Origin: Candidatus Nitrotoga sp. CP45
Lineage (GTDB): Bacteria > Pseudomonadota > Gammaproteobacteria > Burkholderiales > Gallionellaceae
Direction of reading: 5' to 3'
NCBI GenBank assembly: GCA_945874105.1
Contig: CAMCFJ010000013.1
Location: 1 to 64,000, forward strand
Length of the DNA stretch: 64,000 bases
Shown here: one piece after another, positions 1 through 64,000 of the stretch
Position numbering within the stretch: the first letter of the stretch is position 1
Layout of the letters: every line of letters starts with the position of its first letter
Position numbers and translations under genes: made by a program
Notes under the pieces: generated by a model
Databases searched by the model: none
The model's input: only the letters and a program-made list of their open reading frames with translations
Told to the model about the DNA's origin: nothing

Positions 1-289
1 TTCTTCAGATACGGAAATTCCTCAAACAGCTTGCTCGATGTGCGGCCCTTTATTCGTCTCATGATTTCGCTGGGTGCCATGTTCGGCGGACAACTCACCA
101 GAATATGCACATGATCTTTACTCACGACACCTTTGACTATCCTGATTTCAAAGGCTTCGCATGTCTCTCTCACCAAGTCTCGGATCGAACCGCTACATCC
201 CCCTTCAACACTTTGTATCGGTACTTCGTTACCCACACAAAATGGTACTCAATTTGAAAAACCGTATGACTTCCGTATCTGTATTCCAT
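1..289 (-). pseudogene. tnpA: IS200/IS605-type tnpA transposase, frameshifted and cut by the window edge
   Basis: Read on the minus strand from the ATG at 289-287, behind a strong ribosome binding site (AAAGGAGG, about 6 bases upstream). The first frame gives MEYRYGSHTVFQIEYHFVWV and continues to an in-frame TGA just after SETW, near position 169. The rest of a Y1 transposase continues in another frame: IRDLVRETCEAFEIRIVKG, then KDHVHILVSCPP with the HUH motif (HVH), then MRRIKGRTSSKLFEEFP up to base 1. One base appears lost around 183-190. TnpA of this family excises and inserts single-stranded DNA using the HUH pair and a tyrosine that would lie beyond base 1. A sequencing error is the alternative to a true frameshift. 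Confidence 0.8.
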
Positions 290-321
290 GCCGCACCTCC
301 TTTCGTGCAGCATATTGTCGC

Positions 322-348
322 AGCTAAAGCTGACCGGCTAAAGCCGGT
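322..348. repeat. Subterminal hairpins of the IS200/IS605-type element
   Basis: Two adjacent palindromes lie upstream of the tnpA start: AGCTAAAGCT at 322-331 and ACCGGCTAAAGCCGGT at 333-348. IS200/IS605 elements carry subterminal hairpins that the TnpA dimer recognises, so this is read as the left end of the element at 1-289. The exact cleavage site was not determined. Confidence 0.55.
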
Positions 349-446
349 GGCTTAAACCTTATGATTGATAATTAAACAAATTATTAACTAATATTTTAAA
401 TATGGGTGTTTTCCCATAAAAAAGAATCTGATGAATGGAGTCTGAA

Positions 447-475
447 TTGACCAGCGGCAAACTTCGAGCGGTAAT
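447..475 (+). promoter_or_regulatory. Candidate promoter of the arn operon
   Basis: TTGACC at 447-452 and GGTAAT at 470-475 are separated by 17 bases and lie 88 bases before arnT. The -35 box is good and the -10 box moderate (4 of 6 consensus bases). No PmrA or PhoP box was recognised. The rest of 349-562 holds only a short hairpin (TATGGG/CCCATA, 401-418) and AT-rich sequence. Confidence 0.3.
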
Positions 476-562
476 GAAAATTGATCAATTGTTAATAGTC
501 GTTGGCATTCATTTTCCGACCGGCAGCTCCCTACTGTTTATGGCACGAAAGCTGGTGCATTA

Positions 563-2209
563 ATGGCAAAAATGGAGATCAAACGCTGGTGGTGGCTATT
601 GTTAATGGTTGCCGTGATTTGGTTTGGCACTTTGGAGTACCGCAAGCTGATAAAGCCGGATGAAGGACGCTACGCCGAAATTCCGCGCGAAATGATAGTG
701 AGCGGTGACTGGGTGACACCGCGCCTGAACGACCTGAAATATTTCGAGAAACCTCCGCTGCAATATTGGGCGACTGCGGCCGCCTATACCGTGTTTGGGG
801 AGCATCAATGGTCGTCACGTTTGTGGCCTGCGTTGACCGGTTTTTGCGGGTTGTTATTGGTGTGGTTTGCCGGTACGCGGTTGTTCGGGCGCGAAGCAGG
901 ACAGTATGCGACCCTGATTCTTGGCAGCAGTTTCTTATATGTGGCGATCGGGCATATCAATACGCTCGATATGGGCGTCACGTTTTTCCTCACCCTCGGC
1001 ATCGTCGGCCTGCTACTTGGTCAGCAGGCGGAAGCCGATACTTGTACCCGACGCAATTGGCTCTATTGCGCATGGATAGCATTGGGTTTGGCAGTATTGA
1101 GCAAGGGGCTGATAGGGCTGGTGCTGCCAGCAGCCGCGCTGGTGATTTATTCCGCGTTGCAGCGCGACCTGGCACCATGGAAACGTCTCAATCTGGTGAC
1201 TGGGCTATTACTGTTTCTGCTGGTCACTGCGCCTTGGTTCATTCTGGTGATGAAAGCCAATCCGGAATTCTTCGAGCGTTTCTTCATCTACGAGCATTAC
1301 ACTCGATTTTCCACCAAGGATTTGGGGCGTTATCAACCTTGGTACTATTTTATTCCCATCCTGCTGGCAGGCATGTTGCCGTGGACTATTTTAATGTTCG
1401 ATACCTTACTACGCACGTGGAAAGGGTCGGCGTCTATCGGCAAGGCATTTAACCCGGAGCGCTTTCTGCTGATATGGGTGGTGTTCATTTATGCCTTCTT
1501 TTCGGTGTCCGGATCAAAACTACCGTCTTATTTGCTGCCGATATTTCCGGCTCTGGCATTGTTAATGGGCAAACGGCTGGCCGAGATACGCGAGCGAGTA
1601 TTGCTATGGCAACTCGCTCCTGTCTTGTTGGTGCCAGTGGCGACGTTGGGATTCGCACCATTTACAGAGATGCTGGCTGAAACACCGCTCAAAATAGAAA
1701 TGTATCGCGATTACGCAACTTGGGCCGTGGTGGCCGCGCTGGTTCTGCTGTTTGGGCTGATCTCCGGCATGGTTTTGTTGGCACGCAGAAAAAAATCTCT
1801 GGCGGTACTGGTGGTGGCATTAAGCTCTCTGATAGGCGTGCAAATTGTTTTATCCGGGCATAATACTGTGGCCAGGTGGCGTTCTTCGTACCACATTGCG
1901 GAATCGATCCGCCCCTATGTCAAGCCAGATATTCCGTTGTATTCGGTGGGCACCTACGAGCAGACTCTGCCGTTTTACCTGAAGCGCACCTTCACCTTGG
2001 TTGACTATCAGAATGAAATGGCATTCGGTATCATGCAGGAGCCGCAGCGCTGGATACCAGACATCGCCAGCTTCGCGAACATATGGGATAAGCAACCAGC
2101 CGCACTGGCGATCATGCCGGTTGAGTTATATCCGCAACTTACACAGCAGGGTTTGGCAATGAAGATTATTTTCGAAGACACGCAACACATCGTCGTGATC
2201 AAACCATGA
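563..2209 (+). CDS. arnT: ArnT-like lipid A aminoarabinose transferase (GT83 glycosyltransferase)
   Basis: A 548-residue integral membrane glycosyltransferase, close to the usual ArnT length of about 550. The N-terminus has the family pattern: one membrane helix, then a periplasmic loop with KPDEGRYAEIPREM, GDWVTPRLNDL and YFEKPPLQYW; DE and the following basic residues mark the catalytic loop. About ten further hydrophobic helices follow, then a soluble periplasmic C-terminal part of about 120 residues. ArnT moves 4-amino-4-deoxy-L-arabinose from undecaprenyl phosphate to lipid A on the periplasmic face of the inner membrane. It is first in a tight same-strand series whose other members are ArnE/F, B, C, A and D homologues, which supports ArnT over a generic PMT-family transferase. 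The start at 563 was kept; an in-frame ATG at 572 is an alternative. Confidence 0.88.
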   Translation: MAKMEIKRWWWLLLMVAVIWFGTLEYRKLIKPDEGRYAEIPREMIVSGDWVTPRLNDLKYFEKPPLQYWATAAAYTVFGEHQWSSRLWPALTGFCGLLLVWFAGTRLFGREAGQYATLILGSSFLYVAIGHINTLDMGVTFFLTLGIVGLLLGQQAEADTCTRRNWLYCAWIALGLAVLSKGLIGLVLPAAALVIYSALQRDLAPWKRLNLVTGLLLFLLVTAPWFILVMKANPEFFERFFIYEHYTRFSTKDLGRYQPWYYFIPILLAGMLPWTILMFDTLLRTWKGSASIGKAFNPERFLLIWVVFIYAFFSVSGSKLPSYLLPIFPALALLMGKRLAEIRERVLLWQLAPVLLVPVATLGFAPFTEMLAETPLKIEMYRDYATWAVVAALVLLFGLISGMVLLARRKKSLAVLVVALSSLIGVQIVLSGHNTVARWRSSYHIAESIRPYVKPDIPLYSVGTYEQTLPFYLKRTFTLVDYQNEMAFGIMQEPQRWIPDIASFANIWDKQPAALAIMPVELYPQLTQQGLAMKIIFEDTQHIVVIKP

Positions 2210-2577
2210 ACCTGATCAGCTTCAGCTTGATTTTCGCTGGCGTGATGCTCAATGTTGCTGCGCAACTCATGATCAAGGCCGGCACCAACAGCATTGGCTA
2301 TTTCGAATTCAGTCGCAGCAACATCCTGCCAATCGGCGTTCGTCTTGCCACCGAGCCGCACATTATCGGTGCAATAGCCTGTTATGCGCTGAGCGTGGTG
2401 ATCTGGATGCTGGCTTTGTCACGCGTACAGGTCAGCATTGCTTATCCGCTGCTGTCTATGGGGTATGTGGTAAATGTAGTGGCGGCGTGGTGGTTTTTTA
2501 ATGAATCAATCAACCCGGCTAAAGTGGCTGGCATCAGCGTTATTATTCTGGGCGTTATCATTATTTCCCGAGCATGA
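2206..2577 (+). CDS. ArnE/ArnF-like flippase subunit (EamA/SMR fold)
   Basis: A 123-residue protein of four hydrophobic helices, the size of one subunit of the ArnE/ArnF undecaprenyl-phosphate-aminoarabinose flippase. Its ATG overlaps the arnT stop by four bases and its own stop overlaps arnB by four, so it is translationally coupled inside the operon. Helix 1 has the SMR/EamA pattern (LIFAGVMLNVAAQLMIKAG) and the third helix carries QVSIAYPLLSMGYV, typical of this family. Enterobacteria use a heterodimer of ArnE and ArnF; only one gene is present here, so it may act as a homodimer or pair with a subunit elsewhere. I cannot say whether it is the E or the F type. Confidence 0.8.
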   Translation: MNLISFSLIFAGVMLNVAAQLMIKAGTNSIGYFEFSRSNILPIGVRLATEPHIIGAIACYALSVVIWMLALSRVQVSIAYPLLSMGYVVNVVAAWWFFNESINPAKVAGISVIILGVIIISRA

Positions 2578-3695
2578 GCGAATTTCTTCCATTTTCTCGC
2601 CCGACAATTGATGAAGCTACTATTGCTTCTGTAGTGGAAACCTTGCGTTCCGGCTGGATTACCAGCGGCCCCAAGGTGCAGGAATTCGAGAAACAACTCT
2701 CTGAGCATTTCGGTGGACGTCCGGTGCGCACCTTCAACTCCGGCACCTGCACCATGGAAATCGCCCTGCGTATTGCGGGTATCGGTCATGGCGACGAAGT
2801 CATCACCACGCCGATTTCCTGGGTGGCCACCGCCAACGTCATACTCGAAGTCGGCGCAACCCCGGTGTTCGCTGACGTTGATCCGGTCACACGTAACATT
2901 GATCTGGACAAGGTTGAGGCGGCAATCACGCCGCGCACCAAGGCAATCATCCCGGTCTATCTGGCGGGCAAACCAGTAGATATGGATCACCTCTACAAGA
3001 TAGCTGCCAGACACAAATTGCGCGTGGTCGAAGATGCCGCGCAAGCCATCGGTTCGACCTGGCAGGGCAAGCCCATCGGCTCGTTCGGGGATTTCGTTTC
3101 GTTCAGCTTCCAGGCAAACAAGAATATCACCACCTCGGAAGGCGGATGTCTGGTGCTGAACAACGCAGAGGAAGCCGCGCTCGCCGAAAAATATCGGCTG
3201 CAAGGCGTCACGCGGAGCGGCTATGACGGCATTGAGGTGGACGTGCTGGGTGGCAAATTCAACATGACCGACATCGCCGCCGCCATCGGCTTGGGTCAGT
3301 TCGCGCAATTAAATGTGATCACCGCGCAAAGACGTAAATTGGCGCGGCATTATTTCGCGACACTCGGTAAAGATTTCGAAGCACAAACTGGCGCGCAATT
3401 GCCTCCGGCTGATTTTGAAAACACCAACTGGCATTTGTTTCAGATAGTGCTGCCGGAGCGCATCACCCGTGCTGATTTCATGGCGCGCATGAAAGACAAG
3501 AGCATCGGCATCGGTTATCACTATGCGCCTATTCACCTATTCAAACTGTATCGGGCACTGGGTTTCAAGGAAGGCATGTTCCCAATTGCAGAGCGCGTTG
3601 GGCGTCAGATCGTTTCCTTGCCCATGTTTGCGGCGATGAATGAAAGCGATGTCGAGCGCACGTGCGTTGCGATGTGTGAAGTATTGAAAAATTAG
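2574..3695 (+). CDS. arnB: ArnB-like PLP aminotransferase (DegT/DnrJ/EryC1/StrS family)
   Basis: A 373-residue sugar aminotransferase. In the Arn pathway ArnB uses glutamate to convert UDP-4-keto-arabinose to UDP-4-amino-4-deoxy-L-arabinose in the cytoplasm. The PLP-binding lysine is Lys183 in FSFQANKNITTSEGG, which matches the ArnB-type motif. VVEDAAQAIGS supplies the aspartate that contacts the pyridine nitrogen. The opening residues FSRPTIDEATIASVVETLRSG are typical of the family. It overlaps the flippase gene by four bases (ATGA). An 88-base gap, without an obvious terminator, separates it from arnC. Family length is about 380, so it is complete. Confidence 0.88.
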   Translation: MSEFLPFSRPTIDEATIASVVETLRSGWITSGPKVQEFEKQLSEHFGGRPVRTFNSGTCTMEIALRIAGIGHGDEVITTPISWVATANVILEVGATPVFADVDPVTRNIDLDKVEAAITPRTKAIIPVYLAGKPVDMDHLYKIAARHKLRVVEDAAQAIGSTWQGKPIGSFGDFVSFSFQANKNITTSEGGCLVLNNAEEAALAEKYRLQGVTRSGYDGIEVDVLGGKFNMTDIAAAIGLGQFAQLNVITAQRRKLARHYFATLGKDFEAQTGAQLPPADFENTNWHLFQIVLPERITRADFMARMKDKSIGIGYHYAPIHLFKLYRALGFKEGMFPIAERVGRQIVSLPMFAAMNESDVERTCVAMCEVLKN

Positions 3696-3783
3696 CGCAC
3701 GCTATGCTGCTGGCCAACCCTAATTTTGCTTATACCCATTCCCGGTTTCGTTAACCTCACCCTCTGCGGTAAAATGCTGCGCC

Positions 3784-4722
3784 ATGAATACTCCCCAACT
3801 TTCCGTCGTCATTCCTGTTTATAACGAAGAAGAAGGTCTGCAGACCTTGTTCGATCGTTTATATCCGACATTGGATAATCTCGGTATTAGCTACGAGATT
3901 GTGTTTATAAATGATGGCAGCCGTGATCGTTCGGCAGCCATCCTGCGCGAGCAATTCCAGCGCCGCCAAGATGTAACGCGGGTGATCCTGTTTAATGGCA
4001 ATTTTGGTCAGCATATGGCGATCACTGCGGGCTTTGAACATGTACGCGGTGCGCGCGTAGTAACTCTGGACGCCGACCTGCAAAATCCTCCGGAAGAAAT
4101 AGCCAAGCTGCTCGCCAAGATGGATGAGGGTTACGATTACATCGGTTCAATCCGTAAGCAGCGCAATGATAGTTGGTGGCGGCATGCGGGTTCACGCGCC
4201 ATGAACCAGCTACGCGAACGTATTACGAATATTAAAATGACTGATCAGGGCTGCATGTTGCGCGCGTATGACCGCCCCCTCATTGATGCGATCAATAGTT
4301 GCAAGGAGGTGAATACTTTTGTCCCGGCGCTGGCCTATACCTTTGCGCGTAATCCCGCCGAGGTGATGGTTGAACATGAAGAACGTGCGCTGGGTGAATC
4401 AAAATATTCGTTGTACAGCCTGATTCGTCTTAATTTTGACCTGATGACCGGATTTTCTGTCGTGCCCCTGCAATGGTTTTCCATGGCTGGAATTTCAATT
4501 TCAGTGATGTCAGCATTCTTCGTGGTCTTTCTTCTAGTGCGTCGCCTGTTTGTCGGCCCCGAAGCGGAAGGGCTGTTTACCCTGTTCGCCATCGCTTTTT
4601 TCCTGATTGGCCTCACCCTGTTCGGCATCGGTCTACTGGGGGAATACATCGGCCGCATTTATCTGCAAGTGCGCCATCGTCCGCGCTATTTGATTCAAGC
4701 TGTATTGGACAAAACTGAATGA
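3784..4722 (+). CDS. arnC: ArnC-like undecaprenyl-phosphate aminosugar transferase (GT2)
   Basis: A 312-residue GT2 glycosyltransferase with two C-terminal membrane helices, the ArnC/GtrB architecture. The N-terminus reads LSVVIPVYNEEEGLQTLF; the metal-binding motif is in VTLDADLQNPPEEIAKLL; GSIRKQRNDSWWRHAGSR follows. Hydrophobic helices lie near residues 235-260 and 270-295. ArnC attaches 4-deoxy-4-formamido-L-arabinose to undecaprenyl phosphate at the cytoplasmic face. Its stop overlaps the start of the formyltransferase gene by four bases, so the two are coupled. A dolichol-phosphate-mannose-type transferase would look similar; the neighbours decide the assignment. Confidence 0.87.
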   Translation: MNTPQLSVVIPVYNEEEGLQTLFDRLYPTLDNLGISYEIVFINDGSRDRSAAILREQFQRRQDVTRVILFNGNFGQHMAITAGFEHVRGARVVTLDADLQNPPEEIAKLLAKMDEGYDYIGSIRKQRNDSWWRHAGSRAMNQLRERITNIKMTDQGCMLRAYDRPLIDAINSCKEVNTFVPALAYTFARNPAEVMVEHEERALGESKYSLYSLIRLNFDLMTGFSVVPLQWFSMAGISISVMSAFFVVFLLVRRLFVGPEAEGLFTLFAIAFFLIGLTLFGIGLLGEYIGRIYLQVRHRPRYLIQAVLDKTE

Positions 4723-5645
4723 CGCGCGTGGTAGCTTTTGCTTACCATAACGTGGGTGTCCGTTGCCTGTCTGTATTACTGGCGCATGGCATAGAGGTGG
4801 CGCTGGTGGTTACTCATCGCGACAATCCGAAAGAAAATATCTGGTTTGCCAGCGTGGCCGAGTTGGCTGCGCTGCATGGCATTCCGGTCATCACACCGGA
4901 CAATCCAAATACCGCAGAAGTGCTTGAGCAGATTCGAGCACTACAACCAGACTTTCTTTTTTCCTTCTATTATCGCGAAATGTTCAAGCGCGAGTTGCTG
5001 GAAATTCCTAAACATGGTGCGCTCAACATGCATGGCTCGCTGCTACCGAAATATCGAGGCCGGGTGCCGGTAAATTGGGCCATCATTAACGGCGAAACAG
5101 AAACTGGCGCGACACTGCATTACATGACTGAAAAGCCGGACAACGGCGCGGTGTTAGCGCAACAGGCCGTACCCATATTGCCTGATGACACGGCATTCGA
5201 CGTATTTCAAAAAGTCACTGTAGCGGCTGAAATCGCGTTGAATGCTTGCTTGCCCGCTCTACTTGCGGGTACAGCAAAACCAGTAATGCAGGATTTGAGC
5301 CAAGGTGCATATTTCGGTGGACGCAAACCGGAGGATGGCATTATTGACTGGTCGCAAAACGCGCGCAGCATACACAACCTGGTGCGTGCTGTGGCGCCGC
5401 CCTATCCGGGTGCAACCACACAACTTTTGGGCAAACCTATGCGCATCCTGCAAACGCTGGTCACAACTTGCGCGGCAACGGGTGAGACACCTGCTTTCTA
5501 TGTCAAGGAAGGCAAGGCATACGCTATTTGCGGGCAAGGCGAACTGCGTGTAGTGCGTTTTGAGCTGGATGGCATAGAGATGAGCGCCACAGAGTTTGTT
5601 ACGCAGCATGGGGCGGCAAGATTTGAGTTTGGCGCACCTCAATAA
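4719..5645 (+). CDS. arnA: ArnA formyltransferase domain, stand-alone
   Basis: A 308-residue protein equal to the N-terminal half of ArnA, which N-formylates UDP-4-amino-arabinose using 10-formyl-tetrahydrofolate. The catalytic set is present: Asn and His in ALNMHGSLLPKYRG and Asp in MTEKPDNGAVLAQQ. GGRKPEDGIIDW marks the start of the C-terminal OB-like subdomain. Enterobacterial ArnA is about 660 residues and carries an NAD-dependent UDP-glucuronate decarboxylase as its second half; that half is absent here and from the rest of the window, as is ugd. The upstream keto-sugar must therefore come from enzymes encoded elsewhere. Not Fmt: the context and the lack of the Fmt C-terminal region argue against methionyl-tRNA formylation. 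Confidence 0.87.
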   Translation: MTRVVAFAYHNVGVRCLSVLLAHGIEVALVVTHRDNPKENIWFASVAELAALHGIPVITPDNPNTAEVLEQIRALQPDFLFSFYYREMFKRELLEIPKHGALNMHGSLLPKYRGRVPVNWAIINGETETGATLHYMTEKPDNGAVLAQQAVPILPDDTAFDVFQKVTVAAEIALNACLPALLAGTAKPVMQDLSQGAYFGGRKPEDGIIDWSQNARSIHNLVRAVAPPYPGATTQLLGKPMRILQTLVTTCAATGETPAFYVKEGKAYAICGQGELRVVRFELDGIEMSATEFVTQHGAARFEFGAPQ

Positions 5646-5671
5646 TTATTACAGGCGGGAATACAATTTTC

Positions 5672-6568
5672 ATGCCCCAGTTAGCTCTTAAAATTGACGT
5701 TGATACCTATCGCGGCACGCGCGAGGGTGTTCCGCGTTTGGTAGAAACGTTGAAGCGACATGATGCGCAAGCCACATTTTTCTTTACTCTCGGCCCTGAC
5801 CACACAGGGCGCGCTATCCGACGTGTATTCCGCCCCGGATTTTTAGGCAAGGTATCGCGTACCTCAGTGCTGGAACACTACGGCATCAAGACGTTACTGT
5901 ATGGCACCTTGTTGCCTGGGCCGGATATTGGACGCAGCTGTACACAGATATTACGCTCGGTACGCGATGCAGGTTTTGAAGTCGGCATTCATTGCTACGA
6001 CCATATCCGCTGGCAGGATTTTGTCGCGGGCAAAGATGCCGAATGGACAAGGCGCGAGATGAAGCGCGCCGTGAATAGATTTATCGAGATTTTTGGCGTA
6101 GCGCCCAAGGCGCATGCTGCTGCTGGTTGGCAGATGAACCGGCATGCCCTGCGCTTGATGCAGCTACTCGATTTTGATTACAGCTCTGACACGCGCGGCA
6201 CACATCCCTTTACCCCCACTTGGGATGCCGAGATTGTTGCCTGCCCGCAACTGCCTACCACCTTGCCTACGTTGGATGAAATCATCAACCGAGAGGGGGT
6301 CACGCTGGAAAATGTGGCGCAGCACTTACTGCGGCTGACTGCAAATCCCCCTGCTACGGGTCATGTATTTACGCTGCATGCCGAGTTGGAAGGCGGCAAG
6401 TGGATGCCGGTATTCGAACAACTCATCACGGGCTGGAAAGAGCAAGGCTACGAACTTGTTTCATTGCACCAGTATTTGGAAAATCTTGAAGGCACTCTGC
6501 CACGAGATGAGCTGGTGATAGGGACAGTGGATGGGCGTAGCGGGACACTGGCCATGCAGGGAAAATAA
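5672..6568 (+). CDS. arnD: ArnD-like deformylase (NodB/polysaccharide deacetylase fold)
   Basis: A 298-residue NodB-fold hydrolase. ArnD removes the formyl group from undecaprenyl-phosphate-formamido-arabinose before ArnT uses the sugar. The opening LALKIDVDTYRGTREGVPRL supplies the NodB Asp, RHDAQATFFFTLGPD follows, and GIHCYDHIRWQDF holds the histidine region. AGWQMNRHALRLM and FDYSSDTRGTHPF match the ArnD subgroup. It starts 26 bases after arnA, with GGCGGGAA upstream of the ATG. It is the last arn gene; a repeat element begins 27 bases beyond the stop. Confidence 0.87.
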   Translation: MPQLALKIDVDTYRGTREGVPRLVETLKRHDAQATFFFTLGPDHTGRAIRRVFRPGFLGKVSRTSVLEHYGIKTLLYGTLLPGPDIGRSCTQILRSVRDAGFEVGIHCYDHIRWQDFVAGKDAEWTRREMKRAVNRFIEIFGVAPKAHAAAGWQMNRHALRLMQLLDFDYSSDTRGTHPFTPTWDAEIVACPQLPTTLPTLDEIINREGVTLENVAQHLLRLTANPPATGHVFTLHAELEGGKWMPVFEQLITGWKEQGYELVSLHQYLENLEGTLPRDELVIGTVDGRSGTLAMQGK

Positions 6569-6594
6569 GCGCGGTGGGCTCCGGAATTTCAGTT

Positions 6595-6814
6595 TAGTAT
6601 CACAAATCGTAAATAACGAAACATATTAATTTGGATTTACCCGCAGCATGGCAGCTGAGTTACGGTAATTGCCCTCTCCCTAACCCTCTCCCGTAAACGG
6701 GAGAGGGGACGATCACCCTCTCTCCCGCTTGCGGGAGAGAGTTGGAGAGAGGGTTGGCGTAACTGAGCACACACTATGCAACGTATGTTTCGCAATTAAC
6801 AGATCGTGATACTA
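6595..6814. repeat. MITE-like element copy 1 with 9-bp terminal inverted repeats
   Basis: The ends are TAGTATCAC (6595-6603) and GTGATACTA (6806-6814), exact inverted repeats. The 220-bp body contains a GC-rich hairpin core at 6672-6755 (ccctctccc...gggagagggg...ccctctctcccgc/gcgggagagag). A second copy lies at 33230-33384 with the same outer sequence (AAATCGTAAATAACGA, CGCAATTAAC) and the same core. Copy 1 has extra arms around the core (CTGAGTTACG and CGTAACTGAG, nearly inverted), which suggests nesting of two repeat types. Its right end supplies the TAG stop codon of the diguanylate cyclase gene. No transposase is encoded. Confidence 0.75.
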
Positions 6815-8452
6815 GGTTGCGAAGTATGCCCGGTTGCGGCCAGCATGTTTCGCTTCATAGAGCGCGCTGTCGGCACGGGCAAACACCGCTGTCGGAGTGG
6901 CGTCATCGGACTGCTGGCATTGCACGACACCGATACTCACCGTTACCGATACTATCTGGCCGTTGGAATTGTAGCGCATGTCATTTACCTGAGAACGGAT
7001 GCGCTCCGCCGTTCTCAGCGCCATTTCCGCCGTTGTTTCGACCATGATAATGATGAATTCATCGCCACCATAGCGCGCAGCGAAATCCACGCTGCGAATC
7101 GACCGGCCGAGTATCTTGGCCACAGCGACAATTACCTCATCACCTGCAATATGTCCGTGGCTGTCATTGAGAGTCTTGAAGTAATCGATATCCATCATGA
7201 GTACTGCAAAGGGCCGCTGGTTGCGTTTGAATCGGGCGAGCTCATCTTTCAGGATCGCATCGAGTTTACTGCGGTTATACAAACCGGTAAGGCCATCGGT
7301 AATTGAGAGCGTCTCAAGCAGCTGATTCTGTTGCTTCATCGCTTTATTTGTGGCCACTACTTCGGCATGACTATGCCGCAGCTTGTCCGCCATTTGGTTA
7401 AATATCCGGGTAAGGTGGCCGAATTCATCATTTCGTGTTTCAGGTAGTTGCACATCAAGATCGCCGTCGGCGATGCTTTTGGCTGCATCAATCAGATGCT
7501 GCAGCGGCGTGACAATTGAACGCCCCATCCGAAAAGCCACCGCTGTCACTACCAACACAAGTGTGCATACCAGTGCCAGAAACAGATTGCGCAAATCCAC
7601 CCAGGCAGCGTAGACATCGGCACGATCCCGCTCTGCCACTACTGTGACCGGTAGCACGGCAGGCGTATCTGCCAGCCCGATGACTTCACGATGCATGAGC
7701 CCTTGAAAGACCAGGGGCTCGCCGGGTCGTGCCAGGAGTTGCCGCAGAACCGCCGCATCCAGTGTCAATAGTTTGGTTGCACTGGCGCGGCTGCTAAGCA
7801 GCTCCCTGCCGTTCTGGTCCAGCAATAGCACATCGCCCAGCGGTGATTTCGTCGCGCTTTTTAGATGGGATTGCGCGGTGCGTAGATCAAGCACCGCCAC
7901 TAATGCACCCAACAATATGTTGTCGTATGACAATACCGGAACCGCAACGCTGAGCGTCGCGGTGGCGCGCTGCTCTTCCCAATGGGGTGGCACGAGCACA
8001 ATACCTTCGGTGAGCGCACTCTCCGGCCAGCTTTGCGGCAAAATTACAGCGGAGGGTGCCGCTGCGCTGCTGGCCACAATCTGCCCGGCAGCATCCACTG
8101 CGGTTAATTCCAATATGGTGTCAAGTTTTGACTGCACCGAACGCAGATAGTGCGTCAATTCCTGCGGAGTTTTACCGGGCTTTCCCGCAAGCGGGTGAGC
8201 AGACGCAAACAGTCCTTCGATGACAGGATTGGATGTGGACAATGCGCGCACTGCGTGGATATGTTTATTGATCCACAGCTCCAACTCACGGCTGGCCTGG
8301 CTTGCCAAGGCACGCAGTTCACGGGTCACATTGCCGTTAATCTGCGCCTCGTTCTGGCGGAATGACAGCAGCCCCAAGCCCAGCGACGGGATAAGCGTGG
8401 CTATGACGGCAAAAACAAAAATTTTGCTTTTAATGCTCGTCAACAACACCAT
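6812..8452 (-). CDS. Membrane-bound diguanylate cyclase (periplasmic sensor-HAMP-GGDEF)
   Basis: A 546-residue protein. An N-terminal membrane helix (about residues 10-30) is followed by a periplasmic sensor region of about 250 residues, probably Cache-type. A second helix near 290-310 leads to a HAMP linker (SIVTPLQHLIDAAKSIADGD), a short coiled coil and a GGDEF domain. The active site ARYGGDEFIIIM is intact, and the inhibitory I-site RSVD lies five residues before it, so product-inhibited synthesis of cyclic di-GMP is expected. It is monocistronic. The TAG stop lies in the terminal repeat of the element at 6595-6814, so its last residues may have been set by that insertion. The ligand is unknown. 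Confidence 0.88.
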   Translation of the reverse strand: MVLLTSIKSKIFVFAVIATLIPSLGLGLLSFRQNEAQINGNVTRELRALASQASRELELWINKHIHAVRALSTSNPVIEGLFASAHPLAGKPGKTPQELTHYLRSVQSKLDTILELTAVDAAGQIVASSAAAPSAVILPQSWPESALTEGIVLVPPHWEEQRATATLSVAVPVLSYDNILLGALVAVLDLRTAQSHLKSATKSPLGDVLLLDQNGRELLSSRASATKLLTLDAAVLRQLLARPGEPLVFQGLMHREVIGLADTPAVLPVTVVAERDRADVYAAWVDLRNLFLALVCTLVLVVTAVAFRMGRSIVTPLQHLIDAAKSIADGDLDVQLPETRNDEFGHLTRIFNQMADKLRHSHAEVVATNKAMKQQNQLLETLSITDGLTGLYNRSKLDAILKDELARFKRNQRPFAVLMMDIDYFKTLNDSHGHIAGDEVIVAVAKILGRSIRSVDFAARYGGDEFIIIMVETTAEMALRTAERIRSQVNDMRYNSNGQIVSVTVSIGVVQCQQSDDATPTAVFARADSALYEAKHAGRNRAYFAT

Positions 8453-8491
8453 TTGTATGAATTTCCTTGTTAAAAAATAACAAAAGTGGCC

Positions 8492-8588
8492 CTATGTGAA
8501 ATAAAGTGGGTACTCAATTTTCAACTTCCCGCATTCCAACCTCCTGCACTTGAACTTATCGAACGGTTACCCACTACGAATCACATAG
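8492..8588. repeat. 97-bp fold-back element with paired 8-bp arms
   Basis: CTATGTGA (8492-8499) pairs with TCACATAG (8581-8588), and AGTGGGTA (8505-8512) pairs with TACCCACT (8568-8575), with five-base spacers between the arms on both sides. It lies between the diguanylate cyclase start and the hybrid kinase stop. A related but decayed sequence lies at 14126-14215. It may be a small mobile repeat or a structured intergenic element; it has no T-run expected of a simple terminator. Confidence 0.5.
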
Positions 8589-8600
8589 AACCCTATTCTT

Positions 8601-11600
8601 TCATACCAACCCCTGATTAATATTCTCCGAAATCTGCGCCAGCAATGTCCGCATTTGCGCAACAATGTCCCGTGCTTGCTCAGTATCCCCATCACCCTTG
8701 AGCTGTTCCAACGCCAGACATAAGTCGCCAAAACCCATTGCACCCACAGCTCTGGCAGATGACTTGGTGCGGTGCCCCAAAGCCCTAAGCATCACTATAT
8801 CTCCATGGGTCAGCGCAGTTTCAATCTCAACTATTGCTTTCTGAGTCAAGTCCAAAAACATCCTGACATATTTGCGGTTTTTATCCGGATGATTCCCCAA
8901 CATTTTGGACAGTATTGACAGATCGATGATGCTTGGGTCGTTTGTACCTGCTACTTCAGTTGCTTCCACCGCTGCAGACTCCAGTAATGAGGTCGCCGCA
9001 GGTACCGGCACAATCCGATCGGATCGCTGCACCAGCCATTTGGCAAGTGTCATCAGGAATAGCTGGAATTCGATCGGTTTAGTTATGAAATCATCCATGC
9101 CCGCGTCGAAACAACGGTTCAAATTTTCACTCCCGGCATTGGCGGTCAAAGCAATTACCAGCGTGGCCACGAGCTCAGGGTTGGCCCGAATCTGACGGGT
9201 AGCCTCAAGGCCATCCATCACAGGCATCTGCATATCCATCAGGACGCAGTCAAAATGCTCTTTAACCAGCAGATCAAGCGCTTCTTTGCCATTATTGGCA
9301 ATGACCACGGCTGCGCCAGATTCTTCCAATATTTCTTTGGTCATCTGCTGGTTAAAGAGGTTGTCTTCAACCAGCAGGATGGTTGAGCCTCGGATGATAC
9401 CCAGGTCGACCGATGGCACGGCTTGAACAACCGTGACCAGCTTGGGGCCTCTGCCCAGCCGGGCAGTAAACCAGAAAGTGCTGCCCATGCCGGGCTGACT
9501 CTCTACCCCAACCTCACCGCCCATCATCTCGGCCAGTTGTCGGCTGATGGCCAGCCCCAGACCGGTGCCGCCGTATTTACGCGTGGTTGAAGTGTCGGCC
9601 TGATGAAATGGCTGGAATAGTTGAGCGATTTGCTCTGCGCTTATGCCGATGCCGCTATCCTGCACCTCGAAGCGCACCAGGCTGTCTGCTTCATCTGCAC
9701 CGAGGGCTTGATTTTCGATAATGCGGGCACGGATGACTATCTCACCCTTATCAGAAAATTTGATGGCGTTGCTGGTGTAATTAAGCAGCACCTGATACAA
9801 CCGTAACGAATCTCCCCGAAGTGACTGGGATAAGCCAGGGTCAACGTCATACACAAGCCTCAGACATTTGCTTGCAGCGCTCTCGCCAAGTTGGCCAGCG
9901 ATGTTCTCCAGTATTGTCTCCAGCTCAAAATCCAGTATATCCAACTCGATTTTGCCCGCTTCTATTTTTGAAAAGTCGAGCATTTCATTGATCAGGTGCA
10001 ATAGGTGCTGCGCTGAATGGTCAATTTTTTCAATATAATCAATCTGTTTGACATCAAGTTTAGTACGTCGCGCCAGATACGCCATACCAATAATGCTGTT
10101 CATCGGGGTGCGAATTTCGTGACTCATGTTGGAAAGAAATTCGCTCTTGGCCTGGTTAGCTGTCTCAGCGTATTGCTTGGCTTGCTCCAGTTCGAAAGTG
10201 CGTTCCTCAACCCGAGCTTCCAGGCTTGCATTCAGCTTGAGCAAATTTTGCTCGGTACGCTTGAGTTCGGTGTGATCGATCCCGACGGACAGGATCATTG
10301 CGGCCTTGCCTGGCTCTCCGGAAAGAAGCGAGTGATTCCAGGTGATTTCGTATTTTTCGCCTGGCTTGCTGATCAAAATCGATTGATGCTGAATGTGTTT
10401 ATACCCCCCCGTAGCGAGATCCTGCAATGACTGTTGCATTTCTGTTTCAGCCGTTCCAGAGCGATCAGTTATCCGAGCAAAATGCTTGCCCAACAACTCT
10501 CCCTCACTGCAACCCGTTAACAACTCCCCATACCGATTAAGACTGTGAATCGATCCATCGGCTGACTGCGTCAAAATGATGACCTGTGCAGTATTGAGCA
10601 GGCTTTCATTAAAATCCCGCTCAATTGAAATACGATGCAGCATGTCCAGCAACTCTCCAGCATGCGCTGCTACTTCCTGCTCCAGCGTTTCCAACCGAAA
10701 GGACAAGGCAACCGCAGCCTCATCCAGGCTATCAATTTCATCATCCACAAAATGTCGGCCTCGCGGGACAATTTTTTCACGTGCCTCGGCAAAAGCGCTC
10801 CGCCCAAGCAAGGGAATTGCCCGTACTGCCCGCGTCATGCGCTGCAAGGGCGCATTCACCAAAAAAGCCAATAACAGCAAAGAGAGCAATGAAGTCGCTA
10901 ACTCGGCTTGCAAACGGCTCAACACCGATTTGCGAATTTCGGCCACGGCTTGGGTCACATCATCAATTACCACCAGCATGGCGCCGGAATAGGTGCCCTT
11001 GGCCTCATCCATAGGCATAAATGACAATTCAAACTGTTTGCCTTGGTAAGGTACCAATTGCCAATTTGCTTTGCTTTGCTTCGGTGGCAAAGCCGGTAAT
11101 TGACGGAGCAATGGGAGATTTCGTTTCGAGCCACTCAGTGCTACCACCTGCAAGCCTAAGTCAGGCAGCGAATTTTTATCCGCATTAAGGCCGTTAGGAG
11201 CCAGCACACCAAGATCGGCTCCGGATAAACGATTAAAGGAAACAATCACTTCGGACAGAGAACTACCCAAAACAACTACCCCAGCCACTTGACCCGCCGA
11301 CAGGATCGGCGCTGCAGCAAACTGCGTACATGTCTGCCGACAGTGCATCCAATTCAGTGCACGCTCTTGCGAAATTACGGCACGCACACGGTCATCCTGG
11401 TCTATATCAGAGGATGCATCCACATGCCAATCGGCCAGAGCAACCGCTGTTGTGGAATACACTTTCATGGAATTGATGTCGAGATCGAGCTGCAAGACAG
11501 GCCAGTAACTATCGAAGTGCTTGCGAAGCTGCCGAGATCCCGGCTCCGATTGGAATGTACTTCCTGCGCCAACCGTCGCAAGCACGCTGGCCATTGCTTG

Positions 11601-11828
11601 CAACCGCAGAGCGGAATCGGTGCGGACAGCGATCGCTTCATAAATCAAGCGTTCGCGCGAAGCGGTGCGTTGCTCTTCGAAGCGTGTCTGCAAATCACGA
11701 TAATGCAACCAGGAAAGTGTACCGTTGACCGAAAGCATCACCACACCCAACGTTAGCAGTACCTTCCACTTCAGGCTCAAGAACCTGAATGCGCTTCGGC
11801 CTGAACCAGAGGATAGGCTATCGGACAT
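8601..11828 (-). CDS. Hybrid sensor histidine kinase (sensor-PAS-HisKA-HATPase-REC-Hpt)
   Basis: A 1075-residue phosphorelay kinase. A membrane helix near residues 25-45 and another near 310-330 bracket a periplasmic sensor domain. A PAS domain follows (about 405-530), then a short coiled coil and HisKA with phospho-acceptor His570 in [18 protein letters not shown]. The ATPase domain has the expected N, G1 (DSGIGIS) and G2 ([19 protein letters not shown]) boxes. The receiver domain carries Asp865 ([10 protein letters not shown]), and a C-terminal Hpt domain carries His1019 ([14 protein letters not shown]). All four phosphotransfer sites are intact. It starts 8 bases after the beta-barrel gene and is last in the operon that begins with the receiver protein at 14096, a likely phosphorelay partner. 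The signal sensed is unknown. Confidence 0.88.
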
Positions 11829-11836
11829 GAGAGCCG

Positions 11837-13048
11837 CTAAAACCGGAAGGAAGCCAGTAGCATAAGCATGTCCCAGCGGCGTTCCAGAGCCCGCGGGTTA
11901 GGGTTATCCTGAACCGGCAAGTAGCCGGTTCCGTCAACGCGATGGTACTCGGCACGCAGCATTAACTCGGGGGTCAAATCGAAACGCACTCCTGCAGTCA
12001 AGTCTTTTGAAAAGCGAGTAAAGCCCGGCTGACGCGTGGCCGCAGCAAATGCCTTGCCATCACGATCCCCTCTATCGGTATATGTCACATCGTAGCGCAG
12101 CAATGCTTCCCATTTTGGAGCCAAGCGGTAACCGCCCTGTACATAATAGCTTTGGCCATGAATGGCGGAATCTGGAGCATTCTGACCAAAGCTCTGAATT
12201 GAAGACGGCCGCAAGGCATATTCACTGGTCAGACTCCAGCGTTCGGCGTTGTATTGGGCAGAAAATATTTTCGGCGTAAACTGCATCCGCCCAGCCTGCA
12301 AAACATCCCTCACGCCAGGGTTGTAGTGCGCATCAAGTTGCAAGGTGGTAAACCCAAGACGATACCTGCCACCGTCCCCCTCGAATGTTACTTGGAAAAT
12401 CGGCATCAATTTCGATTCGAAGCTTCCGTTGGGGATCAAACCAACCAAGGCCACCTTGCTCGCTTGACTACCAATCTGCGGTTGCCCGAGGGCGAAGGTC
12501 ACGAACAGGCTGCCGGCTTCATAATAGCGATCGAGATAAAGTTCTGCTCCGTCAGACGCAACAGTAACGTTACGCGTACGCTCGAAATAAATGGATTGCG
12601 GCAGGAGGACGCTGGGACGAGTAAAAGCGACATCGCGTGTCTTGTTATACAGTCCATAGGCATTCTTCACCCGCCCCAAGCGAATCCCACCACGACCTTC
12701 CTCGCTCGACGATACCGTCCAGTCAATTAGCCCATAATCCAGTCGCACCTTGCCGTTATCAGTCCCCCCGGCCTTGTGCGAAAGCAACCCGGCGGAAAGC
12801 TGCACATCGGAAGTCGGCCGCAAAGAAGCATTCACACCTAGCTCTCTAAAATCTGTGCTCACTTTTTTATTGCTCTGACCAAGGAAGTTATTGTCGCTGG
12901 TGGTCACCAAGCCCTGCGTGAGAAACCCGTGCAACTGCAACTCGCTATCCATCAGATTTATGGCATGCGCACACGTAGCCCCGAGTAAAAAAATACCCTG
13001 AATAAGAATCCAAGCCACAGTCTTAGCGAATTTGCAGGATACGCACAT
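11837..13048 (-). CDS. Outer-membrane beta-barrel (porin-like) protein
   Basis: A 403-residue protein with a signal peptide ([18 protein letters not shown]) after a short basic start. It has alternating hydrophobic segments, a run of aromatic-rich beta strands, and a C-terminal phenylalanine (LMLLASFRF), the outer-membrane insertion signature. The ATG at 13048 was chosen because GAGG lies 9 bases upstream and the signal peptide follows; the open frame continues upstream to 13102 but overlaps the previous gene more deeply. It overlaps the PstS-like gene by 26 bases. The pairing of a periplasmic PstS-like protein, a barrel and a membrane kinase in one operon suggests a sensing or uptake unit. 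I do not recognise the substrate. Confidence 0.7.
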
Positions 13049-13493
13049 TTTTAGTGACCTCGCTTGTTTTGATGTAGCCGATCGCCCCCGGCGTTGATGC
13101 AATTTTAGATAACATTTCTTGTGTAGAGGCGACTTGCTCCGGATATTGACCCTGCCCGGAAAACACCTGCCGATCCCACGTTAATCGCAATTGATGAGGA
13201 AATACTTGCAGAATATTCTTGCTGAAGGCGCCATGCTCCGGCGCATCATCCTTCATCACGAACACCTTGACTGGCGTATCTGCTGGCCATTTGTTCAGGC
13301 GCATGCCAAAGATGGCGCGCAATGAACTTTGGGAAATAACGTTTTCACTGCTCGAAGGGAACACAATGGCAACCATAGCCGGATCTTGAGTGTCGGCATA
13401 AGCATTTGCAGTCAGCAGAAATGCCGTCAGCATGTATAGCGGACGGGCTCGCCAAAACAAGGCGAAAATACTCATGCCGAAAAGATTTTTCAT
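13023..13493 (-). CDS. Small PstS-like periplasmic protein
   Basis: About 156 residues from the ATG at 13493 (the frame is open back to 13529). A signal peptide (ARPLYMLTAFLLTANAYA) precedes a mature domain of about 120 residues. Segments such as VISQSSLRAIFGMRLNKWPA and [18 protein letters not shown] resemble the part of phosphate-binding PstS proteins where the ligand loop and the GAIGY motif lie. PstS itself is about 320-350 residues, so this is a one-lobe version, as found in proteins linked to sensor kinases. It overlaps the barrel gene by 26 bases. It may present a ligand to the kinase rather than serve an ABC transporter, since no pstCAB genes are nearby. Confidence 0.65.
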   Translation of the reverse strand: MKNLFGMSIFALFWRARPLYMLTAFLLTANAYADTQDPAMVAIVFPSSSENVISQSSLRAIFGMRLNKWPADTPVKVFVMKDDAPEHGAFSKNILQVFPHQLRLTWDRQVFSGQGQYPEQVASTQEMLSKIASTPGAIGYIKTSEVTKNVRILQIR

Positions 13494-13655
13494 CGCTGAA
13501 ACGGGATACACCCGAATGGATTCGAACACAGGTTGAGAATGGCCGAGTTCAGTGCGTCAGCGTTCGTGAAGCGTGCATATCCAGCACTCAAATCCATGTG
13601 AAACAGCTCGCTTGCTTCGGATAGAGCAAACACTGATCGTGGCGGCAAGTTAATT

Positions 13656-14096
13656 TTAATGTGCCTTGGCAAAAGCGAGTAATAACTTAGCCAGTTCGTC
13701 GCGTGCAATTGGCTTTGCCAGGCTACCTAAAGGGATCAAGCCAAGCTTGCTGGAATACATATCCATCCCGGATAACAGATGCTGCTGGACTCCCGAGATC
13801 AGGATGACTTCGCCAACATAACCTTGCATACCCAGATGCATCAGGAAACCAACACCGTCCATCTCGGGCATACTGAGATCGCACATCAGTATGTCCGGCT
13901 GTGATGGCAACCCGGCTAATATAGCCAGCCCCTGCTCGCCATTTTCCGCCTTAATAACTTCGGCCACACCCAATTCGAGCAGCATATCGCCAACAAATTC
14001 GAGTGTAAATTTGTCGTCATCCAACAACAATATCCGTAGGTTTTTCGCTGCTATCTTCCGCGCTATCACGAGCTCATTCATACCGACCTCAATCAT
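13656..14096 (-). CDS. Single-domain response regulator (REC only)
   Basis: A 146-residue CheY-like protein: acidic pocket LRILLLDDDKFTLEFV, phospho-acceptor in DILMCDLSMPEMDGVGFL, and the conserved lysine in SLAKPIARDEL. There is no output domain. The ATG at 14096 follows AAGGAG, 6 bases upstream. It is the first gene of the leftward operon, with 162 bases before the PstS-like gene. As the operon also ends in a hybrid kinase with an Hpt domain, the receiver protein may take its phosphate or act as a phosphate sink; the sequence alone does not decide this. Confidence 0.85.
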   Translation of the reverse strand: MIEVGMNELVIARKIAAKNLRILLLDDDKFTLEFVGDMLLELGVAEVIKAENGEQGLAILAGLPSQPDILMCDLSMPEMDGVGFLMHLGMQGYVGEVILISGVQQHLLSGMDMYSSKLGLIPLGSLAKPIARDELAKLLLAFAKAH

Positions 14097-14119
14097 ACTG
14101 ACTCCTTATTCATATCTAT

Positions 14120-14144
14120 CTTGCTCTATATGAAATAGAGCAAG
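14120..14144. promoter_or_regulatory. Perfect hairpin in the leader of the response regulator gene
   Basis: CTTGCTCTAT (14120-14129) and ATAGAGCAAG (14135-14144) form a 10-bp stem with a 5-base loop, ending 24 bases upstream of the ATG at 14096. There is no T-run on either side, so it is not a simple terminator. It could be an operator or an RNA structure affecting translation. It overlaps the decayed repeat at 14126-14215. Confidence 0.4.
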
Positions 14145-14215
14145 TAATCGACTTTCAATCTCCCTCAGAAAAAAATTCGTTCGTCCTGAGCTTGTCGAAG
14201 GATGGGTGGATTTTA
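14126..14215. repeat. Decayed relative of the 8492-8588 element
   Basis: By eye this stretch follows the left part of the 8492-8588 element (TATRTGAAATARAG, then CTTTCAA and CTCCC) and then carries GTCCTGAGCTTGTCGAAGGA, a sequence type seen dispersed in many proteobacterial genomes. The pairing arms are not conserved here. The remaining bases up to 14365 show nothing I can name. Confidence 0.3.
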
Positions 14216-14365
14216 GCTGATTATTTTCTGTTGTTCATCTTAAATTTATGGAAAGATTATGCACCTTCCCGAAACAGCGCGGCGACCCAAGGTTGGGGGT
14301 TGGACGTCTCAAGTTTTTAAAGCATACAGCCCACCATCCTATGATGTGCTGTGGTCAGCAATAGT

Positions 14366-14692
14366 TCAGCAGCAGCGCTGGATACCGCTCCACTTTTGCC
14401 GTTGCTGGTACAGGAAAAAATCTTTGCGCACCAGCGGCGTAGTGTCAGGAAAACGGGTGGCATGTTGTGCGATATAGCGTTCGTAAGCATCATCCCCACT
14501 CAATTCACGTATAGCGCGCCATATATATGACAATAACGGGAGCGGTTTGATACAGGTTTCGTTTGCTTTGAGAGTATCGCTTTGCGCGATGTCCCAATTT
14601 ATATCCTGGACAGCATCAAATACAGGCAAACTAGAATCATTTACCGCAGATAATAATTCATGCGTGCTTCTTTCAGTTAATCCGGTGCTCAT
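14366..14692 (-). CDS. YbdD/YjiX-family (DUF466) protein, CstA partner
   Basis: A 108-residue protein whose last 60 residues match the YbdD/YjiX family: IWRAIRELSGDDAYERYIAQ, then HATRFPDTTPLVRKDFFL, and the characteristic cysteine-pair terminus (IQRCC). The family is normally about 65 residues; the first 45 residues here are an unusual extension without recognisable features. Its ATG overlaps the cstA stop by four bases, so the two are co-translated. YbdD/YjiX proteins accompany CstA/BtsT pyruvate transporters and are needed for their activity in Escherichia coli. An internal start near the family domain cannot be excluded. Confidence 0.8.
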   Translation of the reverse strand: MSTGLTERSTHELLSAVNDSSLPVFDAVQDINWDIAQSDTLKANETCIKPLPLLSYIWRAIRELSGDDAYERYIAQHATRFPDTTPLVRKDFFLYQQRQKWSGIQRCC

Positions 14693-16749
14693 GCTTTCTC
14701 CATTCGAGTCAACTGGTGCGACACCTCAGATAACGGAGGTACCGGCTTGCCCTTCAGATAGCGGGCGCAGACACGCAGCATGTCGAACACGATCAACCAC
14801 AGCATGCAGACAAAAAACAAGATCAGCACTGCATCAAGGCGCTGGTTGAAGATGAGCTGTGGTGCAGTGGCTGCTTTTTCTGGAGAAAGAAGACCCAATG
14901 CGAGTTTTGTGGCCAGGTCATCGGCTGCAGCGAGGAAGCCGATACGCACATCTGGGCTGGTGATCTTTTCCCATGCTGCACTGCTGGTAATAATAATCAG
15001 CCAGGCAAGCGGCAAGGCAGTGATCCAGACATGTTTCAGCTTGTCGGACTTGACCAGGATGCCAGTGGCGACACACAGCGCGATGGCGGCCAGAATTTGA
15101 TTTGAGATGCCAAACAGCGGCCACAGAATGTTGACACCGCCATTGGGATCAATCACGCCAATATATAGAAAATAGCCCCAGGCAGCCACGACGATGCCGC
15201 TACTCAGCAATACCGAGGGATACCATGAGGTGCGGCCCAATGGTTCCCAGATATTGCCCAGCATGTCTTGCAACATGAAGCGGCCGACGCGCGTACCTGC
15301 ATCCAGCGTTGTGAGAATGAAGATGGCCTCAAACATGATAGCGAAGTGATACCACATAGCCAGCATGCCTTGACCAAAAGCACTGCCGAAAATACTGGCC
15401 ATGCCAACCGCCAGCGAGGGCGCGCCGCCAGTGCGTGCAAAGAGGGTAGCTTCACCCATCTGCTGCGCCAGCAAATTCATCTGCGCCACCGTAACCGGAA
15501 AGCCCCAGCTGGAAATTTTTGCCACTGCATCTGCCGCCTCTTTGCCAACTACGCCCGCAGGGGAATTGATGGCAAAGAACACGCCGGGGTCTAACACCGT
15601 AGCTGCAATGATCGCCATTATTGCAACGAAAGACTCCAGCGCCATGCCGCCGAAGCCGATCATGCGGATGTCGCGCTCATTGCTGAGCAGCTTGGGCGTA
15701 GTGCCGGAGGCGATCAGTGCGTGAAAGCCGGAGATTGCGCCACAAGCGATGGTGATAAACACGAAAGGAAATAACTTGCCTCCAAAAATAGGACCGGTTC
15801 CGTCAATAAACTGAGTGAATGCGGGCATTTTTATGCTCGGCTGCATCCATACAATGGCCAGCATCAACAGGATGATCGTACCGAGTTTCATGTAGGTAGA
15901 CAGGTAATCGCGTGGCGCGAGCAGCAGCCATACCGGCAGGATAGCGGCTGCAAAACCGTAAGCAATTACCACCCAGGCTAACGGTAGGCCGGGATGATCA
16001 AAAAGCTCGCGTAAGCCCGGCTGGTGCTCAATCCATCCACCACCCGCCACAGCCAACAGTAACAGGATGACGCCGAGCAACGAACCTTCAAGCACTCGGC
16101 CCGGGCGGATAGAACGCATGTACAGGCCCACCAACATAGCGATGGGAATAGTGGCAGCCACGGTGGAGGTAGCCCAGGGACTATGCTTCATGGCATTGAC
16201 CACTACCAAGCCCAGCACCGCGATGAGGATAATCATGATAAACAGCGTGGTGGTTAGCGCGGCAATACCACCGATAGCACCCAGTTCGTCTCGCGCCATT
16301 TGACCCAAGCTACGGCCATTACGACGAGTGGAATAAAACAATGTGACCATGTCCTGCACACAGCCGCCGAATACTGCGCCAATCAATATCCACAGCGTAC
16401 CTGGCAAGTAACCAAACTGGGCAGCCAGAGTCGGCCCGACCAGAGGCCCTGGCCCCGCAATGGCGGCGAAATGGTGACCAAATACGATCCAGCGATTAGT
16501 TGGAATATAATCCCGTCCGTTATCGAGCCGCTCTGCGGGTGTGGCACGAGTCGGATCAATGAGCAGGACTTTGGTGGCAATCCATGTCGCATAAAAACGG
16601 TAAGCAATCGCATAGACGCACAGCGCGGCTGTGACAAACCATAGCGCGTTGATCGACTCTCCGCGATTCAGCGCTATACCGCCCAATGCAGCGGATCCAA
16701 GCAAGGCCACGGCAATCCAGACAAGGATGGCCACCAATGAATTTTTCAT
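14689..16749 (-). CDS. cstA: CstA-family pyruvate/peptide transporter
   Basis: A 686-residue inner-membrane protein with more than a dozen hydrophobic helices. Family landmarks are visible: RDYIPTNRWIVFGHHFAAIA, GPGPLVGPTLAAQFGYLPG, GAVFGGCVQDMVTLFYSTRR, and GFHALIASGTTPKLL. CstA proteins take up pyruvate (and in some reports peptides) during carbon starvation. The ATG at 16749 was chosen; the frame extends back only to a TTG at 16764. The ybdD-like gene follows with a four-base overlap. The malate dehydrogenase gene is divergent, 222 bases away. Confidence 0.9.
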   Translation of the reverse strand: MKNSLVAILVWIAVALLGSAALGGIALNRGESINALWFVTAALCVYAIAYRFYATWIATKVLLIDPTRATPAERLDNGRDYIPTNRWIVFGHHFAAIAGPGPLVGPTLAAQFGYLPGTLWILIGAVFGGCVQDMVTLFYSTRRNGRSLGQMARDELGAIGGIAALTTTLFIMIILIAVLGLVVVNAMKHSPWATSTVAATIPIAMLVGLYMRSIRPGRVLEGSLLGVILLLLAVAGGGWIEHQPGLRELFDHPGLPLAWVVIAYGFAAAILPVWLLLAPRDYLSTYMKLGTIILLMLAIVWMQPSIKMPAFTQFIDGTGPIFGGKLFPFVFITIACGAISGFHALIASGTTPKLLSNERDIRMIGFGGMALESFVAIMAIIAATVLDPGVFFAINSPAGVVGKEAADAVAKISSWGFPVTVAQMNLLAQQMGEATLFARTGGAPSLAVGMASIFGSAFGQGMLAMWYHFAIMFEAIFILTTLDAGTRVGRFMLQDMLGNIWEPLGRTSWYPSVLLSSGIVVAAWGYFLYIGVIDPNGGVNILWPLFGISNQILAAIALCVATGILVKSDKLKHVWITALPLAWLIIITSSAAWEKITSPDVRIGFLAAADDLATKLALGLLSPEKAATAPQLIFNQRLDAVLILFFVCMLWLIVFDMLRVCARYLKGKPVPPLSEVSHQLTRMEKA

Positions 16750-16971
16750 AGTAATTTTATGCAAAAAGGCAACAGCAAATTATGCCATGCCTCGCCACCA
16801 AGATGGTGTTACCGAAGATTATTATTTCTAATTTCCTGTTAAATTCAATTTGATAGCAACATATTCGGCCATTATTTTGATCGGCTTTAAACCGAACTCT
16901 TGAGCGCCCCCTTTGCCTGACTGACAAACACTGTCAGAATGTCAAAATAATTCATCGCGCAGGAGATTGCT

Positions 16972-17955
16972 ATGAAAGCACCTATCCGCATCGCCGTCAC
17001 TGGTGCTGCTGGTCAGATCAGTTACAGTTTGTTGTTTCGCATCGCCAATGGCGATATGCTGAAACACGAACAGCCCATCATCCTGCAACTGCTGGACATA
17101 CCACAAGCACAACAAACGTTGCGTGGGGTGGCGATGGAGTTGGAAGACTGCGTATTTCCGATGTTGCAGCAGGTTATCGTTACCGATGACCCCAAGGTCG
17201 CCTTTCGCGATGCAGAAATTGTCCTGCTAATTGGCGCGCGGCCGCGTAGCAAGGGCATGGAACGCAATGATCTGATCGAGATTAACGCTGGAACCTTCGC
17301 CGAACAGGGCAAGATTCTCAATGCATACGCCGCACCACATGTCAAAATTTTAGTGGTAGGCAACCCGGCCAACACCAACGCACTCATTGTCATACGTAAC
17401 GCACCTGACCTCAACCCGAAGAATGTCAGCTCCATGATGCGGCTTGATCACAACCGCGCCATCGCCCAGGTAGCGCGCAAGCTTTCCCAACCCATAGGCA
17501 ACATCAAAAAAATGGTGGTATGGGGCAACCATTCCGACACACAATATCCCGATCTGTCGCATGCCGAAATACAAGGACGTAAAATTCTCGACATTTTGCC
17601 GGACCATAATTGGATTGAAAGCGAATTTATTCCCACCGTGCAGAAACGCGGAACGGTGGTGATCGAAACGCGCGGCTTGAGTAGCGCTGCCAGTGCTGCC
17701 AACGCAGTCATCGGCCATATGCATGATTGGATACTTGGCTCGCACCATGATGACTGGGTCACCATGAGCGTGCTATCGGATGGAAGTTACGATATACCAG
17801 CAGGCGTAGTGTACGGTTTTCCGGTCACTTGCCAGAACGGCGACTATCAAATTGTGCAGAATCTGCCCATAAGTGAATTCGGCCGCCGACATATGCTGGA
17901 AAGTTATCGTGAATTACTGAAAGAAAGTGAGCAAATAAAACATCTACTAGGTTAA
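16972..17955 (+). CDS. mdh: Malate dehydrogenase (NAD-dependent, cytosolic-type)
   Basis: A 327-residue TCA-cycle enzyme that interconverts malate and oxaloacetate. [20 protein letters not shown] is the nucleotide-binding loop. [20 protein letters not shown] holds the substrate-binding arginines, [20 protein letters not shown] the central motif, and [20 protein letters not shown] the catalytic histidine region. This is the long form with MERNDLI found in Betaproteobacteria and plant or animal cytosol, not the 312-residue enterobacterial form. A good ribosome binding site (AGGAG) precedes the ATG. CTGAC/GTCAG arms lie in the leader around 16918-16938. Confidence 0.93.
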
Positions 17956-18198
17956 ATATCAAGAATAATTCATTTTCCTGTTTTGACTTTCAACCCCCAC
18001 CATCAAAGTACTACGGCCAGCATACCGAATATTTTTTGCCGGCACACGCAATCACGATGTCAGTCGAAACATTATGCCATCACTTGAATTACCCAACATG
18101 GCGCGGGTTCATGATGATGATTTTTTATTTATGAGGCACTATTTCCAGCCTGACCGGACTCGCTCTGGAAGATGTACTCGCCTCCAAAGGACTTAAAG

Positions 18199-18327
18199 AT
18201 GAACAATATGATTAGTGTATGGCGTAGCATCTGGGCTTTCTTCATGCTGATTTTTGTAATCATAGCGATTTTTGTGCTTATCGGCGTGCTCGGCCTTATT
18301 CTTTTTCCGTCACATTGGCTCTCTTGA
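18199..18327 (+). CDS. Small one-helix membrane protein (42 residues)
   Basis: The frame starts MNNMISVWRSIWAFF and then runs through about 22 strongly hydrophobic residues (LIFVIIAIFVLIGVLGLILF) to PSHWLS and a stop. AAAGGA lies 8 bases before the ATG, which supports translation. It lies between mdh and the convergent GGDEF-EAL gene, with about 240 bases of featureless sequence before it. The family is unknown to me. Confidence 0.5.
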   Translation: MNNMISVWRSIWAFFMLIFVIIAIFVLIGVLGLILFPSHWLS

Positions 18328-18386
18328 GGTCTATTTGTTGATGACCAACCATGCATTTATAAAATAACGCAAAATCATATCCAGTC

Positions 18387-21300
18387 CTATTTCAACACTG
18401 GATTCCCATTGATAAATATCTCAAACTCTTTAACTGGCAGCGGACGGCTAAAGTAATAGCCTTGGATCTCATCGCAACCTCGGACACGCAAGAAATCCAG
18501 TTGTTCCAACGTTTCCACTCCTTCGGCGATGACCTGTAATTTGAACTGGTGGCCCAGACTAATGATGGAACGCACGATAGCCGCATCATTTTCATCAGCA
18601 GCGACATCGCGTACGAAAGATTGATCCACCTTCAACCGGTCGAGCGGCATTTTCTTCAAGTAACTAAGGCTGGAATAACCAGTGCCGAAATCATCTATGG
18701 ACAATTGCACTCCCAGCTCATTCATCTGATCCAGGAAAGCCATTGTCGCTTGAGCCTCGTTCATCATGACGCCTTCGGTAATTTCCAACTCCAAGTCCTT
18801 TGGATGTAGCCCCGTTTCTTCCAGGACAGCGATAATCATTTGTGCCAGTTGAGGCTGACGCAGTTGGCTAATGGATAAATTTATGGATATCGGGAATATG
18901 GGCATCCCTTGCCGCCTCCATTCGGCCAATTGCGCGCAAGCCGTACGCAGCACCCATTCGCCTATCGGTATAATCTGCCCGGTCTCTTCAGCCACTGGAA
19001 TAAATTCGGCTGGCGGAACAAAGCCCTTGTCTGGATGTTTCCAGCGTAGCAATGCCTCCGCACCGCACACCATTCCGCTGATCAAGTTTGCCTGCGGCTG
19101 ATAATGCAATGAAAACTCATTGCGCTCCAACGCCAAGCGCATATCATTTTCCATGGAAAACAATTGATGGGCACGGAAATTCATTTCCGGTTCAAAAAAC
19201 AGGAAGTTGCTGCGACCCTCAGCTTTTACACGATACATCGCCACATCAGCATGCTTGATCAACGTATTGATTTCGTCTTCACTATCCGCATTATCAGGAT
19301 AAATACTGATGCCAATGCTGGCATGAGTGGCTATTTGTAGCGTACCGACATCACAAGGAGTAGTCAGTTCCTTGAGTATCTTTACAGCCACACGTGCCGC
19401 GCCCTTTGCATCAGTCTCACGCAGTAATACGATAAATTCGTCGCCACTAATACGTGACACGGTATCGACTTCACGCACACATTCCTGCAAACGTAGCGCC
19501 ACTACCTGCAATAATTGGTCGCCCACCGCATGCCCCATCGAATCGTTTACATACTTAAAGCGATCAAGGTCGATGTATAGCAGTGCAAATTTCTGCTTGT
19601 CGCGATGTGATTCAGCGATCAACTGTCCGAGACGGTCATGCAGCAGGGTGCGGTTTGGCAGACCGGTCAATACATCGTAGTAGGCAAGGGACTGGATGTG
19701 CTGCTCGGATTCCTTGCGTTTGGTGGTGTCAACCCTTACCGAAAGGTAACGAACAATCTGCCCGTTCGCATCTTTAAGCGGCACGATAGCGCTATCCACC
19801 CAATACAGTGCGCCGCTTTTTGCGCGGTTACAAATCTCACCGCGCCAGATGTCACCACGGGTGATGATAGCCCACATCTCAACGAAAAAAGCGCTTGGAT
19901 GTATCCCGGAATTAACGATACGGTGATCATGGCCGAGTAGATCATCCCGGCTGTAGCCGCTGATTTCACAAAACTTATCATTGGCTTGAATGATGCGCCC
20001 GGAAGGGTCGGTGACGGAAACGAGGGCGTGCTGGTCAATGGCCTGGATATAGCTGATTAACTCTGCTGAACTCCGCTCGGCGGCTTCTTTGGCACTCAGC
20101 AGCAAGCTTTGAGTTTCCTTGCGTGCTGTGATGTCGTGAATGAAAGCGCAGAACTCATATTTATCTTTCTGCTTGACCGGAGATATCGCCAGTTCGATGG
20201 CAAATTGATGGCCATCGCGATGCAAGCCTGCTATCTCTATACGCTTATTCAGTGCAGGTCCCTCGCCAGAAACCAGAAAATGTTTCAAGCCCTGAATATG
20301 CGCATTACGATACTGCGGTGGGATGATCATATCGTGCAACATGTATCCAATGGTTTCTTCCCGGGTCCAGCCAAAAATCTTTTCTGCCTGACCATTCCAG
20401 CCGGTGAGAATGCCCTCGGAATTCATTAACACCACGGCGTCCGGAGCAGCTTCAATAATGGTGCGCAATCTCGTATCGATCTCGACCAGCTCCATTTCCT
20501 CCAGCTTTTTGCTGGTCACATCCTGAACCACACCCAACATCTTCAGCGGACTTCCATCTGTATCGCGTATCACACCGCCATGCTGATGTAACCAGCGTAC
20601 CGCGCCATCCGGCCAAATAACCCGGTGCTCTATGTCGTATCGAGTGCTTTCTTCAACGCAGGCATTCATGGCCTTGATCAGGCACTGACGGTCATCAGGA
20701 TGTATGTTGCTCAGGAAATCTTCATACGTACCATTCTGCTTTCCTGCAGGGCAGGCCATAAGGACAGAAATTTGGTCGCACCAATACAGTTCGCTAGTGC
20801 GAATATCCCAATCCCAAGTGCCGATCTCGCCATACATCAAACTAAAGCGTAGGCGCTCCTCGCTCTCGATTAATCGTTCATTCATCTTCCGAGCAGTTCG
20901 CAGAGCGCGTTCCCGACCCTGCACCAGCAACCCTGTGAGTAGCCCCAGCAATATACTCATGGCCAAGCCAACCACGACGATGGATTGCGACTTTTCTTCG
21001 ACCACTTGCGCCTCAAAACCGGGGAGAGAGTTAATAGCCATTGTCCAGGTGTGACCAGCAATTTCCAGGCGCTTGGGAGCATGAAAGAGCGAGTCCATCT
21101 TGATGCCGATTTTATTTGTGCTGTCGGCAGAATGCATTAGCGTCTTGCTCGATATTCCCTCGCCATCGTATATTTTTATGTCGATGTCAGGAGCACGTGC
21201 ACCGAGAATGCCACACATAAGATCATCCATACGAAACAGAGCAGAGACCCAGCCCACAAGATTTGCGCGGCGCTGAGCCAAGGTGGTATATGGCGCACCA

Positions 21301-21965
21301 TTTTTGTAAATTGGCAAATACATCAGAAAACCAGCCTGCGCGTTCTCGCTATGTTCCTGTATCAGTTTCGTCTTGCCAGTGATAACGGCTTTATTGTTGT
21401 CACGAGATTGCTCCATTGCGACACGCCGTACCGGATCGGAATACATGTCATAACCAAAACGGTGTCGATTATCCTCTGAGAGTGGCTCGATGAAGATGAT
21501 GGAGGTGGTTATGTCCCGCTTCCCATCAGGACTAATGGGGTATGCGGGGATGCGTTCCTTGTGGATGGTGGCAGTGCGTTTGTCTTGCTTTGCCGCAGGT
21601 ACGATCAGCGAAAACCCCACGCCTTGTATACCTGGTAGGCTTTCTACAATATGTTGAGCGACGATATAGGCATGAAATTCGTCGCGTTTTACGTTACTGG
21701 AAGCGGCAAATAAACCTTGTACGCCCCGTAGCGCTTGTTCATAAGATTGCATGCGTTGTTCAATGCGGTTACTGACATCGAGCAAACGGGAATTGAAATC
21801 ATTTTGCAATTTTCGGACAGATTCGTCGTGTGCACTCCTCCACAACTGATAGGTTAAAGCCAAAGAAACAACCACTACCAACCATGGTAGAAATCGGACA
21901 ACAGAAGGCCATGGCCGTAGCGGCTGATGGGGATTAATGCGTGATGCAGTGAATGGGGTCGCCAC
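18387..21965 (-). CDS. CHASE-PAS-PAS-PAS-GGDEF-EAL cyclic di-GMP signalling protein
   Basis: A 1192-residue protein. A membrane helix (FLPWLVVVVSLALTYQLW) precedes a periplasmic CHASE domain with the typical GIQGVGFSLIVP and GYDMYSDPVRRVAMEQSRD segments; a second helix lies near residue 335. Three PAS domains follow (roughly 370-490, 495-620, 630-750). The GGDEF domain carries the variant SRISGDEFIVLL, with an intact I-site (REVD) five residues earlier. The EAL domain is complete: GAEALLRWKHP, ITEGVMM, DDFGTGYSSLSYLKKMPL, and VIAEGVET. Phosphodiesterase activity is therefore expected and cyclase activity is uncertain. The start is GTG (21965) with only a distant GAGG; no ATG lies before the first helix. 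Confidence 0.87.
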   Translation of the reverse strand: MATPFTASRINPHQPLRPWPSVVRFLPWLVVVVSLALTYQLWRSAHDESVRKLQNDFNSRLLDVSNRIEQRMQSYEQALRGVQGLFAASSNVKRDEFHAYIVAQHIVESLPGIQGVGFSLIVPAAKQDKRTATIHKERIPAYPISPDGKRDITTSIIFIEPLSEDNRHRFGYDMYSDPVRRVAMEQSRDNNKAVITGKTKLIQEHSENAQAGFLMYLPIYKNGAPYTTLAQRRANLVGWVSALFRMDDLMCGILGARAPDIDIKIYDGEGISSKTLMHSADSTNKIGIKMDSLFHAPKRLEIAGHTWTMAINSLPGFEAQVVEEKSQSIVVVGLAMSILLGLLTGLLVQGRERALRTARKMNERLIESEERLRFSLMYGEIGTWDWDIRTSELYWCDQISVLMACPAGKQNGTYEDFLSNIHPDDRQCLIKAMNACVEESTRYDIEHRVIWPDGAVRWLHQHGGVIRDTDGSPLKMLGVVQDVTSKKLEEMELVEIDTRLRTIIEAAPDAVVLMNSEGILTGWNGQAEKIFGWTREETIGYMLHDMIIPPQYRNAHIQGLKHFLVSGEGPALNKRIEIAGLHRDGHQFAIELAISPVKQKDKYEFCAFIHDITARKETQSLLLSAKEAAERSSAELISYIQAIDQHALVSVTDPSGRIIQANDKFCEISGYSRDDLLGHDHRIVNSGIHPSAFFVEMWAIITRGDIWRGEICNRAKSGALYWVDSAIVPLKDANGQIVRYLSVRVDTTKRKESEQHIQSLAYYDVLTGLPNRTLLHDRLGQLIAESHRDKQKFALLYIDLDRFKYVNDSMGHAVGDQLLQVVALRLQECVREVDTVSRISGDEFIVLLRETDAKGAARVAVKILKELTTPCDVGTLQIATHASIGISIYPDNADSEDEINTLIKHADVAMYRVKAEGRSNFLFFEPEMNFRAHQLFSMENDMRLALERNEFSLHYQPQANLISGMVCGAEALLRWKHPDKGFVPPAEFIPVAEETGQIIPIGEWVLRTACAQLAEWRRQGMPIFPISINLSISQLRQPQLAQMIIAVLEETGLHPKDLELEITEGVMMNEAQATMAFLDQMNELGVQLSIDDFGTGYSSLSYLKKMPLDRLKVDQSFVRDVAADENDAAIVRSIISLGHQFKLQVIAEGVETLEQLDFLRVRGCDEIQGYYFSRPLPVKEFEIFINGNPVLK

Positions 21966-22191
21966 GTTAATAATTTAGCCTCACACTTTCGTATGAAAAC
22001 TCCATAATTGTATGTGTAACGGAACATGGTTATTCTGAGATGCCTCTAAACATTCTTTTTTGCATCTCATTAATAATCATCCCGAATATTGTATTACGAC
22101 AATCTGTAGCAATACTTTATGGCACTCCAGGGTTTCCTGAGTGAGTATGTAATTCCGTCTTTTATCTGGCCATACAGGACGCAATGTGATT

Positions 22192-22260
22192 CAGGGCACC
22201 TCAAAATTCAGGTTTCATCTTCCCCACTGCATTGCGTTACTTGAAAATATTTGAATATCA
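22192..22260. repeat. Partial, decayed copy of the 24261-24401 element
   Basis: GGGCACCTC followed by AAAATTCAGGTTTCATC and later GCGTTACTTGAAAA matches one end of the 141-bp element read in reverse (GGGCACCTCTAAAAATCC, then GCGTTACTCGAAAA). The other end is missing. Alignment was by eye. Confidence 0.4.
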
Positions 22261-22298
22261 GGTAGACACTTGCAAAACTTTGAGCTTTCAGCGGTGAC

Positions 22299-22328
22299 AA
22301 AAATATCCCGGCATGCCGGGATATTTTT
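22299..22328. terminator. Bidirectional terminator after pntB
   Basis: A perfect 30-base palindrome: five A, TATCCCGGCA, its complement and five T. It lies 23 bases beyond the pntB stop, with a GC stem (ATCCCGGC) and a T-run in either direction. Confidence 0.8.
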
Positions 22329-22351
22329 ATTGATTTAAATCATGTAGTAAC

Positions 22352-23734
22352 TTAGTGCTGCAGCGCCTTTATTATATCTTCGACTACTTTTTTTGCATCA
22401 CCAAACACCATCATGGTTTTGTCTAAATAGAACAAATCGTTATCCAGTCCGGCATAACCGACCGCCATACTGCGCTTGACCACCAGAATAGTGCGCGCCT
22501 TATGCGCATCAATGATCGGCATGCCATAAATAGGACAGTTCGGATCGGTCTTGGCTGCAGGATTCACCACGTCATTGGCTCCGATGACCAGCACTACATC
22601 AGTATCGGCAAATTCGTTATTAATCTCTTCCATTTCAAGCACTTGATCGTAAGGAACTTCAGCCTCAGCCAGCAACACGTTCATATGCCCCGGCATACGT
22701 CCGGCTACGGGGTGAATGGCATAACGCACTTTGACGCCCTTCTCGATCAAGTGATTAGACATTTCGTTGATTGCATGTTGTGCCCGCGCCACCGCCAGAC
22801 CATAACCTGGCACGATGATGACGCTATCCGCATTGCCCATCAGGAACGCAGCGTCATCCGCACTACCGCTACGCACCGGTCGCTGTTCGGTCTCGCCAGC
22901 CCCCCCTGCTACGCCGTCACCGCCGCCAAAGCCGCCCAGAATCACATTGAAAAAGGAGCGGTTCATCGCCTTGCACATGATGTAAGAGAGAATCGCTCCA
23001 GAGCTTCCAACTAACGAACCGGCAATAATCAGCATATTATTATTCAGGGTAAAGCCAATGCCCGCCGCCGCCCACCCGGAATAGGAGTTAAGCATGGATA
23101 CCACTACTGGCATGTCCGCCCCGCCAATCGGCAAAATCAGCAATACTCCCAGCGTCAGCGCCAAAGCAATCATGATCAGGAATGGCGTCCAGCTTTCCGT
23201 AAAAATGAACATGATGCCGAAGGCGATCATCACAACGCCCAAAAGCAGGTTAAACCAGTGCTGCCCAGCAAAATGCAGCGGCTTGCTGCCGAGCTTGCCG
23301 GACAGTTTTCCGAAAGCGATGATGGAACCGGTGAATGTAATCGCACCAACAAACGTGCCGATGAATAACTCAATAAGGTTGCTGGCATGCAGCGGTGAGA
23401 TGCCGTAAGCGACTGGATTATAAAACGCGGACATGGCGACCAGCACCGCCGCCAGACCGACCAGCGAGTGCATTGCCGCCACCAATTCCGGCATGGCAGT
23501 CATTTGAATGCGCCGGGCGACCACCGCACCTACCGCTCCGCCCACGATGATGGCGAGCACAATATAAATCAGGTTCTGAGTGACAGTCAGTGTGGTGAGC
23601 ACCGCAATGGCCATGCCGATCATGCCAAACATGTTTCCGCGCCGTGCGGAAATTGGAGAACTCAAGCCTTTCAGCGCCAGAATGAACAGAACTGCGGCGA
23701 TCAGATAGGCTAATGCAACAAAATTTGCCGACAT
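22352..23734 (-). CDS. pntB: Proton-translocating NAD(P) transhydrogenase, beta subunit
   Basis: A 460-residue protein: an N-terminal membrane half (about nine helices, starting SANFVALAYLIAAVLFILAL) and a C-terminal NADP(H)-binding domain III, with VIIVPGYGLAVARAQHAINE, the motif GVKVRYAIHPVAGRMPGHMN, and VLVIGANDVVNPAA. PntAB uses the proton gradient to reduce NADP+ with NADH. The ATG at 23734 is preceded by AAGGAA; the frame extends upstream to 23824 without a binding site, so the shorter start was chosen. Domain II begins in pntAb, which lies 152 bases upstream. Confidence 0.93.
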   Translation of the reverse strand: MSANFVALAYLIAAVLFILALKGLSSPISARRGNMFGMIGMAIAVLTTLTVTQNLIYIVLAIIVGGAVGAVVARRIQMTAMPELVAAMHSLVGLAAVLVAMSAFYNPVAYGISPLHASNLIELFIGTFVGAITFTGSIIAFGKLSGKLGSKPLHFAGQHWFNLLLGVVMIAFGIMFIFTESWTPFLIMIALALTLGVLLILPIGGADMPVVVSMLNSYSGWAAAGIGFTLNNNMLIIAGSLVGSSGAILSYIMCKAMNRSFFNVILGGFGGGDGVAGGAGETEQRPVRSGSADDAAFLMGNADSVIIVPGYGLAVARAQHAINEMSNHLIEKGVKVRYAIHPVAGRMPGHMNVLLAEAEVPYDQVLEMEEINNEFADTDVVLVIGANDVVNPAAKTDPNCPIYGMPIIDAHKARTILVVKRSMAVGYAGLDNDLFYLDKTMMVFGDAKKVVEDIIKALQH

Positions 23735-23886
23735 AATTTTTCCTTGATTATTTTTTTGTAACTGCCTTACCCCGCAAGCCAGGTGAAGCATAGTGATGCT
23801 CAACAAAAAAGTGGGGAGCCACACACAAATTAATGACTGATATCGCTCCGCTGCACCTCTTCGCGCCTGAACATCGGCGTTCTGGC

Positions 23887-24183
23887 TTATTTACTTTTCT
23901 TTTTGAACATGCTCAGCATGCGCTGCGTCACCAGAAAACCACCGAATACATTAACTGCCGCCAGCATCACTGCGACTAACCCCATTATCGTGCCGGCGTC
24001 GAGTTGCTCAGGCCCCGCCGCCAGCATGGCACCGACGATGATAATGCCGCTGATGGCGTTAGTCACTGCCATTAGCGGCGTATGGAGCGCAGGCGTGACA
24101 TTCCATACCACGTGATAGCCGACCACCACAGCCAGCACGAATACGGTCAGATTGATAATTACAGGATCAATTGCACTACTCAT
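23887..24183 (-). CDS. pntAb: NAD(P) transhydrogenase, alpha subunit part 2
   Basis: A 98-residue membrane protein with three helices, the membrane part of the alpha subunit when PntA is split. [21 protein letters not shown] and [20 protein letters not shown] are typical. In Escherichia coli this segment is fused to the NAD-binding domain I; here it is a separate gene, as in Rhodospirillum and many Betaproteobacteria. It lies between pntAa and pntB, separated from pntAa by the palindromic element at 24261-24401. Confidence 0.92.
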
Positions 24184-24260
24184 TTCAAAACTCCCATGTT
24201 GAGATTGGCAAACCTTAACTTTGCCCGGTTCTTTATAAGAGGAAAGGATTAATATATTCA

Positions 24261-24401
24261 GGGCGCCTCTAAAAATTCAAGTTTCTAGGCAAGACAAGGC
24301 ACGAGTAAAAAATTTGAGCGCGGCATATAGTTTATATGTAAGCGATAATTTTTTTCGAGTAACGCCGTATTGTGACGAAAATTGGATTTTTAGAGGTGCC
24401 C
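24261..24401. repeat. 141-bp palindromic repeat element inside the pnt operon
   Basis: The ends are GGGCGCCTCTAAAAATTCAA and, inverted, GGGCACCTCTAAAAATCCAA, about 20 bp with two mismatches. The interior is also partly self-complementary (TATAGTTTATA centre). It ends at base 24401; the pntAa stop codon is 24402-24404. It has no coding capacity. A fragment lies at 22192-22260. The structure suggests a MITE. Confidence 0.75.
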
Positions 24402-25526
24402 TTATTTAATAACCACTTCTCCGTCAATACACAACAACGATCCGGCGATAATGTCGTCAGCACGGTTGATGTTCATCTGTCCGCCGCTTTTGGGGTCGCA
24501 TAGTAAATTCAGGAAATTCAACAAATTGCGTGCATATAAAGCACTGGCATCGGTAGCCACCAAAGCAGGCAGGTTGTCTTCACCCACCAGCGTGATGCCA
24601 TGCTTGACCACCGTCTTCCCTAACTCGGACAACGGGCAATTGCCGCCTGCCTCAACAGCCATATCCACGATCACGGAACCCGGCTTCATGGATTTGACCA
24701 TATCTTCAGTTACCAGCACGGGTGCAGGTCTACCCGGAATCAATGCAGTGGTAATGACAATATCGGCTTGTGCCACGCGTTTGGCAACCTCCGCCCTCTG
24801 ACGTTCCATCCAACTGGCTGGCATGGAGCGGGCATAACCGCCAACGCCTTGGGCAATCTCCCGCTCCTCATCAGTTTCATAAGGCACATCAATGAACTTG
24901 GCGCCCAGAGACTCCACTTGCTCTTTCACTGCAGGACGGACATCGGAGGCTTCAATCACCGCACCCATACGTTTGGCCGTAGCGATAGCCTGCAAACCAG
25001 CAACGCCCACGCCTAATATCACCACGCGCGCAGCCTTCACCGTTCCGGCAGCCGTCATCAACATCGGCATAAACCGTTTATACAAATTAGCCGCCACCAG
25101 CACCGCCTTATATCCGGCAATATTGGCTTGCGAGGACAGAACATCCATAGCTTGCGCGCGTGACGTGCGCGGCAGTTTTTCCATGGAAAAAGCGGTAATG
25201 CCCTGCTTGGCATAAGCTGCAACCAAGTCCGCCTGAAAAGGTGAAAGCAAGCCGATTAACACGGTTTTGGCGGCCAGCTTTGCCAGCTCGTCTTCAGTTG
25301 GGGCTTTCACCTTAAGCATGATCTCCGCCTGAGCATACACTTCCGCAGCGCTAGCCAAGGTGGCACCTGCCGCCTGATAGTCGGCATCGGGAATGCTCGC
25401 TCCTGCTCCCGCACCCTGCTGCACCATGACTGCATGGCCGGCGGCCAGCATTTTTTTCACCGTTTCTGGCGTTGCCGCGACACGTGTTTCACCTGCGCGC
25501 GTTTCCGTAGGAATGCCTATACGCAT
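24402..25526 (-). CDS. pntAa: NAD(P) transhydrogenase, alpha subunit part 1 (NAD-binding domain I)
   Basis: A 374-residue soluble subunit. It begins MRIGIPTETRAGETRVAATP, the alanine dehydrogenase/PNT N-terminal pattern; VVILGVGVAGLQAIATAKRMGA is the NAD-binding loop; IVITTALIPGRPAPVLVTEDM is the conserved RQD-loop region. It binds NAD(H) and passes hydride to domain III of PntB. GGGAGATG precedes the ATG. The gene lies 87 bases after the large flavoprotein gene, with a hairpin and T-run between them, so it may be partly insulated or attenuated from it. Confidence 0.92.
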   Translation of the reverse strand: MRIGIPTETRAGETRVAATPETVKKMLAAGHAVMVQQGAGAGASIPDADYQAAGATLASAAEVYAQAEIMLKVKAPTEDELAKLAAKTVLIGLLSPFQADLVAAYAKQGITAFSMEKLPRTSRAQAMDVLSSQANIAGYKAVLVAANLYKRFMPMLMTAAGTVKAARVVILGVGVAGLQAIATAKRMGAVIEASDVRPAVKEQVESLGAKFIDVPYETDEEREIAQGVGGYARSMPASWMERQRAEVAKRVAQADIVITTALIPGRPAPVLVTEDMVKSMKPGSVIVDMAVEAGGNCPLSELGKTVVKHGITLVGEDNLPALVATDASALYARNLLNFLNLLCDPKSGGQMNINRADDIIAGSLLCIDGEVVIK

Positions 25527-25543
25527 GAAACATCTCCCATTTT

Positions 25544-25566
25544 AAAAAGGCCCGAGTATGCCGGGC
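25544..25566 (-). terminator. Hairpin with T-run between the flavoprotein gene and pntAa
   Basis: On the minus strand GCCCG and CGGGC pair (25550-25554 with 25562-25566) and five T follow. It lies 47 bases beyond the flavoprotein stop and 18 bases before the pntAa start, so it would end or attenuate transcription between them. Confidence 0.55.
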
Positions 25567-25613
25567 AGAAATAACTATTCAAATCACGCAAACATAATTG
25601 AATAATTTTATCA

Positions 25614-28600
25614 TCAAGATGTGCTTGTCACCGTGCCATCTCGTTCGAGGCAATGTGCTATCCATTGCGCGGTCAATTTTTCCTGCACGGTATTTTGCTT
25701 GAGCCGTGCATTCAAACCGGGGAAATTTACGCAGTCCAGTCTCTGATCCTGGTTGAAACAGGAAAACACATAAGTCTTTTCCCCGGTCGCAATATCGAAG
25801 TGCTCCTGAATGCACTGGCCGCAAATCTCTTTCATCATGCATTGCATTGGCGAATTGATGGAACCAAAGGCGTGGTGATCCGGTTTCATATAGGGTTTCA
25901 GCTCGCCATGACGGGCTGCCGCAACGGCGGCCATCATCCTGTCTGAACCAATCGCTATGATGCGGTCGACCTGATTCACCGCGATGCCTGGCTGTCCCAA
26001 TTCGCCGCTGGCGTAGGCTTTGATGGCCTGCACGATGTTGCCTACATATGTTCGGTCTTGGGGACGATCCGGTATGAATCCGGGCGCTTCGTCGCTGCAC
26101 CAAATCACCACATCAGCGGCCATTTCGATGTCTTCCACCTTGTAACGGTCTATCATTTTTTTGTAGCCGGCAAAATATAGAACTTTAGAGCCGGCGCTGC
26201 GGAATGCCTTGCCGATGGAAAACAGTACGGCGTTGCCTAAGCCCCCACCAGCCAGCAACACTATTTCCCCCGGAGCAATTTCAGTGGGCGTACCCGTTGG
26301 CCCCATCAGCACTACCGATTCACCGGGCTTCAGCTCGGCACATAACTGCGACGAACCGCCCATTTCCAGCACGATGGTAGAGAGCAAGCCTTGCTCGGCA
26401 TCAACCCAAGCGCCGGTCAAGGCTAAACCTTCCATGACCATACGCGTACCCTCGACTTGTGCGGCATGAGTCTCGTAATTCTGCAGACGATAAAATTGCC
26501 CCGGCTGAAAGCTGCGCGCCGCGGCAGGGGCTTTGACAATCACCTCTACAATATTGGGGGTCAGACGTACCACTTTATGTATGGTGGCGCGCAGATCGTT
26601 GCCCAGACGTGCAAGAAATTCCTGATTATTCACTTTAGCTGCGGCGGCAAGCTGTGACAGCACCTTGCTCAGCACCGGATAACCCTGCTTCGCACTGCCC
26701 ATGGCCTTGACCACGTTACCGGAATAAGAAGGATGCAAGTCACCGAAAAAGCTGACGAAACGACCATCATGGTATTTGTACTGAAGCACTTGTGCCTTGG
26801 CCGGCTTGGCATTGCTACGCTCCGGCCTGACTGGTCGCCCCTGTTCGTCACATGCCTGGAAATAACGGCCATCAAGCTTGAACTGTTCCGGAAACTCGCG
26901 TGCCAGCACTGTGTTCGGTTGGGTGCCCGCAGCCACAAAAATAGTACGTGCCGGCAGATGTATTTGCCCGGCTTTCTGCCAGGCTCCCTCGGCATCCAAT
27001 ACCTGATTCATCACCACCATGGCAGTCGCATCGCCATTCGCATCCACCTCTACACGCACCGGGGTCAAACCTTCGGCAAAATAAATGCCTTCCTCCAGAG
27101 CCTTTTCCACTTCCTCATGATTGAGGGTATATGAAGGGCTGTCGATCAGGCGCTTGCGATAGGCCAAAGTGACGCCCCCCCATGACTTGATAAGCTGAAG
27201 GATATTGGGGTTACGTCCTTCGACCGAGGCCGTGGCCCGCTCCGCGCGTATAGCCCGAGCATGACTCAAAAATTCATCGCCAATAATTGCTTCAGCCGCC
27301 GACCACATGCTGCGCAATGCCGCCTCACCCTTTTCCGCTACCAGCGTTTCATAGCGGCAAAGAAATTTCTCAACTTGCACCGGATAATAGGCGAGCGATT
27401 CAGTGGCTGTATCAATGGCAGTCAAGCCACCGCCGATTACCACAACTGGCAAGCGAACTTGCATGTTAGCGATGGAGTCAGGCTTGGCGGCACCTGTCAA
27501 TTGCAACGCCATAAGAAAATCCGACGCAGTGCGAACACCACATGCCATGCCGTTTGGTATATCGAGCAATGTCGGACGGCCAGCGCCAGCAGCCAGTGCA
27601 ATATGATCGAAGCCCAGCTCAAAAGCACTTTCGGCAGTAATGGTTCCACCAAAACGCACGCCGCCGAATAGCGCGAACTGTGCTCGCCGCTCAAGCAGCA
27701 GGCGAATGATTTTGAGAAAATTCTTATCCCATCGAACCGTAATACCGTACTCGGCCACCCCGCCAAAACCGGCCATAATCCTGTTATCCAGCGGCTCCTT
27801 CAATGTGCTTGCATCGTAGATCGGGCTAAATGCCACTCGATTGCCACCTGCATCCACGCCGGATAAATCGCCCGGCAAGGGCTCGATTTTCAACCCGTCA
27901 ACACCGGCAACAATATGACCATCGTTCATCAAATGATGTGCCAGCGTAAAGCCGGCGGGACCCATACCGACCACCAGCACGCGTTTACCGGAGGCGGCTC
28001 GCGGATAGGGGCGACGAATATTGAGCGGATTCCAGCGGGTGAGCAGGCTGTAAATTTCAAAGCCCCACGGCAATTCAAGAACGTCCTTCAATGACCGGGT
28101 TTCAGCCTGTGGAATATTTACCGACTCCTGCTTTTGATAAATGCAGGATTTCATGCAGTCATTGCAAATGCGATGACCGGTTGCAGCACACATCGGATTG
28201 TCTACGACAATGACTGCCAAGGCGCCCAATGCCAGACCGGAAGCTTTAACTTGATGGAATTCTGAAATTTTCTCATCCACAGGGCAGCCCGCCAGCGGAA
28301 TGCCAAAAGTGCTTTTCTTGAATGGCGGTGGAGCGCCATCAACCCCGGCTTTTTCCCGCATACCGACCGAGCAGGAATCCTTGCCTTGCTCATGGCACCA
28401 AATGCAGTAATTCGCTTCACCCAGGGCGCCCGCCAAGTCCGTACCCTTATCTGTCAGGGCAAAACCTTCGCGATGGCGGAGATGGCTATCCGCGAGACGA
28501 TGCGCAGTGTAGGAAACATTTTCTACTGGAATGATAGGCACCAGGCGCTGTAAGTCGAGCTTGGCAGGAATCTTGAACAACACACCCTGCCCGTGGCGTT

Positions 28601-29192
28601 TTTTACCAGCCGTGGTCAGCACCGCCCACGCCGCGTAACGCATGGCAGTATCAAGTTTATCGATATTTTCTGCCTCGGCATCGAGCCAGCCGTTAACTTT
28701 ACGGGCAAAAAGCAATTCGCTCATTTCACTGGTGGTGTCGCCGAAAGCCTGCAACAAAACGGTTCTGAGGTCGTCGCCATCAAAAGCCGCAGCATCCGCC
28801 GCCTTATATTTCTGTACTGCCTTACGCTGCACAAAAATCCGTTTGCAGTGAAACAGCGGAGCCAGCTCATGGTGTCGTTCTGCCAACTCGCGTAGCGCAA
28901 TCTGAATATCGAATAATTGACCCAGAAAATCTTCCAGATACGGAGCCAGATTAATAATGAGCTGCGATTCTTCCAGATGCGTCATTTGGTCCGGTGCATT
29001 ACGCGCCGCCGCCAACCTTTCCGCCAGCAATGGTTCGCTTTCAGCAAGTTCGGCCAGGAAACAAGCGTCGATGTGGGGTAACCCATCGCAGCTATAGAGA
29101 TCTTCAAATTTCATTCCGAATCCCAGTTTCAAAACTGGGGGTGGAGCGACTCCACTATCAGTACTACGTTGCTGAGAATTCAAGCTTTCCAT
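25614..29192 (-). CDS. NfnAB-like fused flavoprotein (GltD-like module plus PyrK/FNR-like module)
   Basis: A 1192-residue cytoplasmic redox protein. Residues 1-280 match nothing I know. A cysteine-rich region follows (CIWCHEQGKDSC; later CAATGHRICNDCMKSC), as in the Fe-S entry of GltD/NfnB. The GltD-like oxidoreductase has its FAD site in RVLVVGMGPAGFTLAHHLMN and a second dinucleotide site in LPVVVIGGGLTAIDTATESL. From about residue 890 a ferredoxin-reductase-like module follows (FQPGQFYRLQNYE; GEIVLLAGGGLGNAVLFSIG), ending in a 2Fe-2S cysteine set (CMMKEICGQC plus a later Cys), as in PyrK/NfnA. NfnAB couples NADH, NADPH and ferredoxin. Here both halves are fused and lie upstream of pntAa-pntAb-pntB. 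The ATG at 29192 has GGAG 10 bases upstream. Confidence 0.75.
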   Translation of the reverse strand: MESLNSQQRSTDSGVAPPPVLKLGFGMKFEDLYSCDGLPHIDACFLAELAESEPLLAERLAAARNAPDQMTHLEESQLIINLAPYLEDFLGQLFDIQIALRELAERHHELAPLFHCKRIFVQRKAVQKYKAADAAAFDGDDLRTVLLQAFGDTTSEMSELLFARKVNGWLDAEAENIDKLDTAMRYAAWAVLTTAGKKRHGQGVLFKIPAKLDLQRLVPIIPVENVSYTAHRLADSHLRHREGFALTDKGTDLAGALGEANYCIWCHEQGKDSCSVGMREKAGVDGAPPPFKKSTFGIPLAGCPVDEKISEFHQVKASGLALGALAVIVVDNPMCAATGHRICNDCMKSCIYQKQESVNIPQAETRSLKDVLELPWGFEIYSLLTRWNPLNIRRPYPRAASGKRVLVVGMGPAGFTLAHHLMNDGHIVAGVDGLKIEPLPGDLSGVDAGGNRVAFSPIYDASTLKEPLDNRIMAGFGGVAEYGITVRWDKNFLKIIRLLLERRAQFALFGGVRFGGTITAESAFELGFDHIALAAGAGRPTLLDIPNGMACGVRTASDFLMALQLTGAAKPDSIANMQVRLPVVVIGGGLTAIDTATESLAYYPVQVEKFLCRYETLVAEKGEAALRSMWSAAEAIIGDEFLSHARAIRAERATASVEGRNPNILQLIKSWGGVTLAYRKRLIDSPSYTLNHEEVEKALEEGIYFAEGLTPVRVEVDANGDATAMVVMNQVLDAEGAWQKAGQIHLPARTIFVAAGTQPNTVLAREFPEQFKLDGRYFQACDEQGRPVRPERSNAKPAKAQVLQYKYHDGRFVSFFGDLHPSYSGNVVKAMGSAKQGYPVLSKVLSQLAAAAKVNNQEFLARLGNDLRATIHKVVRLTPNIVEVIVKAPAAARSFQPGQFYRLQNYETHAAQVEGTRMVMEGLALTGAWVDAEQGLLSTIVLEMGGSSQLCAELKPGESVVLMGPTGTPTEIAPGEIVLLAGGGLGNAVLFSIGKAFRSAGSKVLYFAGYKKMIDRYKVEDIEMAADVVIWCSDEAPGFIPDRPQDRTYVGNIVQAIKAYASGELGQPGIAVNQVDRIIAIGSDRMMAAVAAARHGELKPYMKPDHHAFGSINSPMQCMMKEICGQCIQEHFDIATGEKTYVFSCFNQDQRLDCVNFPGLNARLKQNTVQEKLTAQWIAHCLERDGTVTSTS

Positions 29193-29318
29193 GCAGTGCA
29201 AACTCCTAAGTTTATCATGCGCTGTGAATTTAAAACCGGGATGTCATACACCCAACTGCAAGCCGGATATCTTGCTTACATACGGGCAAAAATTCTGCGC
29301 TCCAGACCCTAACATATT

Positions 29319-29339
29319 AAAAAACCCGGCTATACCGGG
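29319..29339 (-). terminator. Minus-strand hairpin with T-run upstream of the flavoprotein gene
   Basis: CCCGG (29325-29329) and CCGGG (29335-29339) pair around a five-base loop; on the minus strand six T follow. It lies 127 bases upstream of the flavoprotein start and 105 bases from mutL. It could stop antisense transcription from mutL or act as a leader attenuator. Confidence 0.45.
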
Positions 29340-29444
29340 CAATAAAAATTTTATTAACTTGGGATTATACGATTTTATCTCCGCCACCGCACTGCCATAG
29401 CATGAAAAAGTTATAATTCGGCACCCGCAACCTGAATCATTTAT

Positions 29445-31271
29445 ATGTCCACCATACAACTCTTACCTGATCTGCTCATCAACCAAATCGCCGCTGGCGA
29501 AGTTATCGAACGTCCAGCTGCCGCGCTTAAGGAAATGCTGGAAAACAGCCTGGATGCAGGTGCCACCGACATAATCGTGCAACTGGAAGGCGGCGGCGTG
29601 AAGTTGCTGCGTGTGCGCGACAATGGCAGTGGCATCGCGCCAGAAGAGTTGACGCTCGCCCTGATGCGCCATGCGACCAGCAAAATTGCCTCACTTGCCG
29701 ACTTGCAGCGCGTCGCCAGCATGGGCTTTCGCGGCGAAGCTTTGGCCAGCATGGCGGCAGTGGCGCAGGTAACGCTTACCAGCCGCCAGACGGAAGGCCC
29801 GCATGCCTGGCAGATTCAATCCGGGGATGGCACGCAGAGCGAGGTTATTCCTGCAGCACACACCCAAGGCACCAGCGTGGAAATTCGAGAGCTGTATTTC
29901 AACACCCCGGCGCGGCGCAAATTTCTCAAGTCCGAAGCCACCGAGCTCGCTTATTGTGAGGAAACCTTCAAGCGCATCGCACTGTCTCGCCCGGATGTTG
30001 CATTCAGCCTGCAGCACCACAACCGCATGATGTGGCAATTACCCACGCTACCGCGCTCAGACCATGCAGATGCATTGCCAAAACGCATCGAAGCCATACT
30101 AGGCAAAGAATTCGCGCAGAGCGCGGTGCTTATCTCACGCAAAGCTGCCGGATTGCATTTATACGGCATGGCTTCTCTGCCCGCTTATTCGAAAGCATCA
30201 CGCGATGCTCAATATTTTTTTGTGAATGGACGTTTTATCCGCGACAAGATTGTCGCCCACGCCATCCGACAAGCCTATCAGGATATTCTTCATCACCAGC
30301 GCCATCCCGCCTTTGCGCTGTTTCTCGATATGCCGCCAGAATTGGTAGATGTAAATGTGCATCCGGCCAAGAGCGAAGTCCGCTTTCGTGAGAGCCAGGC
30401 CATTCATCAATTCGTGTTCCATACGCTGCAACAAGTGTTGAGCACGCCCGTGGCTTTGGCAGAAAATGCGTCCGACTTATCGAATCGACTAGCCCAGGTT
30501 TCATCCGTGCAACGAACCATGTCGATGCAGCAGCCTATGCAATTGCACATGGCATCACAGCCGCTGGCTTTTTACGATGCTCTTTTTGGAAAGAAAGAAA
30601 TCAGAGAAGGCGATGAGGAAAAGTTCAATGACGCGCCTTTTTCAAACACTCAATCTCACTCTCAATCTTCCCCATCGGAAACTGAAATTCCACCACTCGG
30701 CTTTGCCCTGGCACAGCTGGCCGGTATCTACATACTGTCGCAAAACGTACATGGGCTGGTGGTGGTGGACATGCACGCCGCCCACGAGCGTATCGTATAT
30801 GAAAGACTTAAAACAGCACTTGACCGGCAACAAATCCCCATGCAACCGCTACTAATCCCAGTGTGCTTTGCGGCCGAAGCATTGGACATTGCCACAGCCG
30901 AAGAAGAACACGCCGCCATGGCCCAACTCGGTTTTGATATCGCTCCCTTGTCGCCGACAACTCTGGCAGTGCGGGCCATGCCTGCCATGCTTAAACAAAC
31001 TCATGCCGAAGCTGCCGCGCGTGATGTATTGCACGAAATGCGTGAATACGGAGCCACTCGAGTGCTGACCGAACGACGCAACGAACTGCTGTCCACGCTG
31101 GCCTGCCATTCTGCAGTGCGCGCCAATCAAATTCTGACCGTGCCTGAGATGAATAATATCCTGCGTGAGATGGAACGTACGGAACGCTCCGGCCAGTGCA
31201 ATCATGGTCGTCCGACGTGGTTTCAAATGAGTATTGCAGAATTGGATACGCTGTTCATGCGGGGAAAATGA
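29445..31271 (+). CDS. mutL: DNA mismatch repair protein MutL
   Basis: A 608-residue GHKL ATPase that links MutS mismatch recognition to downstream repair. The N-terminus is classical: [20 protein letters not shown], then [16 protein letters not shown] and TSKI, GFRGEAL in [14 protein letters not shown], and [11 protein letters not shown] variable, serine- and glutamine-rich linker (about 350-420) leads to the dimerisation domain. [19 protein letters not shown] and [11 protein letters not shown] are the C-terminal motifs. There is no clear DQHA(X)2E(X)4E nuclease motif: the corresponding segment reads [16 protein letters not shown], which retains H and E residues and merits comparison with endonuclease-type MutL. 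The gene overlaps miaA by four bases. Confidence 0.93.
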
Positions 31272-32218
31272 ACACACTGCCTCCCGCTATTTTCCTTATG
31301 GGCCCTACCGCCAGCGGAAAAACCCAGGTGGCTGTTGAACTGGCACAGCAGCTGCCGGTAGAAATCATTAGCGTTGATTCCGCGCTGGTGTATCGGGATA
31401 TGAATATCGGCACTGCCAAACCCGAGGCTGCCATCCTCGCTCGTGCGCCGCACCACCTGATCGACATACTTGACCCAACCGATGTCTATTCTGCCGCCGC
31501 TTTTCGCCATGACGCACTGCGCCTGATGAATGACATCACCCAGCGCGGACGCATTCCTTTGCTGGTGGGCGGCACCATGTTGTATTTCCGCGCCTTGCGC
31601 TTTGGTCTGAATGAGCTACCGCAGGCCGACTCCAACGTGCGTGCCGCTTTGGACGAACAATCCGTGCGGATCGGTTGGCCGGGACTTCATGCCGAATTGG
31701 CCCAGGTAGACCCGGAAACGGCTGCACTGCTAAAGCCAAACGATGCGCAGCGTATCCAGCGTGCGCTGGAAGTTTATCAACTCTCCGGACAGCCGATGTC
31801 CGCGCTGTTCAAGCAGCAAAACAAATATCCGCTGCCTTATGACGTCATGCAGATTGCGCTCATTCCGAGTGATCGCAGCAAGCTGCATGCACGTATCGCC
31901 ACGCGATTTGCTGCCATGCTTGAGCTTGGCTTGATGGAGGAATTGCTTGCACTTAAAGAAAAATATTCGTTGCATCCCGACCTGCCCTCCATGCGCTGCG
32001 TAGGCTATCGTCAAGCATGGCAATTTCTCGCCGGAGAAATAAATGAAACAGAGCTATTGGACAAAGGCATCTTCGCCACGCGCCAACTAGCTAAGCGCCA
32101 GCTTACCTGGCTGCGTGGCATGACTGAAATCATCGAATTTGATTGCTTGGCCCACAATCTTGCGCAGCAAGTACTTGCCGCCGTGCGTCAGCACCACAAT
32201 ATCCGACCTACAGAGTGA
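31268..32218 (+). CDS. miaA: tRNA dimethylallyltransferase MiaA
   Basis: A 316-residue enzyme that adds a dimethylallyl group to A37 of tRNAs reading U-starting codons. The P-loop is [39 protein letters not shown] holds the catalytic Asp-Ser region; [18 protein letters not shown] and [14 protein letters not shown] follow; RCVGYRQAW and [17 protein letters not shown] are the C-terminal motifs. The ATG at 31268 overlaps the mutL TGA (ATGA), the usual mutL-miaA coupling. The frame extends upstream inside mutL, so the longer version was rejected. Confidence 0.95.
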
Positions 32219-32275
32219 GTGAAGGATTTTGCATTGAAAAAATCAGGGACGTGGCTTGTCAGGTGTGTATAGGTC

Positions 32276-33094
32276 TTACCCTTGCACACCGATCATAACC
32301 TTCACTTCTTCCGGGTGCATGTGCAAGAGTTTGCCGATGTCAGTATAGTCATCGGGCAGAGCCGCATCGGCCCAGCCATTGGCAGAATGGCGCGCAAGAT
32401 TGACGGCGAGCAAGACATTACGCACGCGCTGTTGATCGGCACACTTGACATCCATCAGTGCGATCAGCAGCTTGGGTAGTGACCATTTGAGTGCCAATGC
32501 AGATTGCAAATGAAACAATGTAAAGCCCAACACCTGTTCCTGCGCATCATTGCTGCGCAATGTTTTATCCTGTTGCTGCATGGCACGGATTTTCAGCATA
32601 TCTACCGGCGCAAAACACCACATTAGCAGCTCGGCAATATCGAATAGCAACGCAGCCATCCGTACTTCCTCAAAATGCATGTCATACAAACGTACCGCCC
32701 AATCCACAGCGAAAGTGGACGCGCGGTTTGAACGGTGTATCACTCGCAATAAACAGCTCAAGGCATCCATCTGCCCGCTTAGCACTGTTTCCGCCAGCGG
32801 TTCTGCCGGCACTTTTTGATAAAACATATCGAGACCCAACATCATTAATGCTTGATCTACCTCCATCACCTCATGCTGTTGACTGGCATGTTTTTGCTGT
32901 TGCAAATGACGTAGCAGCTTGACGGTCATCATTGGATCGCCTCTGATGACCGAGGCAACACCCCGCGCACTAAGGGTTTGCTCATGTTGGCGCATTGCCG
33001 ACAAATTGCGTGCGGTTTGTTTCAATACCGGAATATCAACTTGGCTGAGGAAATATACCCACTCAGCCAGCCCCAACGTTTTCTGATTTTGCAT
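32276..33094 (-). CDS. HDOD-domain protein
   Basis: A 272-residue all-helical protein of the HDOD group, relatives of the HD superfamily that lack the metal-binding HD residues and act in signalling. QVDIPVLKQTARNLSAMRQH, ASVIRGDPMMTVKLLRHLQQ and EVDQALMMLGLDMFYQKV match the HDOD pattern; the region DWAVRLYDMHFEEVRMAALL corresponds to the second half. No output domain is present. It is alone on the minus strand, convergent with miaA (57 bases). Its target is unknown. Confidence 0.75.
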   Translation of the reverse strand: MQNQKTLGLAEWVYFLSQVDIPVLKQTARNLSAMRQHEQTLSARGVASVIRGDPMMTVKLLRHLQQQKHASQQHEVMEVDQALMMLGLDMFYQKVPAEPLAETVLSGQMDALSCLLRVIHRSNRASTFAVDWAVRLYDMHFEEVRMAALLFDIAELLMWCFAPVDMLKIRAMQQQDKTLRSNDAQEQVLGFTLFHLQSALALKWSLPKLLIALMDVKCADQQRVRNVLLAVNLARHSANGWADAALPDDYTDIGKLLHMHPEEVKVMIGVQG

Positions 33095-33229
33095 AACGCC
33101 TCCTTACCTTCACTAACCCATCGGATATCTCGACATCCCAGAGGAAATCTTTAGGAATCAGCGATGCCAATCCGGGCGGATTCAAAAATCAACCACAATA
33201 GTTAATCTCGGGTAATGACATCGTAAGGC

Positions 33230-33384
33230 TGGTATCGTAAATCGTAAATAACGAGGCATATTGTTTAGTAATTACCCTCTCCCTAACCCTCTCCTGTAAA
33301 CGGGAGAGGGGACAATCACCCTCTCTCCCGCTTGCGGGAGAGAGTTGGAGAGAGGGTTTTCGCAATTAACAAGTCGTGACACTA
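33230..33384. repeat. MITE-like element copy 2
   Basis: A 155-bp version of the element at 6595-6814. It shares AAATCGTAAATAACGA at the left, the GC-rich double hairpin core (33275-33358, with one change in a loop) and CGCAATTAAC at the right. The terminal repeats are imperfect here (TGGTATCGT against TAGTGTCAC). It lacks the extra arms found in copy 1. Its right end again supplies the TAG stop codon of the adjoining leftward gene. Confidence 0.75.
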
Positions 33385-34110
33385 GCGATCAAGGTCGCCC
33401 ACCCGCACCTCCACCTGCGTGTTCAGCACCCATCCAGACCGCTCATCGCTGGTCTGCACATGTAGCCAGTCACCCAGATAGGCGTGAGCAGTTAGCGCGG
33501 AATCTTTTTTTAATGCCGCGAGCTTAACGGCACTGCCGAAAGGCTCTCGGCGCAGATTGATGTTGTTCTTGGCGCGTAACGGAATGGGGACATTGAAAGG
33601 TACCATCGCAGGGCGTGAATCTGCCGCCTTGCGAGTGCGGCTATCCCTCAGCATTTCGATAAATTCGTGTGTCTGCGCGGCGTGGTCCATGGCTGTGCCG
33701 TAGTTTCCTTTGGCGTAGGACGCCGCAGCAGCATCAAGGAGACGTTGTGCCTGCAGTGTTTGTTCAAGCGCTGTGATCGGGGATAACTTTAAACTTGCCA
33801 TAGCCACTTCTGCTTCCGCGATAGACGAGGCAGCACCGGGCTGTGTGGCTAGCCGCCGTAACCTCACCTGATCGCGGGTAACTTGACTGGTAGTTTCCTG
33901 TAACGCCTTGGCCTGCTCCTGCTGACGAGCGTTCAGATTTCGGATCAACACTTCTTTTTCCGTCAACTGCTGCTGCAGACGTTCGATTTCACGCTGCTGA
34001 CCTTCGCAAGGATCGTGCGGCGGGATTGGGGCTGCAACCGGAACAGGTTTCAGGAGGGAGCACCCCGTAATGTTCAAAACTGACAGAGCTATAACTGTTC
34101 CGCATAGCAT
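33382..34110 (-). CDS. Lipoprotein with coiled coil and C-terminal SH3-like domain
   Basis: About 242 residues from the ATG at 34110 (the frame is open to 34218). A signal peptide ending in a lipobox (VIALSVLNITGC) is followed by a proline-rich stretch and a coiled coil of about 60 residues rich in Gln and Glu (GQQREIERLQQQLTEKEVLI). A helical segment with AAASYAKGNYGTAMDHAAQT resembles a TPR. The C-terminal 60 residues (NNINLRREPFGSAVKLAALK; SDERSGWVLNTQVEVRVG) look like a bacterial SH3 domain, which binds peptidoglycan or protein. The shorter start is preferred because it gives a normal signal peptide. The stop codon is part of the repeat at 33230-33384. Confidence 0.7.
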   Translation of the reverse strand: MLCGTVIALSVLNITGCSLLKPVPVAAPIPPHDPCEGQQREIERLQQQLTEKEVLIRNLNARQQEQAKALQETTSQVTRDQVRLRRLATQPGAASSIAEAEVAMASLKLSPITALEQTLQAQRLLDAAAASYAKGNYGTAMDHAAQTHEFIEMLRDSRTRKAADSRPAMVPFNVPIPLRAKNNINLRREPFGSAVKLAALKKDSALTAHAYLGDWLHVQTSDERSGWVLNTQVEVRVGDLDR

Positions 34111-34313
34111 TCGTCCCGCCCAAATCTTGAGCAAGCCACATAGTTTGTCTGATTTTGCCCACGATATTGCCACGTCATCACCCGCTATAGTTATGGCACA
34201 TACCGTACCACACCGCACATTATCGTGCGGCCCAAATTACTTATCTCAATGAAGATCCAAAATTTGCTAACCTGAAGCTCGCTCAAACATGACCTGTACG
34301 GGCTTAAGTTTTA

Positions 34314-35018
34314 TTACGCTAACTTATTGAATAAACCCTGATCGGGCGCAGATTTTGTCAAAGCTGCTTCCCGGATAATGCGGTTTATTTCATCCCGCAT
34401 TGTCCGGTAATTCAGATAGTCGATGGGAATGGGAAAGATGGCATTATTGTGCACAAGCCGCAGAGATGGATAGGCATAAGCACCGAGCTGCTGAGATTGG
34501 CGAATCTCATGTTGCAGACCATCATCTAATTCCGGACTGATCAAATCCCGGCTAAATACCGCCACATCAAGTCCAATCTCTTGCGCACATCCTTGCAGCG
34601 TTTCCGGCAAGGATGGATTCAATGCTTTTTGATAATAGGCCCTATGAATGGCTCGCACCATTTCCGGTTCTGCATGTTGCTTTCTGGCAGCCAGAACGGC
34701 GCGGCAAGCCGGATAGGTTGAACGAATGGGCGTATTACGTGACCAGAAATCATAATTAAACGTTACGCCGGGCACTGTCTGCTCAATCCGCTGCCAGATC
34801 TGCTGAATGGTATGCCGCATACTCAGCGACATGGGTTCTGTCGTATCGGGCGCCAGTCCACCTGCTAAATAAATAATCGCAATATCCTCAGACAATTCGG
34901 CTTGCAGTGCAGCCCAGCTCCGACTAAACGCATAGCACCAACTGCACATCGGGTCGTGAATATAATAAAGACGGATTATGGGAAAAGAGGGGTTACCTGA
35001 TTGGATAATTTTTCCCAT
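34314..35018 (-). CDS. DsbA-family (FrnE-like) thiol oxidoreductase
   Basis: A 234-residue thioredoxin-fold protein without a signal peptide. The redox motif CSWC lies in RLYYIHDPMCSWCYAFSRSW near residue 25, and the helical insertion of the DsbA family follows. The cis-proline loop is in AYAYPSLRLVHN. The lack of a signal sequence points to a cytoplasmic DsbA/FrnE-like protein; such proteins occur in oxidative-stress responses and 2-hydroxychromene-2-carboxylate isomerase relatives. It is monocistronic, 82 bases after the PPK2 gene on the same strand. Confidence 0.8.
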   Translation of the reverse strand: MGKIIQSGNPSFPIIRLYYIHDPMCSWCYAFSRSWAALQAELSEDIAIIYLAGGLAPDTTEPMSLSMRHTIQQIWQRIEQTVPGVTFNYDFWSRNTPIRSTYPACRAVLAARKQHAEPEMVRAIHRAYYQKALNPSLPETLQGCAQEIGLDVAVFSRDLISPELDDGLQHEIRQSQQLGAYAYPSLRLVHNNAIFPIPIDYLNYRTMRDEINRIIREAALTKSAPDQGLFNKLA

Positions 35019-35100
35019 TGCTTGAGTGGAATCCTTGCGGTTTGATATGTGCTGACAGCCATGAGTCTATCAGTTTTAGTTCTATATTTTTAAAGGCGAC

Positions 35101-35907
35101 CTATCGTGCCAGCGGATCTTTTTCAGGATAGATCGCATCGTATGTCGATACAATCTGCAGGTCAGGCAGGACTAGCCGCTCGGCTTTATCTGCGTAATCC
35201 AGCCGACTGAGTATGTCCTTGATGATGTTGAGTCGTGCCAATTTCTTGTCGTCGGCATGTACAATCGTCCAAGGGGATATGGGGTTGTGGGTTTGTGCCA
35301 GCATTTCATCGCGTGCCAGACTGTATTGTTTCCATTTTTTGAGCGCTTGGTTGTCAAGTGCGCTGATTTTCCATTGTGTAAGCGGATCCAATCTGCGCTT
35401 ATCCAAGCGTTTCTTCTGCTCGGGTTTGCTGATATCAAGGTAATACTTGAAGAGCTTAATGCCAGAGCAAACCAACATATGCTCGAACTTTGGCACTGAC
35501 TCAATGAATTCCTTATATTCGGCATCGCTACAAAACCCCATTACCCGCTCGACACCTGCCCGGTTGTACCAACTGCGGTTGAACAGTACGAGTTCCTGAG
35601 CTACAGGCAGATATGGAACATAACGTTGAAAGTACCACGAACTAATATCTCGATCAGATGGTTTACCAAGGGCTACGATCCGTGTTTCACGCGGACTTAA
35701 ATGCTGAACAATGCGCTTGATCGTGCCATCTTTGCCAGATGCATCCCGACCTTCAAAGATAATCAGTATTTTTTCGTTGTACTTTATGAAGTGTCGCTGC
35801 AGCTTAACAAGCTCAATCTGAAGTTTATGCAGACTATCCTCATAGGCTTTTTTGGATATCCCGGACGAAGCTTTACTCACATTTTTTTCATCGATTTCTT
35901 TGCTCAT
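35101..35907 (-). CDS. ppk2: Polyphosphate kinase 2
   Basis: A 268-residue PPK2-family enzyme that transfers phosphate between polyphosphate and nucleoside diphosphates. The Walker A loop is ILIIFEGRDASGKDGTIKRI; the Walker B region is VLFNRSWYNRAGVERVMGF; the lid holds KKRLDKRRLDPLTQWKIS. The length fits a single-domain class I PPK2. Preference for ADP or GDP cannot be told by eye. Upstream on the same strand lies the pgl remnant; no ppk1 or ppx is nearby. Confidence 0.92.
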   Translation of the reverse strand: MSKEIDEKNVSKASSGISKKAYEDSLHKLQIELVKLQRHFIKYNEKILIIFEGRDASGKDGTIKRIVQHLSPRETRIVALGKPSDRDISSWYFQRYVPYLPVAQELVLFNRSWYNRAGVERVMGFCSDAEYKEFIESVPKFEHMLVCSGIKLFKYYLDISKPEQKKRLDKRRLDPLTQWKISALDNQALKKWKQYSLARDEMLAQTHNPISPWTIVHADDKKLARLNIIKDILSRLDYADKAERLVLPDLQIVSTYDAIYPEKDPLAR

Positions 35908-35930
35908 GGCTGGGTACCTATTCAGAGACT

Positions 35931-36107
35931 CTAGACAGACAACGGCATCAGTAGCGCAGATTCTACCAACACATCAATACCTGCTGCTGGCGATATTGCG
36001 CGTACAGGAATATTTTTCCCGTTACGCCACGCAGCTACCGCTTCATGCTTGAACTCGCCGACGACCAGAAATATCATTTGCCGGGTATATCGAGTCTGAC
36101 TCTTAGG
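35931..36107 (-). pseudogene. 3' remnant of a 6-phosphogluconolactonase-like gene
   Basis: The minus-strand frame ending in the TAG at 35933-35931 reads RYTRQMIFLVVGEFKHEAVA, then AWRNGKNIPVRAISPAAGID and VLVESALL. This matches the end of many 6-phosphogluconolactonases (pattern VFLVTG-K-AV--W--G--IP and AAGVDVLV). The frame is closed by a stop about 59 codons upstream and the first 170 or so residues of the enzyme are absent, so this is a fragment. The identification rests on pattern recognition only. Confidence 0.4.
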
Positions 36108-36131
36108 TCAGTAGATTTTATGGGGCTGGCG

Positions 36132-36617
36132 TCAACTTTCGAATGCCGCACGAATTGCTTCCAGTCTCTTTCTGTTCGTTCCAAAATCATTCTTGCCCAG
36201 GCGTGACGCAGAGCGCATGTTAATAACGCCAGCCTGTTCATCGAGCGCGAATTCTACGTCATCGGTGAATTTCAATAGCCAGCTCCGGAATTCGGCGTAT
36301 AGATAAGTTGGCTCTACGGTAATCACTGTTGTGTTATTCATGCTGCGCACAATATTAGTCAGTTTGACAAAGGCGGTTTTGCCGTCACCTCGATATGTTA
36401 TCGGGGCAATGATGTGGTAGTCGCTGTGCGGGTGCAGTGCCGCTTGGCTGGAGATGCTATTGGATGACTCTACAAGTGGTGCTTTTAGCTTGCCATCACG
36501 AAGGCCAAGATCGATCGGTCGTTTCCCATTGAATAAGCCAGCCTGTCCTGCAACGATAGTGGCTATTGGGAGAATAACGAACAGTAAGATGACGATCTTA
36601 AAAATAATTTTGGTCAT
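36132..36617 (-). CDS. DUF1499 family protein
   Basis: A 161-residue protein with an N-terminal membrane helix or signal anchor (IVILLFVILPIATIVAGQAG). The rest follows the DUF1499 pattern: KRPIDLGLRDGKLKAPLVES, SNSISSQAALHPHSDYHIIA, then AEFRSWLLKFTDDVEFALDE and a C-terminal SRLGKNDFGTNRKRLEAIRA. The usual family cysteine (CPSSPNCVSS) is replaced here by VESSNSISS, so the pair of cysteines is missing. The function of the family is not established. It stands alone between the pgl and IS481 remnants. Confidence 0.8.
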   Translation of the reverse strand: MTKIIFKIVILLFVILPIATIVAGQAGLFNGKRPIDLGLRDGKLKAPLVESSNSISSQAALHPHSDYHIIAPITYRGDGKTAFVKLTNIVRSMNNTTVITVEPTYLYAEFRSWLLKFTDDVEFALDEQAGVINMRSASRLGKNDFGTNRKRLEAIRAAFES

Positions 36618-36689
36618 AAAGTAGTCTATGTATGGTGTTTAGCTCAGCCCTGATCTGACAGTTACCGAATTTTTCGGGTGTCTGTCAGA

Positions 36690-36840
36690 TTAAATTGGGT
36701 TTAGATTTTTTCCACTCCAAACCGGTTTCCCACAGAGTAACGTTTCCAACGGCGTTCTGCCATTACAAACCTTGCCCTGATGAGTTTTTTTATTATCGTA
36801 ATAATTGAACCATTCAAGTTGAACTTTTAACTTTACAACA
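36690..36840 (-). pseudogene. 3' remnant of an IS481-type transposase
   Basis: The minus strand reads VKLKVQLEWFNYYDNKKTHQ, then GKVCNGRTPLETLLCGKPVW and KNLNPI followed by TAA at 36692-36690. IS481 transposases end with YN-ERTHQGKMC-GRTP--TL-DGK, so this is the last 45 or so codons of one. Beyond the stop, CTGACAG and CTGTCAG arms (about 36657-36688) resemble an IS end. The catalytic core is absent, so the copy is dead. The sequence to 36896 carries nothing else I can name. Confidence 0.6.
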
Positions 36841-36896
36841 GCTGAACGCATACTCTGTGCTATGTTACTGTGTGAAATTGGTTCTGATTCAACTGG

Positions 36897-38357
36897 ATGC
36901 TAAGGATGAATACAAGAGGCTTTCCCATTTCGTTACTTGCGGCGCTTCTTCTTGTGGGCTGTTCGCAAGTCCCTGCCTATGAAAAACCCCGGCCGCCCAT
37001 CGCTTCAACCTTCCCGCGATCCACCCCGGCGGCTTCAGCAGGTGTCACAGTAGCAAACATTGGCTGGCAGACATACTTTGGCGACGAGAAACTCCGGGCG
37101 TTGATTTCAACCGCGCTTGCCAACAACCATGATCTCTTGCTGGCTGTGCGTCGGGTCGAAGAGGTGCGGGCACTCTATGGTATTCAACAGACAAATCGGC
37201 TGCCCACCATTAGCGGTAGTGCTTTCGGTAGCCGCTACGGGATTCCAGCTGGTGTGCTGCCCATCCAGCGCGATAGTGCATCAAACCAGATATTGTTGAA
37301 TCAGTTCCAGGTAGGGCTGACTTCAAGCATATGGGAACTTGATTTCTGGGGCCGCCTGCGCAGTCTGGAGATTGCCGCGCTGGAGACTTACCTGGCCACC
37401 GACGAAGCGCGTCATGCCGTCCAATCCACTGTGATTGCACAGGTCTCGAGCAGCTATCTCATTGAACGCGAACTCGACGAACGCATCGAGCTCGCCGAAC
37501 GAACAATCAAAACGCGACATCAATCCGTGCGCATCGCGCAAAGGCGCTTTGAGGTCGGTTCAGCTGCCCGCGTGGATGCCGTCCAGGCCGAAATCCTTCT
37601 CAGCCAGGCTCAAGCTGAATTGGCGGTGCTGCAACGCTTGCGCGAACAGAACCGCAATGCGCTTGAGTTTCTGGCTGGCAGTCCACTGCCGGCCGAGCAT
37701 CGTTCGCTCAGCAGTATCGAGACCGGGTTTGTGCATCGCATCGACGCTGGCCTGCCTTCCGATCTGCTGATTCAGCGTCCGGATCTGCGGGCAGCCGAAC
37801 GGCGGTTGAAGGCGGCTAATGCCAACATCGGCGCCGCCCGCGCGGCGCTCTTTCCACGTATCGCGCTCACCGGCTCGCTTGGTCTTGCCAGCCGTGAACT
37901 CAACGGTCTGTTCGCAGGGAATAATCGTTCCTGGAGCTTTATGCCCAGCATCACGCTGCCTCTCTTCGATGGTGGCCGCAATCGGGCCGGTCTCGATTTG
38001 GCGCGTGCGCAATATAACTCGGCGATCACCGAGTACGAACGCAGCATGCAGAACGCCTTTCGCGAAGTAGCTGATGTGCTGGCCGAGCGACATTGGTTGG
38101 CCGAGCAGATTCAAGCGCAACGCACTTCCCTTGAGGCTCAACGTGAACGAAGCCGTATCGCCGCCTTGCGCTATCAGCAAGGTGCTAGCACTTATCTGGA
38201 GGTACTGGATGCTGAACGTGAATTATTTGCCATTGAGCAGGCGCTGGTGCAGACACGTCGCGCCTATCTTGCCAGCGGCATCAAGTTGTATGCGGTTCTG
38301 GGCGGCGGAGGCGGCGCGATTGGTGAGGAAGACGGTCACAGGAGATTGAACCCATGA
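36897..38357 (+). CDS. Outer-membrane efflux lipoprotein (NodT/OprM-type)
   Basis: A 486-residue TolC-class outer-membrane factor. The lipobox ISLLAALLLVGCSQVP gives a lipidated N-terminus. Two repeats of the OEP fold are visible, the first around NHDLLLAVRRVEEVRALYGI and the second after LIQRPDLRAAERRLKAANAN, with the NIGAARAALFPRIALTGSLG hallmark. It forms the exit duct for the HlyD/RbbA/permease system whose genes follow with a four-base overlap. Starts at 36897 and 36906 are both possible; neither has an ideal binding site. Confidence 0.9.
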   Translation: MLRMNTRGFPISLLAALLLVGCSQVPAYEKPRPPIASTFPRSTPAASAGVTVANIGWQTYFGDEKLRALISTALANNHDLLLAVRRVEEVRALYGIQQTNRLPTISGSAFGSRYGIPAGVLPIQRDSASNQILLNQFQVGLTSSIWELDFWGRLRSLEIAALETYLATDEARHAVQSTVIAQVSSSYLIERELDERIELAERTIKTRHQSVRIAQRRFEVGSAARVDAVQAEILLSQAQAELAVLQRLREQNRNALEFLAGSPLPAEHRSLSSIETGFVHRIDAGLPSDLLIQRPDLRAAERRLKAANANIGAARAALFPRIALTGSLGLASRELNGLFAGNNRSWSFMPSITLPLFDGGRNRAGLDLARAQYNSAITEYERSMQNAFREVADVLAERHWLAEQIQAQRTSLEAQRERSRIAALRYQQGASTYLEVLDAERELFAIEQALVQTRRAYLASGIKLYAVLGGGGGAIGEEDGHRRLNP

Positions 38358-39430
38358 TGAAGGGATTGAGCAAGACATGGCTCGTGCGAATCGCGGCTGT
38401 GATCATTATCGTGATCGTGGCGTGGTTTCTGGCGCGACAATACTTGAGCAACGATAAAAACAGCGATGTTATCGTCAGCGGAAACGGGCGCATTGAGGCC
38501 ACCGAGATTGACATAGCTGCGCGTTCTGCCGGTCGCGTCAAGGATATCCTGGTCAACGAGGGCGATTTTGTGAAGGCCGGACAGGTTCTGGCGCATATCG
38601 ATTCCGACTCGATCAATGCGCAACTACGTCAGGCCGAGGCACAGGCACAGCAGGCTCACTATGCCATTGCGACCGCGCGCAGCCAACTGGCGCAACGCGA
38701 GGCTGAACGCGCGGCGGCACAAGCCGTGGTTATGCAGCGCGAGGCTGAGCGCGCGGCTGCTCACAGTCGTTCGGCGCGCTCATCGACGCTAGTAAAAGAA
38801 GGGGGGGCCTCGAGTCAGGAGGCTGACGACGACCGCACCCGCGTGCGCAGTGCCGAAGCCGCCATTGTGGCAGCCAAGGCGCAAGTGGCAGCCGCCGAAG
38901 CCGCGATTGCCACGGGACGTGCACAGGTGTCCGGCGCACAGTCTGCTGCAGAGGCCGCGACCGCAACGGTCGACCGCATCCGCGTTGATATCGCCGACAA
39001 CGAACTTAAGGCACCAAACGACGGGCGCATCCAGTTCCGCGTGGCTCAACCCGGCGAGGTGGTTAGTGCCGGCGGCAAGGTGCTAAATCTTGTAGACCTT
39101 GGCGATGTGTACATGATTTTTTTCTTGCCGGAGACAGTCGCAGGCAAGGTGGCGCTCGGCAGTGAGGTGCGCATTGTGCTCGACGCCGCGCCCAACTATG
39201 TCATCCCAGCCAAGGTTTCATTCGTCTCCAGTACGGCGCAGTTCACGCCGAAGACGGTGGAAACCGCCAGCGAGCGGCAAAAACTGATGTTTCGGGTGAA
39301 AGCCAATATTGACCGTGAATTGCTGAAAAAACACTTGCAACAAGTCAAGACCGGCCTGCCCGGCGTGGCTTGGCTCAAACTGAACCCGCAGGCTGAATGG
39401 CCGAAAAAACTGACGCTCCGGGTTCCATGA
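38354..39430 (+). CDS. HlyD-family periplasmic adaptor (YhiI-like)
   Basis: A 358-residue membrane-fusion protein. A single N-terminal membrane helix ([20 protein letters not shown]) is followed by the lipoyl half ([36 protein letters not shown]). A long alanine- and glutamine-rich coiled coil spans about residues 85-205, and the second lipoyl half has [20 protein letters not shown]. The order with outer-membrane factor, double ATPase-permease and second permease matches yhiI-rbbA-yhhJ of Escherichia coli. It overlaps the next gene. Confidence 0.88.
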
Positions 39431-42195
39431 TGGCACCCGCCGCCACCGGTAGTGCGCCTGTCGTCCGCCTTGCCGGCGTCAGCCTAAGCTATGGCAAGAC
39501 GCTGGCGCTGGACGCGATTGACTTGAATATCCCCGCCGGCTGCATGGTCGGCTTGATCGGCCCGGACGGCGTCGGAAAATCCAGCCTGATGTCGCTGATA
39601 GCCGGCGCGCGAGTGGTGCAAAAAGGCCGGGTGGAGGCACTCGGGGGAGACATGGCCAGTGCGCGCCATCGCAATGAAGTTTGCCCGAATATTGCCTATA
39701 TGCCACAGGGGCTTGGAAAAAATCTGTATCCGACCCTGACCATAGAGGAAAACCTGCAGTTTTTCGGCCGCCTGTTCGGACACGATGCGGCCGAAAGGCG
39801 GCGCCGTATCGATGAGCTCACCACCAGCACGGGCTTGTATCCATTTCTCAGTCGCCCGGCAGGTAAACTTTCCGGCGGCATGAAGCAAAAGCTGGGAATG
39901 TGTTGTGCGCTGATTCATGACCCGGAACTGCTGATTCTGGACGAACCGACTACTGGCGTCGATCCGCTGGCACGCAAACAATTCTGGGATCTGATAACAC
40001 GTGTTCGCAACCAGCGTCCGGATGTGAGCGTGATCGTATCCACAGCATACATGGACGAGGCCGAGCGATTTGACTGGCTGGTGGCAATGGATGCGGGCAG
40101 GATTCTGGCCACCGGAACGCCGCGCGAATTGCACGAGCAGACCGACACTGCATCTCTGGAAGCAGCTTTCATTGCGCTGCTGCCGGAAGAGCAGCGGCGT
40201 GGCCACCGTGCTGTCGTGGTTCCACCCTTCGCTGCCGGGGAAGACCTCGAGATCGCCATTGAGGCACACGATTTGACCATGCGCTTTGGCGATTTTATGG
40301 CGGTTGATCACGTCAACTTCCGCATCCGCCGTGGCGAGATTTTTGGCTTCATCGGCTCCAACGGCAGCGGCAAAACTACCACCATGAAGATGCTTACCGG
40401 CCTGCTACCGGCCAGCGAGGGCCAAGCCTGGCTTTTCGGTCACGAGTTGGATCCTCATGACATCGCTACACGACGGCGGGTTGGCTATATGTCCCAATCC
40501 TTTTCGCTGTACTCGGAACTCACTGTGCGCCAGAACCTGGTGCTGCATGCGCGCCTGTTCAATATGGCGGAGGGGGAGATTCCGCCACGGGTCGAAGAAA
40601 TGCTGATTCGATTTGGCCTCGGCGAAGTACCCGACGCATTACCAAACAGTTTACCGCTGGGGATCCGCCAGCGCTTGTCGCTGGCGGTAGCGATGGTGCA
40701 CAAGCCGGAACTGTTGATCCTTGACGAACCGACCTCGGGTGTTGATCCGATTGCGCGGGATAATTTTTGGCAGTTGATGATCGACCTTGCGCGCAAGGAC
40801 AAGATCACGATCTTCATTTCGACCCACTTCATGAACGAGGCTGAGCGCTGTGACCGTATTTCGCTGATGCATGCGGGGAAAGTTATGGCCAGCGATGCAC
40901 CGTCCGAACTTTTAAAAATGCGCGGAGCAGAGACACTGGAACAGGTATTCATCAGCTATCTGGAAGAAGCCGGTGCGGCGGTCACCCCGCTCGCCAGCAC
41001 TCCTCCAATCACCTCTGTTCCTCCTGCCGCCGATCCTGATAAGGGCTGGCAGTCCAGATTGCGCCGCCGTTTCAGTGTGTCCCGCGCATTCAGCTACACG
41101 CTGCGCGAAGCGCTGGAACTGCGCCGCGACCCGGTGCGCGGGGCGATGGCGCTGATCGGTTGCCTGATCCTGATGTTTGTCATCGGCTATGGCATCAACA
41201 TGGACGTAAATGATCTCAGTTACGCCGTACTTGATCGTGACCAAACCACGCTCAGTCGCAACTACGCTTTGAACCTCTCTGGATCGGGCTATTTTGTCGA
41301 GCATCCGCCAATAACCAGCTACGCCGACCTGGACCGGCGCATGCGCAGCGGCGAACTATCACTTGCCATTGAGATTCCGCCCGGCTTTGCCCGCGACGTG
41401 CAGCGTGGCAAACCGGTCCAGATCGGTGCCTGGATCGATGGTTCGATGACCATGCGGGCTGAAGTCGTGCAGGGCTACGTGCAGGGCATGCATCAAGGCT
41501 GGCTGGTCGACATGGCGAAGACCCGGCTCGGCCAGGACGCGGCTACTGGTTCGGCTATCATTGAAACGCGATTTCGTTATAACCCGGAAGTGATGAGTCT
41601 GCCGGCGATGGTTCCGGCGGTTATTCCCATTCTGATGCTGATGATTCCGTGCATGCTGACAGCGCTGTCAGTGGTACGCGAGAAAGAGCTGGGTTCGATC
41701 ATCAATTTCTATGTCACCCCAGTCACCCGTACCGAGTTCCTGCTCGGCAAGCAGCTTCCATACATCATGCTGGCAATGCTGAATTTCCTGCTGATGTCTG
41801 TACTTGCCGTCACCATGTTTGGTGTGCCTATCACCGGCAGTTTTGCCACGCTTGCGCTGGCAGCACTAATTTTCAGCATTTTTTCCACAGGCTTTGGCCT
41901 GTTGACCTCCATTTTTACCCGCAGCCAGATTGCGGCAATATTCGCGACCATGCTCGGTACCATGCTCCCGGCAATTCAGTTTTCCGGCCTACTCAACCCG
42001 GTTTCCTCGCTGGAAGGGGCCGGGAGAATCATCGGGCAAATCTATCCGGCATCGCATTTCCTCATAATTAGCCGTGGGGTTTTCGGCAAGGCTCTGGGTT
42101 TGTCTGATCTAGGTTCATACTTCTGGCCTATGCTGCTGGCCGCTCTGGGAATTGTAGCTCTATCAATCTCCCTGCTAAAAAAGCAAGATAGCTGA
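39397..42195 (+). CDS. rbbA: RbbA-like ABC transporter: two ATPase domains fused to a permease
   Basis: About 932 residues (or 922 if the ATG at 39427, overlapping the HlyD TGA, is used). ATPase 1: Walker [17 protein letters not shown], signature [15 protein letters not shown], Walker [15 protein letters not shown]. ATPase 2: Walker [17 protein letters not shown] and Walker [14 protein letters not shown], but the signature reads [15 protein letters not shown], which departs from LSGGQ. From about residue 560 an ABC-2 permease follows, with a first helix [20 protein letters not shown], a periplasmic domain and five C-terminal helices. RbbA was named for ribosome association in Escherichia coli; the operon here argues for export of an unknown compound. 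Confidence 0.88.
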
Positions 42196-42197
42196 CG

Positions 42198-43322
42198 ATG
42201 AGCCATTCTTCCAATATCTATCAACTCGGAGTCAAGGAGCTGTGGAGTTTGCGGCGCGATTCAATCATGCTGATACTGATCGCCTATACTTTCACCGTGG
42301 CGATTTATATCGCCGCGACCGCAATTCCGGATTCCCTGCACAAGGCTGTAATCGCAATCGTGGATGAGGATAGTTCACCGCTGTCGGCACGCATAGCCTC
42401 GGCTTTTTATCCTCCACACTTCATGTCGCCGATCATGGTGTCGCTGAAGGAGGTCGATCCAGGCTTGGACGCTGGCAAATTCACGTTCGCACTCGACATT
42501 CCCCCGGAATTTCAGCGCGACGTGCTAGCCGGAAATTCCCCGACGATCCAGCTGAACGTGGATGCCACGCGCATGAGCCAATCTTTCACCGGCAGCAGCT
42601 ACATCCAGCAGATTGTATTGGGTGAAATCAATGAATTTATCCAGCGTTATCGTGGTAGTGCTACACCGCCAGTTGAGCTGGCCATGCGGGTACGTTTCAA
42701 TCCCTCGCTGGCACCAGCCTGGTTCGGTTCGCTAATGGAGCTCGTCGGTCACATTACCATGTTGTCAGTCATTCTGACCGGTGCCGCCCTGATCCGTGAA
42801 CGCGAGCACGGTACGATCGAGCACCTGCTGGTGATGCCTGTGACAGCCGGCGAAATCATGCTGTCCAAAGTCTGGTCTATGGGAATGGTGGTCTTGCTGG
42901 CATCGGCTTTTTCGCTGTCTCTTATCGTACAGGGCCTGTTGCAGGTACCGATTGAAGGCTCGATAGCGCTGTTCCTCTTTTGTGCCACGTTGCATCTGTT
43001 TGCCACCACATCAATGGGCATCTTCATGGCAACACTCGCGCGCACCATGCCTCAGTTTGGTCTTTTGGTGGTATTGGTACTGCTACCGATGGAAGTGCTG
43101 TCTGGAGGATCAACCCCACGCGAAAGCATGCCTGAAGTCGCGCAAAATATAATGCTGGCCGCACCAACCACACACTTTGTTTCCCTCGCTCAGGCCATTC
43201 TTTTCCGTGGAGCCGGGTTCGAAGTAGTATGGCCGCAGATGCTTGCACTGGTCGTGATTGGAAGCGTCCTGTTTATTCTGTCACTGCGTCGATTCCGCAA
43301 GTCTCTCAGCAGCTTTGCTTGA
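42198..43322 (+). CDS. ABC-2 type permease (YhhJ-like)
   Basis: A 374-residue permease: one N-terminal helix (DSIMLILIAYTFTVAIYIAA), a periplasmic domain of about 150 residues, and five to six C-terminal helices. HITMLSVILTGAALIREREH and GTIEHLLVMPVTAGEIMLSK is the ABC-2 hallmark preceding the last helices. It starts 2 bases after rbbA and would pair with the permease half of that protein. It is last in the operon; the downstream Sel1 gene is convergent (50 bases). Confidence 0.9.
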   Translation: MSHSSNIYQLGVKELWSLRRDSIMLILIAYTFTVAIYIAATAIPDSLHKAVIAIVDEDSSPLSARIASAFYPPHFMSPIMVSLKEVDPGLDAGKFTFALDIPPEFQRDVLAGNSPTIQLNVDATRMSQSFTGSSYIQQIVLGEINEFIQRYRGSATPPVELAMRVRFNPSLAPAWFGSLMELVGHITMLSVILTGAALIREREHGTIEHLLVMPVTAGEIMLSKVWSMGMVVLLASAFSLSLIVQGLLQVPIEGSIALFLFCATLHLFATTSMGIFMATLARTMPQFGLLVVLVLLPMEVLSGGSTPRESMPEVAQNIMLAAPTTHFVSLAQAILFRGAGFEVVWPQMLALVVIGSVLFILSLRRFRKSLSSFA

Positions 43323-43372
43323 AAGACTTCTGCCAGCGTGGTGTGTTGTGCTGGCAGAAGCGATACGAACCA

Positions 43373-44302
43373 CTACTGATAAACTTTTCCAATCTGCCAA
43401 TTCGAAAACATTTTATCCGCCAACTCGCGTTGCTCTGGCGTCAAGGTAATTGAATCGCGCAATTTTTTCGCGTTTTCGTTACCGCCATATTCGACAGACA
43501 GATTGGCCCACACATAGGCCAGAAACTCGTCCTGCTTCTTTCCACTTCCCAAGTAGTACGCCAGAGCAAGGTTGTACTGTGCATCGGTATTTGCATGTGC
43601 AGCCGCTCTCTGCCATAACGCCACAGCCTTGTCGATATCCTTTGGCACACCTTCGCCAAAGTAGTACATCGAACCGAGATTAAATTGTGCGTCGGGATAG
43701 CCCTGCATTACCGCCAACTGCCAATATTCAACTGCTTTGGCAACATCCCTTGGCACACCTTCGCCTTTGTTGTACATCACCCCGAGGGTGAACAGTGCGT
43801 AGGGGAATCCCCGCTCTGCCGCATTCTGCCACCATTCCAAGGCCTTGGCGGGATCCTTCGGTATGCCCTTGCCGTCGCGGTACAGCCAACCGAGGTTTAA
43901 CTGCGCGTCGGCATTTCCCTGCGCCGATGCCTTTTGCAGCCAATCCACACCCTTGACATAATTCTTGGGCATACCGTCGCCGTTGACATACAACATGCCA
44001 AGGCCGGCTTGTGCCTTGGCATGGCCCTGTACTGCAGCTTTCTCATACCATTCGGCAGCCTTGTGGGTATCTTTCGCCAGGATTTTATTATTCCCACCGG
44101 TATCGTACATCCACGCTAAATCATACTGTGCGTTCGCATCACCCGATTCCGCAGCCATTTTCAATTGCGCAAGATGCTGTTCTGCTTCCAGATCTGCTGG
44201 CGAATCCGACATTGACTGACCATACGCACTCACCGCAACAGTAAGCAACAATGTAAAGAGCAATTTTCCTGTAATACGCATATAGATATTTACCAACGAC
44301 AT
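43373..44302 (-). CDS. Secreted Sel1-repeat protein
   Basis: A 309-residue protein with a signal peptide (LLFTLLLTVAVSAYGQS) and about six Sel1-like repeats of 36 residues, each of the form A--G---AQY-LG--Y--G-GVPKD--KA--W--KAA. Such solenoids bind partner proteins. The ATG at 44302 has GAGGT 8 bases upstream. The gene lies 69 bases downstream of the second Sel1 gene on the same strand, probably a tandem duplication. It is convergent with the efflux operon. The partner is unknown. Confidence 0.85.
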   Translation of the reverse strand: MSLVNIYMRITGKLLFTLLLTVAVSAYGQSMSDSPADLEAEQHLAQLKMAAESGDANAQYDLAWMYDTGGNNKILAKDTHKAAEWYEKAAVQGHAKAQAGLGMLYVNGDGMPKNYVKGVDWLQKASAQGNADAQLNLGWLYRDGKGIPKDPAKALEWWQNAAERGFPYALFTLGVMYNKGEGVPRDVAKAVEYWQLAVMQGYPDAQFNLGSMYYFGEGVPKDIDKAVALWQRAAAHANTDAQYNLALAYYLGSGKKQDEFLAYVWANLSVEYGGNENAKKLRDSITLTPEQRELADKMFSNWQIGKVYQ

Positions 44303-44370
44303 TTTTAGACCTCATTCAAATTCATTTGGAAAGTTAATTCAACGCTGACGCCTGTTACCAATAAATTCCA

Positions 44371-45042
44371 TTACCGGCTCAACACCTGCCCCGGCTTCCA
44401 GTTTGCGGAGAGTCGTTCTCCTTCGGCGCGCTGGACGGAATTCAAGTTGGTTAAATCGCGTAATTTTTTCGCATCTTCGTTGCCCTGTGCAGCAGCCAGA
44501 TTGTGCCATGCATAAGCCAATACTCCATCCTTTGCCACACCCCTACCATATTGATACATCCATCCGAGGCTGTTCTGCGCTTGGGCAAGGCCCTGCGCCG
44601 CCGCTTTTTGATACCATTCCACGGCCTTGGCGGGATCTTTCTTTACGCCTTCGCCGGTAAGGTGCATCTTCCCGAGTTCAAGCTGAGCCTTTGGGTATCC
44701 CTGCGCAGCAGCTTTCTGAAACCACTCTGCGGCCTTGTTTGGATCTTTAGTTACACTGGTCACAGTTTCACCACTGCCATACATTATCCCGAGTTCATAC
44801 TGAGCCCTGGGGTACCCTTGAATTGCAGCTTTTTGATACCACTCCACGGCCTTGTCGGCATCTACAAGTACACCTATGCCGTTGGCATACATCCATCCCA
44901 GGCGGGTCTGAGCACTGGCGTCACCGGCCTCTGCCAGTTTTTGCACTTGCCCCAAACTACTTGTTGCGGTCAACGCTTCTTCTGCTAAAACATAGCCATT
45001 TAACGCTAAAAGCAAGATCACAAACTGTACAATTATTTTCAT
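44371..45042 (-). CDS. Secreted Sel1-repeat protein
   Basis: About 223 residues from the ATG at 45042, which gives a clean signal peptide (IIVQFVILLLALNGYVLAEE); the frame is open to 45084. Four Sel1 repeats follow (QTRLGWMYANGIGVLVDADK, AQYELGIMYGSGE, AQLELGKMHLTGEGVKKDPA, AQNSLGWMYQYGRGVAKDGV). The C-terminal segment NLAAAQGNEDAKKLRDL resembles that of the neighbour. The 269 bases before it, up to the mtnA stop, are AT-rich and show no gene. Confidence 0.83.
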   Translation of the reverse strand: MKIIVQFVILLLALNGYVLAEEALTATSSLGQVQKLAEAGDASAQTRLGWMYANGIGVLVDADKAVEWYQKAAIQGYPRAQYELGIMYGSGETVTSVTKDPNKAAEWFQKAAAQGYPKAQLELGKMHLTGEGVKKDPAKAVEWYQKAAAQGLAQAQNSLGWMYQYGRGVAKDGVLAYAWHNLAAAQGNEDAKKLRDLTNLNSVQRAEGERLSANWKPGQVLSR

Positions 45043-45311
45043 ATTGGCCCCATCGTTATTACGGCATAAAAAATGCTGCCGCATGCATCACTTCCCCAAA
45101 TTGTTCTGACTAAGTTTCTTTAATATAGTGCCCGGGTATTAATTGTCAAGAGCTAATTTAAATGCCTGCAACAAGCAAATAAAATGTTCATTTTTGAAAC
45201 AAAAAACAAATTTTATTTTGAAATCATCAATATAAATTCACGCTAACAACGACTATGTGACTAACGCAAATTGACGTAGCACAAGTGTTCCGAAAACTCT
45301 TGGCATTTCCA

Positions 45312-46352
45312 TCAACTGAATAGCGCGCGCAGATTTCTAGCATCAGGTTGATGTATCACTCCCTTTTCGGTAATCAGCGCTGTAACCAATTCAGCAGGTG
45401 TAATATCAAACGCAGGGTTGCGAATCTGCACGCCCTGCGCAGCCCAGTGGAAATCCCGGAAGCCTTTTACCTCGTCTGCATGACGCTCTTCGATGGGAAT
45501 ATCCACACCGCTTGCGATGGACATGTCTATCGTGGAAAGCGGACAGGCCACATAGAATGGAATGTGGTGGCGTTGTGCCAGCACGGCGACCATATAGGTG
45601 CCAATCTTGTTGGCAACATCGCCATTCGCGGCTACGCGATCCGTGCCGACCACTACGGCATCCACTTCTCCGCGACTCATCATGAAGCCGGCCATATTAT
45701 CAGTGATGAGGGTCACCGGAATTTTTTCCTGCACCATCTCCCATGCAGTCAGGCGCGCACCTTGCAAGAAGGGACGCGTTTCGTCAGCAATAACGGAGAT
45801 TTTCTTACCTGCTTCCACGGCCGACCGAATGATACCCAACGCGGTGCCATGGCCAGCTGTAGCCAGCGCTCCGGCATTGCAATGGGTCAATACGCGTGCG
45901 CCATCCCGCAACAACTCGGCACCGTGCGACCCAAGTGCGCGATTGATGCGAATATCTTCGGCAAAAATCTCATGCGCTTCGGCCAGCAGGCGCATGGCTA
46001 CTTGCGAGTTGGATTCACTCGCTACGGCTTGCCATACCTGCTTCATGCGGGCTAACGCCCAAAACAAGTTGACCGCAGTCGGCCTGCTTTGGGCAAGAGT
46101 ATTAAAGCCTTCATTCATGCCGCGCTGGAAAGATTCATCAGTAACAGCGAGCCAACGATGTGCCTCCAGCGCCACGCCGTAGGCTGCCGCCACGCCGATG
46201 GCTGGAGCGCCACGCACGACCATACTGCGGATGCCTTCGGCCACAGAAGCGGCAGAATCATATTGCAAGTACATAAACGTGGCAGGCAAAATGCGCTGAT
46301 CTATCATTTCCAGCACACCATCCGACCAACGCAAAGTTTCAACTTTCATCAT
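45312..46352 (-). CDS. mtnA: Methylthioribose-1-phosphate isomerase
   Basis: A 346-residue enzyme that converts 5-methylthioribose 1-phosphate to methylthioribulose 1-phosphate. Family motifs are RSMVVRGAPAIGVAAAYGVA, VLTHCNAGALATAGHGTALG with the catalytic cysteine, and VVGTDRVAANGDVANKIGT with the catalytic aspartate. The end IRNPAFDITPAELVTALITE is typical. It is the last gene of the leftward operon mtnP-aldolase-apt-mtnA, 29 bases after apt. Length agrees with the family (about 345-350). Not an eIF2B subunit: the MtnA-specific Cys/Asp pair is present. Confidence 0.93.
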   Translation of the reverse strand: MMKVETLRWSDGVLEMIDQRILPATFMYLQYDSAASVAEGIRSMVVRGAPAIGVAAAYGVALEAHRWLAVTDESFQRGMNEGFNTLAQSRPTAVNLFWALARMKQVWQAVASESNSQVAMRLLAEAHEIFAEDIRINRALGSHGAELLRDGARVLTHCNAGALATAGHGTALGIIRSAVEAGKKISVIADETRPFLQGARLTAWEMVQEKIPVTLITDNMAGFMMSRGEVDAVVVGTDRVAANGDVANKIGTYMVAVLAQRHHIPFYVACPLSTIDMSIASGVDIPIEERHADEVKGFRDFHWAAQGVQIRNPAFDITPAELVTALITEKGVIHQPDARNLRALFS

Positions 46353-46381
46353 GACGCCTCATACAACGATTAATCAGGCGT

Positions 46382-46909
46382 TCAGTCACCCTCAAATTCA
46401 CACAGCGCAAACACACTATAGCCATGTTTCTCCAAGCGCTTACGTCCGCCGATATCCGGTAGATCAATGACATAACAGCATTCGACAATTTTGCCGCCAA
46501 TCTTCTCGATCAGTTTGGTTGCCGCCTCCGCCGTACCGCCGGTAGCAATTAGATCATCCACAAGCAATACCCTTTCGCCCGGAGCAATCGCATCGGTATG
46601 AATCTCGATACGGTCAGTCCCGTATTCCAGCTCGTAGTCGTGCCCTATAGTTTCTGCAGGCAACTTGCCTTTTTTACGAATCGGCACAAAACCTTTACCC
46701 AAGGCATACGCCAGCGGCGCGCCTACTATAAAACCACGCGCTTCGATACCTATCACCTTGTCGATTTCCATATCGGCATAGCGACGTACCAGCTCGTCTA
46801 TGGTGATCCTTAAGCCTATCGGATCCTTAAGGAGCGAAGTGATATCGCGGAACATGATATTCGGCTTGGGGTAGTGCGGAATGGTGCGAATACGAGATTT
46901 GATAGGCAT
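46382..46909 (-). CDS. apt: Adenine phosphoribosyltransferase
   Basis: A 175-residue enzyme that makes AMP from adenine and PRPP. The PRPP-binding motif is [40 protein letters not shown] and [20 protein letters not shown] are the other signatures. In this operon it recycles the adenine released by MtnP. It lies 15 bases after the aldolase gene and 29 before mtnA. Confidence 0.94.
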
Positions 46910-46924
46910 ATATATTCAAGGTTG

Positions 46925-47572
46925 TCAGGAGTGTTTTTTGTAATTGACGAATTTTTCTTGCACATCGCGCATTTGTTGCGGCGTAAGAATGTGCGGTTCA
47001 CCTACCTGCAAAGCGCGCCAGTACAACTCGCACAAAAATTCGACCTCAATGGCTACTGACAACGCATCGGCTAAATCCGAACCCAGCGCAATCATGCCGT
47101 GGTTAGCCAACAGACAGGCTTTTCGGCCCTCCAGCGCGGACAATGCAAAGTCTGAAAGTGTCTGCTCGCCAAACAACGCATAAGGTGTGCAACGAATGCT
47201 ATTGCCTCCCGCTGCGGCAATCATGTAATGCACGGCTGGTACATCCTTGCGCAAACAGGCCAACGTGGTGGCAAACGCTGAATGCGTGTGAATGACAGCG
47301 TTCACGTCGGGACGGCTGGCTAGAATGTCACGATGGAAGCGCCACTCGCTGGTAGGCTTGCCGCCGCACAGGGCATTGCCATTCAAATCCATGCTTACCA
47401 TGTCTGCGGGCATCATATCCGCCACCGCCATCGCAGACGGTGTAATCAACATACCCTCACCGCAACGCACGGCAGCATTGCCGGAAGTGCCGCGATTCAA
47501 ACCCAGATCGAGCAAACGCTGGGACACATCCAGTAACTGTAAGCGCAGGCCATCTTCACCGGATGGCGTCAT
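46925..47572 (-). CDS. Class II aldolase of the MTA salvage operon (Ald2/FucA-like)
   Basis: A 215-residue zinc-dependent class II aldolase or epimerase. RGTSGNAAVRCGEGMLITPS carries the phosphate-binding loop, VNAVIHTHSAFATTLACLRK the HTH zinc site, and ACLLANHGMIALGSDLADAL the third zinc histidine. In the MTA/DHAP shunt an aldolase of this type cleaves methylthioribulose 1-phosphate (or its 5-deoxy analogue) to DHAP and an aldehyde. The gene overlaps mtnP by four bases and mtnA is in the same operon, which supports that role. MtnB, a dehydratase of the same superfamily, is the alternative; no mtnC, mtnD or mtnE is present here, which argues against the full methionine salvage cycle at this locus. 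Confidence 0.8.
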   Translation of the reverse strand: MTPSGEDGLRLQLLDVSQRLLDLGLNRGTSGNAAVRCGEGMLITPSAMAVADMMPADMVSMDLNGNALCGGKPTSEWRFHRDILASRPDVNAVIHTHSAFATTLACLRKDVPAVHYMIAAAGGNSIRCTPYALFGEQTLSDFALSALEGRKACLLANHGMIALGSDLADALSVAIEVEFLCELYWRALQVGEPHILTPQQMRDVQEKFVNYKKHS

Positions 47573-48456
47573 GACTTACCCTTCAACACCCGACCCGCAA
47601 TCGCATCCAGCTTTTCAATCATCGCTGCGTCGCGCGCTTCCGGCGCAGTAATGAGCGCGAATTCCAATGTCGAGCGGCAGCTACAGGCATCAGCCAGGGC
47701 ATCACTGCGCACTTTCGGAATGACGTGCGTTACCAGCGTTTTCGCCTTATCAGCATTTTCGGTGAGCATCTTGATGATCTGCCCGACCGTGACATGCTCA
47801 TGGTCGGGATGCCAACAGTCAAAGTCAGTCACCATCGCCACGGTGGCGTAACACAACTCTGCCTCGCGCGCGAGCTTGGCCTCCGGCATGTTGGTCATGC
47901 CGATTACATCGCAGCCCCAGCTACGATAAAGATTCGACTCAGCCAGACTGGAAAACTGCGGCCCTTCCATAACCAGATAAGTACCGCCACGAACGACAGG
48001 AATATTTGCCTCTCGCGCGGCCATCTCAATATGATCGCCTAGCCTTTTGCAAACAGGGTGAGCCATGGAGACATGCGCCACCAAACCCGCACCAAAAAAA
48101 GACTTATTGCGCGCAAAAGTACGATCGATAAACTGATCAACAATCACAAACGTGCCAGGCGGCAAATCCTCGCGCAAGGAACCAACGGCACTAACAGAAA
48201 TGACATCAGTCACCCCTACCCGCTTCAGCACGTCGATATTGGCGTGAAAATTGATTTCGGTCGGAGGAATTTTGTGTCCGCGACCATGACGGGGCAAAAA
48301 CACAATATTGTGGCCGTCCAGTTCACCGAACAATAACTCGCTGGAGGGCTCCCCAAACGGCGAAGTGACCTTTTCCCAACGCTTGTTGGTCAACCCGGCA
48401 ATGTCGTAAATCCCGCTGCCGCCGATGATGCCTATTTTTTCTGGTACATGGATCAT
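47569..48456 (-). CDS. mtnP: 5'-methylthioadenosine phosphorylase
   Basis: A 295-residue PNP-family phosphorylase. KIGIIGGSGIYDIAGLTNKR opens the protein; FLPRHGRGHKIPPTEINFHA binds phosphate; TYLVMEGPQFSSLAESNLYR and DVIGMTNMPEAKLAREAELC hold the substrate site. It cleaves methylthioadenosine (and probably 5'-deoxyadenosine) to adenine and a pentose 1-phosphate. It is the first gene of the operon; its start faces the island at 48476-54464. Methylthioadenosine is the by-product of spermidine-type aminopropyl transfer, a metabolic link to speD in the island. Confidence 0.92.
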   Translation of the reverse strand: MIHVPEKIGIIGGSGIYDIAGLTNKRWEKVTSPFGEPSSELLFGELDGHNIVFLPRHGRGHKIPPTEINFHANIDVLKRVGVTDVISVSAVGSLREDLPPGTFVIVDQFIDRTFARNKSFFGAGLVAHVSMAHPVCKRLGDHIEMAAREANIPVVRGGTYLVMEGPQFSSLAESNLYRSWGCDVIGMTNMPEAKLAREAELCYATVAMVTDFDCWHPDHEHVTVGQIIKMLTENADKAKTLVTHVIPKVRSDALADACSCRSTLEFALITAPEARDAAMIEKLDAIAGRVLKGKS

Positions 48457-48475
48457 GGTTGTCCGTAATCATTTT

Positions 48476-48558
48476 AAATTTACAGACAGATTGAAACAGG
48501 AAGTACAGTTTTATTCAAGACAATGAATGCTTGCCCACGCTATCGCCTTTAACAAACG
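48476..48558. repeat. Left 83-bp direct repeat bounding the accessory island
   Basis: The sequence from AAATTTACAGAC to CTTTAACAAACG recurs at 54382-54464 in the same orientation with 3 mismatches in 83. It lies 20 bases upstream of the mtnP start. The two copies enclose six cluster genes, brnTA and xre. Confidence 0.85.
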
Positions 48559-48560
48559 GC

Positions 48561-48592
48561 GTAGGTTGGCGCTGAGCTTGCGAAGCCCAACA
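48561..48592. repeat. Half copy of a dispersed GTAGG-TTGG-type repeat
   Basis: GTAGGTTGGCGCTGAGCTTG with GCGAAGCCCAAC resembles the left arm of the palindromic element at 48961-49040. It lies directly after the left direct repeat. Confidence 0.4.
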
Positions 48593-48606
48593 CAAAATCA
48601 AGCCAT

Positions 48607-48671
48607 GTAGGGTGGGCACGTTTTTGTGCCCACGCGGATCGTCATTTTGGGGCAGACAGCAAGCGCAGCCA
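48607..48671. repeat. Truncated copy of the 54211-54366 MITE
   Basis: These 65 bases, with 5 more on the left, are identical to the first 70 bases of the right-hand copy (54206-54275) in the same orientation, then diverge. The hairpin GGGCACGTTTTTGTGCCC is included. Only one terminal repeat remains. Confidence 0.8.
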
Positions 48672-48900
48672 AGGCTGTGGCGGCCAACACCACGCCGAGC
48701 GAAAAGATCAGGTAAACGTCGAGAAACTGGTTGCCCGCATACCGGTAAGCTTCCTTTTGCAACACCATCGAAGCGGAGAGCAGCAACACCGCCCACACCA
48801 TGGTTCACGCTATCCGCAAGAATCCATGGCGCAGCAAATTGCCGCGCGCGACAAACAAACTGGAGCCGAAAAATGCCAGCGTGATCCCCAGCGTTTGGAG
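48650..48900 (-). pseudogene. Possible remnant of a membrane-protein gene
   Basis: A minus-strand frame reads LGITLAFFGSSLFVARGNLL, RHGFLRIA, an in-frame TGA, then TMVWAVLLLSASMVLQKEAY, RYAGNQFLDVYLIFSLGVVL and AATALAALAV, before running into the truncated MITE. The hydrophobic stretches look like membrane helices of a lost gene. I cannot name the family, and it may not be coding. Confidence 0.25.
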
Positions 48901-48960
48901 TTTCGAAAATTTGGGGCTTGCAAGCTTCACCCCAGCGGGCTATTGGCTATCAAATGATTT

Positions 48961-49040
48961 TGTAGGCTGGCGGTGAACTTGCGAGCCCTAGCATTTCGTG
49001 AATGTGTGATGCTGGGGTTCGTACCTCACTCCAGCCTACA
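48961..49040. repeat. 80-bp imperfect palindrome
   Basis: TGTAGGCTGG (48961-48970) pairs with CCAGCCTACA (49031-49040), and the interior also pairs imperfectly (CGAGCCCTAGCA with TGCTGGGGTTCG). It ends 2 bases before the stop codon of the membrane-protein gene and is a repeat of the type widely dispersed in proteobacteria; it may also terminate transcription. Confidence 0.6.
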
Positions 49041-49042
49041 TG

Positions 49043-49573
49043 CTAACTTCCGAAGAAAGATTTCCATACCTGTTCCAACAGGGTAATGCCGCCGAAGATT
49101 ACAAGAGTCCAGTAAAGGTTGCCGATGAGGGTGGAGGCGATTAAAATCTTCCAATCTCTCGCACTCATGCCGTTATATTTATGTGCGCCATGGCGCATGT
49201 AGAGCATCACGTTGAACGGGCTGAGTTTAAAAGACAGCGCAATCAAGAGAAAGGCGTTACCTTTTTTCATCATCCACTGGAGGAGTTTTTCAAGACGGCT
49301 TTCTCCCCTGCCTTCCCGCACTTCTTTGATTATCTCAATTCCCAACCAGTCTTTTTTTGATCGGTCGTACCATTTGATAATGGCGAGATCAAGGAAAATT
49401 GACAAGGCGACCATAACCGAACCACCGATGATTGGTCCGAGTTGCCAGATGACAAATGTGTAGAGGCCGTAGTCAAACCCATATACCACGACAGCATTCA
49501 TGAGATAACCGAGACCAAGAATCCCGAGTCTCTGTTTGTGTTTCGTTATGAATGAGTTTGTCGTATTAACCAT
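49043..49573 (-). CDS. Unrecognised inner-membrane protein, last gene of the island cluster
   Basis: A 176-residue protein (ATG at 49573; the frame continues to a TTG at 49621). Three or four hydrophobic helices are visible: AVVVYGFDYGLYTFVIWQLG, IIGGSVMVALSIFLDLAIIK and, at the C-terminus, ILIASTLIGNLYWTLVIFGG. A basic, charged cytoplasmic loop (KKDWLGIEIIKEVREGRGES) lies between. NAFLLIALSFKLSPFNVMLY is a further amphipathic segment. It lies 79 bases after the second SET gene on the same strand. I do not recognise a family; it could be an exporter subunit or a membrane anchor for the system. Confidence 0.65.
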   Translation of the reverse strand: MVNTTNSFITKHKQRLGILGLGYLMNAVVVYGFDYGLYTFVIWQLGPIIGGSVMVALSIFLDLAIIKWYDRSKKDWLGIEIIKEVREGRGESRLEKLLQWMMKKGNAFLLIALSFKLSPFNVMLYMRHGAHKYNGMSARDWKILIASTLIGNLYWTLVIFGGITLLEQVWKSFFGS

Positions 49574-49652
49574 AATTGGCGTAGCGAAATAAGGTGCGAA
49601 AGTAGCAAGGTTGAAGAGCAATGATGCAAGGAACAGCGCGCCACCGTCATCT

Positions 49653-50165
49653 TCACGTCATGCGCTGCGCAATAAATTTCTCCTGAATATAGGGCTGCCA
49701 ATATCCTGCATACTTTTGTTGAAGCCCCGGTATTTTCCAGTCGTCGCCGGAAATGAATCCGCGGCACTCATCTTCCCCGCACGCACACGGCATATTGCCA
49801 AAATCGCAGGTCATGCAGGTCGCGTAGTCGAAGGTCACCCGTTCTCCGGCTGCGATGGCTTTCATCGCCACCAATTGTTGCGTGCCGCGAAACCCCGCGT
49901 TCGGGTTGCAGCTATGATTAAAAAATTCGCCGTCCGACATATCCTCTGCCTGCATCGGGCCAAACAAGAGATCCGGGTTTTCGCTGATCTGATAGGGAAA
50001 ATGCTGAACTTCGGGCGGCAGCAGGTTAAATTCTTCCAGCGTCATCACGCGCCCGCCAAATACGGCAAGCAATTCGCCACTCGCAACATCCTGCGTGACG
50101 AACTGGCCCTTGCCTAATTCACATTCGGCGACAGCAAGTTTCGGGTTGACCCAGATGAAGTTCAT
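49653..50165 (-). CDS. SET-domain protein (lysine-methyltransferase-like) no. 2
   Basis: A 170-residue SET domain with little else. The N-terminal strand AVAECELGKGQFVTQDVASG matches the SET opening (G-G-F---DI--GE). GEFFNHSCNPNAGF is the SAM-binding NHSC motif, and GERVTFDYATC supplies the catalytic tyrosine region. A post-SET cysteine set follows: CMTC then CACGEDECRG, which usually holds zinc with the NHSC cysteine. SET enzymes methylate lysines of proteins such as histones or ribosomal proteins; the substrate here is unknown. The ATG at 50165 has AGGAG 8 bases upstream. It starts 24 bases after the deoxyhypusine-synthase-like gene. Confidence 0.85.
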   Translation of the reverse strand: MNFIWVNPKLAVAECELGKGQFVTQDVASGELLAVFGGRVMTLEEFNLLPPEVQHFPYQISENPDLLFGPMQAEDMSDGEFFNHSCNPNAGFRGTQQLVAMKAIAAGERVTFDYATCMTCDFGNMPCACGEDECRGFISGDDWKIPGLQQKYAGYWQPYIQEKFIAQRMT

Positions 50166-50189
50166 TTTCTGCACTCCTGCGCATAAAAA

Positions 50190-51215
50190 TCAAAACGCTT
50201 GCCCGATCAGCCGCTCGGCTTCTTCTGGAAATTCCATGGCCTCCAGCAATGCCTGGATCATCATCGGCGCAACAATTGTCGCGTCGCTTTCGATGACATG
50301 CATGGGCGTATCCTTGGTCAGCTTGTCCCAGGTAATTTTTTCGTTCGGAGTCGCGCCAGAATAGGAGCCGTAGGAGGTGGTCGAGTCGCTGATCTGGCAG
50401 AAATACGCCCAGGGCTTGGCTTCTTTTTGCAAATCCTGTTTTAAGCTCGGCACCACGCAGATCGGGAAATCTCCGGCGATGCCGCCGCCAATCTGGAAGA
50501 AACCCACACCGGCGCCCGGCGAAAGCTGGTTCTGGTAAATATCATAAAGATTTGCCATGTACTCGATATCGGACTTGGCAATGCTGGCGGTCAGCTCGCC
50601 CGAATAACAATAGCTGGCAAAAATATTCCCGAACGTTGAATCGGCGTAGCCGCCTGCCATCAGTGGCAAATTCATTTCGGCGGCGGCCAGCAGCCAGCAC
50701 TCCTCGGGTTTACCTTCGTACTCGGCCTTGAGTGCCGGGTCGGTGATCAGCTCATAGAAATACTCGTGCCAGAACCTTCTGTCGCCAGTCTCTTGAGCCT
50801 TCTTCCACATCGGGACAATCAGTTTTTCGACTTTTTGGAACGCCTCATCCTCCGGGATGCTGGTATCGGTGACACGGCTCAGACGATTATTCAGGATCGC
50901 TTCATCGTCTTCTTTTCTGAGGTAGCGGTAGTCGTAAAAATTCTTGTAGTGCGAATGCGCAACCAGACGAAACAGCGACTCTTCCAGATTGGCTCCGGTC
51001 ACCGAAATGCCGTGGATCAAGCCCTTGCGAATGGCGGGCGCGAGATAGATGCCGAGCCGAGCACTAGACATCGCGCCCGCCACCGCCCAGAACATTTTGC
51101 CGCCATTGTTGATGTGCCTGTGATAATCGAGCAGTGCATTCTTCAGCGCGGCGGCATTGAAGTGGTGATAAGACTTGAGGATGAACTCCAGCATTGGCAG
51201 GGCGGGTGTTTTCAT
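50190..51215 (-). CDS. Deoxyhypusine synthase family enzyme
   Basis: A 341-residue protein. Landmarks: MFWAVAGAMSSARLGIYLAP and HGISVTGANLEESLFRLVAH (NAD-binding Rossmann part), SFQ-like segment FFQIGGGIAGDFPICVVPSL, and GSYSGATPNEKITWDKLTKD where Lys298 (WDKL) aligns with the lysine that carries the aminobutyl imine in deoxyhypusine synthase (WGKI). Eukaryotic and archaeal enzymes transfer the aminobutyl group of spermidine to eIF5A; bacterial relatives include homospermidine synthases that use putrescine. No eIF5A-like gene is in the window. The ATG at 51215 has AAGGA 9 bases upstream. The gene lies between brnT (divergent) and the second SET gene. Confidence 0.87.
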   Translation of the reverse strand: MKTPALPMLEFILKSYHHFNAAALKNALLDYHRHINNGGKMFWAVAGAMSSARLGIYLAPAIRKGLIHGISVTGANLEESLFRLVAHSHYKNFYDYRYLRKEDDEAILNNRLSRVTDTSIPEDEAFQKVEKLIVPMWKKAQETGDRRFWHEYFYELITDPALKAEYEGKPEECWLLAAAEMNLPLMAGGYADSTFGNIFASYCYSGELTASIAKSDIEYMANLYDIYQNQLSPGAGVGFFQIGGGIAGDFPICVVPSLKQDLQKEAKPWAYFCQISDSTTSYGSYSGATPNEKITWDKLTKDTPMHVIESDATIVAPMMIQALLEAMEFPEEAERLIGQAF

Positions 51216-51253
51216 GACAGATATTTCCTTATGTCGGCTATGCGCAAAAAAGA

Positions 51254-51289
51254 TTGACGGCCTTTATTTATGTACATACAATAATTAGC
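51254..51289 (+). promoter_or_regulatory. brnTA promoter with palindromic operator
   Basis: TTGACG (51254-51259) and TACAAT (51277-51282) are 17 bases apart, near consensus for sigma-70. The perfect palindrome TATGTACATA (51269-51278) overlaps the spacer and the -10 box. Transcription would begin at about 51289-51290, that is, at the brnT ATG. BrnA is known to repress its own operon, so the palindrome is its likely site. Confidence 0.7.
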
Positions 51290-51565
51290 ATGGACATCAG
51301 CTTCGACCCCGCCAAAAACGCCCGCAATATTGCGTTGCGCGGCTTGAGTTTCGAGCGGGCGGCGGAGCTTGATTTCCAGACGGCGGTATTTACGCTGGAT
51401 GACCGGCACGATTACGGCGAGACTCGTCATCGTGTGCAGGGCTTCCTTGATGGCCGCCTGCATGCGCTGGTGTTCGTGGAAACCGCTGAGGGTATCCGCG
51501 TCATCAGCTTCCGCAAGGCGAACAAACGCGAGGTGCGAGAATATGAACAAGCGACCCAACCCTGA
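51290..51565 (+). CDS. brnT: BrnT-family ribonuclease toxin
   Basis: A 91-residue RelE-fold toxin. MDISFDPAKNARNIALRGLS is the BrnT opening (F-W-P-KA--N--KHG-SF), then ELDFQTAVFTLDDRHDYGET, ALVFVETAEGIRVISFRKAN and KREVREYEQ. BrnT cleaves RNA and is neutralised by BrnA. The ATG at 51290 was chosen because the family match starts there; the frame is open to 51254, but that would overlap the -35 box. There is no ribosome binding site and the predicted transcript starts at the ATG, so the message may be leaderless. It overlaps brnA by 23 bases. Confidence 0.88.
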   Translation: MDISFDPAKNARNIALRGLSFERAAELDFQTAVFTLDDRHDYGETRHRVQGFLDGRLHALVFVETAEGIRVISFRKANKREVREYEQATQP

Positions 51566-51812
51566 GATGATCGACGACGAAAATCCCGAATGGGCAAAAG
51601 AGGATTTCAAGCGTGCAGTGCCCTTTTCCGCTCTGCCGAAAACCTTGCAGGCCAAATTGCGCGGCCGCCCCAAGGCGGCGGTGACCAAGGAACGCATCAC
51701 CATTCGCCTGTCGCCGGAAGTCGTGGAGCGCTTCCGGGCAAGCGGCGACGGCTGGCAAACGCGCGTGGATGCCGCCCTGAAAGATTGGCTCAAGACGCAC
51801 TCGCCGGTGTAA
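51543..51812 (+). CDS. brnA: BrnA-family antitoxin and repressor
   Basis: An 89-residue ribbon-helix-helix antitoxin. DDENPEWAKEDFKRAVPFSA is the toxin-binding N-terminal part and KERITIRLSPEVVERFRASG is the DNA-binding ribbon and helix. GDGWQTRVDAALKDWL completes the fold. The ATG at 51543 has GAGG 9 bases upstream and lies inside the brnT 3' end, the usual coupled order with the toxin first. The frame upstream to 51369 is a shadow of brnT. Its stop lies 6 bases from that of the convergent SET gene. Confidence 0.87.
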   Translation: MNKRPNPEMIDDENPEWAKEDFKRAVPFSALPKTLQAKLRGRPKAAVTKERITIRLSPEVVERFRASGDGWQTRVDAALKDWLKTHSPV

Positions 51813-51818
51813 GTCATT

Positions 51819-52325
51819 TCAGGTTCCGACACGGTTCATCGTCCGCTCGACGATGAACCGTTGCACGATGCCCAGCGCCAGATAGCGCGCCCGCAGTTCG
51901 ACCGGAAGCGTCGGAAAGTTGGCGACTATGCCGCGACACAGGGCGCTCCCGCAGCGGCATGGCATACTCCACCCCCCAGGCACATCCTCCTCCCACATGG
52001 TGGTGGAATAGTCGTAACGAATCTCCTCCCCAACTGCGATGGGCCGGAGCGCAACCAATACCACGTCATTACGGATGCCCGCGTTGGGTTCGCACGAGTG
52101 GTTGCCGAACACACCCGGTGCTTCCAAGTCGATGTAATCCGCCGAGCCGACCTGAAGCGGATTGCCTTCGGTGTCTCCCTTGGCGATGGCCTCGGCCAAA
52201 CCGATCAGCGGGCCGGTGAAACGCAGGATGGATTCGTTGGTAGCGAAGGCCTGCGCCGCAAATAGCCCGCGACCGAGTTCGCAATCTGCGATGAAGATGG
52301 GCTCTAGCTGTGCGTGTGCTGTCAT
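51819..52325 (-). CDS. SET-domain protein (lysine-methyltransferase-like) no. 1
   Basis: A 168-residue SET domain. FIADCELGRGLFAAQAFATN opens the fold; GVFGNHSCEPNAGI is the NHSC motif; GEEIRYDYSTTMWEEDVPGG is the catalytic tyrosine segment; PCRCGSALCRG is the post-SET cysteine set. The end LGIVQRFIVERTMN differs from that of the second SET protein, so the two are paralogues with different C-terminal tails. Its ATG overlaps the stop of the PRMT-like gene by four bases, so lysine- and arginine-type methyltransferases are co-translated here. The 3' end meets brnA head-on with 6 bases between stops. Confidence 0.85.
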   Translation of the reverse strand: MTAHAQLEPIFIADCELGRGLFAAQAFATNESILRFTGPLIGLAEAIAKGDTEGNPLQVGSADYIDLEAPGVFGNHSCEPNAGIRNDVVLVALRPIAVGEEIRYDYSTTMWEEDVPGGWSMPCRCGSALCRGIVANFPTLPVELRARYLALGIVQRFIVERTMNRVGT

Positions 52326-53173
52326 CGCGCCGAGTTGCTGTTGGGCGCAATTGCATAGTGCAGACTACCCAACCCTTCGCACATCCGGTAGCTGAGATCG
52401 ACGATCACCGTTTCACCCGCGTTCACATCAAATTTCGCGAAAGGAAGGATAAGGGGGTAGCTGTAGGCGGGCGAAGTTTCAAACGTGCCCCCTACGCAGA
52501 AAATCGTTGTTGTGCTGAGCCTCAATCCATTGACGCTGCCGCCCTGATGGATGGTAAATTCTAGCCGCGTATTGACCCGGTTGTCGCTGACAGGTTGCGA
52601 GAAATCAATGCGCTTGTAGGTCAGTCGGTTCGATAAAATGCTGGAACGCAAACTTTCATCATCTGGAAATTCATAGCACAAAAGATCAAATTTTTTGCCG
52701 TAATATATATTCTGCTGGCACACAAGTTCGGCGTGGCAATGATATTGCTCAAGCACCACCCGATAACCCGGATTGACTTGCCGCAGCATGTTGTTCATGA
52801 CGGGTATTTGCAGCTCTTCGATGAGCGACGTGGCGATCATTTCGCAGACGATGACGTCAACCTTTTCCGGCAATTTCAGCGTGGTCGCATCGCCTTGAAT
52901 AACCTGGATACGGTCGCCATAGCCGTTAGCAGAAAAAATTGCCTGTAACACTTTGATATTGTTTTCGTCGAACTCAAGTGCGTAAACTTTTTTCGCCCCG
53001 GCATCGGCGGCGAACATGGCCATAACGCCGCTGCCGCTGCCCGCATCGACGACAACATCGCCCGGGCGGACGGTTTTTTCGATGGCTGTTTTGAACGCCG
53101 CAGTGCGCTCTTCGTCGATCAAACAACAAAAGACACCTTCAGTCATCGACCAATATTCTTTGAGACTAGCCAT
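52322..53173 (-). CDS. Protein arginine methyltransferase-like enzyme (PRMT fold)
   Basis: A 283-residue class I methyltransferase with PRMT features. SLKEYWSMTEGVFCCLIDEE with RTAAFKTAI resembles the PRMT N-terminal helix. Motif I is VVDAGSGSGVMAMFAADAGA (residues 41-60). CEMIATSLIEE (110-120) fits the double-E loop, with Glu111 and Glu120 nine residues apart, the pair that binds the substrate guanidinium in PRMTs. The C-terminal half is beta-rich, and GSLHYAI stands where the THW loop is expected, with its histidine. Eukaryotic PRMT cores are about 310 residues, so this is compact. Bacterial members are uncommon. The substrate is unknown. It lies 44 bases after speD. Confidence 0.78.
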   Translation of the reverse strand: MASLKEYWSMTEGVFCCLIDEERTAAFKTAIEKTVRPGDVVVDAGSGSGVMAMFAADAGAKKVYALEFDENNIKVLQAIFSANGYGDRIQVIQGDATTLKLPEKVDVIVCEMIATSLIEELQIPVMNNMLRQVNPGYRVVLEQYHCHAELVCQQNIYYGKKFDLLCYEFPDDESLRSSILSNRLTYKRIDFSQPVSDNRVNTRLEFTIHQGGSVNGLRLSTTTIFCVGGTFETSPAYSYPLILPFAKFDVNAGETVIVDLSYRMCEGLGSLHYAIAPNSNSAR

Positions 53174-53217
53174 GTGCGCTCCGGTGATTTTCTAAAATGT
53201 ACAAAGCAGCGGCATCA

Positions 53218-53637
53218 TCAAAAATCCGCCACCGGATAGCGCTTGCCGCGCACGACAAAATTCGTCTCCAGCTCCTCAAAACCGAACACTTCGCGGAAGT
53301 ACGCTTCGACCTCGGCGGTGGGCAGACCGTTGCGGCAGGTATAGACGTCGATGCTGGCGAAGCGCCGTCCGGGGAAGGTGTGGATGCTAATGTGGCTTTC
53401 GGCGATGACCACGACACCGCTCCAACCGCCGGGGTCTTTGATACCGTTTGGCTCTGCCCAATGCACCGCCGGTTCGGCCAGCTTTTGCATACCAAGCCTT
53501 TCCGGCAAATCACTTAGGCAATTTTGAACCAGCTCACGATCCAGAAGTTTTTCGCGCAAACCACGGTAAGCGTCGATCATGAAGTGTTCGCCGAAATGCT
53601 CGCCGCAGTCTGGCGCTTGTTGTTCAGTACTAAACAT
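53218..53637 (-). CDS. speD: S-adenosylmethionine decarboxylase (pyruvoyl, SpeD class 1B-like)
   Basis: A 139-residue proenzyme. VVVIAESHISIHTFPGRRFA is the processing and active-site segment: cleavage before Ser81 would create the pyruvoyl group, with His86 (SIHTFP) and Cys101 (IDVYTC) as the processing and catalytic residues of the small bacterial/archaeal class. The product, decarboxylated SAM, is the aminopropyl donor for spermidine-type polyamines. No spermidine synthase gene is in the window. It is the first gene of the leftward cluster. A GGAGG lies 14 bases before the ATG, longer than ideal. Confidence 0.9.
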   Translation of the reverse strand: MFSTEQQAPDCGEHFGEHFMIDAYRGLREKLLDRELVQNCLSDLPERLGMQKLAEPAVHWAEPNGIKDPGGWSGVVVIAESHISIHTFPGRRFASIDVYTCRNGLPTAEVEAYFREVFGFEELETNFVVRGKRYPVADF

Positions 53638-53685
53638 TTTTATTTGCGATGCCTCCAGGTTGACGGAGCTTGCGTAGGGGGGATG

Positions 53686-53715
53686 AGCATAGCGTTATCC
53701 GCCGAATGAGTTGAA
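53686..53715 (-). promoter_or_regulatory. Candidate speD cluster promoter
   Basis: On the minus strand TTCAAC (53715-53710) and TATGCT (53691-53686) are 18 bases apart, about 50 bases before the speD ATG. The inverted repeat at 53722-53749 lies just upstream of the -35 box, where an activator or regulator could bind. The boxes are moderate. Confidence 0.35.
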
Positions 53716-53721
53716 CCATGT

Positions 53722-53749
53722 GGTGCAATAACCAACATGGTATTGCACC
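53722..53749. promoter_or_regulatory. Inverted repeat GGTGCAATA-10-TATTGCACC
   Basis: Nine-base perfect arms at 53722-53730 and 53741-53749 with a 10-base spacer, in the speD-xre divergent region. The spacing suggests a dimeric regulator on successive turns of the helix. Confidence 0.6.
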
Positions 53750-53770
53750 TTATGTAGACCAGTAATTATG

Positions 53771-53784
53771 CGGTACATGTACCG
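53771..53784. promoter_or_regulatory. Perfect 14-bp palindrome CGGTACATGTACCG upstream of xre
   Basis: It lies 36-49 bases before the xre ATG. XRE-family dimers bind palindromes of this size, so autoregulation is likely. Its core GTACATGTAC shares the GTACAT string with the brnTA palindrome. Confidence 0.55.
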
Positions 53785-53819
53785 TGGCTTAATGCGCATC
53801 ATAACGAAATGATGGCGGC

Positions 53820-54062
53820 ATGCCAAATCTTTCGAAAAACCGTCAAGACCCAGTGTTGATCGCGCTTGGAGAAACGATCAGGCGCATTCGTTTATCGAAA
53901 GGTATTTCTCAGGAAAAGCTGGCGCTATTAGCAGAAGTTGATCGCAGCTATGTCGGGCGGGTGGAACGTGGGGACAACAATGTTGCAGTACTGACGCTCG
54001 CACGCTTGGCTGGCGCATTGGATATTTCCATATCAAAACTGATGCAGGAAGCTGATTTATAA
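53820..54062 (+). CDS. XRE-family transcriptional regulator
   Basis: An 80-residue single helix-turn-helix protein. LGETIRRIRLSKGISQEKLA, LLAEVDRSYVGRVERGDNNV and LTLARLAGALDISISKLMQE fit the HTH_3 fold along nearly its whole length. No sensor domain is present. The gene is divergent from speD, with 182 bases between them that hold two palindromes. It resembles small controllers of mobile or accessory modules (including restriction C-proteins) and probably controls the cluster. Confidence 0.85.
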   Translation: MPNLSKNRQDPVLIALGETIRRIRLSKGISQEKLALLAEVDRSYVGRVERGDNNVAVLTLARLAGALDISISKLMQEADL

Positions 54063-54210
54063 ATGAGCAGCAAAATCAAGGGGAAGTCTTGACACAACGT
54101 TAGGTCAGATGCGTGATGTCAAGGCTTGACCCCTTGATTCTTTTCCTTGCTGTCATTCCGAAACGAAGTGCTGAATCTTGCATACTCCACAAGATTTCTC
54201 CTTTCAGCCA

Positions 54211-54366
54211 TGTAGGGTGGGCACGTTTTTGTGCCCACGCGGATCGTCATTTTGGGGCAGACAGCAAGCGCAGCCTGGGCTAGCGTAGATCGTGTCGGTG
54301 ATTCGATTTCCACCTTCGGCGACGGTGAGATTTTCTACGTGGGCACAAAAACGTGCCCACCCTACA
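54211..54366. repeat. MITE-like element with 29-bp terminal inverted repeats
   Basis: TGTAGGGTGGGCAC with GTTTTTGTGCCCACG (54211-54239) is repeated in perfect inversion at 54338-54366. Each terminal repeat is itself a hairpin (GTGGGCAC/GTGCCCAC). The 98-bp interior has no gene. A truncated copy lies at 48607-48671. Bases 54063-54210, between xre and this element, show no gene. Confidence 0.8.
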
Positions 54367-54381
54367 GGGCTAGAATTCACC

Positions 54382-54464
54382 AAATTTACAGACCGATTGA
54401 AACAGGAAGTACAGTTTTATTCAAGGCAATGAATGCTTGCCCACGCTATTGCCTTTAACAAACG
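54382..54464. repeat. Right 83-bp direct repeat bounding the accessory island
   Basis: Matches 48476-48558 with 3 differences. It lies 15 bases after the MITE and 46 bases before the nadE ATG. If an ancestor had a single copy between divergent mtnP and nadE, the island entered at this site. Confidence 0.85.
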
Positions 54465-54509
54465 TTGGTATGATACCCATCCATTACCTATTTGAACTCA
54501 GAACTCAAG

Positions 54510-56114
54510 ATGAAACTTGCGGTTGCACAAATCAATTGCATGCTGGGTGACTTGGCGGGCAATTCTGCCAAGATCCTTGCGTATGCAGAAAAGGCCCAGC
54601 AACAGGGGGCCACTTTGCTGCTTACGCCTGAGTTGAGCTTATGCGGTTATCCACCAGAAGACCTGCTGTTACGGACTGGGTTTTACCGTACCTGCGATCA
54701 GGCATTGCATGAACTTGCGCAACAGATTGGGGGGCTCACCGTGGTAGTGGGGCATCCGCATGAGGTAGACGGCAAGCGCTATAACGCTGCCTCGGTGTTG
54801 CGCGACGGCAAGATTATCGCCACCTATCACAAGCATGAGTTGCCGAACTACAGTGTGTTCGACGAAAGACGCTATTTCGCGCCCGGTAATTCGCCCTGCA
54901 TTTTTGAAATTCAGGGCGTCAAATTTGCTCTTAACATTTGCGCTGATATCTGGAAGGATCATACAGCGCAACTTGCATACGAAGCAGGCGCGCAAGTGTT
55001 GTTGGTGCTGAACGCCTCTCCGTATCACATCGACAAACAGTCATTGCGCTATAAAACCATTCGTGATCGTATCGATGAAACCGGCCTGGCGGTTATATAT
55101 GCAAACATGGTGGGCGGACAGGATGAGTTGGTGTTCGATGGCGCTTCGTTTGCAATGGATGCACAGGGCACGCTAACGCATCAGTTCGTTTCTTTTGAAG
55201 AAACGCTAGCGCTGATTGAAATCCACGACGGCAAGCTGATGACTGGCGAGATAATTCCTGCTCTCACACATGAGGATAGCATCTATCGCGCGCTGTGCCT
55301 GGGAGTGCAGGACTATGTCGGCAAGAACCGCTTCCCGGGTGTGTTATTGGGTTTATCCGGTGGTATCGATTCGGCGCTGACCTTGGCGGTGGCAGTGGAT
55401 GCGCTGGGTGCGGACAAGGTGCACGCGGTAATGATGCCATCGCCCTATACCGCGCAAATCAGCCTGGATGATGCACGCGAAATGGCCGTCATACTTGGTG
55501 TGCGCTACGATGAATTAGACATCAAGCCGGCGTTTGACGCTTATCTCACTACATTAGATGAGATGTTCAAGGGGCTAACACCTAACACCGCCGAAGAAAA
55601 TTTACAGGCTCGCATACGTGGCAATTTGTTGATGGCTTTGTCCAACAAGTTTGGCTCTTTGGTGCTGACGACGGGCAACAAGTCGGAAATGACCGTCGGC
55701 TATTGCACCCTATACGGCGATATGGCGGGCGGTTTTGCAGTGCTCAAAGACGTCAGCAAAACCTGGGTATATCGTCTGGCTACCTACCGTAACAGCTTGA
55801 GCCGGGTAATCCCGGAGCGCATCATCACACGACCGCCCAGTGCAGAATTAAAGCCCGATCAGACCGACCAGGATAGCTTGCCGCCTTACGATGTACTGGA
55901 TGGCATCATGTCTTGTTATGTGGAGCAGAATTTAACCATCGCTGAAATCGTGGCACATGGCTATACCGAGACGGATGTAAATCGAGTAGTGAATATGATC
56001 CGCGTCAACGAATACAAGCGCCGCCAAGCACCCGTTGGAGTGCGTATTACCGACCGCGGCTTTGGCAAGGACTGGCGCTATCCAATCACCGTGCGTTATC
56101 AGGACGGCTTTTAG
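54510..56114 (+). CDS. nadE: Glutamine-dependent NAD+ synthetase
   Basis: A 534-residue two-domain enzyme that makes NAD+ from deamido-NAD+ with ammonia released from glutamine. The N-terminal nitrilase-type glutaminase has LLLTPELSLCGYPPEDLLLR (Glu), YHKHELPNYSVFDERRYF (Lys) and FALNICADIWKDH (Cys). The C-terminal synthetase has the PP-loop GLSGGIDSALTLAVAVDALG and LVLTTGNKSEMTVGYCTLYG. The ATG at 54510 fits the family start (MKLAVAQINC); the open frame begins 18 bases earlier at a TTG. Confidence 0.94.
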   Translation: MKLAVAQINCMLGDLAGNSAKILAYAEKAQQQGATLLLTPELSLCGYPPEDLLLRTGFYRTCDQALHELAQQIGGLTVVVGHPHEVDGKRYNAASVLRDGKIIATYHKHELPNYSVFDERRYFAPGNSPCIFEIQGVKFALNICADIWKDHTAQLAYEAGAQVLLVLNASPYHIDKQSLRYKTIRDRIDETGLAVIYANMVGGQDELVFDGASFAMDAQGTLTHQFVSFEETLALIEIHDGKLMTGEIIPALTHEDSIYRALCLGVQDYVGKNRFPGVLLGLSGGIDSALTLAVAVDALGADKVHAVMMPSPYTAQISLDDAREMAVILGVRYDELDIKPAFDAYLTTLDEMFKGLTPNTAEENLQARIRGNLLMALSNKFGSLVLTTGNKSEMTVGYCTLYGDMAGGFAVLKDVSKTWVYRLATYRNSLSRVIPERIITRPPSAELKPDQTDQDSLPPYDVLDGIMSCYVEQNLTIAEIVAHGYTETDVNRVVNMIRVNEYKRRQAPVGVRITDRGFGKDWRYPITVRYQDGF

Positions 56115-56495
<381 letters not shown>

Positions 56496-56670
56496 GATAT
56501 TTATTTGCTGTCTTCGCGAACACATTCAAAATTGCAAATCGGACGAATTGTCGATTCAAATAGTTCCGGATTTTTTGAAATTTTCAAGAAAATACAAGCC
56601 ACGCACTCTTCCGAATAGTCGAGAAATCCAGTACAGTACTTGCCCGCCATAACCAATAAGAGCAAAAACG

Positions 56671-56901
56671 ATGAGTACAAAAGGGCAACAATTACAAGAC
56701 CCGTTCCTGAATGCACTACGCAAGGAACATGTGCAGGTCGCCATTTATCTGGTAAATGGCATCAAGCTGCAAGGTCAAGTCGAGTCATTCGACCAGTATG
56801 TGGTACTACTGAAAAATTCAATCACGCAAATGGTCTACAAGCACGCCATTTCCACTATTGTTCCGGTACGCGCCATAACCATTCCATTAGACGCTGAGTA
56901 A
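56671..56901 (+). CDS. hfq: RNA chaperone Hfq
   Basis: A 76-residue Sm-like hexamer that pairs small RNAs with messages. [40 protein letters not shown] and the Sm2 motif [12 protein letters not shown] are intact. The C-terminal tail is short, as usual in Betaproteobacteria. Its stop overlaps the hflX start (TAATG), so the two genes are coupled. Confidence 0.96.
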
Positions 56902-58031
56902 TGCACAAAAGCACTGCGGTAATTAACACGGCAGTATTAGTCAGTTTGGATTTGGGTGCGCCGGATTACGCAGAAAGCCGGGAAGAATTGCGCCTGTTGG
57001 CGGAAAGCGCGGGTGTACGTTGCGTCGCGTTAGTGGAAGGACGGCGGCATCGTCCTGATGCGTCATTATTTGCGGGTAGCGGCAAGGTTGATGAAATAGC
57101 CGCCATCGTGGAGCAGAACGAAGTTCCGCTGGTCATTTTCAACCACGACCTGTCCCCTGCGCAAATGCGCAATCTTACCGCTCGAATCAAGGCACGTGTC
57201 ATTGACCGCACCATGCTGATCCTGGATATCTTCGCCCTGCGTGCTCAAAGCCATGAAGGTAAGGTGCAAGTGGAACTGGCACAGCTTAAATATCTTTCCA
57301 CACGTTTGGTCGGAATGAATACCGACATGGGCCAACAGAAATATGCAGTCGGTGCTCGCGGACCAGGCGAAACTCAGTTGGAGCTGGATAGACGCAAACT
57401 GGATAAACGTGTCGTTTTATTGAAGGAACGCCTGGATAAACTTCATCGCCATCGCCAAGTGCTACGCCGGTCACGCACTCGCTCGGATGTGTTGTCGGTG
57501 TCTATCGTTGGCTACACCAATGCAGGCAAGTCTACTTTATTTAATAAATTGACCCACGCGAATGCTTACGTTGCAGATCAGTTGTTTGCCACGCTCGACA
57601 CAACGGCTCGGCGCGTATATATCGAGGGATCGGGCCAGGTGGTATTGTCGGATACGGTCGGCTTCATTCGTCATCTGCCGCATAGTTTGATTGCCGCCTT
57701 TCGCAGCACATTGGACGAAACGGCGCAGGCCGATTTGTTGCTGCATGTAGTGGATGCCAACAGCTCGGAACGATTTGACCAGATAGCTGAAGTTAATAAA
57801 GTATTGCTGGAAATTGGCGCACAGCATATCCCGCAGATTTTGATATTCAACAAGATTGATTTGCAGGATTTACCCGCAAGCGTGCAACGTGACGATTATG
57901 CTAGAATTACGCGCATTTATTTGAGCGCTAAAACGGGCGCGGGGGTAGATGAATTGCGTGCGGCGTTGGCGGAAGTATGCAATACACGGACACAATTGGA
58001 CACCCCTGAAACTAACGATTTGATGGAATAG
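56901..58031 (+). CDS. hflX: Ribosome-associated GTPase HflX
   Basis: A 376-residue GTPase that splits stalled or heat-damaged ribosomes. The N-terminal domain has SLFAGSGKVDEIAAIVEQNE and IDRTMLILDIFALRAQSHEG, then GRGPGETQLELDRR-type motif (GARGPGETQLELDRRKLDKR). The G domain has VSIVGYTNAGKSTLFNKLTH (G1), LDTTARR (switch), DTVGFIRHLPHSLIAAFRST (G3) and FNKIDL (G4). It follows hfq with overlapping stop and start. Confidence 0.95.
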   Translation: MHKSTAVINTAVLVSLDLGAPDYAESREELRLLAESAGVRCVALVEGRRHRPDASLFAGSGKVDEIAAIVEQNEVPLVIFNHDLSPAQMRNLTARIKARVIDRTMLILDIFALRAQSHEGKVQVELAQLKYLSTRLVGMNTDMGQQKYAVGARGPGETQLELDRRKLDKRVVLLKERLDKLHRHRQVLRRSRTRSDVLSVSIVGYTNAGKSTLFNKLTHANAYVADQLFATLDTTARRVYIEGSGQVVLSDTVGFIRHLPHSLIAAFRSTLDETAQADLLLHVVDANSSERFDQIAEVNKVLLEIGAQHIPQILIFNKIDLQDLPASVQRDDYARITRIYLSAKTGAGVDELRAALAEVCNTRTQLDTPETNDLME

Positions 58032-58039
58032 GATGAGTT

Positions 58040-59245
58040 ATGGGATTGAATGACCCTCAATGGGGCAAAAAAAACAACGGCGGCCCACCCGACATAGAAG
58101 CTGTGTTGCGCGACATCAATAAAAAAATCTCCGCGCTGTTCGGCAACAAGGGAGGCGGCACCGGAGACACTGGCGGCGGCGGCAGTTCCAATAAATTCAA
58201 TGCCAGCATCGGCCTGATTTCAGTGGTAGTTGTGCTGATCTGGATCGCTAGCGGATTTTACATCGTGGACGCTAGCCAGCGCGGCGTGGTGCTACGTTTC
58301 GGCAGTTTTGTCGAGACCACTCAGCCCGGCCCGCGCTGGCATATGCCGTTCCCTGTTGAGTCCGTCGAAGTCGTGAATATCAGTCAAGTGAGGACGGTGG
58401 AAATCGGTTACCGTGAAAACGTCAAAAACAAAATTCTAAAAGAGTCGCTGATGTTGACCGATGATGAAAACATCATCGATATTCAATTCGCCGTTCAGTA
58501 CTTCTTGAAAGACCCGGGCGAGTATTTGTTTAATAACCGCGCACCAGATGAAAATGTACGTCAAGCGGCAGAAACTGCAATACGTGAAATTGTCGGCAAG
58601 AACAAGATGGATTTCGTGCTGTACGAAGGACGCGAACAGGTGGCCGCAGCTACTACCAAACTCGCTCAGGATATTCTGGATCGCTATAAATCCGGGATTC
58701 TATTGAGCAAAGTCACCATGCAAAATGCGCAACCGCCCGAACAGGTACAGGCCGCATTCGACGATGCGGTGAAGGCAGGCCAGGACAGGGAACGCCAGAA
58801 GAACGAAGGTCAGGCTTACGCCAATGATGTAATTCCCAGAGCGAAAGGTGCGGCAGCGCGTCTGATGCAGGAGGCAGAAGGTTATCGCCAGCGCGTGATC
58901 GCCAGTGCCGAGGGTGATGCCAGCCGCTTCCAGCAAGTGTTGAAGGAATATGAGAAGGCACCTGCTGTTACTCGTGAACGCATGTATATCGACATGATGC
59001 AACAAATTTTGACCAGCACAAGCAAGGTAATGGTGGACCAGAAGAGTGGTAGCAACCTGCTGTACCTGCCGTTGGACAAGCTGATTCAAAGCACAGCACA
59101 GAGTGCGCCACCTTCACCCGAGACACAAGCAGCGGGCCATACTGAACAACAAGCGGTTCCGCCCGCACCGATGAATGAAGCTGCGGCAGCAATGCCGCGC
59201 GCACGCGAGGAATTGCGTGGCCGCAACAGGGAGGCACGTCAATGA
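58040..59245 (+). CDS. hflK: HflK, SPFH-domain regulator of FtsH
   Basis: A 401-residue membrane protein. A glycine-rich N-terminal tail (GNKGGGTGDTGGGGSSNKFN) precedes one membrane helix (IGLISVVVVLIWIASGFYIV). The SPFH/prohibitin domain follows (DASQRGVVLRFGSFVETTQP, GPRWHMPFPVESVEVVNIS), then a long helix rich in Ala, Glu and Arg and a proline-rich end. With HflC it forms a periplasmic cage around FtsH protease. It overlaps hflC by four bases. Confidence 0.94.
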   Translation: MGLNDPQWGKKNNGGPPDIEAVLRDINKKISALFGNKGGGTGDTGGGGSSNKFNASIGLISVVVVLIWIASGFYIVDASQRGVVLRFGSFVETTQPGPRWHMPFPVESVEVVNISQVRTVEIGYRENVKNKILKESLMLTDDENIIDIQFAVQYFLKDPGEYLFNNRAPDENVRQAAETAIREIVGKNKMDFVLYEGREQVAAATTKLAQDILDRYKSGILLSKVTMQNAQPPEQVQAAFDDAVKAGQDRERQKNEGQAYANDVIPRAKGAAARLMQEAEGYRQRVIASAEGDASRFQQVLKEYEKAPAVTRERMYIDMMQQILTSTSKVMVDQKSGSNLLYLPLDKLIQSTAQSAPPSPETQAAGHTEQQAVPPAPMNEAAAAMPRAREELRGRNREARQ

Positions 59246-60120
59246 AAACCAATTTTGTCAATATTTTGATTGGTGCAGCCGCAGCATTAATCTTGCTCAG
59301 TCTGAGCATGTTCGTGGTAGATCAGCGCCAGACAGTCATCGTGTTACAACTCGGTGAAATGGTAAAAGTAAAGACCGCACCCGGTCTCTATTTCAAAATT
59401 CCACTGATACAGAATGTACGTTATTTCGACTCGCGCATTTTGACCTTTGATAGCATGGAACCAGAACGGTTTATCACCGCTGAAAAGAAAAACGTGATGG
59501 TGGATTCCTTCGTCAAGTGGCGCATCGCCGATGTAAAGCAGTATTACGTCAGTGTGGGCGGGGACGAGGTCCGTGCCAAAACTCGTTTGATGCAGACGGT
59601 AAACTCCAGCATGCGCGAGGAGTTCGGTAAACGAACTATCAATGAAGTGGTTTCCGGCGAACGCGACAAAATCATGAGTACTCTGCGTCAAAAGGCCGAT
59701 TTAGATGCACGCAAAATCGGTGTAGAAGTTCTGGACGTGCGCCTGAAGCGAGTGGATTTCCCGACTGAAATCAGTGAATCGGTATATCGCCGGATGGATG
59801 CCGAGCGTAAACGCGTTGCCAATGGACTACGTGCAACCGGCAATGCCGAGAGCGAGAAGATCCGCGCCGACGCTGACCGGCAACGAGAAGTGACACTCGC
59901 CGATGCATACCGTGATGCGCAAAAAATAAAGGGGGATGGTGATGCGAAATCATCCGCGATTTATGCTGCCGCGTTTGGGCGCAATTCAGAGTTCTATGCA
60001 TTTTATCGCAGCATGGATGCTTATAAACAGAGCTTCAAGAGCAAGAGCGATGTCATGGTGATGGATCCCAGCTCCGCATTCTTTAAGTACCTCAAGGGTT
60101 CCGGTAAGGCGGGCAAATAA
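59242..60120 (+). CDS. hflC: HflC, SPFH-domain regulator of FtsH
   Basis: A 292-residue partner of HflK. A single N-terminal helix (ILIGAAAALILLSLSMFVVD) is followed by the SPFH domain (QRQTVIVLQLGEMVKVKTAP, GLYFKIPLIQNVRYFDSRIL) and a coiled helix with RKRVANGLRATGNAESEKIR. The C-terminal FGRNSEFYAFYRSMDAYKQS is typical. The ATG overlaps the hflK stop. Confidence 0.95.
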   Translation: MKTNFVNILIGAAAALILLSLSMFVVDQRQTVIVLQLGEMVKVKTAPGLYFKIPLIQNVRYFDSRILTFDSMEPERFITAEKKNVMVDSFVKWRIADVKQYYVSVGGDEVRAKTRLMQTVNSSMREEFGKRTINEVVSGERDKIMSTLRQKADLDARKIGVEVLDVRLKRVDFPTEISESVYRRMDAERKRVANGLRATGNAESEKIRADADRQREVTLADAYRDAQKIKGDGDAKSSAIYAAAFGRNSEFYAFYRSMDAYKQSFKSKSDVMVMDPSSAFFKYLKGSGKAGK

Positions 60121-60135
60121 GTAGAGGTTTTCTGT

Positions 60136-60321
60136 ATGCTGACTTATTGGTTTATCGGGTTGGCATTGATGCTGGTTATCGAAGGTATCATGCCGTTTCT
60201 ATTTCCTGCCTTGTGGCGCGATGCGCTTCGCAAACTGGTGCTGTTTTCTGATGGACAAATCCGTTTTATCGGCCTCACTGCCATGCTGTCCGGGCTACTG
60301 TTACTGTATTGGGTGAAATAA
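60136..60321 (+). CDS. DUF2065 family small membrane protein
   Basis: A 61-residue protein of two helices (TYWFIGLALMLVIEGIMPFL and IGLTAMLSGLLLLYWV) joined by PALWRDALRKLVLFSDGQIR. This is the DUF2065 pattern (YjeT-like), nearly always found between hflC and hisZ or purA. It lies 15 bases after hflC, and its stop overlaps the hisZ start (TAATG). The function of the family is not established. Confidence 0.9.
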   Translation: MLTYWFIGLALMLVIEGIMPFLFPALWRDALRKLVLFSDGQIRFIGLTAMLSGLLLLYWVK

Positions 60322-61487
60322 TGCCGAATTCAAATTGGCTATTGCCAGAATACATTCAAGATATGTTGCCGGAAGAGGCATGGCGCATTGAGCGCATGCG
60401 CGCCGATGTGCTTGAATTGCTGCGCCTGTCCGGTTATCAATTAGTAGCGCCACCGCTGCTGGAATATGCCGAGTCTCTGCAGATCATTGGCAACCATGAT
60501 ATGGACTTGCGCACTTTCAAGCTGGTCGACCAATTGAGTGGACGCACCTTGGCGCTACGCGCCGACATCACGCCACAGGTGGCACGCATAGACGCACACC
60601 TGCTCAATCGTCAAGGCATTACCCGGCTGTGCTATGCCGGAAGTGTGCTACACACCCAGCCTGCGGGATTAATGCGTACACGCGAATTATTGCAGATTGG
60701 CGCAGAGCTGTATGGTCACAGCGGTTTGGAAAGTGATCTGGAGGTGCAGCGTTTAATGCTCCAGGCTTTGGCTTTACTCGGTGTTGAAGGGGTTCATCTT
60801 GATCTTGGCCACGTTTCTCTGTTTCGCGCGCTAATCAGTCGCGCGGGAATTCCGAAAAATCTGGAAGTGGAGTTGTCCAACGCATTGCAAGGCAAAAACG
60901 TGCCTGCCTTGCGGCCATTAGTTGCTGATCTGGAGCCGGAAATAAAAAATGCGCTGTTGGCATTGCCAACATTGTACGGTGGGATAGAGGTGATAGCACA
61001 CGCTCGTGCGGCGTTGCCAAATTATCCTGAAGTAGTGGCAGCGCTGAATGAACTGGAACAAGCTGCTGCTCATCTGCAACCTCTGGCACACAGCATAGGC
61101 ATCGATCTTGCCGAGCTTCGAGGCTACAACTACCACAGTGGCATGGTATTTGCCGCTTATCATTCAGGCAGCCATGATGCCATCGCTTTGGGCGGACGTT
61201 ATGACGACGTGGGCATAAGCTTCGGCCGTGCCCGCCCCGCCACCGGCTTTAGCATGGATCTACGCCAGTTGCATGGCTTGCTGGAGCAACACGCGCAACC
61301 TATGGGCATATTGGCACCGCACCGCGATGATTCAGCACTGCATGAAAAAATCGCGCAGCTACGCGCACAGGGGCACGCAGTGATCATTGATTTTCTGGGC
61401 GCTGTGGAGCTGCGCACTGAACTCAATTGTGACAGCGAACTAATCATGCGCGATGGCGCATGGCAGGTGGTAAAAATGAAGCTTTAA
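60321..61487 (+). CDS. hisZ: ATP phosphoribosyltransferase regulatory subunit HisZ
   Basis: A 388-residue class II aminoacyl-tRNA-synthetase-like protein, related to HisRS but without its tRNA-binding domain. WLLPEYIQDMLPEEAWRIER, RTLALRADITPQVARIDAHL and GLMRTRELLQIGAELYGHSG are family motifs. HisZ partners short-form HisG in the first step of histidine synthesis and carries the histidine feedback site. No hisG is in the window. The ATG at 60321 was chosen for coupling to DUF2065. Confidence 0.92.
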   Translation: MPNSNWLLPEYIQDMLPEEAWRIERMRADVLELLRLSGYQLVAPPLLEYAESLQIIGNHDMDLRTFKLVDQLSGRTLALRADITPQVARIDAHLLNRQGITRLCYAGSVLHTQPAGLMRTRELLQIGAELYGHSGLESDLEVQRLMLQALALLGVEGVHLDLGHVSLFRALISRAGIPKNLEVELSNALQGKNVPALRPLVADLEPEIKNALLALPTLYGGIEVIAHARAALPNYPEVVAALNELEQAAAHLQPLAHSIGIDLAELRGYNYHSGMVFAAYHSGSHDAIALGGRYDDVGISFGRARPATGFSMDLRQLHGLLEQHAQPMGILAPHRDDSALHEKIAQLRAQGHAVIIDFLGAVELRTELNCDSELIMRDGAWQVVKMKL

Positions 61488-61523
61488 ACTCACTTGCCAA
61501 GGGGTAGGGGCGGTTTTGAATAA

Positions 61524-62849
<1,326 letters not shown>

Positions 62850-62866
62850 GGGCATCTCCAAAGCAT

Positions 62867-63796
62867 TTATTGCTTCATGATTGCATGGATGTAATTGCTG
62901 GGGATAGCGTATGAAATACCGCTCGGATGGGCTAACACGTTTTCTTTAGTGCCCTTTACAAATACCATATTGAGGATGCCAATAACTTTGCCGGTTTTTG
63001 GGTCAAACAGCGGACTTCCGCTATTCCCGGGATAGGCAGTTCCATCCAATTGAAATACCAAATAGGGTGTGCGAAGCCGCTTGATTATATTAATGTCAAG
63101 CTGTCTCGTGGTCAGCGCTGGGATGACGATAGGGGTAATAGCCGAAACAATGGCCTGGTGTGTCACCGGGTAGAGCCCCAGCACCATGCCAATGGGAAAG
63201 CCGGTAAAGGCAACAGTCTCTCCCTCTTTTACAGTATCTGAATTCCCGATCACCAAGGCAGGCAAAGGTTCGCCACTGATTTTCAAGAGTGCCAAGTCAT
63301 GTTCAGCGTCAACCTCTACTATGGTTGCAGGCCGGGCCTTGGCCGATGCGCCGCGACCCACGAAAATAGCCAGCGATTCCTTTTTTTCCGTGTTTAGTTC
63401 TTGCGGAACAACATGAGCATTGGTAATGATATGGAGACCATCACCTACAGCGAATCCGGTTCCAAGAAAATTGGCAGGCGGCGCTCGAGTGTGCAGCAGG
63501 GTTCCGACAGCTACAATGGAAGGTCTGACCAGGTCTATGGTCTGGGAAAGGTCACCAGCAGATGCGTTGCCAAAATGGCAACACAAGGTCAAAAAAGAGG
63601 TGCTTGTTAATTTAACAGTGAGTAGTTTTATTCGACTGATGGTGCGACGGTACTGATTAACATTGCCCGCACTAACGCCAGCGTCCGGTTTGGGCAGCAA
63701 GCAACCGAACAGACGACTGAAACGCCAACTCCCAACAGACAAATTGATAGGCACCTTGGCAGCGGAACGGTCGGATTTACAAGCATCATCAGTCAC
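62867..63796 (-). CDS. Trypsin-like serine protease (S1C/HtrA-type, no PDZ)
   Basis: A 309-residue frame with a complete catalytic triad: His in HIITNAHVVPQ, Asp in VDAEHDLALLKISG and Ser in YPGNSGSPLFDPKTGKVIGI. The protein stops after the protease domain, so it lacks the PDZ domains of HtrA/DegP. A hydrophobic stretch (LTVKLTSTSFLTLCCHFGNA) preceding SAGDLSQ may be the signal peptide, in which case the true start lies well inside the frame at a non-ATG codon. The start is uncertain. It is convergent with purA (17 bases). Confidence 0.82.
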   Translation of the reverse strand: MTDDACKSDRSAAKVPINLSVGSWRFSRLFGCLLPKPDAGVSAGNVNQYRRTISRIKLLTVKLTSTSFLTLCCHFGNASAGDLSQTIDLVRPSIVAVGTLLHTRAPPANFLGTGFAVGDGLHIITNAHVVPQELNTEKKESLAIFVGRGASAKARPATIVEVDAEHDLALLKISGEPLPALVIGNSDTVKEGETVAFTGFPIGMVLGLYPVTHQAIVSAITPIVIPALTTRQLDINIIKRLRTPYLVFQLDGTAYPGNSGSPLFDPKTGKVIGILNMVFVKGTKENVLAHPSGISYAIPSNYIHAIMKQ

Positions 63797-64000
63797 AATA
63801 ACCCCCCGAAAAAATTGAATATTTCTTTAACAATTATGCGCTTAGGTTGATATCAAGACAAGTGTAACAAATGTAATAGCGGCTCGGAAGAACGCGAAAT
63901 CGGTAAAATACCTAATATATCAATGATTCAAGTGGCAATAACAAAATATAATCACCCATGAATTCCTCCTGCACAGGGACGATCAGACTTAAAAACTGCA
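63797..64000. other. Upstream region of the protease gene
   Basis: AT-rich sequence to the window edge with no gene, tRNA or clear repeat seen. Confidence 0.5.

Follow-up and report, generated by a model that had tools for sequence, protein, structure and literature searches.

SpeD-derived decarboxylases of ornithine or arginine have been described in clusters with SpeY. In PMC10407285, SpeDA occurs with SpeY and SpeDC with HSS, among other arrangements, in genomes that lack SpeE, and such clusters are also reported from the candidate phyla radiation. The same paper uses a conserved proline to tell AdoMet decarboxylase (AdoMetDC) from ADC, SpeDA being the form that has lost it (PMC10407285). 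Among homologues of deoxyhypusine synthase (DHS), caldomycin synthase (CdmS) of Thermus uses agmatine (PMC10981699). In diatoms, fusions of SAMDC, an aminopropyltransferase and a histone methyltransferase are reported (PMC12029483).

The locus considered here lies in the window, by which we mean the whole 64,000-nucleotide stretch of DNA that was analyzed. It resembles the SpeDA and SpeDC clusters in having a SpeD homologue next to a DHS-type homospermidine synthase (SpeY), but its SpeD is without the Gln and Thr of SpeDC and keeps the Pro of AdoMetDC. Judged by sequence, what appears to be new beside the published SpeD-SpeY clusters is the addition of SET, PRMT-like and membrane genes, together with a SpeY clade carrying fixed changes. 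As in the diatom fusions, the SpeD family is joined with a histone-type methyltransferase domain in what would be polyamine synthesis; unlike them, the window has separate genes, no canonical aminopropyltransferase, and a DHS-type enzyme. CdmS shares with the window's enzyme the DHS family, the catalytic Lys and, as proposed here, a small-molecule acceptor, but the residues differ at two pocket positions and CdmS uses agmatine. Hypusination, the action of DHS on eIF5A, likewise has the family and the catalytic Lys in common with the locus; in contrast, no acceptor is known for the window, and the NCBIfam DHS models score far under their cut-offs on its SpeY. The preliminary description knew of no described system with this composition, which was only partly right: PMC10407285 and PMC12029483 already contained the SpeD-derived decarboxylase/SpeY clusters and the diatom fusions.

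The cluster consists of six co-directional open reading frames on the minus strand at 49043–53637, all of which were confirmed when the frames of the window were checked. They encode a putative SpeD-family pyruvoyl decarboxylase of a KD-x-GG/HTF subgroup (53218..53637); a PRMT-like class I methyltransferase (52322..53173); SET-domain protein 1 (51819..52325), which overlaps the PRMT-like gene by 4 nt; a predicted DHS-family aminobutyl transferase of the SpeY (homospermidine synthase) type (50190..51215); SET-domain protein 2 (49653..50174); and a membrane protein (49043..49621) with hydrophobic stretches. The five one-strand enzymes of the preliminary description thus held up, in their frames, Pfam matches and named residues; the membrane protein that follows them had no Pfam match at E 1, and nothing in the PDB matched it below E 0.3. 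Its listed start is TTG, with an in-frame ATG 16 codons downstream. Between SET1 and speY the cluster is split by a plus-strand toxin-antitoxin pair (51254–51812), BrnT (51254..51565; PF04365, E 1.8e-20) and BrnA (51369..51812; PF14384, E 3.9e-23, residues 72–141), the real start of BrnA probably being downstream of the listed TTG. The pair is not thought to be part of the pathway. At either end of the segment 48476–54464 stand direct repeats, one unit 83 nt long (96%) and the other 76 nt (97%), with the left block at 48476..48676 and its direct copies at 54206..54464; the segment was probably acquired horizontally. Neither the BrnT/BrnA pair nor the repeats appeared in the earlier account. 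A predicted small HTH regulator (53820..54062, plus strand), divergent from speD, matches PADLOC control-protein models and NF006015, the latter with 54.7 bits, under the NCBIfam cut-off of 204.

We give close to an even chance to the reading that the cluster is a polyamine-tailoring operon, with an amino-acid decarboxylase and an aminobutyl transferase producing a homospermidine-type polyamine that is N-methylated by the SET and PRMT-like enzymes. The SpeD-family enzyme would make its own pyruvoyl group and decarboxylate an amino acid. The SpeY-type enzyme would transfer an aminobutyl group to a second amine by way of NAD and an imine on Lys298, ordinary AdoMet would serve the SET and PRMT-like proteins in N-methylating the amine, and transport of the product may fall to the membrane protein. 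We infer the substrates throughout, the sequence of the steps, and the polyamine, rather than a protein, as methyl acceptor. The reading is favored by the recurrence of the cluster in a second genome (L002), the SpeY clade, the adjacency of speD and speY, the gene set of a third genome (L003), the loss of HTWPE and the flanking repeats, and, from published and other loci, by the SpeDA-SpeY and SpeDC-HSS clusters, the diatom fusions and SET genes in Nomurabacteria.

The DHS-like protein matches PF01916 with 117.2 bits against a cut-off of 27, and its catalytic Lys298 is invariant in all 81 aligned SpeY-type sequences. In a quick tree the SpeY proteins of the window, L002 and L003 form one three-row clade (SH-aLRT 100), in which P188, E191, G216 and F306 of other SpeYs are replaced by G, A, D and H. 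Of seven NCBIfam models, NF001980 (homospermidine biosynthesis protein) scores best on the window's protein, but its 101.3 bits fall under the cut-off of 450. The loss of Glu191, which is kept in all 78 other SpeYs aligned, and the Val that the DHS of 8put has at the aligned place lend something to the first idea of the preliminary description, that the DHS-like enzyme aminobutylates a protein lysine and that the SET and PRMT-like enzymes methylate the same protein; relatives of all three do act on proteins. We regard this as improbable, as around the Lys298 end the protein has the same residues as other SpeYs, a homospermidine-making type (PMC9992855, PMC10407285), and no acceptor protein is found within the cluster. 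We dropped the idea that the SpeY clade stands out by how many fixed changes it has: there are 9, and two further clades with long stems have 10 and 9. The changes are set apart solely by kind and place.

The SpeD protein matches PF02675 with 83.5 bits (cut-off 25) and has the self-processing residues Ser81, His86 and Cys101. It reads HTFPG where AdoMet decarboxylases have HTWPE, a motif present in the solved relatives 1tlu and 2iii, which we take to be the T. maritima and Aquifex enzymes. In the T. maritima enzyme, Phe49, Trp70 and Glu72 act in adenosyl binding. Nine of 33 aligned SpeD sequences carry WPE, and none of these nine has KD-x-GG; the window's SpeD and nine relatives share the KD-x-GG/HTF signature, with Phe for Trp in 10 of 10. 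In the window's genome we found no spermidine synthase carrying the canonical motif: it and the L002 genome have two PF01564 spermidine-synthase-like proteins each, partial but over the cut-off in the window's genome, and all four are without GGG(D/E)G, a motif test that recovered two of three full-length SpeE controls; the SpeE of G890 is missed by the motif as well. The suggestion that SpeD supplies an aminopropyl donor therefore finds no support, HTWPE being lost and no GGG(D/E)G spermidine synthase having been found in the genome; the substrate is more likely ornithine or arginine than AdoMet. Against a polyamine-tailoring operon are the retention of Pro89 (a position at which three of the 10 subgroup members have Ala or Asp) and the presence of only two of the four SpeDC diagnostic residues, Phe88 and Tyr99 but not Gln and Thr, at positions that are themselves inferred. 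PF01564 matches in six of 10 subgroup genomes (G000, G369, G903, G1049, G815 and G838), none with GGG(D/E), also count against it, as do the MTA-salvage genes next to the cluster (45312–48456), whose presence would make sense if MTA came from aminopropyl transfer; they lie, however, beyond the repeats. The absence of SpeE was abandoned as a mark of the subgroup, as six of nine WPE sequences come from genomes without PF01564 and six of 10 subgroup genomes have some.

If SpeD were instead a true AdoMet decarboxylase and supplied a non-canonical aminopropyltransferase, be it the PRMT-like protein, a GAMT-like protein or one of PRK04457 type encoded elsewhere in the genome, this would account for Pro89, for the TIGR03330 (AdoMet decarboxylase equivalog) score of 73.4 bits, just below the NCBIfam cut-off of 75.65, and for the MTA salvage next door. 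In G903 a KD-x-GG SpeD of the window's subgroup adjoins a guanidinoacetate-methyltransferase homologue, and this neighbor matches PF01564 (26.1 bits, cut-off 22.9); G000 and G369 encode PRK04457-type proteins, polyamine aminopropyltransferases by NCBIfam name. But these score 219 and 283.8 against a family cut-off of 304 and are without GGG(D/E)G, WPE is lost, and the PRMT-like protein keeps R23, the counterpart of the Arg that holds the AdoMet carboxylate in PRMT1 (Arg54); we consider this explanation very unlikely. Very unlikely too is a guanidino-polyamine, for which SpeD would form agmatine, the SpeY-like enzyme would couple it like caldomycin synthase, and the PRMT-like or GAMT-like protein would methylate the guanidino end. 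The G903 gene pair fits it, a double acidic loop in the PRMT-like protein would suit a guanidine, and PF00491 agmatinase was absent from all 11 genomes searched, the window's included (AguA/AguB were not part of the search in G000 or L003). CdmS couples two agmatines (PMC10981699), but in the window Asn197 and Tyr285, as in other SpeYs, occupy the places of CdmS Phe204 and Leu286 (mapped by way of human DHS numbering), and L003 has speD-speY without a methyltransferase.

SET1 and SET2 match PF00856 with 41.1 and 31.5 bits (E 2.6e-10 and 2.4e-7; cut-off 22.4), and both carry the NHSC motif and post-SET cysteines. The PRMT-like protein matches general methyltransferase families and PRMT5 (PF05185, 29.2 bits, cut-off 22.9); its best solved relative is PRMT6 (E 7e-15, residues 18–123), and E111 and E120, nine residues apart, form the double acidic loop. 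PRMTs have a C-terminal beta barrel with a THW loop. Strands are predicted for the C-terminus here, in a poor model (mean pLDDT 49; two sequences aligned), and no PRMT C-terminal family is among the 25 Pfam rows listed. The closest likeness of the SET and PRMT-like proteins is to protein methyltransferases, which weighs against polyamine methylation. It is a doubtful proposition that small bacterial SET proteins, a kind known otherwise for methylating lysine, act with a PRMT-like enzyme on a free homospermidine-type polyamine that a new amino-acid decarboxylase derived from SpeD and a SpeY of changed specificity provide, in a free-standing counterpart of the long-chain-polyamine fusions of diatoms. 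Were it true, SET enzymes would be extended to small polyamines in bacteria, SpeD would gain one more candidate specificity, and bacteria would offer a simple model of the way in which silica-shell polyamines may be methylated in diatoms. Michael reportedly dealt with the diatom fusions in 2011.

The preliminary description saw the genes as one unit of polyamine-type and methylation enzymes, and this is supported by their recurrence, rearranged, in L002, where speD-speY-SET-membrane-PRMT follow one another at spacings of -4, 15, -4 and -8 nt. The outcome that it had named as refuting it, that these genes do not occur together in any other genome, is not what was observed. The gene order differs from that of the window, the run speY-SET-membrane being common to both; identities are 50% for the PRMT-like protein, 46% for the L002 SET protein against SET2 and 49% for the membrane protein. 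Since all five families sit in five consecutive, tight genes, the composition is hardly due to chance. L003, from Paceibacterota, has speD-speY only, speD adjoining speY as in L002, and the lack of a methyltransferase there tells against the operon reading. Its 0.6-Mb MAG has no PF01276, PF02784, PF01564 or PF00491 match, so that among the families searched (AguA/AguB not being of their number) SpeD is the sole candidate there to feed SpeY. The window's genome, on the other hand, encodes a 750-aa PLP decarboxylase (PF01276) that could already supply a diamine.

Only two complete five-family cases are known, and the alternative that a SpeD-SpeY homospermidine module has methyltransferases and a membrane protein as unrelated chance neighbors, though unlikely, has several facts behind it. 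L003 has the module without the rest, and in the 80 SpeY loci kept (the best 80 of 347 relatives) tblastn at E 1e-5 placed PRMT-like and membrane genes in L002 alone. Seven other loci, of the L003 phylum (L132–L138), carry this SpeD subgroup, and in the 10–15 kb fetched for them tblastn at E 1e-4 gave nothing related to SpeY, SET, the PRMT-like protein or the membrane protein. Of 398 genomes of the phylum, one has the membrane protein; of 369 genomes of the class, five have the PRMT-like protein at E 1e-20 or better. Each count includes the window's own genome, which leaves few cases to judge. The tight L002 operon, with all five families despite rearrangement, is what speaks against chance association. 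The window's SpeY and SpeD are akin to sequences from Paceibacterota and its phylum. In three Nomurabacteria loci a SET gene starts 2.3–2.8 kb after speY; with three of eight loci in the Nomurabacteria-Adlerbacteria clade, one of the eight (L029) having only about 2 kb downstream, and with L070, the nearest to L043, lacking a SET gene, the link between SET and homospermidine genes there is a weak one.

None of the four other class relatives of the PRMT-like protein (26–29%) is accompanied by SpeD, SpeY, SET or the membrane gene in the 13–17 kb fetched around it, and they are thus not further cases of the cluster. A defense system was considered and dropped, since the PADLOC matches were confined to the HTH protein and, in the PRMT-like protein, the AdoMet domain (mad2, residues 34–147; MTase_II). 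Viral contigs yielded no relative of the PRMT-like or membrane protein and one weak SpeD relative (23%). On plasmids neither the membrane protein (E 1e-3) nor SpeY (E 1e-30) had a match, and the PRMT-like protein had two, of 29% and 36%, whose annotations are non-ribosomal peptide synthetase and L11 methyltransferase.

The cluster is a real unit, and its probable role is to make a polyamine and methylate it. The six genes set out in the preliminary description, all read from the minus strand, were confirmed in the window: speD (53218-53637), a PRMT-like methyltransferase gene (52322-53173), SET1 (51819-52325), speY, which encodes the DHS-like protein (50190-51215), SET2 (49653-50174) and a membrane protein gene (49043-49621). 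Pfam supports the family names of the first five, and all the key residues previously named were found in the proteins of the cluster, none of which reached an NCBIfam equivalog cut-off. The 603-nt gap between SET1 and speY holds a BrnT/BrnA toxin-antitoxin pair on the opposite strand (51254-51812, +) inside the cluster; the remaining intergenic gaps are 44, -4, 15 and 31 nt. Genome-wide, PF02675 and PF01916 are matched once each, in both cases within the cluster.

Scanning a species-genome collection with the DHS-like protein gave 347 relatives, of which the best 80 were kept. The proposed check for co-occurrence was borne out in the best relative, L002 (81%), where the five families are found together again in the order speD-speY-SET-membrane-PRMT, with gaps of -4, 15, -4 and -8 nt, bringing the complete cases to two. 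Identities between the window and this locus are 51% for SpeD, 46% for SET2, 49% for the membrane protein and 50% for the PRMT-like protein. Among the best 80 of 347 loci, L002 alone had a PRMT-like or membrane gene (tblastn, E 1e-5), and SpeD homologues were seen only in L002, L003 and L013, the last being of another type. The second-best relative, L003 (75%), from a Paceibacterota genome, has speD-speY only, followed by a gene resembling the EamA-like protein of L134, a locus of the same phylum, itself under the Pfam cut-off. In genomes sampled from the window's phylum the membrane protein occurred in 1 of 398, and 5 of 369 genomes from its class had the PRMT-like protein (E 1e-20 or better), the window's own genome being counted in both. 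The open-access literature searched yielded no account of SpeD, SpeY, SET and PRMT genes together.

The chemistry of SpeY is the step best grounded. SpeY is described as the DHS homologue making homospermidine (PMC10407285; PMC9992855). Lys298 and 133 further positions are invariant across 81 SpeY-type proteins, and in a quick tree of 83 such proteins those of the window, L002 and L003 form one clade (SH-aLRT 100). Scored where at least 90% of the other 78 SpeYs agree, nine changes are fixed in this clade (N15S, N18H, Q53R, D92N, P188G, E191A, V203C, G216D and F306H), a number that means little because ten and nine were counted in two further long-stem clades. Several of the changes are radical, and P188 and E191 adjoin DSTFGN, a conserved stretch alignable with DHS; an altered second substrate is possible. 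The SpeY of L051, whose record is titled Comamonas sp., groups among Corallococcus, perhaps through contamination or a mislabelled assembly. At L158 (5525-7210) and L159 a SpeDC-like SpeD adjoins a divergent DHS-family protein, 45-47% identical to that of the window.

We infer the substrate of SpeD and the methyl acceptor. In a 33-sequence SpeD alignment, KD-x-GG and HTF are common to 10 of 10 subgroup members, made up of seven further sequences besides those of the window, L002 and L003. WPE occurs in nine of the 33, none of which has KD-x-GG. The HTWPE motif is present in the solved AdoMet decarboxylases (AdoMetDCs) of T. maritima and Aquifex (1tlu, 2iii). Their adenosyl part is bound by the Trp and Glu of this motif and by a Phe that aligns with Lys67. 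The earlier view of SpeD as the decarboxylase supplying an aminopropyl donor did not hold up well: HTWPE is absent and an amino acid is favoured, though the Pro of AdoMetDCs is kept. Li and co-workers found that, where a genome lacks SpeE, its SpeD homologue may decarboxylate arginine or ornithine, and that the arginine type sits mostly in clusters with speY (PMC10407285). Judged by their criteria, the protein of the window fits neither SpeDC (ornithine) nor SpeDA (arginine) clearly, and an amino acid is the favoured candidate for its substrate.

Polyamine partners were also sought. The SpeE motif GGG(D/E)G, as given in PMC11107197, finds two of three SpeE controls: GGGDG in G930, where SpeE and a PF02784 decarboxylase adjoin a WPE-type speD, and GGGEG in G1073, located away from speD; in the third, G890, the SpeE adjoining speD reads GAGEG. 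Whether a genome has SpeE is not proof on its own, since PF01564 is matched in only three of nine genomes with WPE sequences and in six of 10 subgroup genomes, GGG(D/E) being found in none of those six. The genome of the window has one PF02784 protein, LysA-like by eye, and a single full-length decarboxylase of PF01276 (750 aa, no NCBIfam assignment above cut-off); PF00491 had no match there, or in any other of the 11 genomes searched.

For the SET and PRMT-like proteins (METHYLTRANSFERASES), the best match of the SET profile was to histone-lysine SET domains (KMT2A/MLL, E 3.8e-25); the profile also matched BurB (9l4t, E 6.2e-16), a small-molecule pathway protein. The PRMT-like protein matched PRMT6 across the AdoMet domain. 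At L133, in G903 (a genome of the phylum of L003), a subgroup SpeD adjoins a guanidinoacetate-methyltransferase (GAMT) homologue (E 4.5e-32), so that an N-methyltransferase lies beside or near this SpeD type in three loci (window, L002 and L133). Gene lists read by eye showed no N-methyltransferase neighbour of SpeD in L003 or in the six other subgroup loci of its phylum (L132, L134-L138). With its SpeD, GAMT-like methyltransferase, peptidase C26 and GCS2-like protein, L133 (7137-9860) may represent a further cluster for amine tailoring. A SET gene begins 2.3-2.8 kb past speY in the Nomurabacteria loci L032, L043 and L076; in the five other loci of that clade none was found after speY.

A SpeD homologue was found at E 1e-6 in 29 of 379 genomes of the phylum of L003, its own included. 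A tree of 33 SpeD rows joins L002 to L003 (100/98, starred) and puts the window beside G1082, a genome of that phylum (94/89, not starred); wider grouping is weak. The speD-speY pair is shared by distant lineages, with genomes of 2.5 and 3.2 Mb vs one Paceibacterota genome of 0.6 Mb, from which we infer that it has moved between them. An unannotated SpeD homologue, 37% identical to that of the window, lies at 2342-2698 of LR756501.1, a 735-kb uncultured phage record.

The cluster looks like an acquired segment. It is flanked by direct copies of an 83-nt unit (96% identical) and a 76-nt unit (97%), at 48476/54382 and 48601/54206, in blocks at 48476-48676 and 54206-54464, and the hairpin part recurs in inverted orientation at 54335-54365; these blocks may be a dispersed genomic repeat which mediated insertion. 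The gene on the right (54492) is, by eye, NAD synthetase-like. On the left, genes for MTA phosphorylase, a fuculose-phosphate-aldolase-like protein, APRT and MtnA stand in a row (45312-48456, -), none of the proteins reaching the MtnB cut-off; this is a methylthioadenosine disposal route adjoining the cluster. Two adjacent Sel1-like repeat protein genes were recognised by eye at 43373-45084 (-).
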